Part shown: piece after piece, positions 1 through 64,000 of the stretch
Layout: each line of letters begins with the position of its first letter
Numbering within the stretch: position 1 is the first letter of the stretch
Source of the DNA: Clostridia bacterium
GTDB lineage: Bacteria > Acidobacteriota > Terriglobia > Terriglobales > Acidobacteriaceae
Assembly (NCBI GenBank): GCA_035561135.1
Contig: DATMYA010000008.1
Location: forward strand, 372,001 to 436,000
DNA: 64,000 nucleotides
Direction: 5' to 3'
The notes under the pieces: model-generated
The model's database searches: none
What the model saw: the letters and a program-made list of their open reading frames with translations, nothing else
What the model was told of the DNA's origin: nothing
Made by a program: the position numbers and the translations under genes

Positions 1-1681
1 CATGCATCAATAGAGTTTCAACCTCGAGTTCCAAAATCCTCTGTGTTTCCGGATCGTGGAGACCTGGCTGAAAGATCACGCGACCTTCCGCATCCAGCAA
101 GAAATTCATTGGCGCGGCCGAAATATTGTAAGTATTGCGCACCCAGTTTGGAGAAGGCGGCGGCTTCAGCGTTAAGAATGTGTAGCCGTTCTTTTCCATC
201 AGCGGCACCACTTCGGCGTCTTCGTCCCGCGTGGTATTGATGGCAAGCACCTCAAAGCCACGGGACTTGTACTTATTCAGCACCTTCTGGAGATAGGGAA
301 ATTCTTCACGGCAGAACCCGCAGCTCGGAAACCAGAAGTTAACCAGTACCACTCGGCCGCGGTAGTCTGACAATTTGACCGGTTTTCCATCCGCATAGGA
401 AATAAGCTCAAACGGTTTGAACGGATTGGAGTTGCTGCTGCGAGTGCGCCACAGTTCGTCCTCGATCTGCGACTCGGTCAAGCCCAACTTCTTTCCGTAA
501 TCGAGCAGAGCACTGTTCAAAAGAAGGTCGGGATTCTTTGCCACTATGCCGGCAAGCAGGTCATAGGCCTGTCGCATTCCCTTGCTTTGTGCGACTGCTT
601 GCGCCTTTAATAGATGGAGTTGAGTCGCAGGGCCCGGCGGAGGCTTGAGAGTTTCCAGCTTCGCGAAAGCCTTTTTGGCTTGGCTGCTGGCGAGCATTTG
701 TTTCGCTTCAACAATTCCCTTTTGGAATTCACTCAACTTCTTTATATCCGCATCCTTCGGGAACCACTGCTCAAGGTCGTGGACAAGTGCCAGCGCCTTT
801 TCTGGATCGCTCTTTGCGTAGATATCGAACAACTCAAGCATTGGGAACTGCAAGTTGGAGAGCTTAAGCGGTCCGTATTCCCTTCGACTGCGTTCGTAAA
901 TTTCAACCTGCGCAACAACATCGCCCTCGAAGCTGCTTGCAAGCATACTGGTCGCGGTAACCGCGATTTTGGTCTTCGGATTGCGCGTGATGATTTCTTG
1001 CAGGTACTTGCGGTATTCAGGCAGATCACGGCGCAGGGTGCGGGCATAGCTAATAAGAAGAGAGGTGTCCTCCGGTTTGAGTTCAATCGCTTTCTTGAAA
1101 TACTCCCTAGCCTTTGTCGTCTCGTCCCGGAATGCCCACAATACGCCTAGGTCGATATAGCCACTGACAAACTTCGGATCTTTTGCGATAGCTTCCCGGA
1201 AAAGCTCGTCCGCCCTGTTCTTATCAAATGGCTCGTACACTTTGCCAAGCGCCCACCGGAGTGTCGCCAGATCTGGGTGCTGCATGATCCATTGTTGATA
1301 GATAGGACCGAGTTCGGTCGCCCCGAAGCGCACTTCCGGGCCAGGCGTCGTGTCAACCGCCGTATTCTCCTTATTAGTTCCCTTTTTCGCGGCTTCCGCC
1401 AGCTTTAGCCGCTGCTCCCGCCGCGCGGCGCGGGTAGTCTTTATGAATTCGTTATGAGCATTTTCAAAGTTGAAATCGGCTTCGATAGCACGGCGAAACT
1501 CAGCTATCGCTTTCTCCGAATCTCCGGTTTTTCGAAACTCTTCTCCCTTTTCATAGCTCGTCTTGGCTTCTGAAACGGAGGTCCCTTCCGCTGCCTGCAC
1601 TATCAGGCGAACGCAGATCATGAGCAGGAAGACAAGCACGATCCTCATCAGCAGCCTGCGTCCATTCGATTGAGTCGTCAC
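1..1681 (-). CDS. TPR protein with C-terminal TlpA-like thioredoxin domain (partial)
   Basis: The frame is open from a GTG at 1681 to the window edge (560 codons); only the last few residues seem to be missing. GTG at 1681 has GGGGAA about 7 nt upstream; an ATG at 1648 is an alternative. The N-terminus has basic residues and then a hydrophobic run (VLVFLLMICVRLIV), which is a signal peptide or anchor. TPR-like helices follow (SYEKGEEFRKTGDSEKAIAE, later YIDLGVLWAF). The last 130 residues are a redoxin of the TlpA/AhpC-TSA type: GKPVKLSDYRGRVVLVNFW, then the redox motif C-G-F-C at C454-C457, and a later Ala-Pro turn matching the usual cis-Pro. The likely role is thiol-disulfide exchange outside the cytoplasm, with the TPRs as a protein-binding arm. 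Its substrate is unknown. It lies downstream of an Oar-like receptor on the same strand. Confidence 0.85.
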   Translation of the reverse strand, partial: MTTQSNGRRLLMRIVLVFLLMICVRLIVQAAEGTSVSEAKTSYEKGEEFRKTGDSEKAIAEFRRAIEADFNFENAHNEFIKTTRAARREQRLKLAEAAKKGTNKENTAVDTTPGPEVRFGATELGPIYQQWIMQHPDLATLRWALGKVYEPFDKNRADELFREAIAKDPKFVSGYIDLGVLWAFRDETTKAREYFKKAIELKPEDTSLLISYARTLRRDLPEYRKYLQEIITRNPKTKIAVTATSMLASSFEGDVVAQVEIYERSRREYGPLKLSNLQFPMLELFDIYAKSDPEKALALVHDLEQWFPKDADIKKLSEFQKGIVEAKQMLASSQAKKAFAKLETLKPPPGPATQLHLLKAQAVAQSKGMRQAYDLLAGIVAKNPDLLLNSALLDYGKKLGLTESQIEDELWRTRSSNSNPFKPFELISYADGKPVKLSDYRGRVVLVNFWFPSCGFCREEFPYLQKVLNKYKSRGFEVLAINTTRDEDAEVVPLMEKNGYTFLTLKPPPSPNWVRNTYNISAAPMNFLLDAEGRVIFQPGLHDPETQRILELEVETLLMH

Positions 1682-1720
1682 AATGATTTCCCCAGCGCAC
1701 ACGTATGGTTTCGGTTCTGA

Positions 1721-1747
1721 CTGGCGGGGAATTAGCTTCCCCGCCAG
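1721..1747 (-). terminator. strong hairpin between receptor and TPR/thioredoxin gene
   Basis: CTGGCGGGGAA and TTCCCCGCCAG form a perfect 11-bp stem with a 5-nt loop just after the receptor stop codon. No T-run follows on the minus strand, so this may be a weak terminator or an mRNA-stabilising hairpin. Confidence 0.4.
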
Positions 1748-1776
1748 CCTCAGGAGGACTACTTAGTTATGACAAG

Positions 1777-4700
1777 CTAGAACACGATTTTGGCGGCAAA
1801 CTGAATCGAGCGCGGGCCGCCGAGCTGGTAGAACGAGTCCAGCCCGCCAATGTTGCCCTGTCCACGCATCGAGGTGGTTTGGCCGAAGGTCGAGTTCTTC
1901 ATCGAGAAGCCCCATCCATAGAACACGTTGCCCAACTGAGTACTGGGCGGCGCGAAATTAGGATGGTTGAGAATGTTGAAGAATTCGCTCTTGAACTGCA
2001 ATTTCGCGCGCTTGGTTATAGTGAATTCACGACGGATGGCGAAGTCGAACTGGAATGCGCCCAGATTCCGCACGGAATTGCGGCCGACATTGCCATGGGT
2101 AAGTTTGGAAGGATCCCCTAGAGTCTTCTTTGTTGCGTCTGCCCAAACAATCGATGGGAAGTCGAACGCCGCGGCATTCAACACCTTTCCAGATGCTGCG
2201 CTCGGACTATCCACCCACATGGGAACTCCCTCAACCCTATCTGCTCGGAACATGTAGTATCCGCTCGGCAGATATGGACTGGGGTCAACCAGGAACGTTA
2301 CATCCATTGGTGTTCCCGACTCGTACTTCAGAATCCAGTCGGTTGCCCAGCCGCTCAACAATCCGTTGCCAACCTTGGCGAATGCACTAGAACCGAAGCT
2401 CGGTTTCGGAAATTCGTAGCTGACCACGGTGTTGAAGATGTGGCGGCGATCGAAGGACGACGACGCACGCGTGTCCATTGGATCCGAGCTTGAATATTCG
2501 TCATTCATGCCCCAATCCGACGAACCGGTGTCAATCGCGTGCGACCAGGTGTAGTTGCTCATTACCTGCAAGCCACGCGACATGCGGCGCTGGAACTGAA
2601 TCTGCATCGAGTTGTAGTCGGAGGTATCGCCCTTCTCATCATTGCTGCGAGTCACGCTCAGCCTTGACGATTGCGCTGTACCACCGAAGTCAGTGTTGAC
2701 GGAACCGACGTTATACATGTACCTGCGAAGCAGGTTCTTTCCGGAGTTGCCGACCCACGAAACGGTCAACGACTGGTCCTTGCCGAGCGACTGCTGTAAT
2801 GAAAGCGTCCACTGGTAAGACCGAGGCATGTGATAGTCAGGATCCACTGCGTTGAACATCTGCTGTTTATAAGGTGGCGTTAGGCTCAACGTAGGTGGCG
2901 CTTGAAGTTGTGCTTCCGTGAAGGGATACGGTACAGCCGTTCCGGTAGTGGCGCCCACAGGCTTCATCCGCGTGTAGGGGAAACCTTCAGTGGCCAACCC
3001 TGCCGTGCCGGCGCCGAGGTCATAATAGATACCGTAGCCACCACGCACGACCGTTTCCCAGCCCCGGGTTGTATTCAACTCGTAAGCAGCACCAATACGT
3101 GGGCCGAAACCGGTCTTGATCGAGGGATACAGTTCTGTACCAGCCGGAGCCAATGCAACGTTCGGCAGGTCATCAATGTTCGAGACTGTGTAAAGCGGTT
3201 TATCTTCGCGGCCATGCGGGGCGGGGTTGTAATCCCACCGCATACCGTAGTCCAGGGTCAAGCGCGGAGCCACGCGCCAGGTATCCTGCCCATAGATAGA
3301 GAAGTTTTCGTAAACAGCCACGACGCTCTCATTCGCAGTGATTCCTCCACTTGCAAGCGAGCTGCGTATATTGGCAAGGCTCCCCAGAGTGAGACTAAGC
3401 CCGTAATTGCGGGGTGCGGTCTTCGGGAACACATACCGGTAGTCGGCCCCGAACTTCATCAAGTGGTGGCCGCGTGCCACGCTTAGATTGTCTACAAAGT
3501 TGTATTGCCGCTGAACGGCTTCGCGGTTCGGACCTATTTGGAAGCTCCCGCCTAACACGCTGACCGTGACCTGGGCCAAGTCGCCGGCAAAGGACGGCAG
3601 CAGCGCATCCCGAGACACGGGGTTCGTGTTGTACAGGTTTGTGAGTTCACTGAGACCCGTAGCTTTGTTATGGCTATAGTTGGCACGGAACTCGTTCGTA
3701 ATGTTGTTGCTGATAACGGCGTTTGTGCCGAGGGTAAGGGTGTTCAGCAGCATTTCCGTGGCGCCTCTTTGGTTGCCACTCCAGCCTTCGCTGTTGGAAG
3801 GGGCGCGATTGTAGCGTCCAAAGATCGTCACTTTTGAATTCAGCGCATGATCTACGCGCACACTGACGTTATCCATGTTGCGCGCGGATGAGCTGGTGTA
3901 GGTAAATGGAGCGCTTCCGGAAGGGACTCCCTGGGCAGTGAGATTGTCCGGGCCATTCGGGAGCGGGAAAGAGTTGAGGATTGCCTTGACTTGCGGAGTG
4001 AGGCCAGCTTCGTCACGCAGCCACGTACTGGGAACGGTCATTTTGGTGCTGTTTTGCGGAAGCATAAGCCGTAGACCTTCGTAGGATGCAAAGAAGAAGG
4101 TCTTGTCCTTAATAATCGGACCACCGACGGTAAACCCAAAATTGTTTTGCCGAAGCGCTGGCTTCTTTTGGTTGTCCTTAACAAACCAGTTTCTCGCGTC
4201 CAGCACATCATTACGGAAATATTCCGAGACCGTGCCATGGAACTGGTTTTCGCCGGAGCGGGAGGTCATCTGGACCTGACCGCCTGGCTGGCGTCCATAC
4301 TCTGCCGAGAAGGTTGAGCTTTGAACCTTGAACTCCTGAAGGGCGTCGACCGACAGCATGCCGTTGGTGCCGCCAAAGGAGTTGTAGGCTGGTGTATTGC
4401 CGCCGAGCGTCGTGTCGATGCTTGCATACCCACCCGCACCGTTACTGCGCTGGGACCTGTTCAGCTGAATGCCGACGTTCGCCGACACGCCATCAATAAT
4501 GTATGCATTGGAATTGGTACGCTGGCCGTTAATGCTCATTTGGCCATCGCCGTCAGAGCCCATAACGGCGCCCGGAGTCATAAGCAACAGTGACTGGAAG
4601 CTGCGTCCGTTGAGCGGAGTGTTTTCTACAAACTTGCGATCGATAACTGTGCCAACGGCCGACGATGTTTCAATCATGTCTGCCGTCGCTTCGACCTTGA

Positions 4701-5061
4701 CCATCTCCGTCGTCGCGCCGACCTTCAATCGAATCCGCAACAGCTTCTGGTCTGCCGCATTCAGGACGATGTTGTTGATTTCTGCCGGTGCAAAACCATC
4801 ACGTTCTGCGATTACCTTGTACGTTCCGGGTGAGAGCAACGGAACAGCAAATGTTCCATTGCGGTCTGTGACCGCGCTGCGTCGCACCGCGGTGGCCGTG
4901 TTCATTACGGTTACTTTAACGTTTGTAACGATGGCTTCGGTTTGATCCAACACCGTGCCGCTCAAGGTTGCGCTATCGGATTGCGCGCTCAACCAGGGCG
5001 CGGAAGCCAACAGCACAATAATTAAGAACGCTATCCATTGCAGGTTACGTTGCCGACTCAT
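1777..5061 (-). CDS. Oar-like TonB-dependent receptor with carboxypeptidase-regulatory-like domain
   Basis: 1094 residues. The start is taken at the ATG at 5061 because GAGGAG sits 5-6 nt upstream and the next residues are a clean signal peptide ending SAQ; an earlier in-frame ATG at 5130 overlaps the upstream gene. After the signal comes a carboxypeptidase-regulatory-like beta-sandwich (SGTVLDQTEAIVTNVKVTV), then a plug-like region (TPLNGRSFQSLLLMTPG and PGGQVQMTSRSGENQFHG), then a long beta-barrel ending in Phe, as outer-membrane proteins do. This is the layout of Oar-like receptors, which are greatly expanded in Acidobacteriota. The ligand is unknown; polysaccharide, peptide or siderophore uptake, or surface adhesion, are all possible. 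It lies 55 bp downstream of the sigma/anti-sigma fusion gene on the same strand and may be co-transcribed with it. Confidence 0.9.
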   Translation of the reverse strand: MSRQRNLQWIAFLIIVLLASAPWLSAQSDSATLSGTVLDQTEAIVTNVKVTVMNTATAVRRSAVTDRNGTFAVPLLSPGTYKVIAERDGFAPAEINNIVLNAADQKLLRIRLKVGATTEMVKVEATADMIETSSAVGTVIDRKFVENTPLNGRSFQSLLLMTPGAVMGSDGDGQMSINGQRTNSNAYIIDGVSANVGIQLNRSQRSNGAGGYASIDTTLGGNTPAYNSFGGTNGMLSVDALQEFKVQSSTFSAEYGRQPGGQVQMTSRSGENQFHGTVSEYFRNDVLDARNWFVKDNQKKPALRQNNFGFTVGGPIIKDKTFFFASYEGLRLMLPQNSTKMTVPSTWLRDEAGLTPQVKAILNSFPLPNGPDNLTAQGVPSGSAPFTYTSSSARNMDNVSVRVDHALNSKVTIFGRYNRAPSNSEGWSGNQRGATEMLLNTLTLGTNAVISNNITNEFRANYSHNKATGLSELTNLYNTNPVSRDALLPSFAGDLAQVTVSVLGGSFQIGPNREAVQRQYNFVDNLSVARGHHLMKFGADYRYVFPKTAPRNYGLSLTLGSLANIRSSLASGGITANESVVAVYENFSIYGQDTWRVAPRLTLDYGMRWDYNPAPHGREDKPLYTVSNIDDLPNVALAPAGTELYPSIKTGFGPRIGAAYELNTTRGWETVVRGGYGIYYDLGAGTAGLATEGFPYTRMKPVGATTGTAVPYPFTEAQLQAPPTLSLTPPYKQQMFNAVDPDYHMPRSYQWTLSLQQSLGKDQSLTVSWVGNSGKNLLRRYMYNVGSVNTDFGGTAQSSRLSVTRSNDEKGDTSDYNSMQIQFQRRMSRGLQVMSNYTWSHAIDTGSSDWGMNDEYSSSDPMDTRASSSFDRRHIFNTVVSYEFPKPSFGSSAFAKVGNGLLSGWATDWILKYESGTPMDVTFLVDPSPYLPSGYYMFRADRVEGVPMWVDSPSAASGKVLNAAAFDFPSIVWADATKKTLGDPSKLTHGNVGRNSVRNLGAFQFDFAIRREFTITKRAKLQFKSEFFNILNHPNFAPPSTQLGNVFYGWGFSMKNSTFGQTTSMRGQGNIGGLDSFYQLGGPRSIQFAAKIVF

Positions 5062-5116
5062 TATTGCTCCTCGTTGCTCTTCTTTCGGAGACTCAGCACA
5101 GCCATACTTACTTTCG

Positions 5117-8068
5117 TCATTGCTGCGCATGACGCAGAATGGCGGCAGCAGTGACCTCCGCCGCGTACATTGACGGCCAGAACCGCGGTGTATTCACCGT
5201 CGGTTCCAAGTCACTGCCGGTTGATAGTCGGAAGGAACGGCCGACCGCATCATCATTAGCTTTAGCCAAGCGGATGAGGCCATCGGCCAGCGTTTTCAGA
5301 TCACTTTCGGTGTCGACGACAACGGCGGAAGGCACCTCAGTGATTGTGTCGGGGGAGATCGGTTGCAGGCTGGCGCGGAGCTCTTTGTTCACCCGCAAGA
5401 ATTCATTTACGTGTTGGCTTATCAGGGCAAGCCACTCTGCACGCGCCTTCTCTGTCATGGCCGCAATCTCGGCCGCAGTGAAGCGCCCGGCAATTTCTCT
5501 CAGCGTTTGCGCGTGCATCCGCGCTTGCATGGAGTAGCCCGTTACTTGTTCGGAGAAACGCTGGACCTCTAAATCGAGCTCTGTGGTAATGCCTCTGCGG
5601 GCCAAGTAAGCACGCACTGCGGCATCCGCCGGGATGCGATCGCCGCTGACTTCGATTGAATCCACAAACAACCGTTTGGCCGTTTGATCTGGGACTGGGG
5701 CGCGTCGCTGCAACTCGGCGACCGTATTCACTCGCACCTTCAGCGAAGGAGATTTGGTGAACGGACCGAGCGCGCGCAGAATCGAGTCCCGGCGCTTCGG
5801 ACTCTCAACCACGCCACGCAGAGTCAGCACGCCATCGGTGCGCCTCAATTCCAGCTGTTCGCCGGCAAGCGCCTGTGCTGTGTCCAGGCGGCGCAGCACT
5901 TCGATTTCCTGCTCCGTCGTTACGGGAGCGAACAATGGCGACGGCAAGGCTGGCTGCAAACGGACGGCCGGGAAAAACAACCGCGGCTCCGGCTCGAAAA
6001 CTGACGGATCGGTGTCTGCGTCTGGCTGCCGCGTGTATCCGGTTTCGACCAGGCGGTATTCCCTACTGTCGTTCTCTTGTTCAATTACAAAACTTTGCTC
6101 GACCGCATGGAGACCGCTGCGGCGCAGAGTAAGGCTGGCGTTCACCAACCGCGGACCATCTTGCACTGGCCTGGCATTTTGATAGCGAAGGACGACTTCG
6201 CGGTCATTTTCTTCAGCTTTCAGCTTGCCCCCGCCATCGGCCAGCTTACGGAAGACCTCTGCGGCAGGCACAAGGTCCCACATCGGCACGGAAAGAACTC
6301 CGCTCTTCGACTTCCCGTCCTGCAGGGTTGCGCTGGCTGAGGCGTATGTAATCTTTGTGCCGTCCGGCTTCGTCCACTCACCGGCAACCAGTTTCTGGTT
6401 TTCATCAAAGACGCGTCGCGAACCCGTCGCCTGTCCCAGTTTTTGCCAGAATTCGATTCGCCGCCGCCGAATTACCTTCTCCGTGCCGGGTTTCCGTTCT
6501 TCGACCGCGATGCTGCGGTGAACAACATCCGCGCTCCCAGCAGGAACAGTTCGCTCCGCGGCCTCCGCACGCGCCAGTATTGCCGCCGGCGGTTCTTTTC
6601 TCGATGGCGTCAAAATCAACAGCAGCGCCGCAAGCACCGCGAGCACAGCCATGACAGGCACTGGACGCAGCCAGGGCGAAAGTCCCCGAAGCGCTCGCAA
6701 CGGCAGAACAAGCAGCCCGCAGCTCCGTGTCAACCAGTTACTGCGAGGGACCGGTGATCCCAGTACTTCGCCTTCGACGTGAACTGCATCTGCCTGCCGG
6801 GCTGTCGTGTCGTCTTCAACGACCTCAACCGCACTTGCCTGACGGGCAATCGAAGGATCGCTGTAGCTGACGTGGACCGAAGGCCAGTGGCCACTCAGAT
6901 TCAACTTCGCCGTCAATATCCGGTTATCACTGAGGCAGACGGCGGCAGACTGCTCTACCGCGCCGTCAATTGCGGCATCCTCGACGTTCAGTAGCATGAG
7001 GCGAACGTTGCGCTCACTGAAGAGCTCGATAAAGCTGACGGGCTCAGCGATCGGCACGCTGACGGTCTGCTCCATCAGCCCCGAACTGATCTTCTGCGAT
7101 CCCACCGAGTACCCGTTGACCGAAAGGAGGAGCTCCTCGGGACGGTGCTCATAAACTTCCCGCGCACAGCGTCCAAAGTGTCCGCCGCCGTCTGCGGCTC
7201 CCGCGCCACCATCGAACCCGTCGTGCGAATCAGGGCCGAGCATATCGGACGGATGACGCTGCGCCAAAAGCGGAAGGCCAAGGATGCGATTCACTTCATC
7301 CAGGCACTTCGCACAACTCACAATGTGGGCAATCTGGCAGCATTCAATTGTCTGCGTGCTTGCCTGCGCGTATGCGCGCTCCAGTTCGCTACGGCCAATG
7401 CACTCGCCCTGGCACGATGCAAAGACCCTCTGACGAAGTTCGGCAAGATATTCCTGCCGTGGACGGTGGGTCTTGGTCTGCGCCTCCTGAAGACCGGTGC
7501 CCTCGATGTTTCGGTGGGTTATGCGTAGCCGCGCTTCACTTCGCGCCACGAGCAGCCTGTTTGCAACCGCCTGGCGCGTGACGCGCATTACACGCGCAAT
7601 CTCAGCCGGATAATAGCCGTGGAAAAATCGCAGGATGAGGACGCTACCCGCCGTTGAATCCTGCTTCCGCTCGCAAGCGTAACCACAGACGAGCCACAGT
7701 TCCTGTTTCGCCTCTATGCGCGCAACGGGATCGAGCACGCAAAGTCCGAGTTCCGCAGAGTCGTACTCCAGGATTGACGCATTCACGGTGGTGCGGCATG
7801 CAGCGCGGCGCACCATCGATACGTAGACATTTCGCAGGATGATTCGCAAATATCCGTCGATATTTGCGATTTTGCTCAGGTCCGGCCGGGTGAGGGTGAA
7901 TTGAATAAAGGCGTCGTGGAGGACGTCCTCCGCCTGATGCTCATTCTCTGTGAGCCGCAGCGCCCAGCTGCGTAGCCGGCTGTAGCGGTCCAGAAAAATA
8001 TCGGCATAAGTCGGCTCCGGGCCGACCACACGACTATGCCGGGGTGCGCGTTTTAGAGACTTCAGCAT
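5117..8068 (-). CDS. ECF sigma factor fused to anti-sigma-type zinc motif, membrane span and extracytoplasmic domain
   Basis: 983 residues in one frame. Residues 20-90 are sigma-70 region 2 (WALRLTENEHQAEDVLHDAF, core helices of ECF factors). Residues 140-185 are region 4 with a helix-turn-helix (EIARVMRVTRQAVANRL). H248-x3-C252-x2-C255 then matches the Hx3Cx2C core of ZAS-type anti-sigma factors. Residues 300-410 look like a beta-rich cytoplasmic domain. One transmembrane helix lies at about 466-487 (PVMAVLAVLAALLLILT). The remaining 500 residues would face the periplasm; near residues 770-810 is a BON-like stretch (LRRTDGVLTLRGVVESPKRR). The usual separate sigma and anti-sigma partners thus appear as one chain, which should hold the sigma domain at the membrane until it is released. 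Domain calls are by motif; release by proteolysis is inference. The receptor downstream is a possible target or partner. Confidence 0.85.
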   Translation of the reverse strand: MLKSLKRAPRHSRVVGPEPTYADIFLDRYSRLRSWALRLTENEHQAEDVLHDAFIQFTLTRPDLSKIANIDGYLRIILRNVYVSMVRRAACRTTVNASILEYDSAELGLCVLDPVARIEAKQELWLVCGYACERKQDSTAGSVLILRFFHGYYPAEIARVMRVTRQAVANRLLVARSEARLRITHRNIEGTGLQEAQTKTHRPRQEYLAELRQRVFASCQGECIGRSELERAYAQASTQTIECCQIAHIVSCAKCLDEVNRILGLPLLAQRHPSDMLGPDSHDGFDGGAGAADGGGHFGRCAREVYEHRPEELLLSVNGYSVGSQKISSGLMEQTVSVPIAEPVSFIELFSERNVRLMLLNVEDAAIDGAVEQSAAVCLSDNRILTAKLNLSGHWPSVHVSYSDPSIARQASAVEVVEDDTTARQADAVHVEGEVLGSPVPRSNWLTRSCGLLVLPLRALRGLSPWLRPVPVMAVLAVLAALLLILTPSRKEPPAAILARAEAAERTVPAGSADVVHRSIAVEERKPGTEKVIRRRRIEFWQKLGQATGSRRVFDENQKLVAGEWTKPDGTKITYASASATLQDGKSKSGVLSVPMWDLVPAAEVFRKLADGGGKLKAEENDREVVLRYQNARPVQDGPRLVNASLTLRRSGLHAVEQSFVIEQENDSREYRLVETGYTRQPDADTDPSVFEPEPRLFFPAVRLQPALPSPLFAPVTTEQEIEVLRRLDTAQALAGEQLELRRTDGVLTLRGVVESPKRRDSILRALGPFTKSPSLKVRVNTVAELQRRAPVPDQTAKRLFVDSIEVSGDRIPADAAVRAYLARRGITTELDLEVQRFSEQVTGYSMQARMHAQTLREIAGRFTAAEIAAMTEKARAEWLALISQHVNEFLRVNKELRASLQPISPDTITEVPSAVVVDTESDLKTLADGLIRLAKANDDAVGRSFRLSTGSDLEPTVNTPRFWPSMYAAEVTAAAILRHAQQ

Positions 8069-8077
8069 CTGTTGTTA

Positions 8078-8093
8078 CATATCTGTCGCTCCT
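8078..8093 (-). promoter_or_regulatory. start-stop mini-ORF (ATG-TAA) in leader of sigma fusion gene
   Basis: On the minus strand AGGAG (8093-8089) is followed after 8 nt by ATG (8080-8078) and at once by TAA (8077-8075). The sigma gene's own ATG (8068) lies 20 nt from that Shine-Dalgarno sequence, further than is usual. The best-placed start is therefore followed directly by a stop, which could lower or regulate translation of the fusion protein. Confidence 0.4.
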
Positions 8094-8255
8094 GGGGGAG
8101 GCGATATTTCGCGCTTGTGAAACTTTTTTATTATGTTAGGCAAAATAAGCGTGTTTGGTGGTGACGTATGTCACTGCTGTCGGTACGGACTACCCGGAAT
8201 TTGTTAATGGTCGCCAGGTCTCGAACGCAGATCATCGAACCCGGAGATGAACTGA

Positions 8256-11066
8256 ATGACAGTCGAAGAAACTCAACGAAACGTGTCAGATGTGTACCAG
8301 CGGCCATTCGAGAAGGTCGTTGCGGAGCTTCGAAGCGACGCCGAACGCGGTTTGAGTGAAGGCGAGACACAAGCAAGGCGAGCACGCTACGGCAGCAACG
8401 AGTTGACGGCGGAAAAACCGGTACCTGCCTGGAGGAAGTTTCTCGCCCAGTTTCAGGATGTGCTCGTCATCCTGCTCCTGATTGCGACTGCCATCTCTGG
8501 CGCGCTCTGGCTGTATGAACGCGAATCTGCCCTGCCTTACGAAGCGATCACGATTTTTGCTGTCGTTCTGCTCAACGCGGTAATGGGTTATATCCAGGAA
8601 TCGCGAGCGGAGTCTGCAGTGGCGGCCCTGCGCCAGATGGCAGCGGCACACGCGAATGTGGTGCGCGACGGCGAGCAGCGCGAGATTCCGGCCACAGAGG
8701 TGGTACCCGGCGACATCATTCTCGTCGCAGAAGGCGACACGATTCCCGCAGATGCCCGGTTAATCCAATCCACAGCATTACAAACAGCCGAAGCAGCTTT
8801 GACTGGCGAGAGCTTACCGGCCTCGAAGGACGTGGATCCGATTCCCGAGCAAGCGGGCATTGGCGACCGCGACAACATGGTCTTCAGTGGCACCACCGCC
8901 ACCTACGGACACGGGCGTGCCGTGGTCGTCGCAACCGGCATGAACACCGAGATGGGTCATATCGCCGGCATGCTGAAAGAAGTTCCGGACGAGACGACGC
9001 CGCTGCAGAAGGAACTGGACCGGGTCGGAAAGTTGTTGGGAGTGATCGTGGTGATCATTGCAGCCGTGATGATCGCGACCATCATTCTCGTTGAGCACGT
9101 GACAGGGTTCTCAGCAATCTTCGAGGTACTCATTCTCGGGGTAGCGCTCGCCGTCGCGGCTGTGCCGGAGGGACTGCCGGCGGTTGTGACAGTCGTACTC
9201 TCGATCGGAGTTCAGCGCATGGCGCGCAGGAACGCGATCGTTCGCCATCTCGCGGCGGTGGAAACGCTCGGATCGGCGAATGTCATCGCATCCGATAAGA
9301 CAGGCACGCTGACGAAGAATGAAATGACGGTGCGAGTGGTCGTTACGGCCTCCGGTCGTGTGGACATCGAGGGCACCGGCTATGCTCCGGAAGGCGAGGT
9401 AACGCGGAATGGAGGAGGAGCCGTCGACGGTGATCTCCGCCTCGAGTTGGACCGGGTGCTTGCGGCTGCCGACCGCGCCAATAACGCAGTTCTACAGGAG
9501 CACGACGGCCGGTGGACGGTACAAGGCGATCCGACCGAGGGTGCTCTCGTTGTCGCCGCTCGCAAAGCCGGGTTGGAAGCCGAGGCTCTGGCCGCGCGCT
9601 TTGAACGCATCGGCGAGATTCCATTTTCCTCAGAGCGCAAGCTGATGAGCACGATTCACACAGACGCGGAGAGGAAAGACCGTGTGCTCGTTTTCACAAA
9701 AGGCGCCCCCGACATTCTCCTCTCGCGATGCTCACAGGAACTCGCCGGAGAACATCTCAGGCCCTTGAACGATGAGCGTCGCAAGGAAATTCTGAGCATC
9801 AATGAAGAACTAGCCGGGCGCGCGTTGCGGACGCTGGGAGTTGCGTTTCGGCCTATGCCCGCCGATACGGAAGCCGAGCAACTCGACAGCAGGGTTGAGC
9901 GCGACCTGGTCTTTGCCGGATTGATTGGGATGATTGACCCGCCGCGCGAAGAGGCGAAAGACGCTGTCGCTCGCGCTAAAGGCGCTGGAATACGTCCAAT
10001 GATGATCACGGGAGATCATCCGAAGACGGCGCAGGTGATCGCTCGCGAATTAGGCATCGTGCGCGATGACCGGGCCGTCACAGGTGCGGCACTCGAAACC
10101 ATGTCCGATGATTCGCTTGCGCGGACCGTCAAGCACACAGCCGTCTATGCGCGAGTAAACCCCGAGCACAAACTGCGAATCGTGAAGGCGTTGCGGGCAG
10201 GCGCAGCGGTCGTAGCCATGACCGGAGATGGGGTCAATGATGCGCCCGCTCTAAAGACGGCGGACATCGGGGTCGCGATGGGGATTACAGGCACTGACGT
10301 TTCCAAGGAAGCGGCCGACATGATTCTGGCAGATGACAATTTCGCGACTATCGTTGCAGCTGTCGAAGCAGGCCGTTCAATCTTTTTAAACATCAGAAAG
10401 TTTTTGCGTTACTTGCTCTCGTCGAATATCGGCGAAGTAATGACCATGTTCTTCGGCGTCATTCTGGCGAAGTTTATCGGGTTGCGCGCGGATGAGAACG
10501 CTGTCGTTCTCCCGTTGCTGGCTACGCAGCTTTTGTGGATCAATCTCGTTACCGACGGTGCGCCCGCGCTGGCGTTGGGCGTTGACCCGGCCGATCCAGA
10601 AGTGATGAACAGGCCTCCCCGCCCAGTCGAAGAACGCGTGATCACGAAACCCATGTGGCGGGGCATCTTTTTCGTCGGCGCAGTAATGGCCGCCGGGACG
10701 TTGCTCATCCTGGATGCGTCTTTGCCGGGAGGGCTGATAGAGGGCTCCGGCACTATGAACTATGCGCAAACAATGGCTTTCACGACACTGATGATTTTCC
10801 AGTTATTCAACGTCTTCAATGCTCGTTCCGACAAAGAGAGCGCATTCCGGGGAATCTTCAGAAACCATTGGGTATGGCTGGCAATTGCATTGTCGCTGAC
10901 GCTGCAAGTGGCGGTAGTTTACGTGCCGTTTCTGCAGCGCGCCTTTTCGACATCGAGCCTGAACCTCGGCGATTGGGTGCGCTGCGCAATGGTCGCAAGC
11001 TCGGTATTGTGGCTGCGCGAGATAAGCAAAGCGGTTACGCGAGCGATGAACAAGAGAGCAGCGTAA
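8256..11066 (+). CDS. P2-type cation-transporting ATPase (calcium-pump-like)
   Basis: 936 residues, the usual length for a P2 ATPase. Visible motifs, in order: an N-terminal cation-ATPase domain (GLSEGETQARRARYGSNEL), TGES of the actuator domain, PEGL in TM4 (AVAAVPEGLPAVV), the phosphorylated Asp in DKTGTLT (D347), TGDHPKTA, GDGVNDAPAL, and in TM6 NLVTDGAPALALG. PEGL together with the NxxTD motif of TM6 fits SERCA/PMR1-like pumps that export Ca2+ or Mn2+, but the ion cannot be fixed from sequence alone. The ATG at 8256 has GGAG about 11 nt upstream. It is divergent from the sigma-fusion gene across a 187-bp gap, and a VIT-like transporter starts 15 bp after its stop, so the two are probably co-transcribed. 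Confidence 0.93.
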   Translation: MTVEETQRNVSDVYQRPFEKVVAELRSDAERGLSEGETQARRARYGSNELTAEKPVPAWRKFLAQFQDVLVILLLIATAISGALWLYERESALPYEAITIFAVVLLNAVMGYIQESRAESAVAALRQMAAAHANVVRDGEQREIPATEVVPGDIILVAEGDTIPADARLIQSTALQTAEAALTGESLPASKDVDPIPEQAGIGDRDNMVFSGTTATYGHGRAVVVATGMNTEMGHIAGMLKEVPDETTPLQKELDRVGKLLGVIVVIIAAVMIATIILVEHVTGFSAIFEVLILGVALAVAAVPEGLPAVVTVVLSIGVQRMARRNAIVRHLAAVETLGSANVIASDKTGTLTKNEMTVRVVVTASGRVDIEGTGYAPEGEVTRNGGGAVDGDLRLELDRVLAAADRANNAVLQEHDGRWTVQGDPTEGALVVAARKAGLEAEALAARFERIGEIPFSSERKLMSTIHTDAERKDRVLVFTKGAPDILLSRCSQELAGEHLRPLNDERRKEILSINEELAGRALRTLGVAFRPMPADTEAEQLDSRVERDLVFAGLIGMIDPPREEAKDAVARAKGAGIRPMMITGDHPKTAQVIARELGIVRDDRAVTGAALETMSDDSLARTVKHTAVYARVNPEHKLRIVKALRAGAAVVAMTGDGVNDAPALKTADIGVAMGITGTDVSKEAADMILADDNFATIVAAVEAGRSIFLNIRKFLRYLLSSNIGEVMTMFFGVILAKFIGLRADENAVVLPLLATQLLWINLVTDGAPALALGVDPADPEVMNRPPRPVEERVITKPMWRGIFFVGAVMAAGTLLILDASLPGGLIEGSGTMNYAQTMAFTTLMIFQLFNVFNARSDKESAFRGIFRNHWVWLAIALSLTLQVAVVYVPFLQRAFSTSSLNLGDWVRCAMVASSVLWLREISKAVTRAMNKRAA

Positions 11067-11081
11067 CGGGAGACCTTTGAG

Positions 11082-11783
11082 GTGCAAGTGCGGCATCGTG
11101 AACAACACAAGACAGGACGGATCGGCTGGCTTCGTGCCGCGGTGATGGGCGCAAATGATGGGATTGTCTCTACGGCAAGCCTTGTCGTAGGGATCGCAGC
11201 GGCCAACTCGCGCCGATCTGAAATCTTGCTCGCGGGCGTAGCCGGGCTGGTGTCTGGGGCGCTCTCCATGGCTGCTGGGGAGTACGTGTCTGTCAGTTCC
11301 CAGGCCGATACGGAACGTGCGGATATTGCTCTCGAGCGGAAAGAACTACAGACGCAACGGTCCAGCGAAGAAAAAGAGCTTGCCGCAATCTACGTGCAGC
11401 GTGGACTGCAGCCGGAGCTGGCAAAAATAGTGGCTCTGCAATTGATGGCTAAAGACGCGCTTGCGGCCCACGCTCGTGACGAGATTGGTCTTTCGGAAAA
11501 TCTGCTTGCCCGTCCCCTACAGGCTGCGCTGGCATCGGCAGCAACATTTTCGGTGGGAGCAGCCTTGCCGATTCTGACGGCGATCTTGGTTTCCCAGGCG
11601 AGGATTCTGTTCGCCGTTTCAGGAGTGTCGTTAATTTGCCTTGCCGGAATGGGCGCACTCGCGGCCCGTTCAGGAGGCGCTTCCCCGTGGGTTGGCGCCG
11701 GACGGGTCTCGTTCTGGGGCGCATTAGCGATGGCCGCCACAGCGGCAATCGGTACACTGTTCGGAACTTTCGGGTCGTCATAA
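11082..11783 (+). CDS. VIT1/CCC1 family transporter
   Basis: 233 residues from a GTG start 15 bp after the P-type ATPase stop. The N-terminus carries the family signature: RAAVMGANDGIVSTASLVVG in TM1, and LSGALSMAAGEYVSVSSQ-like residues in TM2 (here VSGALSMAAGEYVSVSSQAD). A charged helical segment follows (about residues 75-130, Glu/Lys rich, the metal-binding region between TM2 and TM3 in VIT1), then three more hydrophobic helices. Family members move Fe2+ or Mn2+ out of the cytosol. The spacing suggests one operon with the cation ATPase, giving a two-gene divalent-metal unit. Which metal is inference. Confidence 0.9.
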   Translation: MQVRHREQHKTGRIGWLRAAVMGANDGIVSTASLVVGIAAANSRRSEILLAGVAGLVSGALSMAAGEYVSVSSQADTERADIALERKELQTQRSSEEKELAAIYVQRGLQPELAKIVALQLMAKDALAAHARDEIGLSENLLARPLQAALASAATFSVGAALPILTAILVSQARILFAVSGVSLICLAGMGALAARSGGASPWVGAGRVSFWGALAMAATAAIGTLFGTFGSS

Positions 11784-11867
11784 GGGTGCCGCTGGCGGGA
11801 CGTTAACAGTCGAACGTCAGTCGCGCGCGAGCACCCTCAGCATTTCAAACATCTAGAAACGGCTTCG

Positions 11868-12341
11868 TCAGTCCGAAATCACCGCGCCCGTTGCCTGTAT
11901 CTGGTAGGTAACCGTTTCAATCTTCGCTTTAGATTCGTCGAATGGAAGCTTCTTTTCTTCTGCCTCGTGCTTTGCCTGTTGAATGGCCTCTTCGCGTGTC
12001 CGTTCAGTCTTGACGAATTTCCCCTCCACGGTCGCCATCTTGCCGGCTGCGTCTTTCGGGAAAACAATCTCACCGTCTTTGACTTTGATTTTCACTGCGT
12101 TGCCTTTATCGTCCATGACGACCATCCAGCAACCCGCTTTTTGGCAGACCTCCGTCACTTTGCCCTTCACCTGCACGTCCTTACCAGCGTACTGGTCGCG
12201 GTGTACAACGAGCTTCTTAATGCTGACCGTTTCCTTCAGCTTTAGAGGGTTGCCAAGTTTGGTCTCGCCGGCCCATGCCGTAAGCCCCAGAATGAAAACC
12301 GTAACAAACACAAAGACACGTTGTATTGATGCTCTCTTCAC
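11868..12341 (-). CDS. exported DUF4920-like protein
   Basis: 157 residues. The GTG at 12341 is chosen because AAAGGAG lies 5 nt upstream; a TTG five codons earlier overlaps that site. A signal peptide (VFVFVTVFILGLTAWA) ends before GETKLG. The mature part has the DUF4920 pattern: a short beta-rich domain with KDVQVKGKVTEVCQKAGCWM, two Cys around a Gly-Cys-Trp core, and then MDDKGNAVKIKVKD. A lysine-rich helix follows (about residues 110-140). Its function is unknown; relatives are small periplasmic or lipid-anchored proteins. It converges on the VIT gene, with an 84-bp gap between them containing an imperfect GGGTGC/GCACCC inverted repeat. Confidence 0.75.
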   Translation of the reverse strand: MKRASIQRVFVFVTVFILGLTAWAGETKLGNPLKLKETVSIKKLVVHRDQYAGKDVQVKGKVTEVCQKAGCWMVVMDDKGNAVKIKVKDGEIVFPKDAAGKMATVEGKFVKTERTREEAIQQAKHEAEEKKLPFDESKAKIETVTYQIQATGAVISD

Positions 12342-12804
12342 AGAATCTCCTTTCAAAAATTGTTGCGGATTACGGGTTTACGCAGCGTTCGAAACTGATA
12401 GACACAGTGTTCCCACGACTGCAATTAACCGCGCGCTGTCATGATGGCGGAGCGTGCGACGTTCGTTGACGATATCGGCGCGAGATTGCAACACTAACAC
12501 TCGTCCAGTCTCCAGAGCAACTTACCCACGATTGCTATCGCGACAACTCAAGGACGAACAAGTTCGGCAATTCATACATCCTTGTCCTAGTCCACTTGCG
12601 TTGGTCCGTGGGATGATTACTTCAAGTGCCCGCATTCTTCATTCGGGCCGCGAGATAACCGAGGCTCGATGGTCTCGTCGGCTCATCGATTCCGTTTTGG
12701 GCATACGAGCACGAAAAATCCTATTGAGACGCAACATACCTCGTGCAGTTGGGTTGAGCATCATGCCAGCTTTGCTGGCCCGAGGGGGCGTTGAGGCGCG
12801 ATTG
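12342..12804 (+). other. gene-free stretch upstream of DUF5666-like gene
   Basis: 463 bp between two divergent exported-protein genes. The frame of the downstream gene stays open back to 12454, but codons 1-117 lack a signal sequence or any domain and precede a much better start at 12805. It probably holds promoters for both genes; I see no convincing -35/-10 pair. Confidence 0.5.
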
Positions 12805-14004
12805 ATGATTCGAAGAAAGAGATTGTTATTGGAGTTGAGTATTCCAGCGATGGTAATCGTCGCTGGGTTAACGGCTGTCCCCTTCACTCGTGCAAACTCC
12901 GTTGCGGCAGAGACCGAGCAGGCGTCGCAAAAAACGGTGCGGCCCGTTGGGGCCGTGAAGGCTGTCCGCGGGAACACGATCCTTCTGGCGTTGGATTCGG
13001 GATCCGACATCGATGTAATCGTTCAAGATTCCACTCGAATTATTCGCACCGCTCCCGGACAGAACGACCTCAAGGGCGCAACGCCGATCCAACTGGCAGA
13101 CGTGCAGGTTGGAGATCGGATTCTGGTGCGAGGCACCAGCATTTCTGGTGACAAATCGGTTGCTGCTTCGTCTCTCATTGTGATGACGCGTACCGATATT
13201 GCGGAGCGGCAGGCTCGCAACCGCGAAGACTGGCAGAAGCGTGGTGTGGGAGGACTAGTGAGTGCGGTCGACCTCACTAGCAAAACCATTACCCTTTCCA
13301 CGTCTCATGCCGGCGGCAAGGGAACTGCGATTCATGTCGCAAACGGCACGATCCTTCGCCGCTACGCGCCAGACTCTACGAGGTTTGACGACGCAACCAT
13401 CGCGCCGCTTGATCAGATCAAGCCGGGTGACCAATTGCGTGCGCGTGGGACCAGGAGCGCTGACGGTACTGAGTTCGACGCGGTAGAAATCGTTTCCGGT
13501 TCGTTCCGTCACATCGCCGGCACGATTGCAGCAATTGACGCGAACAAGAACACCGTCAGCATTACCGATCTAGCGACCAAGAAGCTCGTGGTCGTGAAAA
13601 TTGTGGCGGATTCGCAAATCCGCAAATTGCCGCCGATGATCGCGCAGCGCCTTGCTATGAGTTCAAAACCGACTCCAGGCACTGCGCAGCGTGTCCCCTC
13701 GACTGGTGAACGGCGAAGTCCCAGGGCGAACCCGATGGGAGCGACGCCGGGCGACGCGTCGGCGCCAACTACAGGTGGTGATCTACAGCAGATGTTGAGC
13801 CGGGTTCCGGCGGTCACGATTGCGGAGCTCCACAAAGGTGACGCAGTTATGGTTGTGGCTACGCAAGGGACGGCAACAAACGAATCACGGGCGATTATGT
13901 TCTTGAGCGGCGTGGAACCTCTCTTGACCTCGCCAAACGGCGGTGACGCGGCCACGCTTCTATCGCCTTGGGATCTTGCCTCTTCGAGCGGTGAAGGTGA
14001 GTAG
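12805..14004 (+). CDS. exported protein with repeated DUF5666-like domains
   Basis: 399 residues from the ATG at 12805 (GAGG 8-12 nt upstream); this start gives MIRRKRLLLELSIP and a signal peptide ending near residue 35. The mature protein has three related beta-rich units of the DUF5666 kind, each with a G-x-V/I-x-A-V/I opening and a D-Q-I-K-P-G-D or V-Q-V-G-D turn (residues about 48-110, 135-205, 215-275). These are followed by a Pro/Ser/Gly-rich linker (about 280-335) and a last AELHKGDAVMVVAT unit. Such OB-like modules are common in exported acidobacterial proteins, and none has a known activity. It lies 47 bp upstream of an Oar-like receptor in the same direction, so a joint surface role is plausible. 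Confidence 0.75.
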   Translation: MIRRKRLLLELSIPAMVIVAGLTAVPFTRANSVAAETEQASQKTVRPVGAVKAVRGNTILLALDSGSDIDVIVQDSTRIIRTAPGQNDLKGATPIQLADVQVGDRILVRGTSISGDKSVAASSLIVMTRTDIAERQARNREDWQKRGVGGLVSAVDLTSKTITLSTSHAGGKGTAIHVANGTILRRYAPDSTRFDDATIAPLDQIKPGDQLRARGTRSADGTEFDAVEIVSGSFRHIAGTIAAIDANKNTVSITDLATKKLVVVKIVADSQIRKLPPMIAQRLAMSSKPTPGTAQRVPSTGERRSPRANPMGATPGDASAPTTGGDLQQMLSRVPAVTIAELHKGDAVMVVATQGTATNESRAIMFLSGVEPLLTSPNGGDAATLLSPWDLASSSGEGE

Positions 14005-14051
14005 TTCAGAGCGCTTGTGAATGCGCAATTGTTCTTCAATGGGAAGGTGTG

Positions 14052-17000
14052 ATGTACTTTTGGCGATCCGCAATACGAACGTATAGCTGTCTTGCGCTGT
14101 TTCTCGTGACAATTTTTGCTGGCAGCTTGCTCGCGCAAGCGCCTGTAGGCTCTGCGCGCGGACTGGTCACTGACCCTTCAGGCGCGGTGATTGCACAGGC
14201 GGTCGTGTCAGTCACAGGCTCGGCTGGGCAGGTATCCAGCGCGGTGACAGGTCGCGATGGGATATACGAAATAAAAGGGCTGATACCCGGCAACTACACT
14301 CTGACTGTCCAGGCGAAAGGTTTCGCGCCGTATGAGCAGCCGGGTGTCGTGATCTCTGCAAACCAGACTCTGGCGCTCAACGTTCCGCTTGCCATTGCAG
14401 TGCAAGATCAGCAAGTCGTTGTTCAGGCTGAAGCCACAAACGTTGATGTCGATCCCAGCAGCAATGCTGGCGCTCTCATTATCAAAGATAAGGATCTCGA
14501 CGCACTCTCCGACGACCCCGATGACCTGCGGGCCGATCTCGAGGCATTGGCAGGACCGGGAGCCGGACCCAACGGCGGACAGATTTACATCGACGGTTTT
14601 ACCGGCGGTCAGCTACCGCCGAAGTCTTCGATCCGCGAGATTCGCATCAACCAGAATCCGTTCTCGGCGCAGTATGACAGGCTCGGTTTCGGACGCGTTG
14701 AGATATTCACGAAGCCGGGAAAAGACTCGTATCACGGGCAATTCTCGACCCATTTGAACAACTCGAGTTTCAACTCGAAGAACCCATATCTTCGACAACA
14801 GCCAGGGGTGGAGGTTCCGGGATATCACACGGAACAGTACAGCGGAAACATTGGCGGCCCGCTCAACAGCAAAGCTTCATTCTTTTTAAACGCGGAGCGG
14901 CGGAACGTCAACGAAACCTCTATCGTCAACGCCACGATTCTCGATTCTAACTTTGATCCCATTCCCTTCAGCCAGGCCGTTCGCAATCCCAGGACTCGCA
15001 CGAGCATCAGCCCTCGCCTGGACTACCAAATCACGCCGAACAACACCTTCACGGCAAGGTACGAGTACGAAACGTCGAAGGGCACCAACAACGGAATCGG
15101 ACAGTTCAATTTACCTTCGCGGGGATACGACGACAACAGCACCGAACAGAACCTTCAGATCAGCGATACGCAAGTGCTTAACGCGTCAACGATCAATGAG
15201 ACCCGCTTCCAGTATGTTCGCAACACGTCTGAGCAGACCGCGCAGAACTTTGCTCCGACGATTTCGGTAATGGATATGTTCACGGGAGGCGGAAACAGCA
15301 TTGGACGCACTTCCGATCACGCGGACCACTACGAACTGCAGAACTACACTTCCAAGGTTCACGGAAAGCATTTTATTCGCTTTGGTGGCCGCCTGCGCTA
15401 CAACAGGTACGCCAGCAGCGCGAACAGCAACTATAACGGCACGTTTATTTTCACATCGATGACGGCATACCAGATTGCCCAGAAGGGACTGGCGCAAGGA
15501 TGGACGCCGCAGCAGATTCGAGCTACGTGCGTTCCAGTGGTGAATGATCCGAGCGCGCCAACGGGAGAAACGACCACGGTATGCGGCGGTGCAAGCCAAT
15601 TTACGATTAGCGCCGGGACAGCACTCGCCGGAATCTCGCAGTTCGATGCCGGACTTTATGCGGAGGACGACTGGAGGATTCGCCCGAACATCACGCTCAG
15701 CTACGGTGTGCGCTTCGAATCGCAGACCAACATCGACGACAAGGTGGATTTCGCGCCGCGTGTGGGTCTCTCATGGGGAATTGGCGGCGGGAAGAATGCC
15801 GCACCGAAGACCGTCTTGCGGGCCGGAGTCGGCATGTTCTATGACCGCGTCAGCCAAGGCCTGGCATTGCAGGAGAAGCGATGGAATGGTGTTCTCCAAC
15901 AGAAATATCTCGTACAGGATCCCGATTTCTACCCGAATGTTCCCGATTTAACCGCGACGAACGATCCAGTGTCGCAGTCGATCCCGATCATCTATAAGAT
16001 CAGTCCGAAGCTTAAAACGCCGTATACGATGCAGGCCGCGTTCACGCTGGAGCGACAGGTTTCAAGGGCGGCAACGATGGCTGTCTCGTATGTCATTTCG
16101 CGCGGAGTGCATCAGCTTGTCTCCGCGAATGTGAATGCGCTTTTGCCTGATGGAACCCGGCCCGACCCGGATCACGGCAATATCTATCAATATCAGTCCG
16201 CAGGCATCTTCAAACAGAACCAGTTAATGACGAACGTGAACGTTCGTCTCGCCTCGATCCTGTCGTTGTTCGGCCATTATTCGCTGAGTTACGCAGACAG
16301 CAACACCTCGGGCGCAGGTAGCTTCCCGTCAACTCCTTTTGATCTGAGTGCTGATTATGGACGCGCAAGCTTTGACGTCCGCCACCGGGCAACGGTGGGC
16401 GGTAGCATCGGGTTGCCATATGGAGTCCGGCTCAGCCCGATGATCAATGTAAGCTCAGGGCGGCCGTTCAACATCACGATCGGTAAAGATCTGAACAACG
16501 ACTCCATCTTCAATGATCGGCCTGCTTTTGCCACCAGCCAGACACTGGCCGAGAACCTTCGGACAACTCCTTGGGGTTTACTGGATGTAGCGCCTGCTCC
16601 CGGCGTAAAAGTTATCCCCATTAACTACAGGACCGGACCCAGCCAGTTCACGACCAACTTGCGCGTCAGTAAAACCTTCGGGTTTGGCAGGAAGGCGGAA
16701 CCCGCCCCAGGGACAACAGGCGAGAGTGGCCCTTCAATAGGCGGACCTGTAAGATTGGGTGGGGGGCGCGGCCACGGCGGCCACGGTCGTCACGGTGGCG
16801 GCTTCGGCGGAGGCCGTACGAATCAGCCTTACAACCTGACAATCGGTGCATCTGCCCGCAACCTGTTCAACAACGTGAATTCAGGTACGCCGATCGGCAA
16901 TCTCAGTTCGGACAGATTCGGCCAATCCACCTCGATTGCTGGCGGCGGCTCATCAGCGGCAAACCGTCGCATCGATTTCCAGTTGCAGTTCTCGTTCTAA
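14052..17000 (+). CDS. Oar-like TonB-dependent receptor with Gly/His-rich loop
   Basis: 982 residues; the ATG at 14052 has GGAAGG 4 nt upstream (a GTG at 14049 is also in frame). Signal peptide to LLAQ, then a carboxypeptidase-regulatory-like domain (ARGLVTDPSGAVIAQAVVSV, residues 35-115), a plug region (IYIDGFTGGQLPPKSSIREI) and a beta-barrel ending QLQFSF with a terminal Phe. The unusual part is a loop encoded at about 16,745-16,815: GGGRGHGGHGRHGGGFGGGR, rich in Gly and His, just before the last strands. It could bind metal or be a flexible surface loop. Transcription probably runs through from the DUF5666-like gene. The substrate is unknown. Confidence 0.9.
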   Translation: MYFWRSAIRTYSCLALFLVTIFAGSLLAQAPVGSARGLVTDPSGAVIAQAVVSVTGSAGQVSSAVTGRDGIYEIKGLIPGNYTLTVQAKGFAPYEQPGVVISANQTLALNVPLAIAVQDQQVVVQAEATNVDVDPSSNAGALIIKDKDLDALSDDPDDLRADLEALAGPGAGPNGGQIYIDGFTGGQLPPKSSIREIRINQNPFSAQYDRLGFGRVEIFTKPGKDSYHGQFSTHLNNSSFNSKNPYLRQQPGVEVPGYHTEQYSGNIGGPLNSKASFFLNAERRNVNETSIVNATILDSNFDPIPFSQAVRNPRTRTSISPRLDYQITPNNTFTARYEYETSKGTNNGIGQFNLPSRGYDDNSTEQNLQISDTQVLNASTINETRFQYVRNTSEQTAQNFAPTISVMDMFTGGGNSIGRTSDHADHYELQNYTSKVHGKHFIRFGGRLRYNRYASSANSNYNGTFIFTSMTAYQIAQKGLAQGWTPQQIRATCVPVVNDPSAPTGETTTVCGGASQFTISAGTALAGISQFDAGLYAEDDWRIRPNITLSYGVRFESQTNIDDKVDFAPRVGLSWGIGGGKNAAPKTVLRAGVGMFYDRVSQGLALQEKRWNGVLQQKYLVQDPDFYPNVPDLTATNDPVSQSIPIIYKISPKLKTPYTMQAAFTLERQVSRAATMAVSYVISRGVHQLVSANVNALLPDGTRPDPDHGNIYQYQSAGIFKQNQLMTNVNVRLASILSLFGHYSLSYADSNTSGAGSFPSTPFDLSADYGRASFDVRHRATVGGSIGLPYGVRLSPMINVSSGRPFNITIGKDLNNDSIFNDRPAFATSQTLAENLRTTPWGLLDVAPAPGVKVIPINYRTGPSQFTTNLRVSKTFGFGRKAEPAPGTTGESGPSIGGPVRLGGGRGHGGHGRHGGGFGGGRTNQPYNLTIGASARNLFNNVNSGTPIGNLSSDRFGQSTSIAGGGSSAANRRIDFQLQFSF

Positions 17001-17422
17001 GAATTGAAGCATCTTCCTCGGCGAACGATGCACGAATTCAACTCGCTGCTCTTTCGTCAGCTCGCAGAACTAGCGCACGGCTCACCCCCCGAACCATGCG
17101 CTAGTCCTTGCGATGTTCGTACCACCGGCGGCGACTACAGGTGTTCCTCACCGGCCGGCGAAACGTCCGCGCCATAGCTCAACCCTCCTTCTGGCCGCCA
17201 CGGACGGCGAGGTCATCACGGACCTCCGCTCCACGTATAAACGACTGGCTCGTCTGCACAGGACAGCTTCTACCGATCTACACCCGCCAGGAGGCGTTTG
17301 CCCCAGCCCCGAGTCGCGCAAAACCATCCCCCCGTACCCCAACCCCGATTCGCAGAGAATCATCCCAGACCATGAAAATCGAATTGATCCACCGCAGAAA
17401 CAGACTGGAGGAGACAAGGATT
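17001..17422 (+). other. gene-free stretch with a 9-bp inverted repeat
   Basis: 422 bp. ACTAGCGCA at 17069-17077 and TGCGCTAGT at 17097-17105 are perfect inverted repeats around a 19-nt gap. No T-run follows, so this is not a standard terminator; it could be an operator or RNA hairpin. The frame of the next gene is open back to 17108, but without coding character. Confidence 0.4.
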
Positions 17423-17884
17423 ATGGGCGCACAACCCACGCACGAACAAGCGCAACTCCACTTGCAGATTTATGAAATGCGTCGCGAGCCCCGGCTGCGC
17501 CAGGCGCGTGATTGGTTCTTCAATAACTACATCGCGAACGATCTCGACGAGGCCATGAAACTAGCGCCGCCCGGATCGGAAAATGGCACTTTCGTGATGA
17601 TGGTGTTCAGCTATTGGGACCAAGCCTGTGCGTTGCTCAATTACGGGTTGCTCCACGAAGACCTATTCTTTGAGACCAATGGCGAGTTTTTCGGGGTGTG
17701 GGAACTCGTCAAATCCTACGTCCCGCAGGCTCGGGAGCGCTTTGTGAACCGGCAGTTCCTCGCGCACGTGGAAAAAGCTGCGCAGCGCTACGAGACCTGG
17801 ATCGAGAACCGCTCCCCGGGTCATATCGCTGCCATGCGCAAGTATACGAGAGAGATGCGTCCTAAGCCTTCAAAAGCAGCGTGA
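17423..17884 (+). CDS. hypothetical protein, soluble, aromatic-rich
   Basis: 153 residues. The ATG at 17423 is chosen because GGAGGAG and AAGGA precede it and because recognisable sequence starts there; the frame extends further upstream without a good start. The protein is helical, with no signal peptide or membrane span. Notable segments are LRQARDWFFNNYIANDLDEA and VMMVFSYWDQACALLNYGLL, an arrangement I associate with small uncharacterised proteins of acidobacterial genomes. It resembles DUF4760-type proteins only loosely. No catalytic motif is visible. Neighbours are a receptor upstream and a convergent membrane-protein gene downstream, neither of which suggests a function. Confidence 0.65.
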   Translation: MGAQPTHEQAQLHLQIYEMRREPRLRQARDWFFNNYIANDLDEAMKLAPPGSENGTFVMMVFSYWDQACALLNYGLLHEDLFFETNGEFFGVWELVKSYVPQARERFVNRQFLAHVEKAAQRYETWIENRSPGHIAAMRKYTREMRPKPSKAA

Positions 17885-17998
17885 GGCTGCTGAGGCGAAG
17901 ATGTGTGTATGCGGCGAGTCTGCGCCACCGGTGCATATGCATTGGGAGCGCAGGCTCGCTTTGCGCGTGCAAGGTTCAAAGGCCCAGATTTTTAGAGG

Positions 17999-18655
17999 CT
18001 ACATCAACAGCGTGACCAGGCCGGTGACTACGAGCGCAGCGGCCCAGACCAGGTTGAGGTTAAACCACGCTGTACGGAGAAGCGCGAGACCGAACTTACG
18101 ATAGACCACCCACGCGACGAGCCCCGTAACCGCAAGGTAGCTGATCGTGTGGACTCCGGTGGCAAGCAGCCCTGCGAGAGGGCTGGCGGCCGCGGGCGTA
18201 TGGTGATGTTGCCCTGCTGTTTGGTTCGCTGCCTCGACAGCACTACTGGCCAGCAGCACCGGTACCACCATCAAACCCGCTCCGTGTGCCGAGGCCATCA
18301 GAAACGACCAGAGCGTCAGGCCCCAGAAGCCCACCTTCATTCGGACCCAACGCGGGTGGTAATGCCGTACCAGACAATAAAGTCCGAGACCGAGCAGGAC
18401 CGCGGCTACGGGGTAGCGAAGGGCCGCAACCGGCAGCGCCTTGCCAAGGAACGTAGCGGCAAGCACCACGCTCCCGATCGCCAATGCGTGACCGAGCGCA
18501 ATCGGGAGAAGCGATTTCGCCACCGCACTTCCCTTTTGCTCCTGCATCCCCAGCGCCACCGCGAAGAGCCATCCCATCCCGGGATTGATTCCGTGGTAGG
18601 CGCCGAGGAGCAGTATCAGCCACAACGCCGTCGAGCCTATCTCCGCATGAATCAT
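17999..18655 (-). CDS. polytopic membrane protein coupled to methanethiol oxidase
   Basis: 218 residues from the ATG at 18655, which overlaps the stop of the upstream gene as ATGA and has GGAGG 4 nt upstream, so the two are translationally coupled. About six membrane helices. The first loop has GAYHGINPGMGWLFAVALGM and a later helix has SFLMASAHGAGLMVVPVL. Histidines in conserved-looking positions within helices recall HupE/UreJ- or nickel/cobalt-type permeases. The loop at about residue 150 is His-rich (GQHHHTP). A role in metal supply (the oxidase family needs copper) or in moving a sulfur product is inference from the coupling. Confidence 0.8.
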   Translation of the reverse strand: MIHAEIGSTALWLILLLGAYHGINPGMGWLFAVALGMQEQKGSAVAKSLLPIALGHALAIGSVVLAATFLGKALPVAALRYPVAAVLLGLGLYCLVRHYHPRWVRMKVGFWGLTLWSFLMASAHGAGLMVVPVLLASSAVEAANQTAGQHHHTPAAASPLAGLLATGVHTISYLAVTGLVAWVVYRKFGLALLRTAWFNLNLVWAAALVVTGLVTLLM

Positions 18656-20067
18656 TGCGCCTCCGAGTAGCAATAGGAGTCCGACGATGCATCGCCTCCT
18701 TCCAGCCGGACTTGGTGCGCGCGCACACCATCGAACTCGACGAAGAACGTCTCATCCAGCTTCATCCCGCCCTTCGGATCCGCGTCCATCTTTACCATCC
18801 AGCTCTTAACTCCATCGGGATAGAACTGTTCGTCCCAAGGGGAGTAGAGCGAATTTGTGAAATAGACGCGCTTGCCGTCGCGGCTGAGCTCGACCATCTG
18901 CGGGCCGCCGTTGAGCGGCTGCTTGGGGTTTTTCGGATGAGCCGCACGGCGTACAATTCCGCCGAGGTGAACCGAGCCGGTCTTCTTCGGATTGACGGGG
19001 TCGGAAACGTCGTACTGAATGAACTCACCGGTTCCCCAACACGAAACATAGAGCCACCGGTCGTCGAGCGACAGGTTAATGTCGGTCACCAGCGGCGCCA
19101 CCGCCTTGAAGCCCTGAAGCAGTGGCGGCAGTTGTTCCGGGTCGGCCGGTTCGGCGGGGATGTCAATCACTTTGCGGACGGCCCACTTGCCGTTCTTACC
19201 GCCGTTTTCGCGGTACCACATCCAGATCGAAGACGAAAGGTCTTTGAGCGAAAGGACGACACTGGCGAACCCATAGGTCTTCTTCGGATCGTGGGCGGGG
19301 CGCAACTCAAGCACCATCTGTTGCTCCGCACCTAAATCCAGTTCCTGCAGATGGCGGCGCTTGTCAAGGTCCCAGATGTGCAGCTTGTGGCCATACCTGC
19401 CGGCCAGCAGCAGCTCCGGGTTGACCCCGTCCTTCACCATGTTCGGCGTGCCCCATTCGGAGGTGACCATGGTGTCGTGCCCAAGATGCCACCAGAAATC
19501 GTAGGCAAGTTGCTGTGGGCCGCGCTCCTGTTCCCACTGGCCCTTCAGCTCAAACGTGTTCGAATCCATCAGGAAAATGCCGCCGGGGCCGTCTCCGCTG
19601 GGCGAGCCGAGGGCACTCCCGTAAACTCCGTCGGGGCCACAATGGATCGTGTGGGGCGCGCTGTATCCGGTCTTCTTGATGAACTCTTCGGGCTCGATCA
19701 CCTTCACGATTTTCGGCTGCTTTGGGTTCACTTTCGTATCCAGGATGTGAACTCGCGACGACCCGATCCCCGGTACGATCAGGTAGCGACGCTCCATGTG
19801 CGGATGCGGCGCCTGCGGGCAAAGGCACGCGCTGCACGCATTCCACCCGAAGTGGTGCAATTCATTATCGTTGTTTGGAAAATCCACTTGGGCGATCAGA
19901 CGGCCGTACTCGGAAGATCTCGGCTCGACGTCAATGACGCCCAAGGCGTCGCGCTTTCCGTTCTTGCCAACGTTGAGCAGCGCAACGTAAGCGAGGCGTT
20001 CTGGAGGGGCCTGCATTGCCATGGCCGGTGAAGGGTAAAAGGTGGGGTCGGGACGCATCAGCGGCAT
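18652..20067 (-). CDS. mtoX: methanethiol oxidase / selenium-binding protein SBP56 family
   Basis: 471 residues, the family's usual length. The ATG at 20067 has AAGGAG 6 nt upstream. The signature NELHHFGWNACSACLC (H71, H72, C78, C81) corresponds to the conserved His/Cys segment of human SELENBP1 and bacterial MtoX. Beta-propeller-like repeats follow, with conserved PHTIHCGPDGVY, HLGHDTMVTSEWGTPNM and DINLSLDDRWLYVSCWGTGE. Characterised members oxidise methanethiol to formaldehyde, hydrogen sulfide and hydrogen peroxide using copper. No signal peptide is evident here, whereas some MtoX proteins are periplasmic. The coupled downstream membrane protein is a likely partner. The gene symbol is by family, not by demonstrated activity. 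Confidence 0.9.
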   Translation of the reverse strand: MPLMRPDPTFYPSPAMAMQAPPERLAYVALLNVGKNGKRDALGVIDVEPRSSEYGRLIAQVDFPNNDNELHHFGWNACSACLCPQAPHPHMERRYLIVPGIGSSRVHILDTKVNPKQPKIVKVIEPEEFIKKTGYSAPHTIHCGPDGVYGSALGSPSGDGPGGIFLMDSNTFELKGQWEQERGPQQLAYDFWWHLGHDTMVTSEWGTPNMVKDGVNPELLLAGRYGHKLHIWDLDKRRHLQELDLGAEQQMVLELRPAHDPKKTYGFASVVLSLKDLSSSIWMWYRENGGKNGKWAVRKVIDIPAEPADPEQLPPLLQGFKAVAPLVTDINLSLDDRWLYVSCWGTGEFIQYDVSDPVNPKKTGSVHLGGIVRRAAHPKNPKQPLNGGPQMVELSRDGKRVYFTNSLYSPWDEQFYPDGVKSWMVKMDADPKGGMKLDETFFVEFDGVRAHQVRLEGGDASSDSYCYSEAQ

Positions 20068-20372
20068 ACATTTCTCCTTCTGCGAACAATCGCCGAAAAA
20101 GATTTGCCGGCCGGTGTTTCATCTACGTCTACGTCGCAGCCGCAAGGACCACGAAGAGGCCCTGGTCAAGGAGAGCCATGGCAAACGCTGGACCGGGCAA
20201 CGCCTGCAAGCCAGCAGCCTAGAGGGGAACGCACGGCTGTTGGTCGCCGCAAAGCATACTACGTCTTACACCCCATTGGTGAAGTGACCACAATTTTTCG
20301 AGCAGCACGGACATCGCCACAGAAAACTTAGAGATTCTATGCAAGCAAGGTGGGATCGGTCGGTTAGAGAGT
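20068..20372. other. gene-free stretch upstream of mtoX
   Basis: 305 bp between the mtoX start and the tRNA 3' end. Several short overlapping frames are open on the plus strand but have no start signal or recognisable protein. The promoter of mtoX should lie here; I cannot place it. Confidence 0.4.
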
Positions 20373-20450
20373 TGGCGTCCCCGACGGGATTCGAACCCGT
20401 GTTATCGCCGTGAAAGGGCGGTGTCCTAGGCCGGGCTAGACGACGGGGAC
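20373..20450 (-). tRNA. tRNA-Glu (TTC)
   Basis: The minus strand gives a full cloverleaf: acceptor GTCCCCG pairing with CGGGGAC, D-arm containing TCTAGCCCGGCCTAGGA, anticodon stem CCGCC/GGCGA with loop CTTTCAC (anticodon TTC at 20414-20412), T-arm ACGGG-TTCGAAT-CCCGT, discriminator G and an encoded CCA (20375-20373). Confidence 0.97.
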
Positions 20451-20684
20451 GCAGCAAAGGCAGGAAACTGCGAACTGCACCGGACAAGTCATACTACCAA
20501 CCAACAAAGCAGAGTGTCAAAGGCGAGCGTCCGTTTCCACATTGCTTCCCGTCTCCGTGCTCGCACTAATGTTGCCTGCTGATGGACTTGAACTTCCCCG
20601 GGCAGCGATGCGAACGCGATCCCGAACCTGCCGTAGAATGAATCTCTGGGCTCATGGCCCCAATGTAACGCACGGTAGGATTCG

Positions 20685-21278
20685 ATGGCAGACACTCTGT
20701 ACCTGAGCCTCTGGTTTCCCGGTTTCGATGCTGAAGACATGTTGCCGCGCGCCGCGGCCGTAATGCGGCAGTTCCCTTATTCTGCCACCGAGCCCGGCGT
20801 TAGCTACATCGCCGTGCAACCGATCGACTGGGCGCAACCCACCATTCTCGAGCGGCGCATGATTCCGCCAGCAACCCCAGAACAGGTGGCCGAGATCGTC
20901 GCCGACTTCGCGCAAGAGGACTACGCCCTCGTCTTTGAGGCTTACTGGGATCTGTGGACGCCTTCCGAAACCGGGGAGACCTGGGTTGAGAAGCCGCTGA
21001 AGGTGCGCTTCATCGTTCACGGTGTCGCTTTCGATGAGGGCGTTTACGAAGAGCACGGTCACATCGAAATCGATTTCGGGTTGGACTTCCCTTTCCTGTA
21101 CGAGGAAATGGAACTCACGCCCGAGAACGAGGAGAAGGTAAAGGCCAACGTCGCGAAGCTGGTCGACTTCAGCGCTCGCGTCGAGAAGAACTGCAACATC
21201 ACCGGACGCGTGCTGTGGAATGAGACTGAAGAGAACCTCGCGCAGAGACTTATCTCGCGATTGCAGCGCGTGCAGTAA
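20685..21278 (+). CDS. hypothetical soluble acidic protein
   Basis: 197 residues from the ATG at 20685. No signal peptide or membrane helix. Rich in Glu, Asp and aromatic residues (DYALVFEAYWDLWTPSETGE; HIEIDFGLDFPFLYEE). The sequence is mixed alpha/beta with a helical C-terminus ending in LAQRLISRLQRV. I do not recognise the family. It stands alone between tRNA-Glu and a convergent receptor gene, sharing a bidirectional terminator with the latter. Codon use and composition are like the neighbours, so this looks like a resident gene. Confidence 0.75.
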   Translation: MADTLYLSLWFPGFDAEDMLPRAAAVMRQFPYSATEPGVSYIAVQPIDWAQPTILERRMIPPATPEQVAEIVADFAQEDYALVFEAYWDLWTPSETGETWVEKPLKVRFIVHGVAFDEGVYEEHGHIEIDFGLDFPFLYEEMELTPENEEKVKANVAKLVDFSARVEKNCNITGRVLWNETEENLAQRLISRLQRVQ

Positions 21279-21318
21279 AAACCGCCGCCGGAGTCGCTGA
21301 CGTTCCGAAAATGAAAAA

Positions 21319-21343
21319 GCCGTTCGCGCTTATCGCGGACGGC
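21319..21343. terminator. bidirectional rho-independent terminator
   Basis: GCCGTTCGCG and CGCGGACGGC form a 10-bp stem (one G-T pair) with loop CTTAT. It is flanked by AAAA on the left and CTTTGTTTT on the right, so it can work for both converging genes. Confidence 0.85.
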
Positions 21344-21361
21344 CTTTGTTTTACGAGCAAA

Positions 21362-24300
21362 TCAGAAACTGAGGCGCAGACCGAATTGGATGTTGCGTGG
21401 TCCACCACCACCCAGGAACGGGTTGCCAGTGCCAACGTCAGGCGTCGCAACCGTTGCCAGGCTGCCAGTTCCCACCATCCGCTGGCTGCCGTTGATCGTC
21501 TTGATTTCCGAGCCGTTGGTGAACATATCCACCGAAAAATTCGGCAGCAGCGGACTGCTGAAGTTCGGGTGATTGAAGATGTTGAAGAAATCCACGCGGA
21601 ACTGCAGATCCGCGCGCTCGCCTATCCGAGTAGTCTTCTGGAGCGAGAAGTCGAAATTCGCGTAATTTGGCCCGTTGAAGGCGTTACGGCCAAGGTTTCC
21701 GAAATGGAAGGTGGACGGGTCGCAGGCGTCTGCGACGATCGTGCATGGTGCAGCGAACGCCGACAGGTTTAGCAGCTGGAAAGGTGCTTTTGTTCCGCCC
21801 GCGAAGGGATCACCGACGACGTCGGGACGTCCGAAGAATTCTCCGCTGCCGTTGAAATCGTCGAAGAAGTTGAGGTTGTACGGTTGCCCCGTCGAGTATG
21901 TGACGATGCCGTTCACCGACCATCCTGAGGTCAGCACTGGAGCGGCCCCAAACTTCGGCAGCTCGTAGTTCCAGAACCACTGCAAGCGATGACGATTGTC
22001 GAAGTTCGAACTGGCGCGCTCGGCCGATGGGTTGTAGCTGTTGTCAGGCTGCGCCGCGTTAGGTACGTAATCCTGACCATCGCTGGCATTGTCGATCGAG
22101 TGTCCCCAGGTGTAGTTCAATGTCGAGTTGATGCCGTGCCATCCGCGAATTCGCAGGCTCGACTGAAGCGAGTTGTAGCTGGACGCTGCAGTGGACTCGA
22201 ACTCGTTGACGTAACCGAGGCCGGGAAACGGCCGGTCGCCGGTTGCGAGATTCGTGACCTGGTTGATGTCCCTGTAGCGGAACAGCTTGCGACCGGCGGA
22301 ACCCACATAACCGATTTGCGCGGCAATGTTCTTCGTGAGCTGCTGCTCCACGTTCAAATTGAAATTTTGAACGTACGGAGTTCGCATCTTCTGCGATACC
22401 GTGAACACGTCCCCTGCCGAATAACCCGTGAACACCGGTAACGCACTGGCGATTGGCCCGGCAGAGAATACAAATCCGATATCGTTGTACGCCGGCCCTG
22501 GGTTGAAGGTATTCCACGGCAATTGACCGACGAAGAAGTCTTGCGAGAAAGCGTCGTAGAACAGGCCCCAACCTGCGCGCACAACCGTTTTTCCACTGCC
22601 AGTCAGGTCGTAAGCGAAGCTTAGGCGCGGGCCGAAATTGTTGTAATCCTTCGGATAAAGTTCCGTTGGCTTCACCAACGTACCGCTGGGTCCGAGGATG
22701 CTGAAGCGTCCCTTCTCTTCCCCGATTACGCCGTAGTAATCCCAGCGCATTCCGTAGTTCAGGGTCAAGCGATCCGTCAGTCGCCAGTTGTCCTGAACGT
22801 AGAAACCATGATTGTTCTGGAACGTTCCACGCCGCGAGTCACCAGTCGCCGAGCGTCCGCCTGTGGGTACGCCTTGCAGGAAATCGGTCAAGGTGTCGAA
22901 AACCAACTTGCCGCGATAGCCCGCGTCGAAAAAGCCGTTCACAAATGTGCGCCGGAACTCGTATCCGTACTTCCAGCTATGGCTACCTTTCGTCCACGAC
23001 GCATTCGTAAAGTACTGCCAGTTTGTATCCGTGCGTCCGCGAGGAACGCTCGGCGTTGCGCCAATGCTACTGAAATCACCTACCTGGATCAGCGGCAGGC
23101 CGAAGTCGCGGGGGTTGGCGTCCGCAACCAGCGTGTTCAGGCCAATCGAGCGAGGATCGAAATTAATGTCTTGCGCGAGGAAGTCCTCGTGGAAACGGTT
23201 CCAACCGGTGCGGAACTCCAGAAGGAAGCTGGGGCTGATGATGTGCGTGTAAGACAGCGACAGGATATTGACGCGCGTCGGCGTGACCGTGTTGTAACCC
23301 GGCGCGGAGCCGCCGCCACCTACGAGCCCAAGCGGGAAGCTCTGCTTACTGTCGCCGAAAAAGTAGCGGCCTGTCAGCAGGTTGTGTTTATTGTGTCCGC
23401 CGAGGTGCTGGTCGATCTTCGCAATCAGGCTGTCAACCCGGTTGTAGAACGGAGTGTTGAACTGTACATTGCCGTCTGTAGCGGGCAGCGCAATCCCCCA
23501 GGGATTTCGGTTCAGCAAGTTCTGAATGACGGGATTCGAAACACCCCCGGCAGCAGCGATATCTGCCTGCGTGGGCACCGTTCCTACCGTTGGCAGACCG
23601 CCATGCTCGCGCTGACCCTCATAGGCCAGGAAGAAGAAGGTGCGGTCTTTCGCAACCGGGCCGCCGAGCGACGCTCCAAACTGATCGTTATGGAAGCTGT
23701 TCTGCTGTTCGCTCGAAGCGTTGAAGTAATTGCGCGCATCGAAACGGTCGTCGCGCAGAAATCCGTAAAGCGTTCCGTGCAGGTTGTTGGTGCCGGACTT
23801 GGTGACCAGGTTAACGACCGCACCGGAATTGCGGCCATACTCGGCTTCCACGCCCGAGAGCACGGGAATCTCCGCCAGCGCATCAACGGGCAGGATGGTT
23901 GCCGGCGTTCCAAAAACTCCGGCCTCATTGATCGAGGGCAGGTTGCGATAGCCATCGTTCATGTCCGTGCCATCGAGCATGTAGTTGTTCGAGCGTCCAC
24001 GATTGCCGTTGACGCTGAACAGACCGAACGAACCGGGCGAGTCCGTTGAGCCCACTGGATCACCGGTCGCGCCCGGGACCAGAACCAGCAGTTTGGTGAA
24101 ATCTCGGCCATTCACGGGCATGTCAACGGCGGCCGGCCCCTCGATGGTTCCGCCCATGACGTTGCTGCTGGTCTCGATCAAGGGAATGGCGGCCGTGACT
24201 TCCACCTTCTCCTCTACCTGACCGGGCGTCAAAGCGATATTCGCGCGGGAAACACTGCCCACGGTGACAGCCACGCCACGCAATGTCTGCGTACGGAAGC

Positions 24301-24550
24301 CGGACTTCGTTGCGCTGATGTCGTAGTTGCCGGGTGGCAGTTCGGTGACAGTGAAGTAGCCGGTGTCACCCGTCTGTGCCAGGCGAGAGAGCCCAGTGCC
24401 GGCGCTGATAATCCTTACTTCCGCCCCGGGTACCGCGGCACCGGAGCTATCCGTGATGGTGCCCGCGATGCTACCGCGGAATGACTGAGAAGCTAAGGGT
24501 AGTACCGAGAGAAACATCAAAAACAGCACGACCTGAAACCGACGTGACAT
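21362..24550 (-). CDS. Oar-like TonB-dependent receptor with carboxypeptidase-regulatory-like domain
   Basis: 1062 residues. The ATG at 24550 is chosen (AAGGAG 6 nt upstream, then a signal peptide ending ASQ) over an ATG 17 codons earlier. A regulatory-like beta-sandwich spans residues 25-110 (IAGTITDSSGAAVPGAEVRI), then a plug-like region with DMPVNGRDFTKLLVLVPGAT and SGAVVNLVTKSGTNNLHGTL, and a long barrel ending in LRLSF. It is of the same family as the other two receptors in the window, and close in plan to the one at 1777-5061; the NGR-FQ/T-LL motif is shared. The ligand is unknown. It appears to be a single-gene unit, ending at the bidirectional terminator. Confidence 0.9.
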   Translation of the reverse strand: MSRRFQVVLFLMFLSVLPLASQSFRGSIAGTITDSSGAAVPGAEVRIISAGTGLSRLAQTGDTGYFTVTELPPGNYDISATKSGFRTQTLRGVAVTVGSVSRANIALTPGQVEEKVEVTAAIPLIETSSNVMGGTIEGPAAVDMPVNGRDFTKLLVLVPGATGDPVGSTDSPGSFGLFSVNGNRGRSNNYMLDGTDMNDGYRNLPSINEAGVFGTPATILPVDALAEIPVLSGVEAEYGRNSGAVVNLVTKSGTNNLHGTLYGFLRDDRFDARNYFNASSEQQNSFHNDQFGASLGGPVAKDRTFFFLAYEGQREHGGLPTVGTVPTQADIAAAGGVSNPVIQNLLNRNPWGIALPATDGNVQFNTPFYNRVDSLIAKIDQHLGGHNKHNLLTGRYFFGDSKQSFPLGLVGGGGSAPGYNTVTPTRVNILSLSYTHIISPSFLLEFRTGWNRFHEDFLAQDINFDPRSIGLNTLVADANPRDFGLPLIQVGDFSSIGATPSVPRGRTDTNWQYFTNASWTKGSHSWKYGYEFRRTFVNGFFDAGYRGKLVFDTLTDFLQGVPTGGRSATGDSRRGTFQNNHGFYVQDNWRLTDRLTLNYGMRWDYYGVIGEEKGRFSILGPSGTLVKPTELYPKDYNNFGPRLSFAYDLTGSGKTVVRAGWGLFYDAFSQDFFVGQLPWNTFNPGPAYNDIGFVFSAGPIASALPVFTGYSAGDVFTVSQKMRTPYVQNFNLNVEQQLTKNIAAQIGYVGSAGRKLFRYRDINQVTNLATGDRPFPGLGYVNEFESTAASSYNSLQSSLRIRGWHGINSTLNYTWGHSIDNASDGQDYVPNAAQPDNSYNPSAERASSNFDNRHRLQWFWNYELPKFGAAPVLTSGWSVNGIVTYSTGQPYNLNFFDDFNGSGEFFGRPDVVGDPFAGGTKAPFQLLNLSAFAAPCTIVADACDPSTFHFGNLGRNAFNGPNYANFDFSLQKTTRIGERADLQFRVDFFNIFNHPNFSSPLLPNFSVDMFTNGSEIKTINGSQRMVGTGSLATVATPDVGTGNPFLGGGGPRNIQFGLRLSF

Positions 24551-24813
24551 CTTGCTCTCCTTGCGGAAATAGGTTGGGAACCTACAGCACAAAGGCAACA
24601 TGTTCAGAAAACCATGTTTTAGAAACCAATAGGTCGGAGCCCCACAGTTGGCAGGATTATAGCTGACTTTCTACGCAAGCACATTGGAAACAGTAATTTG
24701 AGCGACGAAAGTTGCAGTAACCACTTAAGCAACGGCAGGCGCGCCCGTAGAGATCGGCTCCCCATCGAGAGCAGGCGAGGGCGGCTGCTCGATGTTCTTC
24801 TTATCCGTTTGGC

Positions 24814-25989
24814 TTAACCGCCGGGACGCGAGAGAACGTGCGTAAAGCGTTGCTTCAGGTTCAGGAACGGAGTCTCCAGCCAGCGATACGACGCCGCTGA
24901 CAGCGCAATCGTGATGCTTAGTGCGACCGCATTGCGCAGCATGTAACGCGCGAAGCTGGAATCGTAATGAGGAACGATGTAGTCGCTCGACATGAGGCCG
25001 AGGATGTGGAAGACGTAGAGGCCGTACGAAATGCGTCCGAGGTACACGAACGCGCTCTTGCGGAGTGGTGCAGATTCGCAAAGGAACGCCAGCAGTAAAG
25101 CGATGCTTCCGAGGGCGACCGCAGGATACCCCAGCATGATTCGCGAAACGGTGAGCGGATCACCTTTGATCTGCCAGTAACTACCGGCGGCGGCGAGAGC
25201 GACCACTCCGAACGCAACCAGTGCTACGCGAGCCAGCGTCGAGAGTTGCGGCGCGCGACCGCGCAAGAAGATGGCGGCGAGGATTCCGAGCGCAATAGGA
25301 TCGAGCTGCGCAAAAGTGTTGCACCACACCTGCGTTTCGGTTGCGCCGTGCGTCCCGAGATACAAACGTGTCAGGCTCGCGATGCCGAGCAGCAGTACAG
25401 CGAATGCCAAAAGGAATGGCTGGCGCAGGCGTCGCATCGCAGCTGGCCAGAAAATATAGAACTGCTCCTCGATCGAAACGCTCCACAACGGGAAGATTAC
25501 AGACGAAGGAAAGCCTTTGAAAACGATCCACCAATTGCCGGAGAGAGCAGTAAACGCGAGAGCCGTATTCCAGGGCAGTTGCTGGCCCGGCATAAAGATG
25601 GCGAGCGCAGCCGCAACCGCCAGGAAAGCAAAGTAAAGCGGCCATATGCGCAGAATACGCCGCATGTAGAAAGCGCGAAGATCCACGTCCCCAAGCAAAG
25701 CACGTTCCCGCAGCAGCAACTCTGTGATGAGATACGCGCTCAGGACAAAGAATAAATTTACCCCGAATGCGCCTGAGGCTCCGATGGCGGCGAAGAGGCG
25801 CGCCATCACGATGGGAACATTCATCGCCGTGTAGAACGCCGGATCATGCGGCAGCGCGTGATGCAGAAACACCATGAAAAACGCGAAAAAACGCAGGATG
25901 TCGAGTTCGGGATGATAGAAGCGCTTTGTGGCCGAGCGGGTGCGCTCTTCGGCCACCGCCTGGGTCCAGTTCGAAGTAATCGTCGCCAA
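24814..25989 (-). CDS. membrane acyltransferase, OafA/YrhL (acyltransferase 3) family
   Basis: 391 residues from a TTG start; no better start is visible. The family opening is clear: FYHPELDILRFFAFFMVFLHH, with the catalytic-type His near residues 42-43, in TM1. The R-x-x-R-I-x-P motif appears as RRILRIWPLYF, followed by LWSVSIEEQFYIFWP. About ten membrane helices, ending in a basic tail. These enzymes transfer acetyl or other acyl groups to cell-surface sugars such as O-antigen, exopolysaccharide or peptidoglycan. The acceptor cannot be told from this window since no glycan cluster surrounds it. Confidence 0.9.
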   Translation of the reverse strand: MATITSNWTQAVAEERTRSATKRFYHPELDILRFFAFFMVFLHHALPHDPAFYTAMNVPIVMARLFAAIGASGAFGVNLFFVLSAYLITELLLRERALLGDVDLRAFYMRRILRIWPLYFAFLAVAAALAIFMPGQQLPWNTALAFTALSGNWWIVFKGFPSSVIFPLWSVSIEEQFYIFWPAAMRRLRQPFLLAFAVLLLGIASLTRLYLGTHGATETQVWCNTFAQLDPIALGILAAIFLRGRAPQLSTLARVALVAFGVVALAAAGSYWQIKGDPLTVSRIMLGYPAVALGSIALLLAFLCESAPLRKSAFVYLGRISYGLYVFHILGLMSSDYIVPHYDSSFARYMLRNAVALSITIALSAASYRWLETPFLNLKQRFTHVLSRPGG

Positions 25990-26284
25990 GTGCGGGGAAG
26001 GTCCTGAGTTTTAGTTTTCAGTCCAGAGGAGTGTAGCAGGTGAGCTGGCGATTTGCGCCAGCGTAGAACAAGGGAATGAAGACGCCTCGGAACTGCCAAT
26101 GGATGGGTGTAGCACACCAGCGTCTCAGAACGGCTTAGCAACAGCTCTGATATCCAGCGCAATTCCATACATCGTTCAGCGTCTCGCGGCAACTAACCAT
26201 CCATTGCTGCAACCAATAGGTTAGGCATCGCGTGTGGGGTTGCGCGCAAGTTGCCGGACACCGTTAAAAGCCGCGAGGACAAGT

Positions 26285-26857
26285 ATGAGGAAGGTTGGTT
26301 TGGCGGGCTTGTTAGTTCTGATGGCGTGCATCGGAAGCCAGGCGCAGATAGACACACAACATATGTCGGCGGGGATCGGTTTCACCCACATGACTGGCGA
26401 CTTCGGGCCTGATGGGTTCGAAGGCAGCGTCGCCGTGCATCCGAACCGGTGGCTTTCGCTGGCGGGCGAGGTGAGCGCGCTCTGGTCGACGGTGCGAACA
26501 AATGACATCAAGGTCACCGACAGGATACAGAACTACCAGGCAGGACCACGGGTTCACTTCTATCGGGCCTTCGCTAATCCGAAGTGGGTGCCGTTTGCTC
26601 ACCTGCTATTCGGTGTTAGTCACCAGAGCACCAGTATTCAGAATGGCCCGGAGGCTTCCGACACCAGTTACTCATGGTCGCTGGGCGGCGGCACGGATTA
26701 CGATTTCAACCGCAAGGTCAGTGGACGTCTGAAAGCGGAGTTCCTGCGCACGACGTTCGAGTCGATCGGCCGTACTCGTGGCCGTTTCACCGTTGGGATC
26801 ATGTACCACTTCGGCGGCGGTATAAGGCGCGGAAGAATCCCGGTCACCACGCCGTAG
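26285..26857 (+). CDS. small outer-membrane beta-barrel protein
   Basis: 190 residues. The ATG at 26285 is chosen for the Shine-Dalgarno GAGGAC and the signal peptide right after it (MRKVGLAGLLVLMACIGSQAQ). The mature part is made of alternating strands typical of OmpA/OmpW-like 8-stranded barrels (GIGFTHMTGDFGPDGFEGSV; RFTVGIMYHFGGGIRR at the end). No ligand motif is visible. It resembles the barrel at 44139-44741 in plan. It converges on ppdK, whose terminator lies between the two. Confidence 0.8.
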   Translation: MRKVGLAGLLVLMACIGSQAQIDTQHMSAGIGFTHMTGDFGPDGFEGSVAVHPNRWLSLAGEVSALWSTVRTNDIKVTDRIQNYQAGPRVHFYRAFANPKWVPFAHLLFGVSHQSTSIQNGPEASDTSYSWSLGGGTDYDFNRKVSGRLKAEFLRTTFESIGRTRGRFTVGIMYHFGGGIRRGRIPVTTP

Positions 26858-26969
26858 CCTTAAACTGCAGTCCAGAAAAAACGCGGTCTAAATGCCAAGG
26901 ATGGAGTAAGCAAGAGCTTCCTTGTAAAGTCCAGGATCGCGATAAGCGAAGTTTGTGGCGAAAAAAGAA

Positions 26970-26992
26970 AGGGGCACGCGCGAAGCGTGCCC
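26970..26992 (-). terminator. rho-independent terminator of ppdK
   Basis: On the minus strand GGGGCACGC and GCGTGCCCC form a 9-bp stem with a 5-nt loop, followed by TTTCTTTTTT. It lies 39 nt after the ppdK stop. Confidence 0.9.
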
Positions 26993-27030
26993 CGTCTCTT
27001 TGGCGGACGCATGGTCCGACAATGCAACTA

Positions 27031-29769
<2,739 letters not shown>

Positions 29770-29855
29770 TTTAGATACCTCTGATTACTTGTGCCATAGC
29801 GACTGCTAGTAGTGCGTGTGCATCTCGCGTCGAGCTTTCGCCCTCGCCATGAAAA

Positions 29856-32114
29856 CTATACCTTGCGTTCGATCACGATCTCGCTGAAGTCTGCGATCGT
29901 GGTGAACTCGCTCAGCAGCTTGTAAAGCAGATACAAGCGCCGGCGGCGTACCTCCTCTTCTTCCACCATGACCATGACTTTTTCGAAGAAGACGTCGATG
30001 GGTGTGCGGAGTTTCGAAACCTCCACCAGCGCCTGTTCGTATTGCTTTTGATCACGCAGGCGGCCGACATCTTCGGCTACCTTAGGTACAACCTCGAAAA
30101 GCCTGCCCTCGGCAACGTCATCGTAAGTCTGCGGGAACTCCGTCATAATCATGGAATCATCCCACTTCCCTGCTTCCTTTGCCTGACGCAGAATGTTCTT
30201 CATCCGCTTGAATGCAACGGAGATCGATTCGAAATCCTCCGACGGGCGAACCTTCGCGACAGCCTCTGCGCGTGCAAGCGCGTCCACCACATCATCTGCG
30301 CCATCGCCGCGCAGCAGCGCCGCCTCGGCAGTCGCCGGCGCGTTCGAGTTCGCGGCCAGCACGGCGTTCACAACGTCATAAGCGAAGCCTTTGGCATCGC
30401 GCAGGTAGAACTCAAGCCGCTCGCGGAAGAAGCTGTCGAGGTCTTCGCTGAGCCTCTCGCCTGTGTTAGTGAACTTGTTCTCGGCCTCGGAGCCCTGGTA
30501 TCCGTCAAGCGCATCGCGCATGAGTTGGCGCAGGCTGAGCGGCAGCTTGTGCTCGGCGATGATCCTCACGATGCCGTTAGCCGCGCGTCGCAACGCGAAC
30601 GGATCTTTCGACCCGCTCGGAACAAGTCCTAGCGCAAACATGCCGGCAATCGAGTCGGACTTGTCGGCGATGGCGAGCACCGCGCCTTCCATCGTGCGCG
30701 GTACAGCGTCCTCCATCGACTCAGGCTTGTACTGATCGTAGATGGCGCTGCCGACCGCGGCATCGTGTCCCTGATGAACCGCGTAGAGTCCGCCGACAAT
30801 GCCTTGAAGCTCCGTAAATTCTTTTACAAGCTCGGTCGTCAAATCCGTCTTGGCGAGCTGTGCGGCCTCGCACACCGCATTGCGCGACAGTTCAAGGCCG
30901 GCAGCGGCCAGGTCGTCCGCAATGCGAGCTGCGAGCCGGCCAAGGCGTTCGGTCTTGGCGTAATAGCTGCCGAGATCCTTCTGGAACGTAACCGATTTCA
31001 GGCTCTGCACGCGATCGCGCAGCGGGATCTTCTGGTCTGTCGTCCAGAAGAAACGGGCGTCGTTGAAGCGTGCGCGCAGTACCCGTTCGTTTCCGTGACG
31101 GATAAGACCTTCGGGATCGCCCGAAGTGTTCAGCACAGCAAGGAAATGCGGCGCAAGTTTTCCGGATGTGTCTTCCACGGCGAAATATTTCTGGTGGTCG
31201 CGCATCACCGTGACAAGCACTTCTTCCGGCAACGCTAGATATTCGGAATCGAAGTTGCCGAGGATGACCGCGGGGAACTCCGTTAGGTTCACCACCGTCG
31301 CAAGCAGATCGCTGTCTTCGCGCCAGCGTGCGCCGTGCAGTGTCCGCGTGGCGGCATCAAGAGCCTTACGGATTATGTGCTCGCGCTGCGCAGCCGTTGG
31401 GATTACGAAGCCGCTGGTCAGCGCTTCCACGTACCGCCCTGGCGACTGGATCGTGATTTCGTGCGAACGTCCGTTCTTGGCAATCTGCGGCATACCGTCG
31501 GACAGAACGCGATGCCCACGCGTTGCGTTCGATGCCGTGATGCCGGCGAACTCCAGCGGCACGACCTGCCGATCCAGCATGGCGACGAGCCAGCGCACGG
31601 GACGCACGAAGCGCTCAGCGCTCTTGCCGCGCCAATACATGTTCTTCGCCCAGTAGAGCGAAGCAATCTCTTTTGGCAGGAACTCGGAGAAGATCTCGCC
31701 GGCGCTGCGACCTTTCCTCGTGACGTTTGCGGCAAGGTAGTCGCCCTTCGGCGTGGAGACCTGCTGCAACTTCGCTACGTCAACATTCACCTTCTTAGCA
31801 AACGCGTGCGCTGCCGGGGTGGGCTGGCCATCCTTGTAGGCGACCTTCAGCGATGGACCCAGCACTTGCTCTTCGACATCAGGTTGAGAGGCAATGACAC
31901 CATGCGCGAACACCGCGAGGCGGCGCGGCGTAGAGAAAGCCTCGATCTGAATCTCAATATCGGAAGTGGAACCGCTTTCAGACGCCACGCTGCTGCGGCC
32001 AAGGCGTTCGCGTGCAATAAGGTCGCGCACACGGCGAGTCAGTTCGCCGGTCGCGGTGGGAATCATGCGCGCCGGAATCTCTTCGGTCCCGATCTCTAAG
32101 AGGAAGTCAGCCAT
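29856..32114 (-). CDS. glyS: glycyl-tRNA synthetase beta subunit
   Basis: 752 residues, a little longer than E. coli GlyS. It starts with the family signature MADFLLEIGTEEIPARMIP. Further hallmarks are SADFLPKE-like EFLPKEIASLYWAKNMYWR, FVRPVRWLVAML, TEFPAVILGNF and KSDSIAGMFALGLVPSGSKD. The C-terminus carries the DALR-type anticodon-binding region (FFEKVMVMVEEEEVRRRRL). It joins with GlyQ as the alpha2beta2 enzyme that charges tRNA-Gly. It lies 86 bp upstream of ppdK and 154 bp downstream of glyQ, a wider gap than between the other genes of the unit. Confidence 0.97.
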   Translation of the reverse strand: MADFLLEIGTEEIPARMIPTATGELTRRVRDLIARERLGRSSVASESGSTSDIEIQIEAFSTPRRLAVFAHGVIASQPDVEEQVLGPSLKVAYKDGQPTPAAHAFAKKVNVDVAKLQQVSTPKGDYLAANVTRKGRSAGEIFSEFLPKEIASLYWAKNMYWRGKSAERFVRPVRWLVAMLDRQVVPLEFAGITASNATRGHRVLSDGMPQIAKNGRSHEITIQSPGRYVEALTSGFVIPTAAQREHIIRKALDAATRTLHGARWREDSDLLATVVNLTEFPAVILGNFDSEYLALPEEVLVTVMRDHQKYFAVEDTSGKLAPHFLAVLNTSGDPEGLIRHGNERVLRARFNDARFFWTTDQKIPLRDRVQSLKSVTFQKDLGSYYAKTERLGRLAARIADDLAAAGLELSRNAVCEAAQLAKTDLTTELVKEFTELQGIVGGLYAVHQGHDAAVGSAIYDQYKPESMEDAVPRTMEGAVLAIADKSDSIAGMFALGLVPSGSKDPFALRRAANGIVRIIAEHKLPLSLRQLMRDALDGYQGSEAENKFTNTGERLSEDLDSFFRERLEFYLRDAKGFAYDVVNAVLAANSNAPATAEAALLRGDGADDVVDALARAEAVAKVRPSEDFESISVAFKRMKNILRQAKEAGKWDDSMIMTEFPQTYDDVAEGRLFEVVPKVAEDVGRLRDQKQYEQALVEVSKLRTPIDVFFEKVMVMVEEEEVRRRRLYLLYKLLSEFTTIADFSEIVIERKV

Positions 32115-32268
32115 TATTCAAATTCTTTCTATTTTCTCGCGTTTTCGCACTCGCCGGATGTGAGTTAGATCACAAAAAGTAGTTTCTCGCCTTAGTTCCA
32201 CTTCTTAGTTCCAGCTTGCTCGTCGCGTGTACCAGTCTTGATGTGCCTGCACAAACGAACAGCAGAGC

Positions 32269-33285
32269 CTAGTGTCCGACGGCCTTTGTTTCTGCAATGC
32301 CTTCTGCTGCCTTCTGCTGGTCTACATACGACTTGGCGCAAGCCACCGCGAGTTGGCGAATGCGGGCGATAACGCCCACGCGCTCCGTCACGCTGATCGC
32401 TCCTCGAGCATCGAGAATGTTGAACAGGTGCGAGCATTTCAGACAGAGATCGAAGGCGGGGAGCACTGGAAAGCGCAGCTTTTGCTCGCGTAACTTATTT
32501 GTGAAATCGTGATCGACAGCGCGATCCTTCTTGCTCGCTTCCTTGCCCGCGTGCACCAGAGTCGAATACTCATCGAGCAATGCCTGGCACTCGGCTTCAT
32601 AGGCATCGAGATGCTTCCATAGCAGCGCCACGTCCGCGCGTTCAAAGTTGTAGACCGAGAATTGCTCTTCATCGGCGAGACGTATGTCGCCGTAGGTGAC
32701 TGCGTTGCCTTCGGCATCACGTACCCACACGATGTCATAAATGGAATCGACGTCCTGCAGGAACGCCGCGATGCGCTCAAGCCCATACGTCAGTTCGACC
32801 GAGATGGGGTCGAGATCGACGCCGCCGCACTGCTGGAAATATGTGAACTGCGTGATCTCAAGTCCATCAAGCATGACCTGCCAGCCGATGCCCCACGCGC
32901 CGAGTGTGGGCGACTCCCAGTTGTCCTCCTCGAACTTGATGTCATGTTTCTTGAGATCGATGCCGATGGCCGCCAGCGACTCAAGGTAGAGCTCCTGCAC
33001 GTCATTTGGCGGCGGCTTCAGGATTACCTGGAATTGCGTGTGCTTATAAAGTCGGTTCGGATTCTCGCCATAACGACCATCGGCGGGGCGGCGCGAGGGC
33101 TGCACGTAGCCGACTCTATGCTGCCGCGGGCCGAGCACGCCGAGGAACGTTTCCGGCGACATGGTTCCGGCTCCGACTTCTACATCGTGCGGTTGCTGCA
33201 ACACGCAACCCTGACGCGCCCAGAAATCCTGCAGGCGGAGAATAAGGTCCTGAAAAGTCAGTCCGGTCTGTTTCGCTTTCGACAT
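32269..33285 (-). CDS. glyQ: glycyl-tRNA synthetase alpha subunit
   Basis: 338 residues. The class II catalytic core is plain: [20 protein letters not shown], then [60 protein letters not shown] and [20 protein letters not shown]. The protein is some 35 residues longer than E. coli GlyQ, with the extra length at the C-terminus ([15 protein letters not shown]). It forms the catalytic subunit together with GlyS. Its position behind recO and ahead of glyS matches an order also seen in other bacteria. Confidence 0.97.
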
Positions 33286-33337
33286 TCGTTTCTCGTAACT
33301 GCAACTGCGGCCGATGCGGGCGGCCGCTCCCCTGGTT

Positions 33338-34096
33338 TTATCTTGTCCCGCTCGCAGCTTTCGCGATCACTTCGGCAAGCACAGGCTTCTCTTCCGCGCT
33401 CGCGGTTTTCAGCCGTGTCTCAAGAATAGGCTTCAAATCCGGGTCGCGTGCCAGGGCCAGCATGAGCGTATCCTGTGCAGCGATACCAATTGCCGAATCA
33501 GCCTCGTCGCTACGGTTTTTCAACGGTAGCACGGACGCGATCTTCTCGACGTAGCGCCTGTCGCCGCTGGCAAAATAACTGCCCCAGAGCGCTTCGACCG
33601 TGGTCGGAGAATCAACGGCGTCCTTCAGAAAATCTGGCGGCACGCGGTACATCATTTCCTTTGCCGCCCTCGCAATTCGCTCGTCAGCGCCTTTCTTTAT
33701 TTCCTCGAGCAACTCGGTCGAGGAGTCCAGGCCTGAGAGCCATACCGCATACAGCATGAGCTGGCGACCTATGTTGCTTCGCAACTGCCGCACCGCTTGT
33801 GGAGCGAGGTCGGGGTTGGCGCGGAATATCTGCGCAACAAAAGCCGACACCGGCAGCAGCGCGAACTGCTGCTGGATTCGCGCATCTGTTTCGATGACCT
33901 TCAGTGCTGAGAGCGCGAGATCGGGGCGCGGATGCTTGTAGTAGTAGCGAAGCCATTCCTCGGCTTCACCCGGACTTGTCACGGTCTTGATACCGGACAG
34001 CAGTTCGGGGTGCGACAATTCCTGCGCCAGCACAGCTCCGGGGAGCAGAGCTGCAAAAAGCAACAACAACGTGCTCACCCTTCTAATTTTTCCCAC
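33338..34096 (-). CDS. exported hypothetical protein between recO and glyQ
   Basis: 252 residues. It has a signal peptide ([19 protein letters not shown]). The rest is almost all helix, in pairs that resemble HEAT or TPR-like repeats ([60 protein letters not shown]). No catalytic residues are apparent. It starts 2 bp after the recO stop and ends 52 bp before glyQ, so it is surely part of that transcription unit, although an exported protein is unexpected between recO and glyQ. The function is unknown. Confidence 0.8.
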
Positions 34097-34098
34097 GC

Positions 34099-34839
34099 CT
34101 ACTCCAGTTTCTCAAGCTGCGATACCGTAATGAACTTTCTCTCTGCGTGCCGCTGCACAATCTGCATCAGGAACCGGCGCAGGTCAGCACCTTTGGCACG
34201 GGGCCAACGCTGATCCGCGAAGGTTTCTACCGGAGCGCGAAACATCTCCGCCGCCATCCTGCGCGATTCCAGCGACAGCTCGGACGACGCCAGGCGCTTA
34301 TCCCGCCCGCACAACAATCCGTCCACCATCGCATGGTAGAAAGCGCGCTCGCTCCACAACTCCACGCCGCACTCCGTGCAGACGCCAAGCTCCGGCAGGA
34401 AGCCCATCAAGCGCACCATCCAGATCTGGAAATACGTGACCGGCATCCAGATGGAGCCACTTGCAAGCTCGGCCAGTACCGAGGCGGCAAGACGGAATAC
34501 CGTGTCGTTCGCCTCGCGATCCGGCATCAGCTCGTCGAGCATCTCGGCCACATGCCCCAACGCCACGAGACGCGGATAGTCCAGTTCGTCCGAGAGCGGC
34601 GACAGCAATACGTCGCATGAATCGATGCGAGCCAACTCCTGTCCTTGCCGGTCCTGCCAGTACACGCGAACGCACGTGAGAGGCTCGAGTGCACCGCCAA
34701 AGCGGCGCCGCGATTTCTTGGCGGCCTTCGCAACTCCCTTGAGCTTGCCTTCCGCGCGCGTGAAAAACGTAACGAGCAAGTCGGCCTCATGCAGCGGATA
34801 CGTGCGGAGGACGATTGCTTCGGATTGCTTCAGCGGCAC
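34099..34839 (-). CDS. recO: DNA repair protein RecO
   Basis: 246 residues from a GTG start with GGAAGG upstream. The N-terminal OB fold begins with the typical SEAIVLRTYPLHEADLLVTF and EGKLKGVAKAAKKSRRRFGG. The central helical part has YFQIWMVRLMGFLPELGVCT, with a C-x-x-C motif (CTEC) and a later LLCGRD; one of the usual four zinc Cys seems to be missing. RecO loads RecA onto SSB-coated single-stranded DNA with RecR. It heads the unit recO-hypothetical-glyQ-glyS-ppdK. Confidence 0.95.
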   Translation of the reverse strand: MPLKQSEAIVLRTYPLHEADLLVTFFTRAEGKLKGVAKAAKKSRRRFGGALEPLTCVRVYWQDRQGQELARIDSCDVLLSPLSDELDYPRLVALGHVAEMLDELMPDREANDTVFRLAASVLAELASGSIWMPVTYFQIWMVRLMGFLPELGVCTECGVELWSERAFYHAMVDGLLCGRDKRLASSELSLESRRMAAEMFRAPVETFADQRWPRAKGADLRRFLMQIVQRHAERKFITVSQLEKLE

Positions 34840-35033
34840 TGGTCAAGGCCTTCCACGCCGAGGTTAACCACGGAGAAGAATCGCGAATGTGAGCCAAAAA
34901 ATTGATTCTACTGGAGTGGGGAGGCACTTGCCAGTCGCCCATTGCGGTATTCCTCTTGTCGCGCAATGTCGCGGTGAACGAAATCTCCAACTTGTAGGAC
35001 GGTGAACGCCGAATGCAAATGCGGTACAAGAAA

Positions 35034-35058
35034 AAGCGCGCGGCATGACCACGCGCTT
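35034..35058 (-). terminator. terminator after ferredoxin gene
   Basis: On the minus strand AAGCGCG and CGCGCTT pair around an 11-nt loop, and the right arm runs into TTTTTCTT. It lies just past the ferredoxin stop at 35081. Confidence 0.7.
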
Positions 35059-35080
35059 CTCGTTCTTACCTGACTTGAGG

Positions 35081-35341
35081 CTAACGGCCAAAGTACTTCG
35101 CGTTTCGCTCGGCGTAGGAAGCCCACTTTTCCGGCAGGTCATCAAGAGCAAAGATCGCCGACACTGGACATACAGGAACGCATGCGCCGCAATCGATGCA
35201 CTCCACCGGATCAATGTAGAGCATTTCTTCAGTCGCGAACGCAGGTTCATCTTTCTTCGGGTGAATGCAGTCCACGGGGCAGGCATCCACGCAGGCCGTG
35301 TCCTTCGTGCCAATGCAGGGTTCAGCGATTACGTATGCCAT
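35081..35341 (-). CDS. bacterial ferredoxin, two iron-sulfur clusters
   Basis: 86 residues. N-terminal motif IGTKDTACVDACPVDCI and second motif CIDCGACVPVCPV. The second is a full CxxCxxCxxxCP binding a [4Fe-4S] cluster. The first has C-x3-C-x3-C spacing with no Cys before the Thr, as in FdxA-type [3Fe-4S][4Fe-4S] ferredoxins. The C-terminal extension (DLPEKWASYAERNAKYFGR) is also typical of that type. It is a cytosolic electron carrier whose partner is not shown. It is encoded alone between recO and the aconitase gene and ends with its own terminator. Confidence 0.95.
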   Translation of the reverse strand: MAYVIAEPCIGTKDTACVDACPVDCIHPKKDEPAFATEEMLYIDPVECIDCGACVPVCPVSAIFALDDLPEKWASYAERNAKYFGR

Positions 35342-35556
35342 ATCGGTTCTATCTCTCCGCCATCAAGGCTGATGTTTGTAACTGATGATTCTAGCAAACG
35401 GCGCGAGCAGGCGCGAATGGCAAAAGTATGTGATTGGCAAAAAGTATGTAATTGCGATCACCCCACCTTGTGATCTGGCAATCATGATCTAACAAGCGGG
35501 CAACCGATGGTTAACAATTAGCCCCATTGGCCTTCGCGTTCTGTGCTTCATCGCGC

Positions 35557-37617
35557 TTACGATATTGGCTGCGGAGTCTCGGCCGGTTCGTACTCCACAA
35601 TATGACCCGCAACCGCGCTGGCCGCGACAGTCAAGGGCGACGCCAGGTACATCTGCCCAGGTCCGCTTCGTCCCGGGAAGTTGCGATTTTGGGCGCTGAT
35701 GACGACCTGCTCCGGCGTAGTCGAGACACCAGGGCCAGCGTTGATGCAGGCGCCGCAGGAGGGCTCTATGACGATGGCTCCGGCCCTCTCGAACACCTCC
35801 AGGTATCCCTTGCTAATGCAATATTCGCGCGTTTCTTGCGAGCCGAACTGTATGTAGAACCTGGTGCCTGCGGCTACCCGGCGGCCTTCTTTGACGGCTT
35901 CGGCCAGGACTTGGGCGTACATATCCATATCCTCGTTCTTGCCCGCCGTACAGGTTCCCCCGTAAGCGATGTCGAGGGGCACGGGCGTATGCAGGTCGCG
36001 AATAAACTTGCCGTTGCCCGGGTCGCCCGGCGTCGCCACCATCGGATATATATCGGCTGCGTTGAGTTCGATCACATGCGCGTACTCGGCATCGTCATCG
36101 GAGCTAAGACCTTCGATCATCTGCTCGGCGGCGGCCTGTGCGATCCCGCGCCGCTGCGCGAGGAACTCCACGACCTTCGCATCTGGCGCAACGATGCCCG
36201 TAAACCCGCCGATCTCCGCAGCCATGTTCGTCATCGTCGCGCGCTCATCGACACTGAGTTCTTCAATCGCTTCGCCCGCATACTCGATCACTTTCGCCAA
36301 GGCCTGGCCGCTGCGTATGTAGTCGAGCGAGAGCAGCTTCAGGATGAAATCTTTCGCCGTAACGCTCGGGTGTCGCCGTCCGCGGATGACGACCTTAACC
36401 GACTCCGGCACCTTGACGCGAATGTCCTTGGTGAACCAGGAGTTGAAGAGATCCGTCGTGCCCACTCCGAAGGCGACACAGCCGATCGCTCCAACGTGCG
36501 GCGTGTGCGAGTCCGAGCCGATGTTCAGCTGGCCCGGCAGAGCATAGCTCTCCAGCACGATGGAGTGGCAGATGCCTTCACTGCCTTTACGGTCACGCAA
36601 CTCGCCGTGCAGGCGTATGCCGCGCTTGGCGGCAAAGTCCTGCTGCTTCAGCTTGAGCTGCGTGGCAAGATCGAGCAGCCCCATTTTCTTCTTCTCTTCC
36701 GAAATCACATCGTCGAGAAACGTAAGATGATCGCGGAAGAAAATGACAGATTGCGGATCGGTGACCGGTTCGTCCTGTCCAACCAGGCGCTCGTAGAAGA
36801 TCGCCGCCATGGGCGTGACGTATTCGTGCGAGAAGCGCAGGTCTGTGCGCGCAAATCCGGTGTCGCCGGGCATAACGTACGGCACGCCCACCTTCCCCTG
36901 CGGATCCACCATGTGTCGCGCGAAAATTTTTTCGGAGACGGTCATGGCACGTTTGCCGGTGGTGATGGCGGGCAGGAAAACCATCTTCTCGGCTCCCGGC
37001 TGGGCTGACTGCAATCGAGCGACATTGAACGAGAACAATCCGCCGTGCTCGATCACCTGGCGCGTGATCTCATCCTCACCCTCGGTGAAAACCGATAGCG
37101 GAATCTCCTCACCCGCTCGGATCTTATCGATCAGTGAGAAGTTGGTAGACGTGAGCACGCCGAGGTTCTGGCAATTCTGCTTGTAGATGCGCTCGATGTT
37201 CTCGGCAATCACGAGTTGGATTCCGGCGGCACGCTCCGCATAGGGCGACTGCTCGCGGCTGCTTCCTTTGCCGCGCCGCTTTCCGCTCACGGCGCACACG
37301 AACGCGCCACGCTTAACGTCGCCGCGCTTAATCGGCATTTCGTTGCCGCACTTCAGTCCGAAGTAAGGGAATTCTCCGAGCGTCTCGTCGAAGAAGAAAC
37401 AGATGTGCGCCGGAGTGATCTCGTCCGTAGAGATGTCGTCGCGCAGCTTGGAATTGTTTGCCGGATTGCGAGTGTCCCAAGGCAGATCCCAGCCGTCGAG
37501 TTGACGGCGGATCAGTTCGGGATCTTCGGTGAGGAAGAGAATGCGACCGTTCAGCCGTACACGGCCGGGACGCTTTTCAATCTTTCGCTCAAGCAGGGAG
37601 TTTCGTAAGTTCGCCAC
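35557..37617 (-). CDS. aconitase-family hydratase with N-terminal swivel domain
   Basis: 686 residues. The first 200 are the swivel (LeuD/aconitase domain 4) part: DDISTDEITPAHICFFFDET and GKGSSREQSPYAERAAGI. The rest is the LeuC/aconitase domains 1-3: GQLNIGSDSHTPHVGAIGC, GGTCTAGKNEDM (C556), PSCGACINAGPG (C621, C624) and RNFPGRSG. Those three Cys should hold the [4Fe-4S] cluster. The order 4-1-2-3 is that of AcnB, but the AcnB HEAT-like domain is missing and the protein is about 180 residues shorter. AcnA has the opposite order. Likely an aconitate hydratase of the TCA cycle; a homoaconitase or methylaconitase activity cannot be excluded. Confidence 0.88.
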   Translation of the reverse strand: MANLRNSLLERKIEKRPGRVRLNGRILFLTEDPELIRRQLDGWDLPWDTRNPANNSKLRDDISTDEITPAHICFFFDETLGEFPYFGLKCGNEMPIKRGDVKRGAFVCAVSGKRRGKGSSREQSPYAERAAGIQLVIAENIERIYKQNCQNLGVLTSTNFSLIDKIRAGEEIPLSVFTEGEDEITRQVIEHGGLFSFNVARLQSAQPGAEKMVFLPAITTGKRAMTVSEKIFARHMVDPQGKVGVPYVMPGDTGFARTDLRFSHEYVTPMAAIFYERLVGQDEPVTDPQSVIFFRDHLTFLDDVISEEKKKMGLLDLATQLKLKQQDFAAKRGIRLHGELRDRKGSEGICHSIVLESYALPGQLNIGSDSHTPHVGAIGCVAFGVGTTDLFNSWFTKDIRVKVPESVKVVIRGRRHPSVTAKDFILKLLSLDYIRSGQALAKVIEYAGEAIEELSVDERATMTNMAAEIGGFTGIVAPDAKVVEFLAQRRGIAQAAAEQMIEGLSSDDDAEYAHVIELNAADIYPMVATPGDPGNGKFIRDLHTPVPLDIAYGGTCTAGKNEDMDMYAQVLAEAVKEGRRVAAGTRFYIQFGSQETREYCISKGYLEVFERAGAIVIEPSCGACINAGPGVSTTPEQVVISAQNRNFPGRSGPGQMYLASPLTVAASAVAGHIVEYEPAETPQPIS

Positions 37618-37774
37618 TTTGTAATCCTAGCAAAACGCTGTCAAGGACGTGCGTCCGCCGGAGTGGTGATACCGGCGAATGAATGCCAATAAGCACTTTC
37701 CTGTGAGATTAAGATGCGCTGACCCTGCGTGACGGGCTCTCGCGAGAATTCATGGAAAACGAATCGACCTGGTT

Positions 37775-38620
37775 CTACTTCTGGCGAGTGCGCGCGTACT
37801 CGGCGGGCGACGGCAGGTCTTCCAGACCGCGCCCCGCAAATATCTCGGCGAAGTTCCGCATCAGTTCCTCGTGCAGGATGCCGTTCGATGCCAGAGTCTC
37901 CCTGCTGTCGATGGCCCACTGCGAGCCGTCAAAGCGAGTGACCGTGCCTCCAGCTTCCTGAACCAGCAGAACGCCAGCGGTTGTGTCCCAGGGGTTCAGG
38001 TTGAATTCCCAGAAACCGTCATACCGTCCGGCCGATACGTTAGCCAGATCAAGCGCCGCGGAACCTGCGCGCCGAATGCCGTGCGAGCGCAGCGTTAGCT
38101 GATGGTAGAAGTGAATGTTCGGATTCTGGTGGCGCTTATGGCTGGGGAACCCGGTCGCAAGGATGGACTCCGAAAGAGTCTTCGTTTTGGAAACTTCAAT
38201 CGGTCTACCATTCAGAAACGCGCCGCTCCCCTTCTCCGCGGAGAAGAGTTCGTCACGCGTGGGATCGTAAAGAACGCCAGCCTTCAGTCCGCCTTTGTGA
38301 ACGAGTCCCAGGGATACGCAGAAAACCGGATACCCATGCGCGAAGTTCGTCGTGCCATCGAGCGGATCGACATACCAGCGGAAATCGCTACCGCTGTCCT
38401 TGCGGGTACCTTCCTCGCCGACGACGCTGTGCTCAGGCCAGGTTTCATGCAGGCGCTCGACTATCAGCTTTTCTGACGCACGGTCTGCCTCCGTCACCAG
38501 GTCGACGTCGCCCTTGTACTCGAAGCCGATCCGGCGCTCGAAGAACGACATCAGCAGCGCGCCTGCTTCGCGGGCAATCTGCGACATGCGGGGGACAAAC
38601 TCCAAACGAGCGTTGGTCAC
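37775..38620 (-). CDS. suhB: inositol monophosphatase family protein (SuhB-like)
   Basis: 281 residues. Metal-binding and catalytic motifs are in place: VTEADRASEKLI, VGEEGTR, WYVDPLDGTTNFAHGYPVFC (the DPLDGT loop) and NPWDTTAGVLLVQEAGG (the second metal Asp in WDTTAG). The enzyme dephosphorylates myo-inositol-1-phosphate and similar substrates in a Mg-dependent way; some members also work as fructose-1,6-bisphosphatase or NADP phosphatase, or, in E. coli, as an rRNA transcription antitermination factor. The start at 38620 fits the family length. The gene is monocistronic in appearance (157 bp before the aconitase gene, 103 bp after the Hfq-like gene). Confidence 0.95.
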   Translation of the reverse strand: MTNARLEFVPRMSQIAREAGALLMSFFERRIGFEYKGDVDLVTEADRASEKLIVERLHETWPEHSVVGEEGTRKDSGSDFRWYVDPLDGTTNFAHGYPVFCVSLGLVHKGGLKAGVLYDPTRDELFSAEKGSGAFLNGRPIEVSKTKTLSESILATGFPSHKRHQNPNIHFYHQLTLRSHGIRRAGSAALDLANVSAGRYDGFWEFNLNPWDTTAGVLLVQEAGGTVTRFDGSQWAIDSRETLASNGILHEELMRNFAEIFAGRGLEDLPSPAEYARTRQK

Positions 38621-38723
38621 GATGCGAGACTCCGGTGCTGAAAACGCAAAACCGAGGCTGACTCGGCAGGGCGTCGCGTTACTAGCTCACTGATCGTCAA
38701 TTACGGATCGCCCTTACTAAATC

Positions 38724-39113
38724 TTATTGATCGTCGTCCTTGCTTGAAGCCGGCTGCAGAGGTGCATCAGCGCGAACTTTCGTGGCGCGGGCAGCGGCGA
38801 GCGGTTTGGCTGAAACAGCAGGCACTTCGGCACGAACCTTCTTCACCGCATCTTTGCCGCTCTCGGCGATGTACATGATTTCGTGCTTGAAGATGAAGAG
38901 ATTCGGAGCGTCCTCACGCGTCAGCCGAATCATCGTGCGGTCGTAGTATTCCACCCAGCCACGGACGATTTCACCGTCAACCAGCTTGATAGAGACGACC
39001 TTCTGTTTTTCGCCGAGCGACTTGAGATATGCGGCTTCTTCGAAAGTCTCTTCAGGCGGTGGGGTTTTGCCTTTTTTATTCGTCGGAGTTGATTGCGAGC
39101 TACGGAAAGCCAT
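38724..39113 (-). CDS. divergent Hfq-like Sm-fold RNA-binding protein
   Basis: 129 residues. The core (residues 22-84) matches Hfq: EETFEEAAYLKSLGEKQKVV is the N-terminal helix, SIKLVDGEIVRGWVEYYDRT the Sm1 motif, and NLFIFKHEIMYI the Sm2 motif, where Hfq has the invariant YKH and here it is FKH (75-77). It has a 20-residue basic and Pro-rich N-terminal tail and a 45-residue C-terminal tail rich in Ala, Lys and Asp. The usual Gln of the proximal RNA pocket has no clear equivalent. If the fold is right, it should form a hexamer that binds small RNAs or U-rich tails. The role is inferred; the tails are unlike E. coli Hfq. Confidence 0.75.
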   Translation of the reverse strand: MAFRSSQSTPTNKKGKTPPPEETFEEAAYLKSLGEKQKVVSIKLVDGEIVRGWVEYYDRTMIRLTREDAPNLFIFKHEIMYIAESGKDAVKKVRAEVPAVSAKPLAAARATKVRADAPLQPASSKDDDQ

Positions 39114-39179
39114 GACGATTCATTGTAGCGCACCAGTCGCGGCGTTTTCGGTGACAGCGCAAACAGAATGTCGCGCCAG

Positions 39180-40202
39180 TTATTTCAATTTGCTGGTGTA
39201 GTAACCCGTGCGATGGCGGACCTTCAGCGATGCAGCATCCGGCGCATCGTTCGTCGCAGGATCAATGTCTATGCTTATTCGCCGGAACTCGTTCCCGGTC
39301 CTCTGCGAAGGATAGTAGGCGATAAGGTACTGCGTCCGAAGTTCGTCGCTGATCTGGTGGAAAACCTCTTCAAGCTGGCCCAGCGAGGTGGCGTAATAGT
39401 GCTTGCCACCGGTGTCCCTGGACAGTTGAATCAGCGCGTGTTCCCCGCCGGTGTCGCGCCCGGCGCTGGCTTCGATGGGGACCATGATGACGGCGTAGAG
39501 AATGGTTTCCGCAGTCTGTGCAGCGCGCACCGCTTCGGCATAGCTGATCCTGCTGGCGGTGTCACCGCCATCGGTGATCACGACCATCACCTTGCGTCCC
39601 TTGCGCGGAAGCAGTGCCTCAGACCCGAGATACAGCGCGTCGTACAGGGCCGTAGCCGCGCCGGTTCGCACCGTGACGATCCCGCGATCAATCTGTTTCA
39701 GGTCCGACGTGAACGGGACAACCTCGTGGACGATCTCGCTGAACGCGTAAACCGAAAGCGCGTCGATCGGGCGCACGATTGCATGCGCAAATTTTCTGGC
39801 AGATTCGAGCTCAAGCCTCAGGTCCTTGCGCGTGCTCAGGCTCGCGTCTATGCCCATGACGATGGAGAGCGGCAGCTCGGATTCTCGGTTGAAGACCGCG
39901 ATCTTTTGCTCGACACCGTCTTCGGAAATCTTGAAATCGTCTTTCTTCAGCGACGCGATAGGCGCGCCGTTATTGTCCGTGACAGTGGCGAACACATTCA
40001 CCAATTTCACATTTACTTTGAACACTGCGGCGGGATCGTTTGTCTGTTCATCCTGCTTCGGTTCCCGGGCGGCGGGGGGTTTTGCACTTGTGTCCGTGTG
40101 CGACGCCGGCGGCTCGCCGGGAGCAACCGCCGGTGGCGGCGATGTCTGGGCCAAGGCTGCGGCGGCCAGCACGAAAGGAAGCAATATTTTCAGGATCTTC
40201 AT
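39180..40202 (-). CDS. exported VWFA-related domain protein
   Basis: 340 residues. Signal peptide (ILKILLPFVLAAAALAQ), a Pro-rich linker to residue 60, then the acidobacterial VWFA-related layout: a small N-terminal beta domain (VNVKLVNVFATVTDNNGAPI) followed by a von Willebrand A domain with the metal-ion site D119-x-S121-x-S123 (GIDASLSTRKD), a Thr in the loop RTGAATALYDAL, and VVITDGGDTASR. It ends with QYLIAYYPSQRTGNEFRRI, as in the TIGR03436-type family that is abundant in Acidobacteriota. Probably periplasmic or surface protein binding. No partner gene is adjacent. Confidence 0.9.
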   Translation of the reverse strand: MKILKILLPFVLAAAALAQTSPPPAVAPGEPPASHTDTSAKPPAAREPKQDEQTNDPAAVFKVNVKLVNVFATVTDNNGAPIASLKKDDFKISEDGVEQKIAVFNRESELPLSIVMGIDASLSTRKDLRLELESARKFAHAIVRPIDALSVYAFSEIVHEVVPFTSDLKQIDRGIVTVRTGAATALYDALYLGSEALLPRKGRKVMVVITDGGDTASRISYAEAVRAAQTAETILYAVIMVPIEASAGRDTGGEHALIQLSRDTGGKHYYATSLGQLEEVFHQISDELRTQYLIAYYPSQRTGNEFRRISIDIDPATNDAPDAASLKVRHRTGYYTSKLK

Positions 40203-40327
40203 TGAAAGCTTTTCTTATCGAGCGCTGTTGATGATTGTGCGGCGGACACTTGCGGTGCAAACACCGTCCATAAGCCAAACACCGCGCGCAGTGCGAAGTT
40301 TCGCGTAGGGGCCCTGGACCTGCATCA

Positions 40328-41056
40328 TCAATCCCTGGTCACCCGTAGCTCGGGCGGGAACTCTTCGCCATCGGCCCAGACCGCCCCGTCCTCAAAGTAT
40401 TCCTTCTTCCAGATCGGAACCGTTTTCTTCAGCGTATCGATTAGCCAGCGGCAAGCCTCGAACGCAGGGCCGCGATGCGCCGACGCGACCACGATAAGGA
40501 TGCTTGTCTCTCCGATTTCGAGCCGCCCAAGGCGATGAATTATGCGCACCTCGCGAACCTTGTGCTCGCGAAGAGCCTGCTCCGCGAGGCTCTCCATCTG
40601 CTGTATCGCCATCTGCTCGTAAGCCTCGTAATCGAGGTACAGCGTGCGGCGACCACGCGTGTTGTTCCGCACGATGCCATCGAAGATGCACGCAGCCCCG
40701 TCTTCGGGCCGCTCCACTGCTTCGATTACAGGCTGTGCTGCGATGCGTCGGCGCGTTATGCAACAGTGTGGCGAAAGCAGATCGGCGGGAGCCGTCGCGG
40801 GCACGGCATCCGTGCCACCGCTCACCGGCGGTAGCAGCGCGACTTCGTCTCCCTCACTAAGAACGACGTCCGGGGCGGCGTACTCGTTGTTCACTGCAAT
40901 AGCGAGCGAGCCATTGAAACGCGCGAAGGTTGGATACGTGGAGAGCAGATGCTTCCAAAGATCGCCGACCGTCGAACCCACAGAGACATCCTGCTGCTGG
41001 ACGGCGCGTCCAGCCAGATCCTTCAGTATCCCGAGATAGACAATGCGAACCTGCAT
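40328..41056 (-). CDS. fused molybdopterin synthase MoaD-MoaE
   Basis: 242 residues. Residues 1-81 are MoaD (ubiquitin-like): MQVRIVYLGILKDLAGR opening and LLPPVSGG end, with G80-G81 where free MoaD has its C-terminal Gly-Gly. An Ala/Pro linker follows, and from about residue 100 MoaE: FDGIVRNNTRGRRTLYLDYE, IIHRLGRLEIGETSILIVV and TLKKTVPIWKKEYFEDG with the catalytic lysines. MoaD must expose Gly-Gly at its C-terminus to be thiocarboxylated by MoeB, so this chain should be cut after G81. The M. tuberculosis MoaX fusion is a known parallel. No other moa genes are in the window. Makes molybdopterin from cPMP in the cytosol. Confidence 0.93.
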   Translation of the reverse strand: MQVRIVYLGILKDLAGRAVQQQDVSVGSTVGDLWKHLLSTYPTFARFNGSLAIAVNNEYAAPDVVLSEGDEVALLPPVSGGTDAVPATAPADLLSPHCCITRRRIAAQPVIEAVERPEDGAACIFDGIVRNNTRGRRTLYLDYEAYEQMAIQQMESLAEQALREHKVREVRIIHRLGRLEIGETSILIVVASAHRGPAFEACRWLIDTLKKTVPIWKKEYFEDGAVWADGEEFPPELRVTRD

Positions 41057-41156
41057 GCCCGGCCAGTGTAATGCACGGCGAGAGATTTGAAAAAGCCATG
41101 CCGAGTTGCAGAAAACCTCAGAGTTGCGACTTCAACGGTTCGCAAGAAAAGAAAAA

Positions 41157-41177
41157 GGCCGCCAGCACATGACGGCC
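41157..41177 (-). terminator. terminator of lon
   Basis: Minus strand GGCCGTCA and TGGCGGCC pair around a 5-nt loop (one mismatch), followed by TTTTTCTTTTC. It lies 66 nt after the lon stop. Confidence 0.8.
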
Positions 41178-41243
41178 CTAAGAGTCGATGAGGTGGCGCC
41201 TATTTTTGGCGCGGCCGAAGCATCTCCAGATAACTTTGTAACA

Positions 41244-43685
<2,442 letters not shown>

Positions 43686-43717
43686 AACACTCCTTGAGTC
43701 AGTCATACTCAACATTT

Positions 43718-43747
43718 TGATGAAGCGACGTGTTTGAAAGATTCAAG
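43718..43747 (-). promoter_or_regulatory. possible heat-shock-type promoter and palindrome before lon
   Basis: On the minus strand CTTGAA (43747-43742) and CTTCATCA (43725-43718) are 16 nt apart, near the sigma-32-type CTTGAA / CCCCAT pattern. TTGAA-TCT-TTCAA (43746-43734) is also a small perfect palindrome. The match is weak. Confidence 0.25.
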
Positions 43748-44132
43748 CTGCAACATAGCGCTTTGATTCCAGTCACTTAGCCGCACCGGAGAAAACGGGA
43801 CCAGGCTGAGCTAACGGCGAATCCCAGGGAAAGAACAGCATGCGATGCCAAAGTGCCACGTCTTGCAGAATTACAACCGGGCTTAAACCCTCCCTTAGAA
43901 GCGGCGCGATTCTAATCGCAGTACTGGCCGCACCGCAATGACAGAGGGGAGAATATCTTCCCAAGCCTTGAAGCAGCACTGGCAAACATCACTCATTCGT
44001 ACATTGTCCGAACAATACGGGCCGATGGACTTTCGGTACGACAACGGCCAGGGCAAGCAGCTGCATCTCAGCCAGAGCTTCTCAAATCACGCACAGCGGC
44101 CCTGGCTAAGAGGAGGGGCTCGCTTTTAAGGA
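43748..44132. other. gene-free stretch between lon and beta-barrel gene
   Basis: 385 bp. A 63-codon plus-strand frame (43938-44129) ends just before the beta-barrel gene, but has no Shine-Dalgarno site or known similarity and is not called. No repeat or RNA structure stands out. Confidence 0.4.
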
Positions 44133-44138
44133 ATGCCG

Positions 44139-44741
44139 ATGAAAAGCTTTCCCAGAAATCTTACCGTTTTAAGAAATTTTGCAAATGTTCTTATGTTGGG
44201 CTTCTGCTTTCTGGCCACTGTCGTTGCAGCCAACGCCCAACAGAATGAATTAGCGATTACCGTCGGCGGACAATTTCCCCGAAACAATCTGTTTGATACG
44301 GGAGCAAGCTTTGCGGTTGGCGGCAATTACGCTAGTCGTCTTCTGCACGTGCCCCTTGCTTCGCTCTACTTTGAAGTTTCCGTCGTTGCAGGCCCGAAAA
44401 GCGTTCTGCGACTGCCCTCACGGTCCAACTATTCTTCTCTGTTCATCGCGCCCGGACTAAAGCTGAAGCTTGCGCCGGAGTTTCCGGTGTCGCCCTATTT
44501 CGCTGTGGGCGGCGGATTCGCAAGATTCCACTCGGACGCGACCGCTACCACTTCCGGCGAGAGCGTGAACACGGGTGTTTTCGATTACGGCGCTGGCTTG
44601 GATATGAAGATATTCCCGGCGCTCAGCGTTCGCGGCGAAGTACGCGATTTCTTTTCAGGCTCGCCAAGCTTCAGTGCCCTCGGCGACACAGGACGCCAGC
44701 ACAACGTAGTGGCGCAGACCGGAATTGTGCTGCGGTTCTAG
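44139..44741 (+). CDS. outer-membrane beta-barrel protein
   Basis: 200 residues. The second ATG (44139) is preferred because AAGGA lies 6 nt upstream; the ATG at 44133 is too close to it. The N-terminus is long and basic (KSFPRNLTVLRNF), then a hydrophobic signal core and NAQ cleavage site. The mature part alternates polar and hydrophobic residues as barrel strands do (LAITVGGQFPRNNLF; LFIAPGLKLKLAPEFPVSPY), with a terminal Phe (GIVLRF). It is of the porin_OMP_b-brl/OmpA-barrel kind. No peptidoglycan-binding domain is attached. The gene is followed by a repeat element rather than a terminator. Confidence 0.8.
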   Translation: MKSFPRNLTVLRNFANVLMLGFCFLATVVAANAQQNELAITVGGQFPRNNLFDTGASFAVGGNYASRLLHVPLASLYFEVSVVAGPKSVLRLPSRSNYSSLFIAPGLKLKLAPEFPVSPYFAVGGGFARFHSDATATTSGESVNTGVFDYGAGLDMKIFPALSVRGEVRDFFSGSPSFSALGDTGRQHNVVAQTGIVLRF

Positions 44742-44774
44742 AGGCTTCTGAAGTCGAAACGGCTTGCAATAAAC

Positions 44775-44863
44775 GGGTCACCCTGAGGGTAGCGAAGGAT
44801 CTGCTATTTACAACAAAGCAGATTCCTTCGGTCCCGCAAAGCGGCGTGACCTCAGGATGACCC
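44775..44863. repeat. dispersed palindromic repeat, family A, copy 1
   Basis: 89-bp nearly complete inverted repeat. Outer arms GGGTCACCCTGAGG and CCTCAGGATGACCC, inner arms GAAGGATCTGCT and AGCAGATTCCTTC. Related copies lie at about 46.8, 57.2 and 58.5 kb. It would fold as a long cruciform or RNA hairpin just after the beta-barrel gene and may act as its terminator. Confidence 0.8.
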
Positions 44864-45057
44864 AATATAGAGTTTTTCAGCAACCTGTCTAGCAGGGAAG
44901 CCAAGCAATCGACCCGCGGCTTTGCGGAACCCGCGGAATAGAGTTGCCTGCGTAAGCGGCCTTCGGTGGCAACCCTCGATTCGTACCAACCCGTACGGCG
45001 CAGAGCGCCTCAAAGTTTGTAGTCGAAGATTGAAAACCACAGGGTGAGGAAATCGAG
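44864..45057. other. gene-free stretch before the Lmo0937-like gene
   Basis: Together with the repeat, this makes a 316-bp gap between genes. It contains an inverted pair GTTGCC/GGCAAC around a 19-nt gap near 44,942. The promoter of the small membrane protein gene should be here, but cannot be placed. Confidence 0.3.
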
Positions 45058-45210
45058 ATGCTTTGGACGCTGTTTGTGATTCTGCTTGTACTGTGGCTGC
45101 TGGGTGTCGTCAGCAGCTATACGCTGGGCGGCTTCATTCACATTCTGCTGGTCCTGGCCGTCATCGCGCTGGTGTTCCAGCTGATTAGTGGACGCAGACC
45201 CGTCGCCTAA
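45058..45210 (+). CDS. Lmo0937-like small membrane protein
   Basis: 50 residues from the ATG at 45058, with GAGGAAA upstream. The whole protein is two hydrophobic helices: MLWTLFVILLVLWLLGVVSS and HILLVLAVIALVFQLISG, separated by YTLGGFI and ending in a short basic tail. The length, the LWTL-x-V-x-L-x-LWLLG opening and the G-G-x-I-H-x-LLV centre match the Lmo0937 family of tiny membrane proteins that are widespread in soil bacteria and often sit with stress genes. The function is unknown. A CsbD-family gene follows 55 bp later in the same direction, consistent with a general-stress unit. Confidence 0.85.
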   Translation: MLWTLFVILLVLWLLGVVSSYTLGGFIHILLVLAVIALVFQLISGRRPVA

Positions 45211-45265
45211 GCCCGACGGAATCGCCGGGCGCACGCTTGAGAGAGTTTAAGTCTTGGGAGGGCTA

Positions 45266-45508
45266 ATGGATAAGGACCGCATCAAAGGCAAGATGGAGGA
45301 TGTGAAAGGCCGAGTTGAGCGGCAAGTGGGCGAGTGGACGGGCGACGAAGAAGCCCAGGCGGAAGGCATGAAAGATCAAGCCAAGGGCAAGATCGAAAAT
45401 GCCTGGGGCAAAACAAAAGACGCTGTCCGCGATGCCACCGAGAAAGGTGATCGTAACGTTGACCGGGACGCCGACAACGACATCGACCGCGACAAGAACG
45501 CCGCCTAG
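45266..45508 (+). CDS. CsbD-family stress protein
   Basis: 80 residues. The ATG at 45266 has GGGAGGG 4-5 nt upstream. The sequence is the CsbD pattern: MDKDRIKGKMEDVKGRVERQ, GEWTGDEEAQAEGMKDQAKG and KIENAWGKTKDAVRDATEKG, followed by an Asp/Arg-rich tail (NVDRDADNDIDRDK). These are highly charged, Lys/Glu/Gly-rich hydrophilic proteins, induced by general stress in other bacteria (sigma-B in Bacillus); the molecular role is unknown. The acidic repeated tail is an addition to the usual 65-residue core. It ends at a clear terminator. Confidence 0.93.
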   Translation: MDKDRIKGKMEDVKGRVERQVGEWTGDEEAQAEGMKDQAKGKIENAWGKTKDAVRDATEKGDRNVDRDADNDIDRDKNAA

Positions 45509-45570
45509 ATCATCCGGCGAATTGCGCAGCGCTCCGGTCGACAGAATGCTTCAGGGTTGTCACTCATCAA

Positions 45571-45594
45571 AGGCGCTCCTTCCGTGGAGCGCCT
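45571..45594 (+). terminator. rho-independent terminator after csbD-like gene
   Basis: AGGCGCTCC and GGAGCGCCT form a perfect 9-bp stem with a 6-nt loop, followed by TTACTTT, 62 nt after the CsbD stop. Confidence 0.75.
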
Positions 45595-45789
45595 TTACTT
45601 TCGCGGCAAGATAATCCGGTTCGAGTCCGAGCGTGGCATCCAGGGAATACAAATAAGATCGGCAGCATACGATTTCGCCGGCACCTACGACTTCTTGCGG
45701 GACAATGGTCAATTGCAGCGCAACCTGGATTGCAGCGCAGAACTCCGTGTGACCACTGCAATTGCGCTCGCAGTCGTGTGCGGTGATTT

Positions 45790-46179
45790 ATGTTGCGGGT
45801 GCTGTCGGGTGTCCTTATCGCTATCGCTGCATCTCTTGCTCAGGCGCAATATCCGAATCCGCGCTTGGGGGGCGAGTTCGTGCACGTGGCCGAGCAGATT
45901 GCACGAAGCCGCCTGACGCGCATCGTGCGCCCGGTTGCACCCGCAGAGCGCGAGCGCTTCTCTTGCGACTCCAAGGTTTACTTGATCCTCCGGCTTGATG
46001 ATGCGGGCGCACCTGCGCAAATCAACGTCATCTCCGGCGAGCCGGTGCTTGCCGCGTCAGCAGTGCAGGCAGTACGACAATGGCGCTTTGAACCCTATTT
46101 TATCGATGGCAAGCCAGTACGGGTACAGACACAGGTGACGCTCGTCTGCCCTTATGACTGGGATTTTCCTGCTGGCTAA
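45790..46179 (+). CDS. exported TonB C-terminal-domain protein
   Basis: 129 residues from the ATG at 45790. Signal peptide MLRVLSGVLIAIAASLAQAQ, a short linker, then a TonB C-terminal-like domain from about residue 55: KVYLILRLDDAGAPAQINVI, SGEPVLAASAVQAVRQWRFE and PYFIDGKPVRVQTQVTLVCP. It has the A-V-x-A-V-R-x-W-R-F/Y-x-P motif characteristic of these domains. There is no long Pro-rich spacer, so it is too short to span the periplasm as a classic TonB would. Two Cys (in SCDSK and VCPYD) could form a disulfide. With three Oar-like receptors in the window, a link to receptor energisation is possible but unproven. Confidence 0.8.
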   Translation: MLRVLSGVLIAIAASLAQAQYPNPRLGGEFVHVAEQIARSRLTRIVRPVAPAERERFSCDSKVYLILRLDDAGAPAQINVISGEPVLAASAVQAVRQWRFEPYFIDGKPVRVQTQVTLVCPYDWDFPAG

Positions 46180-46203
46180 ACAGCTCCAAAACTTTTGCGT
46201 CTT

Positions 46204-46713
46204 CTATAGTCGCTTGATCATGAAAAACGCGTCGAGCTCGCCGTTGTAGTAGCGCGGCAGGGTTCGCACGATGTTGTACTTGTGCTGCTTATAGAACGCG
46301 AGCGCAGAAGAATTATTGACAGCCGCTTCTAGCACCATCATGAACGCGCCTTCTTTGATGACACGCTTCTCGGCGGCTGCCATCAGTATCGTGCCCAGTC
46401 CCTGGCGGCGATATGCGGGACGGATGTCGAGCGTGATGACATGTCCGTAGCCCTTAGGGTGCATCTCGGCCACTGCGAAACCGGCAATTCTGTGGGCGGG
46501 CTGTTTTGGTTCACGAGGTCCAGCCAGTGTGGCGTCGCCGACTGAACTTGAAGATGCAGGCGCCGGCTCGGCGATGATGCCGAACGCCCCCTTGCGTTGA
46601 ACATAGCTTTGCAACTCGCCGCGCGAGTAGGAGATGCCGGGAGGAAAGCACTCCCGATCAATGGCGAGCATCTCGTCGATGTCTTTGACTTTGAAGTCAC
46701 GAAGTGAGAACAC
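46204..46713 (-). CDS. GNAT-family N-acetyltransferase, RimI-like
   Basis: 169 residues. The acetyl-CoA-binding motif A is clear: VITLDIRPAYRRQGLGTILM, with the R/Q-x-x-G-x-G/A loop (RRQGLG). The beta4 strand and the following helix read FMMVLEAAVNNSSALAFYKQHKY, and the end YNIVRTLPRYYNGELDAFFM is like RimI enzymes that acetylate protein N-termini. Between strands 2 and 3 is a low-complexity insert of about 25 residues (PAPASSSSVGDATLAGPREP). The substrate is unknown. It is separated from the next minus-strand gene by a family A repeat. Confidence 0.88.
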   Translation of the reverse strand: MFSLRDFKVKDIDEMLAIDRECFPPGISYSRGELQSYVQRKGAFGIIAEPAPASSSSVGDATLAGPREPKQPAHRIAGFAVAEMHPKGYGHVITLDIRPAYRRQGLGTILMAAAEKRVIKEGAFMMVLEAAVNNSSALAFYKQHKYNIVRTLPRYYNGELDAFFMIKRL

Positions 46714-46760
46714 GAAAGCTAGTGTGGACGTTTAACTTCGCCGTGGCAAGTCGCGACTTT

Positions 46761-46822
46761 TGCGCACGAAGGATCTGCTTTGTTGTGAAGAGCAGATCCT
46801 TCGCTACGCTCAGGATGAGCCC
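46761..46822. repeat. dispersed palindromic repeat, family A, copy 2
   Basis: CGAAGGATCTGCT (46767-46779) and AGCAGATCCTTCG (46791-46803) form a perfect 13-bp inverted pair, followed by CTACGCTCAGGATGA. It corresponds to the inner stem and right outer arm of the copy at 44.8 kb; the left outer arm is missing. Confidence 0.75.
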
Positions 46823-46841
46823 CGCTTGTTTCCGTTTCCGG

Positions 46842-47411
46842 TTATGCAGTCTTTCGTCCGGCGATACGGGATTCAGAGAAGAGGCCGATCATCTCCTGGT
46901 TGAAACGCGGAATGTCAGACGGTTGGCGGCTGCTCACCCAGTTGCGGTCGCGAATGACCACGTCGTCCCGCCACTCGGCGCCCGCGTTCTTGAGATCGTC
47001 CTGGATGGTGTGATAGCTGGTCATTTTGCGGCCTTTCACCAGCCCGGCCGAAACGAGCAGCCACGGGCCGTGGCAGATGACCGCAATCGGCCGTTCCGAT
47101 TGATCGAATTTGCGAACAAATTCCTGCGCTTTTTTCTCCATGCGAAGCGCGTCAGCGTTCAGCGCGCCACCCGGAAGAAGCACTGCATCGAACTCGTCCG
47201 GATTCGCCTGGTCGAGCGTGCGATCTACTTTGATCTTCTGCGTTTTATTCACGTGCTGGACGGCCTGAATCTCACCGGCTTTCGGAGCAATGACGGATGT
47301 TTTCGCGCCAGCTTGCTGCAACGCTTTCCTGGGTTCCGTCAGTTCCGACTCTTCGAAAAAGTCCGTCGCAAGGATTGCCACATTCATTCCGTTCAGGTTC
47401 TGCTCTGCCAT
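46842..47411 (-). CDS. DJ-1/PfpI-family protein
   Basis: 189 residues. It has the class I glutamine-amidotransferase-like fold of PfpI: MNVAILATDFFEESELTEPR (with the acidic E at the elbow), LLPGGALNADALR, and the nucleophile elbow AVICHGPWLLVSAGLVKGRK with Cys-His. The later VIRDRNWVSSRQPSDIPRFN is typical of the PfpI/YhbO subgroup. Characterised relatives act in stress protection, reported as proteases, chaperones or deglycases. The start at 47411 gives the usual length. It stands alone on the minus strand. Confidence 0.92.
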   Translation of the reverse strand: MAEQNLNGMNVAILATDFFEESELTEPRKALQQAGAKTSVIAPKAGEIQAVQHVNKTQKIKVDRTLDQANPDEFDAVLLPGGALNADALRMEKKAQEFVRKFDQSERPIAVICHGPWLLVSAGLVKGRKMTSYHTIQDDLKNAGAEWRDDVVIRDRNWVSSRQPSDIPRFNQEMIGLFSESRIAGRKTA

Positions 47412-47567
47412 GGAGACCTCCAGTTAGCTGTTTCTGTTTGGGAAGGTGGAGTGAGCACGGTTCGGTCAGTTCGTGTTCTCCGAGAAATTTCAATCGTTGG
47501 GATGCGACGGATGCACGTTAGGAAGTAGCTGCGCCCGGGTTTATCCAGCTCGAGCTTACGCACATCA

Positions 47568-49895
47568 TTATTTGTGTAGCGCAGCCCCTCTGTTGCTGGC
47601 CACCAATGCAGCCTGCTCGGTTTGGCCATTGCGGAGGTAAGCCTCCGCAAGATGCCGCTTGATGTCGCCCAGAACGGCTGCGCCATCGCGAGCTTGCGTC
47701 TTCGCGAGCACGTGCGCCCGTTCCAACACGGCCACCGCCTGGGTGTACTCACGACGTTTCAAATAAACGTAGCCAAGCGTGTCGAGCACTCCTGCGCTGG
47801 CCGGCGCCAACTCACGCGCACGCTGTGCCAAGGTCAGGGCGCGGTCGAGGTTACTTCCCTGCTCTGCGTAGATCCAGGCCAGGTTGTTGGCGGCCACTCC
47901 TGTCTTGTCCCCGGCGCGCACCGCAGCTTCGTAGTTTGCTATTGCGGATTGCATGTCCTGGCGATCCTGCGCGCGCACGCCGTTGAGTAGAGTCCGCATG
48001 TCGCCGACACGAGCGGCAGAATCTGTGGCTGCGCTGACTTCGCCGTCGGCGGCGAAGATTTGCGCCAGGGCAGTCGCCGCCGAAGGCCGGTTAGGATCGA
48101 TTTCCAGGGAACGTTGCAAGCAGCGGCGCGCGTCCTCCGTCCAGCTACGCTCAGCGAACAATCGCCCTGTAATCTCCATCAACGTGGCAGAGCGTGGCTC
48201 GGAGGACGCAATCGTTTCCATCTTCAGCAGCATGGGCCGGGTGACCATACCTGAGCGATACACCTTCGTAAGGCCTTCGATCGCCGAACGCGAACGGGGT
48301 TCCAGCAGCACGGCCTGTTGAAACTGTATGAGCGACTCGCCAATCTTGTCTTCTTCCAGCGCGATCTGTCCGTTTATCAGGTGCGGCTCGGCCGAAGTGG
48401 GGTCCACTACCTGCGCACGGTGGCTGATGATCCGCGCCGAGGCATAGTTCTTCTCCGCCACCAAGACGCGAGCGAAGAGAATCAACGCTTCGAAATTCCC
48501 GGGCTCTTCCCTGACCGCGGGTACCACGTAATCCTGCGCAGCCGCGAAATCGCCGGAGTTGAGCGTGTAACCAGCAAGCGCCAATCGCGCGGGGATGAAG
48601 CGAGAATCCTCCTCCAGCGCAGCGTCCCAATCGGTTCGTGCGCCAGATGGATCACCCGAACGGTACTTCACTACGCCCAGAACATAATGCGCGGCGGCCG
48701 ACTCCGGAGCCATTTCGACGGCCGCTTCTGCCTGAACCTTCGCCATGGGAAGATCGTTCTCGGCAATGGAAATTTCCGCCTCGAGCAGGCGAATTGTGGC
48801 GGCATCCAGTTCTCTTCGAAACTCCGTAAGATGCTCGCGCGCAATCCTGGCTCCGGACTCAGCGTGACGGGAACTGCGTTGGTCCGAAACTGCCCCTGCG
48901 GCGAGATCCGCTTCGATCAACCGGGAAATGAGCTGGCCCCGCGTTTCTTTGGCCTGTGCGATTTGTATGGGACCGGAGGCCTGGTCGGCTGCGACGCTGG
49001 TGCGCAATGCTATGAGATACGCTTCGCTCGCCCTGCCCGCCTTTCCGGAGATCAGGTGAAAATCCGGAAGTGCCGTCGGCAACTTCGGACGCAGACTATC
49101 GACCCGCTTCAGTATCTGTTCGGCCTCGGCGACGCGACCGGCACGCTCCAGGTACTGCGCCAGCCGCAGATTGCTCTCCGGCGTGTTCTCGGCGGCCACA
49201 GCTTTTCGATACGCGTCCTCCGCGATCTTAACGTTCCCTTCCTGCTCTTCCAATCTCCCCAGCGCGAGCCAGGGCATCGCGCTCAGGGGTTGAGCCTGCG
49301 CAGCTTTCCGCAGTACATCGCGAGCCTGTTCCGTCTGGTTATCGTGCTGGTAGAGGTCGGAAAGCGAGAGCGCGACCTTTACACGGCCGGGGTCGGCCGT
49401 CAGCACGCGCGTGAAGGCGTCGCGGGCGATATCTGTTTGCCCGTTCGCGGCGGCCGCTGCACCAAGCAGTGCGAGCGCATCCAGGTTCGCGCCCGAAGAC
49501 TTGAGCGCAGCGCTGGCCTGCTCTGTGGCGCGGTCACCCGATCCAGCGAGCAGATAGAGTTCGCCCAGACGCAGGTGCGCCGATTGATTGTGGTCGTTCA
49601 GTTCAACGGCTTTGTTGTAGGCGGAAAAGGCGTCTGCCGGGCGCTCCAGCGCAAGCAGGCACTCGCCCGACCGGTAGTAGAGTTCGGAGAGTCTCTTGGT
49701 ATCTGACGCCGCGGTATCGGCAATCTCAGCCTTGTAGGCGTCCAGGGCGAGCGCAAACTGGCCCTTCTTCTCGAGTTGCTCTGCGCGCTCAAGCTGCTTG
49801 TGGCGCGAACATGCGAAAGTGACGGAGAGTACGACGACAGCAAGCGAACAAAATAAGATTCGGGTACGCACTGTGACACCAACCCCGGCGCGCAT
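47568..49895 (-). CDS. large TPR-repeat protein, probable lipoprotein
   Basis: 775 residues. The N-terminus has a basic start, a hydrophobic core (ILFCSLAVVVLSVTFAC) and a Cys in a lipobox-like position (TFAC-S). The rest is some 18-20 TPR-like helix pairs, for example AEQLEKKGQFALALDAYKAE, AHLRLGELYLLAGSGDRATE, and AGVLDTLGYVYLKRREYTQA near the end. This layout resembles EpsD/PrsT-type TPR lipoproteins involved in exopolysaccharide export, but no polysaccharide genes are near. It probably works as a periplasmic scaffold. The start at 49895 lacks a good ribosome site; a GTG a few codons later is possible. Confidence 0.85.
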   Translation of the reverse strand: MRAGVGVTVRTRILFCSLAVVVLSVTFACSRHKQLERAEQLEKKGQFALALDAYKAEIADTAASDTKRLSELYYRSGECLLALERPADAFSAYNKAVELNDHNQSAHLRLGELYLLAGSGDRATEQASAALKSSGANLDALALLGAAAAANGQTDIARDAFTRVLTADPGRVKVALSLSDLYQHDNQTEQARDVLRKAAQAQPLSAMPWLALGRLEEQEGNVKIAEDAYRKAVAAENTPESNLRLAQYLERAGRVAEAEQILKRVDSLRPKLPTALPDFHLISGKAGRASEAYLIALRTSVAADQASGPIQIAQAKETRGQLISRLIEADLAAGAVSDQRSSRHAESGARIAREHLTEFRRELDAATIRLLEAEISIAENDLPMAKVQAEAAVEMAPESAAAHYVLGVVKYRSGDPSGARTDWDAALEEDSRFIPARLALAGYTLNSGDFAAAQDYVVPAVREEPGNFEALILFARVLVAEKNYASARIISHRAQVVDPTSAEPHLINGQIALEEDKIGESLIQFQQAVLLEPRSRSAIEGLTKVYRSGMVTRPMLLKMETIASSEPRSATLMEITGRLFAERSWTEDARRCLQRSLEIDPNRPSAATALAQIFAADGEVSAATDSAARVGDMRTLLNGVRAQDRQDMQSAIANYEAAVRAGDKTGVAANNLAWIYAEQGSNLDRALTLAQRARELAPASAGVLDTLGYVYLKRREYTQAVAVLERAHVLAKTQARDGAAVLGDIKRHLAEAYLRNGQTEQAALVASNRGAALHK

Positions 49896-50287
49896 CCGCG
49901 GGGGCCCGAAGGCCTTCTGTACAAGACCTCTGAATTGCGCTGAACATCAGGCGCTCCAATCCAAGATGCCAGCGCTCCGGCGTTAGTTGTAAAAGAAGCA
50001 CTTATGCAAGCCGAGCGGACGGAAGTGGCGCTATCTCTCTTCAACTTGATGAATGCTGGGCCAACAGCTCTGCGCTCCTGTAGAATGTGGGTACTGCTCT
50101 GGCTGATTCACCTGCGAGCGGTTCTGCTCCCCAACGCCCAGCACGCGTCATGCTGATGGGGTGCGCCGCCTCGGTATTGCCGCTTCGGAATTCGGATGCG
50201 TTCGGCCTCATTTCCGAACGCGAACGCAAATAACCTTTTGGTCCGGTTCACCGTCTGAAACAATAGCGGCGTCTCTCAAATATCAAA
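49896..50287. other. gene-free stretch between divergent TPR and PBP genes
   Basis: 392 bp between divergent starts, likely carrying both promoters. Both strands have only short frames. I see no convincing promoter, repeat or RNA. Confidence 0.4.
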
Positions 50288-52951
50288 GTGGCGATAAAAC
50301 TGAAAATCCCGCAGAGCACTAACAGGAACAAGAAGCAGGGCGCAACCCGAGCCCACATGTCGGACCCGGTGATTAAGACGGCAGTCGCGTCGTTCATCGT
50401 GATCTCGATGGTGATGCTCAGTGTGTTCGCCTATTACTACATTCATTACGAACGCATCATCGACCGGCGGATGCGTGGGCAGCTCTTTAACAACACTTCA
50501 AAGATCTTCGCCCGGCCCCGGCTCGTGCAAGTTGGCGACCCGCTCTCCATTGAGCAGATCGCCGCAGAGTTGCGGCGAGCGGGCTATACCGATTCCGGAT
50601 CTACGGATTCGCCCGTGGGCTCCTACCGCCTGATGAAGGGCGGCATTGAGATAAGGCCGGGGGCCGAATCGTTCCACTCCACAGACGGCGCCATCATTCG
50701 CGTTGCCGATGGCAAGATCGAGCGCGTCGTTGGGATTGGCTCGAACGAAGGGCAGAATCTCGCCGGGTACGAACTTGAGCCACAACTTGTCACCGCACTT
50801 TTCGAGGGTGAACAGCGAAGCAAGCGCCAAGTCGTCAAGTTCGACGAGATACCCAAGGTAATGGTGGACGCAGTACTGGCGATCGAAGACCGCCGATTCT
50901 TCCAGCACTCGGGCGTCAACTACTTCCGCTTTGTACAGGCGGCTTTGATCGACCTCCGCGAAGGACGTCACGCGCAAGGCGGATCCACGATTACAATGCA
51001 GGTCTCCCGCGCTTTTTTCCTTACGCCGGAAAAGACCGTAAAGCGCAAGCTCGTGGAGATGCTGATCGCCATTGAGTTGGAGCAGAAGCTAACGAAGCCG
51101 CAGATTTTCGAGCTCTACGCGAACCAGATTCCAATGGGACAGCGCGGCTCGTTTGCGGTCAGCGGCTTTGCCGAGGCGGCGCGCTCTTACTTCAACAAAG
51201 ACATCAGAAGCCTGACTCTGCCGGAAGCTGCAATGCTCGCCGGCATCATCCAGCGACCCAGCTATCTCTCGCCCTACAAACATCCGGAGCGCGTGCTGGA
51301 TCGCCGCAACCTGGTGCTGGAGTCGATGGTGGAAACCGGCGCCATCACGCGAGAGGAATGTGACCGCGCGAAGGCAACGCCGCTAAAGCTCGCTCCGCCG
51401 AACGTCGAAGCCAGTGACGCTCCTTATTTTGTCGACCTGGTGAAAGACACCCTCCAGAGTCGCTACAGCGATAGCGACCTGAATGAGCAGGGCTTCCGCA
51501 TCTACACCACTATCGATTCCGACCTCCAGCGCGCTGCCGCCGAAGCTGTCGAAGTCGGCATCAAGGTCGTGGACGAGCAGGTACGGAAGCTGCGCACCCG
51601 GCGGGTGAAGACCGGCAAAGGCAAGAACGCGAAGACAGAGGAAACTGTTGTAAACGGGCCGATTCCGCAGGTAGCGCTGATCGCGCTCGATCCGCATACG
51701 GGAGAGGTGCTGGCGCTCGTTGGTGGCCGGAACTACGGCTTCAGCCAATTGAACCACGTCGTCGCTAAGCGGCCGACAGGGTCCATTTTCAAGCCGTTCG
51801 TGTTCGCGGCGGCTATGAACACTGCAATCAATTCCGACCTCCCGGAAAACGTGATTACCGCATCCTCGCTCATCGACGATGCGCCGACCACGTTCGCGCA
51901 CGGTGATCAAATCTACGAGCCGCGCAATTACAAGAACGAGTATCACGGGCAAGTGACAGCGCGTTATGCGCTCGCGATGTCGCTCAACAACGCGACGGTG
52001 AAACTTGCCGAAACCGTAGGCTACGACAACGTAGTTGCGCTTGCGCGCGCGTCCGGCATCACTTCGGTGAGAGCCACGCCGTCGATGGCACTCGGCGCTT
52101 ATGACGCGAGTCCGCTGGAGATGGCGGGCGCTTACACGATCTTCGCGAATGGCGGAGTGAAAGTCGATCCGCTCATGCTGAAATCGGTTCGTCGCGGCAA
52201 TGGCGACGTCGTCGAAGATTTCCATAACGATCAGAAGCCGGTGCTCGATCCGCGAATCGCTTACATCATGACGGACATGATGGAAGCCGTGGTCAATTCC
52301 GGCACCGCCGCTGGCGTCCGTTCGCGCGGATTCTATGCCCCCGCCGCCGGTAAGACGGGCACTTCGCACGATGCCTGGTTCGCTGGATACACGAGCAACC
52401 TGCTCTGCATCGTGTGGGTCGGCTATGACGATTACAGCGATCTCCGGCTAAGTGGCGGTGTCACTGCCGCGCCAATCTGGGCTGAGTTCATGAAACGCGC
52501 GGTTGGCATGCCGCAGTACAAGGGCGCCACGGAATTCCAGCAACCCTCCGGCGTGGTCGACGTGCAACTCGATAAACTCACGAACCGGCTTGCAACGGCG
52601 TCGTGTCCGGAAACATACACGGCTGCCTTCATCGCCGGGACCGAGCCGAAGGAAACCTGCGAGCAGGGCGACAGCCGTAACCTGTTCCAGCGCATTTTCG
52701 GCGGAGGCCAGCCACAGCCCTTGCCGCCGCCAACCAGCAATGGTCCGGTGCATAACGTTCCGGCGAATGCGCGTGCACCGTTACCGGGAGTTCCGGCGCA
52801 ACAGGCCAACCAGCAACAACCAGCGCCGGAGAAAAAGAAGAAAGGATTCTTTGGACGTATCTTTGGCGCGTTCAAAGACGACAGCGAAGAAGAACGGCCC
52901 GCGCCCGCACCGCCACCTGGAAATGGCGGGAACAATCCGACGCCTCGCTAG
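50288..52951 (+). CDS. class A penicillin-binding protein (PBP1-type)
   Basis: 887 residues from a GTG; an ATG at 50357 is an alternative. Cytoplasmic basic tail, one membrane span (about 28-52), a UB2H-like segment as in PBP1B (ARPRLVQVGDPLSIEQIAAE), then a GT51 glycosyltransferase with catalytic E200 in AIEDRRFFQHSG and GGSTITMQVSR where most enzymes have GGSTITQQ. The transpeptidase has S499-x-x-K502 (TGSIFKPF), S565-L-N567 and K689-T-G (AAGKTGTSHD). After it comes a Pro/Gln-rich linker and a basic KKKKGFFGRIFGAFKDD stretch, then an acidic Pro-rich end. It polymerises and cross-links peptidoglycan. Confidence 0.95.
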   Translation: MAIKLKIPQSTNRNKKQGATRAHMSDPVIKTAVASFIVISMVMLSVFAYYYIHYERIIDRRMRGQLFNNTSKIFARPRLVQVGDPLSIEQIAAELRRAGYTDSGSTDSPVGSYRLMKGGIEIRPGAESFHSTDGAIIRVADGKIERVVGIGSNEGQNLAGYELEPQLVTALFEGEQRSKRQVVKFDEIPKVMVDAVLAIEDRRFFQHSGVNYFRFVQAALIDLREGRHAQGGSTITMQVSRAFFLTPEKTVKRKLVEMLIAIELEQKLTKPQIFELYANQIPMGQRGSFAVSGFAEAARSYFNKDIRSLTLPEAAMLAGIIQRPSYLSPYKHPERVLDRRNLVLESMVETGAITREECDRAKATPLKLAPPNVEASDAPYFVDLVKDTLQSRYSDSDLNEQGFRIYTTIDSDLQRAAAEAVEVGIKVVDEQVRKLRTRRVKTGKGKNAKTEETVVNGPIPQVALIALDPHTGEVLALVGGRNYGFSQLNHVVAKRPTGSIFKPFVFAAAMNTAINSDLPENVITASSLIDDAPTTFAHGDQIYEPRNYKNEYHGQVTARYALAMSLNNATVKLAETVGYDNVVALARASGITSVRATPSMALGAYDASPLEMAGAYTIFANGGVKVDPLMLKSVRRGNGDVVEDFHNDQKPVLDPRIAYIMTDMMEAVVNSGTAAGVRSRGFYAPAAGKTGTSHDAWFAGYTSNLLCIVWVGYDDYSDLRLSGGVTAAPIWAEFMKRAVGMPQYKGATEFQQPSGVVDVQLDKLTNRLATASCPETYTAAFIAGTEPKETCEQGDSRNLFQRIFGGGQPQPLPPPTSNGPVHNVPANARAPLPGVPAQQANQQQPAPEKKKKGFFGRIFGAFKDDSEEERPAPAPPPGNGGNNPTPR

Positions 52952-53052
52952 GTCTAATGGAGCAGGAAAAACCCGGTTGCGGACGGCTCTTTTCCGAATG
53001 ATCGATCGTTAGAGACATCCCATCGTCATCAAGATGGGAGGAGGGTTGTGCG

Positions 53053-53883
53053 ATGCGTCGTATACCCGTTTTCTGCTCGTCTCTCTTGCTGCTAGTGCTG
53101 CTGCCCTGTGGTTTGGCTTCAGCACAGAATCCTGCACCAGCCAGCGGTTTGAACCTGGCACAGATACAGGAAGTGCAGCCGGCCCCGCCCCGGCCACCCG
53201 TTTCGCTCACCACTGCAACGCCCCAGGAACTCGAAGCTCGTGGCGATGAACTTCGCGACGTCAAGGATTACCTGCAGGCGATTGACTACTACAATGCCGC
53301 GATTCGCCGCCAGCCCACCGCTGTGTTGCAGAACAAGATCGGCATGGCCTACATCTCGATGCAGCGTTACGACAAGGCGCAGGATGCGCTGAAGCGAGCC
53401 ATCAAAATGAATAAGACGTACGCCGAGGCCTACAACAATCTGGGTGTGGTTTACCACCTCAAGAAGAAGTACGGTCCGGCGGTCAAGAATTACCGAAAGG
53501 CGCTGGAGTTGAACGAGCAGTCCGCGTCTTTTCACAGCAACCTTGGCACCGTTTACATCGAACGCAAGGAGTACGAGAAGGGCACGGCGGAGTACCAGCG
53601 GGCCTTCGATCTGGACCCGTCGGTGTTCGAACGATCCTCTCGTAGCGGAGTATCCGCGCGGATGTCGTCTCCCGAGGATCGCGCCCGGTTCAACTACCTG
53701 GTTGCCCGGCTATACGCCAAGCAGGGAAACCTGGACAAGTCTCTGCTGTACCTCAGGCGGGCGATGGAAGAAGGCTTCCCCGATATTGGCAAGGTTTACA
53801 CGGACGCCGAGTTCGCCACGCTCCGCGCCGATCAGCGTTTTACGGAGTTGATGGCGGTGCGTCCGCCCGCCATTCCGCAGTAG
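53053..53883 (+). CDS. exported TPR protein, tandem paralog 1
   Basis: 276 residues; the ATG at 53053 has GGAGG upstream. Signal peptide ends SAQ. A Pro-rich linker leads to four or five TPRs (ELRDVKDYLQAIDYYNAAIR; AEAYNNLGVVYHLKKKYGPA; SFHSNLGTVYIERKEYEKGT), followed by a distinct end: DPSVFERSSRSGVSARMSSP, ARLYAKQGNLDKSLLYLRRA, and YTDAEFATLRADQRFTELM. The following gene encodes a clear paralog with the same end. The function is unknown; a periplasmic adaptor role is likely. It follows the PBP gene by 101 bp in the same direction, so both could share a transcript. Confidence 0.85.
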   Translation: MRRIPVFCSSLLLLVLLPCGLASAQNPAPASGLNLAQIQEVQPAPPRPPVSLTTATPQELEARGDELRDVKDYLQAIDYYNAAIRRQPTAVLQNKIGMAYISMQRYDKAQDALKRAIKMNKTYAEAYNNLGVVYHLKKKYGPAVKNYRKALELNEQSASFHSNLGTVYIERKEYEKGTAEYQRAFDLDPSVFERSSRSGVSARMSSPEDRARFNYLVARLYAKQGNLDKSLLYLRRAMEEGFPDIGKVYTDAEFATLRADQRFTELMAVRPPAIPQ

Positions 53884-53991
53884 GATTGAATTGGCTGAGA
53901 CAACACTCGGCCCAGTGCGGTGCGCCATTCTGCAAACTACGCGTCCGTGCTGGAGTTGAAGTGTGTGAGGTGTTTGTATGGAAGGTCTGGA

Positions 53992-54771
53992 ATGACGCGT
54001 CCTTATATCTGCGTCCTGGGTTTCGTCATCCTGCTGACGGGAGGAGCGTTAACCCTGGAGGCGCGCGACTGGCAGGCAGCGGAGCCGCCAGCTCCATCAC
54101 AGATGTCGTCGAAAGAGCTGGAAACAAAAGCCGACGCCTTTCGTTTACAGAAGGAATGGAACAGCGCGCTCGACTACTACAATCTGGCCATCAAGAAGGA
54201 TTCGAAGAACGCAATCCTTGTAAACAAAGCCGGCATGACGGAGTTGCAGCTCGGCTTGTACGATCAGGCCCGCAGGCGTTTTGAACGAGCCGTGAAGCTG
54301 GACAAAAAGTACGCCGAAGCAATCAACAACATAGGCGTCGCTTACTACCTGCGCAAAGACTACCGGCGTGCAATAACACAGTACCGAAAGGCGCTCGCCC
54401 TGCGCGACGAGGCTTCTTTCCACACCAATCTTGGAGCGGCGTATTTCGACAACAAAGAGCTTAAGCCTGCGATGGCCGAATACATGCGCGCGCTGCAACT
54501 CGACCCGGAGGTCTTCGAGCGCACTTCCTTAACCGGGATTTCCGCGCACGTAAGCAAGCCCCAGGACCGTGCGGAGTATGCCTTCATGATGGCGCGCCTC
54601 TATGCGCGTTTTGGGGACGTGGACCACGCAATCACCCAGTTGAAGCGCGCCCGTGAGAATGGCTATCCGAAACTTGATGATGTTTACAGGGATGACGAGT
54701 TTGCGGCCGTCCGCCAAGACCCGCGATTCGCGGAACTCATGGGGTCCGAAACGTCTGCTATCCCGGAGTAG
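53992..54771 (+). CDS. exported TPR protein, tandem paralog 2
   Basis: 259 residues; the ATG at 53992 has GGAAGG 6 nt upstream and gives a signal peptide (YICVLGFVILLTGGALTLEA), while the earlier ATG at 53920 does not. Same plan as the upstream gene: TPRs (AFRLQKEWNSALDYYNLAIK; AEAINNIGVAYYLRKDYRRA; SFHTNLGAAYFDNKELKPAM), then DPEVFERTSLTGISAHVSKP, ARLYARFGDVDHAITQLKRA and YRDDEFAAVRQDPRFAELM. The shared DPxVFERxSxxGxSA signature and last 60 residues show a tandem duplication followed by divergence. Its transcript probably ends at the strong terminator at 54,908. Confidence 0.85.
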   Translation: MTRPYICVLGFVILLTGGALTLEARDWQAAEPPAPSQMSSKELETKADAFRLQKEWNSALDYYNLAIKKDSKNAILVNKAGMTELQLGLYDQARRRFERAVKLDKKYAEAINNIGVAYYLRKDYRRAITQYRKALALRDEASFHTNLGAAYFDNKELKPAMAEYMRALQLDPEVFERTSLTGISAHVSKPQDRAEYAFMMARLYARFGDVDHAITQLKRARENGYPKLDDVYRDDEFAAVRQDPRFAELMGSETSAIPE

Positions 54772-54907
54772 CAAAAGGCCCTAAAGTGGTGCCAGGCAGC
54801 CGTGGTACGCGAACAAAAGCAGGGCTGGAAACAACCTTTTCCCTCCAAATGTATCTATATCTTCAGAGCCTCCTGAAGACGGACACGTTGTTCGGGGGAA
54901 ACGGTGA

Positions 54908-54938
54908 ACCCACCGCAATTGCGGTGGGTCTTTTTTTG
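54908..54938 (+). terminator. strong rho-independent terminator
   Basis: ACCCACCGCAA and TTGCGGTGGGT form a perfect 22-bp palindrome followed by CTTTTTTT, 137 nt after the second TPR gene. The long distance and a second hairpin (TCTTCAG/CTGAAGA near 54,860) leave room for a small RNA, but no known family is recognised. Confidence 0.92.
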
Positions 54939-54971
54939 CAACTTTTGTCTCAATAGGACTCTGCCTGCAAC

Positions 54972-55607
54972 TCACTTTCCGTGTGACGAAACTTTGTCAG
55001 GAGTGCGATTGGCGATGTAGGCACTCACTGCTTCCTCGTACTTCCCTTGTGCCTTCAGGATGTACTCGACGGCATCGCGCACGGCACCGTCGCCGCCGCG
55101 GTGGTCTGTGATGATATGCGCTTCATCCTTCACGACTTCGCGCGCGCTGGCAACCGCAATGGCCAGTCCGCAGGCACGCATCGGCGGAAGATCGATGATG
55201 TCATCACCCACATAGGCCGACTGTTCCGGGCCCAGATTTTCTTTTGCCAGGATTTCGTACAGCACGGAAAGCTTATCGGCTGCGCCCTGGTACACGTGAT
55301 CGATGCGCAAATCCCGGCAGCGCAGGCGGACCGTTTCAGAGATGCGCTTCGTAATCACGGCTGTCCTGAGTCCGGCGAGTTTCGCCAGGGAAATTGCTGT
55401 GCCGTCGTGCGCGTGGAATCCCTTGGCCTCGATCATGGTGTCCGAGGAGATAGAGTAGCCACCTGCATCTGCCTTCGTCTCCGCAGCACTGCGCGTTGTT
55501 TGCGGCGCTCCGGCGGGCGCAGGAAACAGGAAAATGGTTCCGTCGGTCATAACGCCGTCGACGTCGAGAATGAGCAGTTTGATTTTTTTGGCGCGAGGTT
55601 TCGACAT
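54972..55607 (-). CDS. kdsC: KDO-8-phosphate phosphatase KdsC-like HAD protein
   Basis: 211 residues. HAD motif I is LLILDVDGVMTDG (D15 nucleophile, D17 acid/base); AHDGTAISLAKLAGLRTAVI gives motif II with the KdsC-type DG; motif IV is YVGDDIIDLPPMRACGLAIA. A C-terminal GGDGAVRDAVEYIL completes the type C0 HAD pattern. Between motif I and the FHAHDG strand is an extra segment of some 25 residues (about 28-55, Ala/Pro/Thr rich), where E. coli KdsC has a tight beta-hairpin. The enzyme frees KDO for lipopolysaccharide core. No kdsA, kdsB or kdsD gene is near in the window. Confidence 0.9.
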   Translation of the reverse strand: MSKPRAKKIKLLILDVDGVMTDGTIFLFPAPAGAPQTTRSAAETKADAGGYSISSDTMIEAKGFHAHDGTAISLAKLAGLRTAVITKRISETVRLRCRDLRIDHVYQGAADKLSVLYEILAKENLGPEQSAYVGDDIIDLPPMRACGLAIAVASAREVVKDEAHIITDHRGGDGAVRDAVEYILKAQGKYEEAVSAYIANRTPDKVSSHGK

Positions 55608-55787
55608 GGATTCGATCTTTGGCCTGCGAGCGAGTTTCTAGCGCGCAGTTGCCGGCTGAATTCTATCAGGCGCGCACCACAGCTTTGTTCTCCGTAGTCG
55701 CAACTAAAGGGCGGAGCCTTGGCTGTGGCGAACGAATCCGTATAAAGTGAAGTCAAACAAGATCGGGAGTTTGAGTCAGAGGTCTTG

Positions 55788-57131
55788 ATGATGCGAGCCC
55801 GAGTTGTAGTGGTGGGACTCTCTTGTGGTTTCTTCCTGGCCTTCGGGTCCGCTCTGCATGCGCAAGGTGTAAAGGCGCCATCACTCGCAAAGAAACATGC
55901 AGCCGAAGCGCTGGTCCAATCCGCAAAATCGAAGCAACTGCTCGATCAAAGTTATGAACTTGGCCGCGACTTCGCGCCAGAGCAGCGCGTGGCACACCTC
56001 ATTGCACTCTGCGACGCCGTGACCGGGGAAACAGGTTACGGCACCGACGCGGAACGTTGGAGCGAGGAGCTGTACCGCATCGCCTCCGAGCTGCCAGAAT
56101 CGGACTTTCGGCGTTCCGATGGGCAATCAACCGCAACAGCCACAATGTCTCGAGTGCGACTGTCGCGGGCAGTACAAATGCTGGACGGAATCGCGCCACC
56201 GGTTGCCGGCGCAACCGACTCTCGCGCCTCCGCAGCCGGAGCGGTCTTTTCGGCAATGATTCGAAAAAACGGCTCGGCCATTATTCCGGCAATCCGCCAG
56301 CGAGCGCGCAAGATGGGCGATAGCGGCACGTATCCCTATGGGCCTATGACGCTCGTCGTCACCAAACTGCGAGACAAGCCAGAACTCGCGCAGCAGGTAT
56401 TCACAGACGCTCTCGCCTACTATCGGCAGGGTCGCGACATTCCGATCAGCGAAATGCAGTTTGTGAGCCTGCTGCAGTTCGCCTCCGGCTCCGGACTCAT
56501 CTCGCAGCCCATTTTGCTCGACGCCGCCCGGGAGCTGATCGCCCACGTACTTCGACTGAACGAGAGCGACACCCCATCTGACAGCACAAGCCAGGAGTTC
56601 GATTACTTTAAGTTCATCGCGATGCGGGCACAGAGGACCGTCGAAAAGATTGATCCTGCGCTGGCGAAGAGCTTGAAGGAGCGGCTTGCTTATTCTCCCC
56701 GCACGATGCACGCGGACACGGAAACTGGCGATCTGCGTCTCCGACGCGACGCGGCTTCGGATACCTCCTCAAACTCAACCGTTTCGGACGCGATGAATGC
56801 CTTGATGTCTCTGAGCGAAGATGAGAAGCAGAACTCACCCGAAGCCCGGGACGTGATCAGCAAGGCCTTCTCGCAAGGCATGCGGAACATGGCTTCGGCC
56901 ATGGAGAAGGCCAATGCAAACGAGTCCGCCATCAAGCGAGCGGCAGGCGGACTTCCCTCGTTTGTGCGCGCGGCCGCTCGCCTCTCGCCTGATTACCTGC
57001 TGGAGGAACTTGCCATCCTTCAGGACACAGAAGTCAGGGCATTCCTGTTGATCGATGCTGCCGAAGGAATACGGGAGCAAAGGTCGGAGGTTGAACTGGT
57101 CTACCCTCCGCCACGAGATTCTCGCAAATAA
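55788..57131 (+). CDS. exported hypothetical protein, helical
   Basis: 447 residues; the ATG at 55788 (AGAGG 5 nt upstream) is preferred over the TTG just before it. Signal peptide VVVVGLSCGFFLAFGSALHA. The mature part is nearly all helix without obvious TPR or HEAT consensus (PEQRVAHLIALCDAVTGETG; DPALAKSLKERLAYSPRTMH; EARDVISKAFSQGMRNMASA). It has no cysteine pairs or catalytic motif that I recognise. Similar long helical exported proteins are common in acidobacteria and unassigned. It is divergent from kdsC and followed by repeats rather than another gene on its strand. Confidence 0.75.
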   Translation: MMRARVVVVGLSCGFFLAFGSALHAQGVKAPSLAKKHAAEALVQSAKSKQLLDQSYELGRDFAPEQRVAHLIALCDAVTGETGYGTDAERWSEELYRIASELPESDFRRSDGQSTATATMSRVRLSRAVQMLDGIAPPVAGATDSRASAAGAVFSAMIRKNGSAIIPAIRQRARKMGDSGTYPYGPMTLVVTKLRDKPELAQQVFTDALAYYRQGRDIPISEMQFVSLLQFASGSGLISQPILLDAARELIAHVLRLNESDTPSDSTSQEFDYFKFIAMRAQRTVEKIDPALAKSLKERLAYSPRTMHADTETGDLRLRRDAASDTSSNSTVSDAMNALMSLSEDEKQNSPEARDVISKAFSQGMRNMASAMEKANANESAIKRAAGGLPSFVRAAARLSPDYLLEELAILQDTEVRAFLLIDAAEGIREQRSEVELVYPPPRDSRK

Positions 57132-57185
57132 GAACACTGCCGCTTAGATCATCACAAACCGTTGGCTTCAAAAGAAGCAGTTGGT

Positions 57186-57335
57186 GTCATCCTGAGGTCG
57201 CGCCGCGCGATTGAAGGATCTGTTTTTTTAACAGCGGCACAAAAGCTGATCGTTCGTTTCACTCAGGATGACGGCTCTCTCAGTTGTCCTCCTGAACGGA
57301 GCGACGAAGCCGCGGAGTCGAAGGATCCCTCTCAG
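57186..57335. repeat. dispersed palindromic repeat, family A, copies 3a and 3b
   Basis: GTCATCCTGAG (57186-57196) and CTCAGGATGAC (57262-57272) are perfect 11-bp inverted arms enclosing GAAGGATCTGT. A second unit follows at once (57286-57335: GTCCTCCTGAACGGAG to GAAGGATCCCTCTCAG). Confidence 0.75.
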
Positions 57336-57395
57336 TGTCCTCCGCGCGAGAACGTGATTAAGGGACTCCCGAAGCAGCGTTCGGTTGTCGTTATT

Positions 57396-57421
57396 TGTGA
57401 TATGGCCTGTTACCAACAGCT
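57396..57421 (+). repeat. short dispersed repeat, family B, copy 1
   Basis: A 26-bp unit, TGTGATATGGCCTGTTACCA and then ACAGCT. It overlaps the stop end of the minus-strand gene at 57420. It is less alike (about 7 differences) than copies 2 and 3 are to each other, and in opposite orientation. Confidence 0.55.
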
Positions 57422-57971
57422 AACGTGCGCTCGGGGTCGTCACGCTACCCCGCAGGTTTTCTGGAATGTCTTCTACCGTGAACTGGGCATAGCTTAAGGG
57501 CTGAAGGCCGTGGTTAATAGGAGGCAAGTGAAACCGAAAAGGAACCCGCATGTACCAGCGTTTTGCTACGTGATTGACGGGAACACTGAAGGTTAAGCTT
57601 TTCCCTGGCTGGATTATTTCGGGGCTTCCGTGAACTGATACGTACCCCATCGGAGGCTCTTCGATAGAGTCTGATTTTTCGATTCTGGTCATTGTTCCCA
57701 GTATCTCGTCTGGTACGAGTGTCAACTCAGGTGTGGTGCTGGTCCCCATCGTCTGCACCTCGATTGGGAAGCTAGAATTGTTCACCAATCTCAGCCAAAG
57801 ACCTTGTGTAGGTTCGTTATCTTCTACGGGGGGGCGAGCGCCGATATGGTCGAGTGAGATGTAAACGATAGGCCTAGTCGCATCCAGTGCCAGTTTCGAA
57901 GTGGTGTGCGTTTGTGCAAAGGAGAACGCGGTCAGTGTTAAAAGCAAAACGACATATCGCAAGGTTCGCAT
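57420..57971 (-). CDS. exported hypothetical beta-rich protein
   Basis: 183 residues. The ATG at 57971 has GGGGAG 5 nt upstream and starts a signal peptide (MRTLRYVVLLLTLTAFSFAQ), so it is preferred over a longer open frame. The mature part looks like a beta-sandwich: RPIVYISLDHIGARPPVEDN, QGLWLRLVNNSSFPIEVQTM, PGKSLTFSVPVNHVAKRWYM and VPFRFHLPP. This resembles exported proteins that handle 'residual' or immunoglobulin-like folds, but I recognise no family. No catalytic motif. Family B repeats flank it. Confidence 0.7.
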   Translation of the reverse strand: MRTLRYVVLLLTLTAFSFAQTHTTSKLALDATRPIVYISLDHIGARPPVEDNEPTQGLWLRLVNNSSFPIEVQTMGTSTTPELTLVPDEILGTMTRIEKSDSIEEPPMGYVSVHGSPEIIQPGKSLTFSVPVNHVAKRWYMRVPFRFHLPPINHGLQPLSYAQFTVEDIPENLRGSVTTPSAR

Positions 57972-58027
57972 CTTTGCTCCCCAAGTAAGTACACCGAACA
58001 CTACACGATTGTTCCTTCTTTGGCGAT

Positions 58028-58053
58028 TGTTGACGGTATATCGCCATCTCGCA
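58028..58053 (-). repeat. short dispersed repeat, family B, copy 2
   Basis: Minus strand TGCGAGATGGCGATATACCG then TCAACA. Lies in the 146-bp gap between divergent genes at 57971 and 58118. Differs from copy 3 at only four or so of 26 positions. Confidence 0.7.
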
Positions 58054-58117
58054 AGTAATCCAGATTTGCTGGATAGGGAGTGGGATGTGCTGTTCACAAC
58101 AGCTATCGTGAGCTACG

Positions 58118-58405
58118 ATGCTTCCAATGAACGACAACAGACGAAATGGCTGGCCATTCGGAGCCACCAGCATTGCCATGACAGCCGCGTTTTGGCTGGT
58201 CTACTGGCTGCTGCCTAATCAAAAAGTCGATGCATTCCTGCAGTCGCTCCCTGTGATTGCTCCGCTCTTGTGGATTCTATTGTGGTTTTTCATCGCGCTC
58301 GGACTTGGAGTATTTGCCGCTGTACGCCGTAGCCGCGCTTGGCTTGTCGCACCATCATTTGCTGTCGCAACAGCGGCCTTCTTCTTCGTCCACATCTTGG
58401 CGTGA
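58118..58405 (+). CDS. small membrane protein between repeats
   Basis: 95 residues from the ATG at 58118 (a second ATG at 58127 is as good). Three hydrophobic helices: TSIAMTAAFWLVYWLLP, IAPLLWILLWFFIALGLGVF and WLVAPSFAVATAAFFFVHIL, with a basic turn (AVRRSRA). No family is recognised. It lies between family B repeats, copies 2 and 3, at about 65 bp upstream and 10 bp downstream, which could mean a small mobile or recombined segment, or just chance. No strong ribosome site is seen. Confidence 0.55.
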   Translation: MLPMNDNRRNGWPFGATSIAMTAAFWLVYWLLPNQKVDAFLQSLPVIAPLLWILLWFFIALGLGVFAAVRRSRAWLVAPSFAVATAAFFFVHILA

Positions 58406-58414
58406 GAGCTGGAT

Positions 58415-58440
58415 AGCTGGCGGTATATCGCCATCTCACA
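58415..58440 (-). repeat. short dispersed repeat, family B, copy 3
   Basis: Minus strand TGTGAGATGGCGATATACCG then CCAGCT. Contains the palindrome TGGCG-GTATAT-CGCCA on the plus strand. It lies 10 bp after the small membrane gene. Confidence 0.7.
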
Positions 58441-58490
58441 GGCAGTCGTTCGTTTCAGTGCTGCTTGAAGTTTCACTCCCAGTCTCACGC

Positions 58491-58566
58491 GAGTCGAAGG
58501 ACCTTTCTCATCAGCACCAGCATCACAAAGGGATACTTCGACTCGGGCTTACACCCTCGCTCAGGA
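58491..58566. repeat. dispersed palindromic repeat, family A, copy 4
   Basis: GAGTCGAAG (58491-58499) and CTTCGACTC (58536-58544) are perfect inverted arms, followed by CCTCGCTCAGGA. The GTCGAAGGA core and CTCAGGA end are as in the other copies; the middle is diverged. Confidence 0.6.
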
Positions 58567-58629
58567 AGACAAGTTATGTTTTCAACGGGTACGAGGTATT
58601 CAGCAATCAGCAATGTGAAATGTTGAACT

Positions 58630-61600
58630 TTGGGGCGAAGCTTTGGCGAAGACCGCGGCCCGGCTTACAATATCTCGGTGGGGCTTTTTGAGGACATTCT
58701 TCCGTTTCCTCTCGACGAGACCGTCCGTCCAGATATAGCGGATCGTAGTGCGCACTTGACGCACGAGAGCGAAGCACGTGTGCCCGCAACAGGTTTCGAC
58801 TCCGAAACTGTACCCCTGTCGTTGCGCTGGGCGCACCCGCTCGTGCAAGAGTGGTTCACCAGGAAACTCGGCGCGCCTTCCGAGCCACAGGAAGCAGGCT
58901 GGCCTCATATCCTCGACGACCGCACGACGCTGATCTCCGCGCCCACTGGTTCGGGTAAAACGCTGGCCGCGTTCCTCGCGTGCATCGACCGCCTGGTTCG
59001 CAAGGCGCTTGCCGGTGAACTGCACAACCGCACGGAAGTCCTCTATGTTTCTCCGCTCAAAGCGCTCGGGAACGATATTCAGAAGAACCTTGAAGGGCCT
59101 CTGAGCGAAATACAGGCGCTCGCCGGTCAAAAGGGCCTTTTGATGCCGACCATCCGCGCCGCCGTACGTACCGGCGACACGTTGGCCTCCGAACGGCTGG
59201 CGATGTTGAAGAAGCCGCCGCACATCCTGGTCACAACCCCTGAATCGCTTTACATCCTGCTTACGGCCGGCAAAAGTCGCGAAGTGTTGCGCGATGTTGA
59301 AACCATCATCGTCGATGAAATCCACGCGGTTGCCGACGACAAGCGCGGCGCTCACCTCGCGCTTTCGCTGGAGCGCCTCGAACACCTCGCACATCGCAAG
59401 CCCGTGCGGATTGGGCTGTCCGCAACGCAGAAACCGATTGAGGCCGTTGCCGGCTTCCTCACCGGCAATGGACGCGAACGCGCTCACATCGTGGACGTCG
59501 GACACTCCCGCAAGCTCGACCTTGCGGTCGAGGTCCCTAACACGGAGTTGGGGCCCGTCGCTTCAAACGAGATGTGGGACGAGATTTACGACCGCCTTGC
59601 CGAGCTTGGAAATCAGCATCGTTCGACGCTCGTCTTCGTAAACACGCGACGGCTCGCCGAGCGCGTCTCGCACCATCTTGCAGAGCGCATCGGCGAAGAG
59701 AATGTGGCTGCACACCACGGAAGCCTCGCGCGCAAGCTGCGGCTGCAAGCGGAACGCAAGCTGAAGAACGGCGAAGTGCGCGTGCTGGTCGCCACCGCGT
59801 CGCTGGAGCTCGGCATAGATATCGGCACGGTTGACCTTGTCTGCCAACTGGGCTCTCCGCGAGCCATTGCCGTTGCGCTGCAACGCATCGGACGCGCGGG
59901 GCACTCAGTCCCGAAAGAAGGCGAACCGCCAATCGTGCCCAAGGGACGCATCTTTGCGACCACGCGCGACGAACTCGTCGAATGCGCAGCGCTCGTGCGC
60001 GCCATCCGCCAGCACGACCTCGATCGCCTCGTCATCCCCGAAGCGCCGTTGGACATCCTCGCGCAACAGATTGTCGCTTGCTGCGCCGCCGAGGAGTGGA
60101 GTGAAGAAGAACTCTATCGCGTCCTGACGCGCGCTTATCCCTATCGCGATCTGTCGCGACGAGACTTCGAGCGCGTGCTCGTGATGCTCGCCGAAGGCAT
60201 TGCGGCGCGGCGGCGCGGCCGGTACGGCGCGTATCTCTACCGCGACCAGGTGAACGGGCGCGTGAAGGCGCGGCGCGGCGCACGGTTGGCGGCCATTACG
60301 AGCGGAGGCGCAATCCCGGAGACGGCACTTTTCACCGTTGTTGCCATGCCGGAAGGCGCGGTTGTCGGCACGGTGGATGAAGACTTCGCCACGGAAAGCA
60401 ACGCCGGCGACATCATGCTTCTCGGCAACACCAGTTGGCGAATTCGCCGCATCGAGGGCAGCTCCGGCCGCGTACTTGTCGAAGACGCGCATGGCGCACC
60501 GCCGAGTATTCCCTTCTGGCTTGGCGAAGCTCCGGCACGCACCGCCGAACTGAGCGCGCACGTCGCGGAATTACGGCAAGCCGTGAGCGAGCGGACAGGA
60601 CATGCAACTCCGCTGCGCCATGAAGCACTCGACTCTGCAAGGGAATCCAAGGCGCAGGGTTCAAAAAAGTTACCGCAGCTGGTTGCGGCCGATGGCAAGC
60701 AGCCGTCTTCCACTACGCGCGCCATTCGCGGCGTCGAACTAACTCGGGAGACTGTGAACGCCGTTGCCTGGCTCAAGGACGAGTGCGGCCTCGATGACTC
60801 TGGCGCAGAGCAGATCATCGAGTACATCGTTGCAGGTCGTGCAGTGCTCGGTGATGTGCCGACGCAGAGGACGATTATCGCCGAGCGTTTCTTCGATGAG
60901 TCAGGCGGAATGCAACTCATCATCCATGCGCCGTTCGGCGGACGCGTGAACAAAGCGTGGGGATTGGCGCTGCGCAAACGCTTTTGCCGCTCCTTCAATT
61001 TCGAGTTGCAGGCGGCGGCAACGGATGACGGCCTGAACATCGCTCTTGCCGAACAGCACAGCTTTCCGTTGGCGGATGTATTCAACTTCCTGCAACCGGA
61101 ATCCGTTCAGGACGTGCTGGAGCAGGCCGTGCTGACTGGCTCACCGATTTTCGCGACGCGCTGGCGTTGGGACGCCAATCGTTCGCTGGCTTTGTTGCGC
61201 TTCCAGGGCGGAAAGAAAGTGCCTCCGCAGATTCAGCGAATGCGCTCGGATGATCTGCTCGCGTCCGTCTTCCCCGATGTCGCAGCCTGCGGCGAGAACA
61301 TCGATGGCGACATCAAACTACCTCACCATCCGCTCGTGGAAGAAGTGATGAAGGACGTGCTGCATGAGGCCATGGACGTTGAAGGCCTCAAGCGCGTGTT
61401 GAACGACATCAGCACTGGCCACATCCGCTGTGTTGCGGTGGATACGCCCGTGCCGTCGCAGTTCTCGCATGAAATCCTGAACGCGAATCCATACGCCTAC
61501 CTCGACGACGCGCCGCTGGAAGAGCGTCGCGCGCGCGCCGTGCAGATGCGGCGAACATTGCCGGAAAGTGTGCTGCAAGAGGTCGGCAAGCTTGAGCCTG

Positions 61601-63285
61601 CGGCGATCGCGCAGGTGCAAGAGGAAGCGCTTCCAGACGTGCGCGACGGCGATGACTTGCACGATCTTCTCCAGACGATGGTCATCTTGCCTGAGCGTAT
61701 TCCGCTGCCTAACTGGGACGCCTTGCCTGATGTGTGGCGTGCGTTCTACGCACGGCTGGAAGGTAGTCGACGCGCGGTGACGGCGCATGTTGCAGGGCGG
61801 AGTTACTGGGTAGCGTCAGAGAAGGTCGCAGCGTTTGGTGCACTTTTTCCCGATGCGGCGTTCGCACCCGAACCGCCGGATTTCGGCACGCACTCTCAGC
61901 AGACGCGCGACGACGTAATCGCCGTAGCGCTTTCCGGATGGTTGACGCATACAGGGCCCATCACGGCGCGTGAGTTAGCAAGCGTTTTCGGACTGCCTGA
62001 TGCCGAGATCGACTCCGCGCTGCTTCGCAAGGAAGCGACAGGGGCGGTGCTGCGCGGGCACTACCGCGAACCGGCAGAGGGCGCCACGCCACACGCGGGC
62101 GCACCGATTCCAAACGAGTTGGAGTGGTGCGAGCGACGGCTGCTCGCGCGAATCCATCGCTTGACGCTCGGAACGCTGCGCAAGCAGATTGAGCCTGTCA
62201 CTCCGGCACAGTTCATGCGTTGGCTTCTGCGCTGGCAACATGTTGCGCCGGGAACACAACTGGGCGGCGAGCGCGGTGCGCTGGAAATTTTGCGACAGTT
62301 GCAAGGCTTCGAAATCCCGGCCAACGCCTGGGAACGACAGGTGCTCGCCCGCCGCGTGCGTGAGTACGATCCCGAAGTGCTCGACCAGCTCTGCCTTACT
62401 GGCGCGGTTGGCTGGGGACGCCTGTCGCCGCATCCGGCGACGGTGCACGCGAACGAAAACGCACCCGGCGACGGGGCGGAGGCGAGGACGCGGCGCGTGG
62501 TGCCGACGAGTGTCGCACCGATTACGCTGTTCCTCCGCGAAGATTCGGAGTGGATGGCTCCGCGCGCCCACGGCGAAGATGCCGAGCAGGAAAATGGTCT
62601 CAGCGCGGTCGCGCGCGAGGTGCTCGGGTTCCTGCGACGTCGCGGTGCCTCGTTCTTCACCGACATCGTTCGCGGAACGGGGAAGCTGAAATCGGAAGTT
62701 GAGACGGGACTGTGGGAGTTGGTCGCCGCCGGGTTCGTCACGGCCGATGGCTTCGACAACCTGCGCGCGCTGATCGATCCCAAGCGTCGTGCGGGACAGG
62801 GACATGGGCGAACATCGCGCCCGCGTCATTCATCGGGCAGATGGTCGCTGCTCTATGCCGAAAGCGCAGACCACGCCCGACGCGTGGAAGCGACGTGCTG
62901 GATGCTACTGAAGCGTTATGGCGTCGTCTTCCGCGAGCTGCTGGCGCGTGAGGCGAACCTTCCAAAGTGGCGCGAATTGCAGATCGCGTTCCGCCGCCTC
63001 GAAGATCGCGGCGAAATTCGCGGAGGGCGCTTCATCAGCGGCTTCATAGGCGAACAGTTCGCATTGCCCGTTGCGGTGGAAAGCGTCCGCGAGATGAAGC
63101 GCATAGAGCCGAGCGGCGAGACCATTACGATTTCTGCTGCGGACCCGCTGAACCTCGTTGGCGTCGTCGTGCCAGGCGAACGCGTTCCGGCCATCAGCGG
63201 AAAGACTGTTACATTCCGCGATGGCGTCGCGTACGAGGCCGATGAAGAGCGAGCGTTCGCGTTGCGTGATGTCGCGACGATGTAA
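58630..63285 (+). CDS. lhr: Lhr-type superfamily 2 DNA helicase
   Basis: Up to 1551 residues; the start is unresolved, as the frame opens with TTG at 58630 and the next candidates are GTGs (58678 and later), none with a clear ribosome site. Homology starts near residue 68 (HPLVQEWFTRKLGAPSEPQ). Motifs: Walker A APTGSGKT (104-111), DEIH box (229-232), motif III LSATQ, and VQLGSPRAIAVALQRIGRAG of motif VI. Then a winged-helix and beta-rich part (NTSWRIRRIEGSSGRVLVED) typical of Lhr-Core, and the extra ~600-residue C-terminal region of full-length Lhr. Lhr is a 3'-5' DNA/RNA helicase thought to act in DNA damage response. The length matches full Lhr. Confidence 0.93.
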   Translation: MGRSFGEDRGPAYNISVGLFEDILPFPLDETVRPDIADRSAHLTHESEARVPATGFDSETVPLSLRWAHPLVQEWFTRKLGAPSEPQEAGWPHILDDRTTLISAPTGSGKTLAAFLACIDRLVRKALAGELHNRTEVLYVSPLKALGNDIQKNLEGPLSEIQALAGQKGLLMPTIRAAVRTGDTLASERLAMLKKPPHILVTTPESLYILLTAGKSREVLRDVETIIVDEIHAVADDKRGAHLALSLERLEHLAHRKPVRIGLSATQKPIEAVAGFLTGNGRERAHIVDVGHSRKLDLAVEVPNTELGPVASNEMWDEIYDRLAELGNQHRSTLVFVNTRRLAERVSHHLAERIGEENVAAHHGSLARKLRLQAERKLKNGEVRVLVATASLELGIDIGTVDLVCQLGSPRAIAVALQRIGRAGHSVPKEGEPPIVPKGRIFATTRDELVECAALVRAIRQHDLDRLVIPEAPLDILAQQIVACCAAEEWSEEELYRVLTRAYPYRDLSRRDFERVLVMLAEGIAARRRGRYGAYLYRDQVNGRVKARRGARLAAITSGGAIPETALFTVVAMPEGAVVGTVDEDFATESNAGDIMLLGNTSWRIRRIEGSSGRVLVEDAHGAPPSIPFWLGEAPARTAELSAHVAELRQAVSERTGHATPLRHEALDSARESKAQGSKKLPQLVAADGKQPSSTTRAIRGVELTRETVNAVAWLKDECGLDDSGAEQIIEYIVAGRAVLGDVPTQRTIIAERFFDESGGMQLIIHAPFGGRVNKAWGLALRKRFCRSFNFELQAAATDDGLNIALAEQHSFPLADVFNFLQPESVQDVLEQAVLTGSPIFATRWRWDANRSLALLRFQGGKKVPPQIQRMRSDDLLASVFPDVAACGENIDGDIKLPHHPLVEEVMKDVLHEAMDVEGLKRVLNDISTGHIRCVAVDTPVPSQFSHEILNANPYAYLDDAPLEERRARAVQMRRTLPESVLQEVGKLEPAAIAQVQEEALPDVRDGDDLHDLLQTMVILPERIPLPNWDALPDVWRAFYARLEGSRRAVTAHVAGRSYWVASEKVAAFGALFPDAAFAPEPPDFGTHSQQTRDDVIAVALSGWLTHTGPITARELASVFGLPDAEIDSALLRKEATGAVLRGHYREPAEGATPHAGAPIPNELEWCERRLLARIHRLTLGTLRKQIEPVTPAQFMRWLLRWQHVAPGTQLGGERGALEILRQLQGFEIPANAWERQVLARRVREYDPEVLDQLCLTGAVGWGRLSPHPATVHANENAPGDGAEARTRRVVPTSVAPITLFLREDSEWMAPRAHGEDAEQENGLSAVAREVLGFLRRRGASFFTDIVRGTGKLKSEVETGLWELVAAGFVTADGFDNLRALIDPKRRAGQGHGRTSRPRHSSGRWSLLYAESADHARRVEATCWMLLKRYGVVFRELLAREANLPKWRELQIAFRRLEDRGEIRGGRFISGFIGEQFALPVAVESVREMKRIEPSGETITISAADPLNLVGVVVPGERVPAISGKTVTFRDGVAYEADEERAFALRDVATM

Positions 63286-63373
63286 AGCGGAGGCAGACGT
63301 CGGACGTCAGTGCCGGTTGCCAGTTGAAGTCGCCGTGTTTCGTGCTCGACGAGCTCTGCCGTTTTCCGCGACA

Positions 63374-63892
63374 ATGCCGGGCATGCGGATTCGCTGGCAG
63401 TTCCTTACAGTTCCGGTTTTGTTTGCAACGGTGTCGCCGCTAGTTGCCGGCGAACTGCCAAAAGACGCGATAGCTGATCGCATCATTGTGCTGAAGGCGC
63501 GCCGTGAACTGCAACTATTACATGAGGGCAAAGTACTGAAGACGTATCGCGTCGCACTCGAAGGCAATCCCATCGGCCCGAAGCAGAGACAGGGCGACGG
63601 GCGCACTCCGGAGGGAACGTACTTCATTTCAACGCGCAATCCGAAAAGCCAGTTTCATCTTTCCCCGCGCATTTCTTATCCAAATCAGGAACAGCGCGGA
63701 CGCGCGAAAAAGATGGGAGTCGATCCAGGCGGCGATATTTACATACATGGTCTTCCGAAAGGCTGGGAATGGGTCGGTGCAGGACATCGTATGAAGGATT
63801 GGACAAACGGATGCATCGCCGTCACGAATGACGAAATCGAAGAGATGTGGCGTGTTGTGCCGAACGGTACACGAGTTGAGATAAGGCCCTAG
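63374..63892 (+). CDS. exported L,D-transpeptidase (YkuD) family protein
   Basis: 172 residues if started at the ATG at 63374; an ATG three codons on (63383) is as likely. Signal peptide WQFLTVPVLFATVSPLVAGE. The YkuD domain has IIVLKARRELQLLHEGKVLK, VALEGNPIGPKQRQGDGRTP-EGTY, the catalytic His in IYIHGLPKGWEWVGAGHRMK and the catalytic Cys in DWTNGCIAVTNDEIEEMW, in the usual H-G-x(n)-S/T-x-G-C arrangement (here T-N-G-C). Such enzymes form 3-3 cross-links in peptidoglycan or attach lipoproteins to it; ErfK- and DpaA-like roles are also possible. It is 88 bp past the Lhr stop in the same direction. Confidence 0.9.
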   Translation: MPGMRIRWQFLTVPVLFATVSPLVAGELPKDAIADRIIVLKARRELQLLHEGKVLKTYRVALEGNPIGPKQRQGDGRTPEGTYFISTRNPKSQFHLSPRISYPNQEQRGRAKKMGVDPGGDIYIHGLPKGWEWVGAGHRMKDWTNGCIAVTNDEIEEMWRVVPNGTRVEIRP

Positions 63893-63914
63893 CCGTCGTC
63901 GTGCTCTGCCGCCC

Positions 63915-64000
63915 TTACGACCGTTTGCGGGTGGAGCGGGGTTTGGCTGCTTTCGTCCGTTTCTTTACGAAGAAGCTGAAGTGATGCTTGGTCATGTCCA
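63915..64000 (-). CDS. 3' end of a gene leaving the window
   Basis: On the minus strand the frame is open from the window edge to a TAA at 63917-63915: DMTKHHFSFFVKKRTKAAKP, then a basic end. A basic, low-complexity tail of this kind would suit the C-terminus of a DNA- or RNA-associated protein, but 27 residues are too few to assign. It converges on the L,D-transpeptidase gene with a 22-bp gap. Confidence 0.4.
   Translation of the reverse strand, partial: DMTKHHFSFFVKKRTKAAKPRSTRKRS

Follow-up and report, generated by a model that had tools for sequence, protein, structure and literature searches.

The window, a 64,000-nucleotide stretch of DNA from a member of the Acidobacteriaceae, carries on its minus strand a gene (5117..8068) that joins a sigma factor, a ZAS-like anti-sigma domain and a membrane sensor in a single chain of 983 aa. 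The initial annotation had given a 983-residue frame and stated no strand; the frame is real, and runs on the minus strand from 8068 down to 5117 without an internal stop. From the N to the C terminus the chain comprises ECF sigma regions 2 and 4, a ZAS motif and a cytoplasmic β domain, followed by a single membrane helix and some 490 residues in the periplasm. It is probably a self-inhibited, membrane-tethered ECF sigma factor that would be freed by proteolysis and would then drive its own receptor operon.

The fused architecture is present both in the window's own family and in a second class. We extracted 41 complete fused relatives, 916-1044 aa long, from two classes of Acidobacteriota, the Terriglobia and the Blastocatellia; named carriers are Granulicella sp. 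L60, Paracidobacterium acidisoli and a Pyrinomonadaceae MAG. All 41 retain region 2, region 4, the ZAS domain, the β domain and the membrane helix in one frame. The sign of artefact raised earlier, relatives divided into two genes by a frameshift, does not apply, as the 41 relatives keep a single frame. An internal start that would yield a separate anti-sigma protein was also considered, and was rejected because residues 184-213 contain no conserved Met. The conservation counts given below refer to 40 aligned fused proteins.

Domain architecture of the fused protein

Features given here by residue number all lie on the minus strand. Sigma-70 region 2 occupies residues 29-89 (7802..7984), where Sigma70_r2 (PF04542) passes the Pfam cut-off with an E-value of 4e-7. 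Region 4 is divergent (residues 143-178, 7535..7642): Sigma70_r4_2 (PF08281) matches residues 143-176 with an E-value of 1e-3, which is under the Pfam cut-off, and R147, E156, R176 and E178 are conserved. The NCBIfam sigma model TIGR02985 spans residues 21-180 (E 2e-12, under its own cut-off), a profile built from 21 relatives matches solved ECF sigma factors by sequence, and the structural model of the protein matches the folds of SigH, SigE and SigL. The N-terminal part therefore has the composition of an ECF sigma factor, with Sigma70_r2 and Sigma70_r4 domains and neither region 1 nor region 3, and the regions 2 and 4 that had been claimed from the sequence are borne out.

The sigma domain is followed by a ZAS-like anti-sigma domain at residues 205-268 (7265..7456), with C223, H248, C252 and C255 as its ligands. 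The Hx3Cx2C motif itself runs from H248 to C255 (7304..7327); H248 and C255 are present in 40/40 aligned fused proteins and C252 in 39/40. Position 223, 25 residues ahead of H248, is Cys in 37/40 and His in 3/40, and we take it to be the fourth ZAS ligand, which is Cys in RsrA and His in ChrR. The protein thus combines the Hx3Cx2C motif with a Cys or His about 25 residues before the His, as in ZAS domains. When the protein was searched with Pfam, neither zf-HC2 nor BON matched, and both labels therefore needed other tests. For the ZAS segment, comparison with a profile built on 28 zf-HC2 proteins of related genomes gave a probability of 76.6 and an E-value of 2e-5 (for one comparison), and aligned C223, H248, C252 and C255 in register. 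The same comparison with 30 column-shuffled controls gave probabilities of at most 2.1, and other parts of the protein gave less than 1. The earlier reading of H248, C252 and C255 as a ZAS motif thus stands on conservation and on this in-register match, with the Pfam zf-HC2 model itself silent.

Between the ZAS domain and the membrane lies the β-rich cytoplasmic part that had been noticed before, at residues 296-408 (6845..7183). It has no assigned family, and no relative was found among Pfam and PDB sequences. It is nevertheless among the better-conserved parts of the chain, with H308, P310, L313, R383 and Y402 invariant (40/40). In the Acidobacteriota sampled, its profile finds almost only fused proteins and two loci of a separate type described below (L088 and L129). 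It might conceivably act in gating or spacing. A stray fragment of the domain was seen in a 129-aa frame at another locus (L090:6678-7067), possibly a pseudogene remnant of a fused gene. Hydropathy gives one strong hydrophobic segment in the chain, at residues 469-487 (6608..6664), and the segment is found at the equivalent place in 40/40 aligned proteins, in agreement with the single membrane helix first proposed.

The initial annotation had also claimed a large outer part of about 500 residues including a BON-like stretch; we find about 490 periplasmic residues. AlphaFold2 models predict that this part opens with a LolA/MucB/RseB-like fold and continues with a BON-like stretch and a helical tail. 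The first domain, which the annotation had not recognised, comprises residues 491-702 (5963..6598). Foldseek matched it to LolA with an E-value of 9e-7, and VIA-align gave Z-scores of 13.5 against LolA (4mxt; 4.2 Å over 171 residues), 11.5 against MucB (6in9; 3.7 Å, 156 residues) and 11.0 against RseB (2v42; 3.8 Å, 156 residues). The predicted structure has the half-open β-barrel with helices that defines the LolA/LolB/RseB superfamily. The likeness is one of fold only, since no sequence-level link between the periplasmic part and LolA was found. The BON-like domain (residues 718-782, 5723..5917) has weak support: its modelled order of elements is α-β-β-α-β and a few relatives give weak matches to the BON superfamily in Pfam, but Pfam BON does not match the window protein. 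A Pfam scan of the periplasmic part likewise gave no match to FecR, the domain of FecR-type anti-sigma factors. The C-terminal helical region, residues 816-983 (5120..5623), was modelled with partly low confidence. The two models as a whole are of moderate confidence (pLDDT 60 and 64; pTM 0.36 and 0.41), and show no resolved packing between domains, the ZAS domain against sigma included.

The receptor operon and candidate promoters

The gene after the fused gene in the window (1777..5061, minus strand, likely start ATG 5061) encodes an Oar-like TonB-dependent outer-membrane receptor (PF25183, E 1e-152) with a CarboxypepD_reg domain (PF13620), in which no STN domain was found. The link to this gene is a further feature absent from the initial annotation, and the synteny check in other Acidobacteriota that was proposed there gave a uniform result: a homologue of the receptor is the next gene on the same strand at 41/41 fused loci, although at four of the 41 the evidence is partial, owing to a contig end or a long start call. 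The genome of P. acidisoli (G034) contains six fused paralogues, and each one examined has a receptor gene, or its start, downstream. Among the receptors scanned, 19/19 have PF25183 and a carboxypeptidase-regulatory domain and 0/19 have an STN domain. The linked receptors thus carry CarboxypepD_reg in place of the STN domain of IutY-type systems, and, because they lack this domain of classical cell-surface signalling, it is synteny that ties receptor to sensor. Receptor distances track those of the sensor more closely than those of the sigma factor, but weakly (partial r 0.33, p 0.001, against 0.10, p 0.08). Co-evolution of receptor and sensor is moderate overall, and none was seen within fused-split pairs.

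The next gene in the window encodes a TPR protein whose C-terminal end looks thioredoxin-like by eye (2..1702, minus strand); it runs past the window edge. At a related locus (L033) the product of the gene that follows the receptor also contains an AhpC/TSA domain, and at several loci a secreted redoxin or peptidase is encoded after the receptor.

Just upstream of the start of six related fused genes we found the motif GTGGGTT-N15-CGTCTWA. In genome-wide searches it occurs once per genome in the six genomes, always before the fused gene; the reversed pattern, used as a control, has zero matches in them. Because of this single occurrence at the fused gene, there is strong evidence that the fused genes of these relatives are autoregulated through a candidate ECF-type promoter, and the predicted regulon seems to be very narrow, consisting of the own receptor operon only. 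In the window, a candidate ECF-type autoregulatory promoter, AATATC-N13-GCGACAGATA (8080..8108, minus strand), occurs in the same register before the fused genes of two relatives (L033 and L116); it is weaker than the six-genome motif because it was derived from the three sequences that it matches. A minimal ATG-TAA start-stop pair lies at 8078-8083 (minus strand), just ahead of the fused start codon and spaced from AGGAG as a start codon is from its Shine-Dalgarno sequence; because of its overlap with the promoter element it may be due to chance. An inverted repeat, GTGAC-GTAT-GTCAC, is found at 8161-8174 between the fused gene and its divergent neighbour, and is a possible operator of low significance. 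The neighbour, at 8256, encodes a protein of 936 aa that appears by eye to be P-type ATPase-like.

Split relatives and exchange of the sensor

In Acidobacteriaceae, homologous sensors are also carried by separate ZAS anti-sigma factors whose genes adjoin separate sigma genes. Two such split pairs (L091 and L092) are present in the window's own genome. Their sensors are homologous to that of the window (31-33% identity), and like it they have a single membrane helix and an HxxxCxxC motif; unlike it, they have a separate sigma gene, of another sigma clade, and no cytoplasmic β domain. As at the fused loci, a receptor gene lies downstream of 14/18 split pairs. Four split pairs with the same sensor (L191-L194) are not followed by a TonB receptor.

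Fused and split proteins are interleaved in the sensor tree, where well-supported branches force at least three changes between the two forms, and a constraint keeping the fused sensors together was rejected (AU p 1e-68). The sensor of the window groups with the sensors of both split pairs of its own genome. In the sigma tree, by contrast, fused and split sigma factors separate cleanly. From this conflict between the trees we infer transfer of the sensor between two sigma/anti-sigma chassis that are unrelated, one fused and one split.

The closest kin of the fused sigma factor and of the ZAS-β part are encoded by separate neighbouring genes at L088 and L129. At these loci a separate gene for ZAS, β domain and membrane helix adjoins a separate sigma gene, whose product is sister to the fused sigma factors. 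Therefore the ZAS-β part also occurs on its own, as the partner of a sigma factor encoded separately. The gene order is inverted at L088:6239-8232 and at L129, in low-GC Acidobacteriota genomes (G473 and G526), where the ZAS-β-membrane helix gene precedes the sigma gene. At L088 it is followed by a protein that by eye is TPR-CHAT-like, with no TonB receptor.

Proposed signalling mechanism and relation to known systems

The domains, the zinc ligands, the membrane helix, conservation across two classes, the split pairs in the same genome and the promoter of the relatives all agree with the one-protein transmembrane sigma/anti-sigma switch first suggested from the sequence. In the mechanism we propose, the sigma factor (residues 1-190) would be held at the inner membrane, with the ZAS domain (about 205-268) presumably binding it in cis and blocking its binding to RNA polymerase. 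The chain is predicted to cross the membrane once and to end in the periplasmic sensor of LolA/RseB-like fold, BON-like domain and helices. The cue would be periplasmic, and probably linked either to the receptor encoded downstream or to a lipid or peptide bound within the LolA-like cavity. It would make the sensor accessible to cleavage, first by a site-1 protease and afterwards by RseP. Once released, the N-terminal fragment would act chiefly on its own operon, which encodes a secreted redoxin or peptidase besides the switch and the receptor.

A different source for the signal has a smaller, though appreciable, chance of being correct. The protein may be an envelope-stress sensor of the sigma-E type, whose LolA/RseB-like domain would bind off-pathway lipid or lipoprotein and for which the receptor would be a regulated target only. 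MucB and RseB are among the solved structures nearest in fold; they bind lipid A and protect the anti-sigma factors MucA and RseA from cleavage (PMC7400510), and the absence of STN domains from the receptors points the same way. However, the regulon appears to be confined to the receptor operon itself, which does not resemble a broad stress response. Moreover, several paralogues may coexist in a genome, each accompanied by a receptor (six in P. acidisoli), which fits substrate-specific systems better.

It is rather unlikely that the switch works without any cleavage, the sensor shifting the contact of the ZAS or β domain across the membrane so that the sigma factor, still tethered, brings RNA polymerase to the operon. 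Such a mechanism would give a role to the fully conserved extra cytoplasmic domain between ZAS and membrane, which is absent from the split anti-sigma factors with the same sensor and could gate or space the sigma factor, and a very narrow regulon is within reach of a tethered protein. On the other hand, the membrane sigma/anti-sigma hybrids for which there is evidence work by proteolysis. Prc and RseP cut the hybrid IutY and free its sigma domain (PMC5411451), and proteolytic release has been proposed for ECF48, ECF52 and ECF53, in which a zinc-finger domain is combined with membrane helices (PMC8999054; PMC5826349). The window's genome encodes homologues of RseP (site-2 protease) and of Prc/CtpA. 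By analogy with IutY and ECF48/52/53 we therefore favour cleavage over tethered action.

That the gene is a degenerate or artefactual joining of an ordinary sigma/anti-sigma pair is highly implausible and was already refuted by the frame shared by 41 relatives of two classes, whose sigma factors cluster together and apart from split ones; a true case, a split pair joined by a frameshift into an 873-aa frame (L196:5423-8044) that annotation would call a fusion, looks different, its region 4 having been destroyed.

The fusion of sigma and anti-sigma factor is already known in principle, and the initial annotation overstated its novelty (IutY, PMC5411451; the actinobacterial ECF48/52/53, PMC8999054, PMC5826349). 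IutY of Pseudomonas putida (ECF243; PMC5411451) likewise unites in a single polypeptide an ECF sigma factor on the inner side, one membrane helix and a regulatory part on the outer side, and its gene also lies beside that of a TonB-dependent receptor, which IutY controls. However, IutY has an anti-sigma domain of the FecR type (CSS) as its outer part, and IutA, its receptor, is described as typical of CSS, whereas the present protein has a ZAS domain, an extra cytoplasmic β domain, a LolA/RseB-like and BON-like outer part and STN-less receptors. ECF52 (SCO4117 of Streptomyces; PMC5826349), ECF48 and ECF53 (PMC8999054) share with it the layout of sigma factor, ZAS-like zinc finger, transmembrane helix and outer sensing domain in one chain. 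Published descriptions confine ECF52 to Actinobacteria and give it a proline-rich region and an outer carbohydrate-binding domain; the acidobacterial host, the β domain, the LolA-like fold and the receptor operon set the present family apart from these groups as described. The sigma-E/RseA/RseB system of E. coli and the AlgU/MucA/MucB system of Pseudomonas also combine an ECF sigma factor with an anti-sigma factor in the membrane and a periplasmic sensor of LolA-like fold, but as three separate proteins rather than one chain, and RseA and MucA are without the ZAS motif.

No description of this fused family was found in the open-access literature searched. As far as that literature shows, the acidobacterial family itself, its ZAS-β-membrane helix-LolA/BON layout, the invariable linkage to STN-less receptors and the movement of sensors from one form to the other, fused and split, are new. 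We suggest only tentatively that they make up a new class of cell-surface signalling, in which functions like those of sigma-E, RseA and RseB would be united in one chain, coupled to STN-less Oar-type receptors, with sensors exchanged between a fused and a split chassis and each switch driving no more than its own receptor operon.

The family adds many natural fused examples from a poorly studied soil phylum. As sigma factor and inhibitor are always present 1:1 and in cis, the fused proteins allow a direct test of whether a membrane sigma factor needs to be cut free; one genome offers split and fused versions with the same sensor, and the predicted promoters are usable in a reporter. The chain also offers synthetic biology an orthogonal one-gene switch. 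The linkage of a LolA/RseB-like fold to receptor operons suggests a way in which cell-surface sensing may operate in bacteria that lack STN-type receptors.
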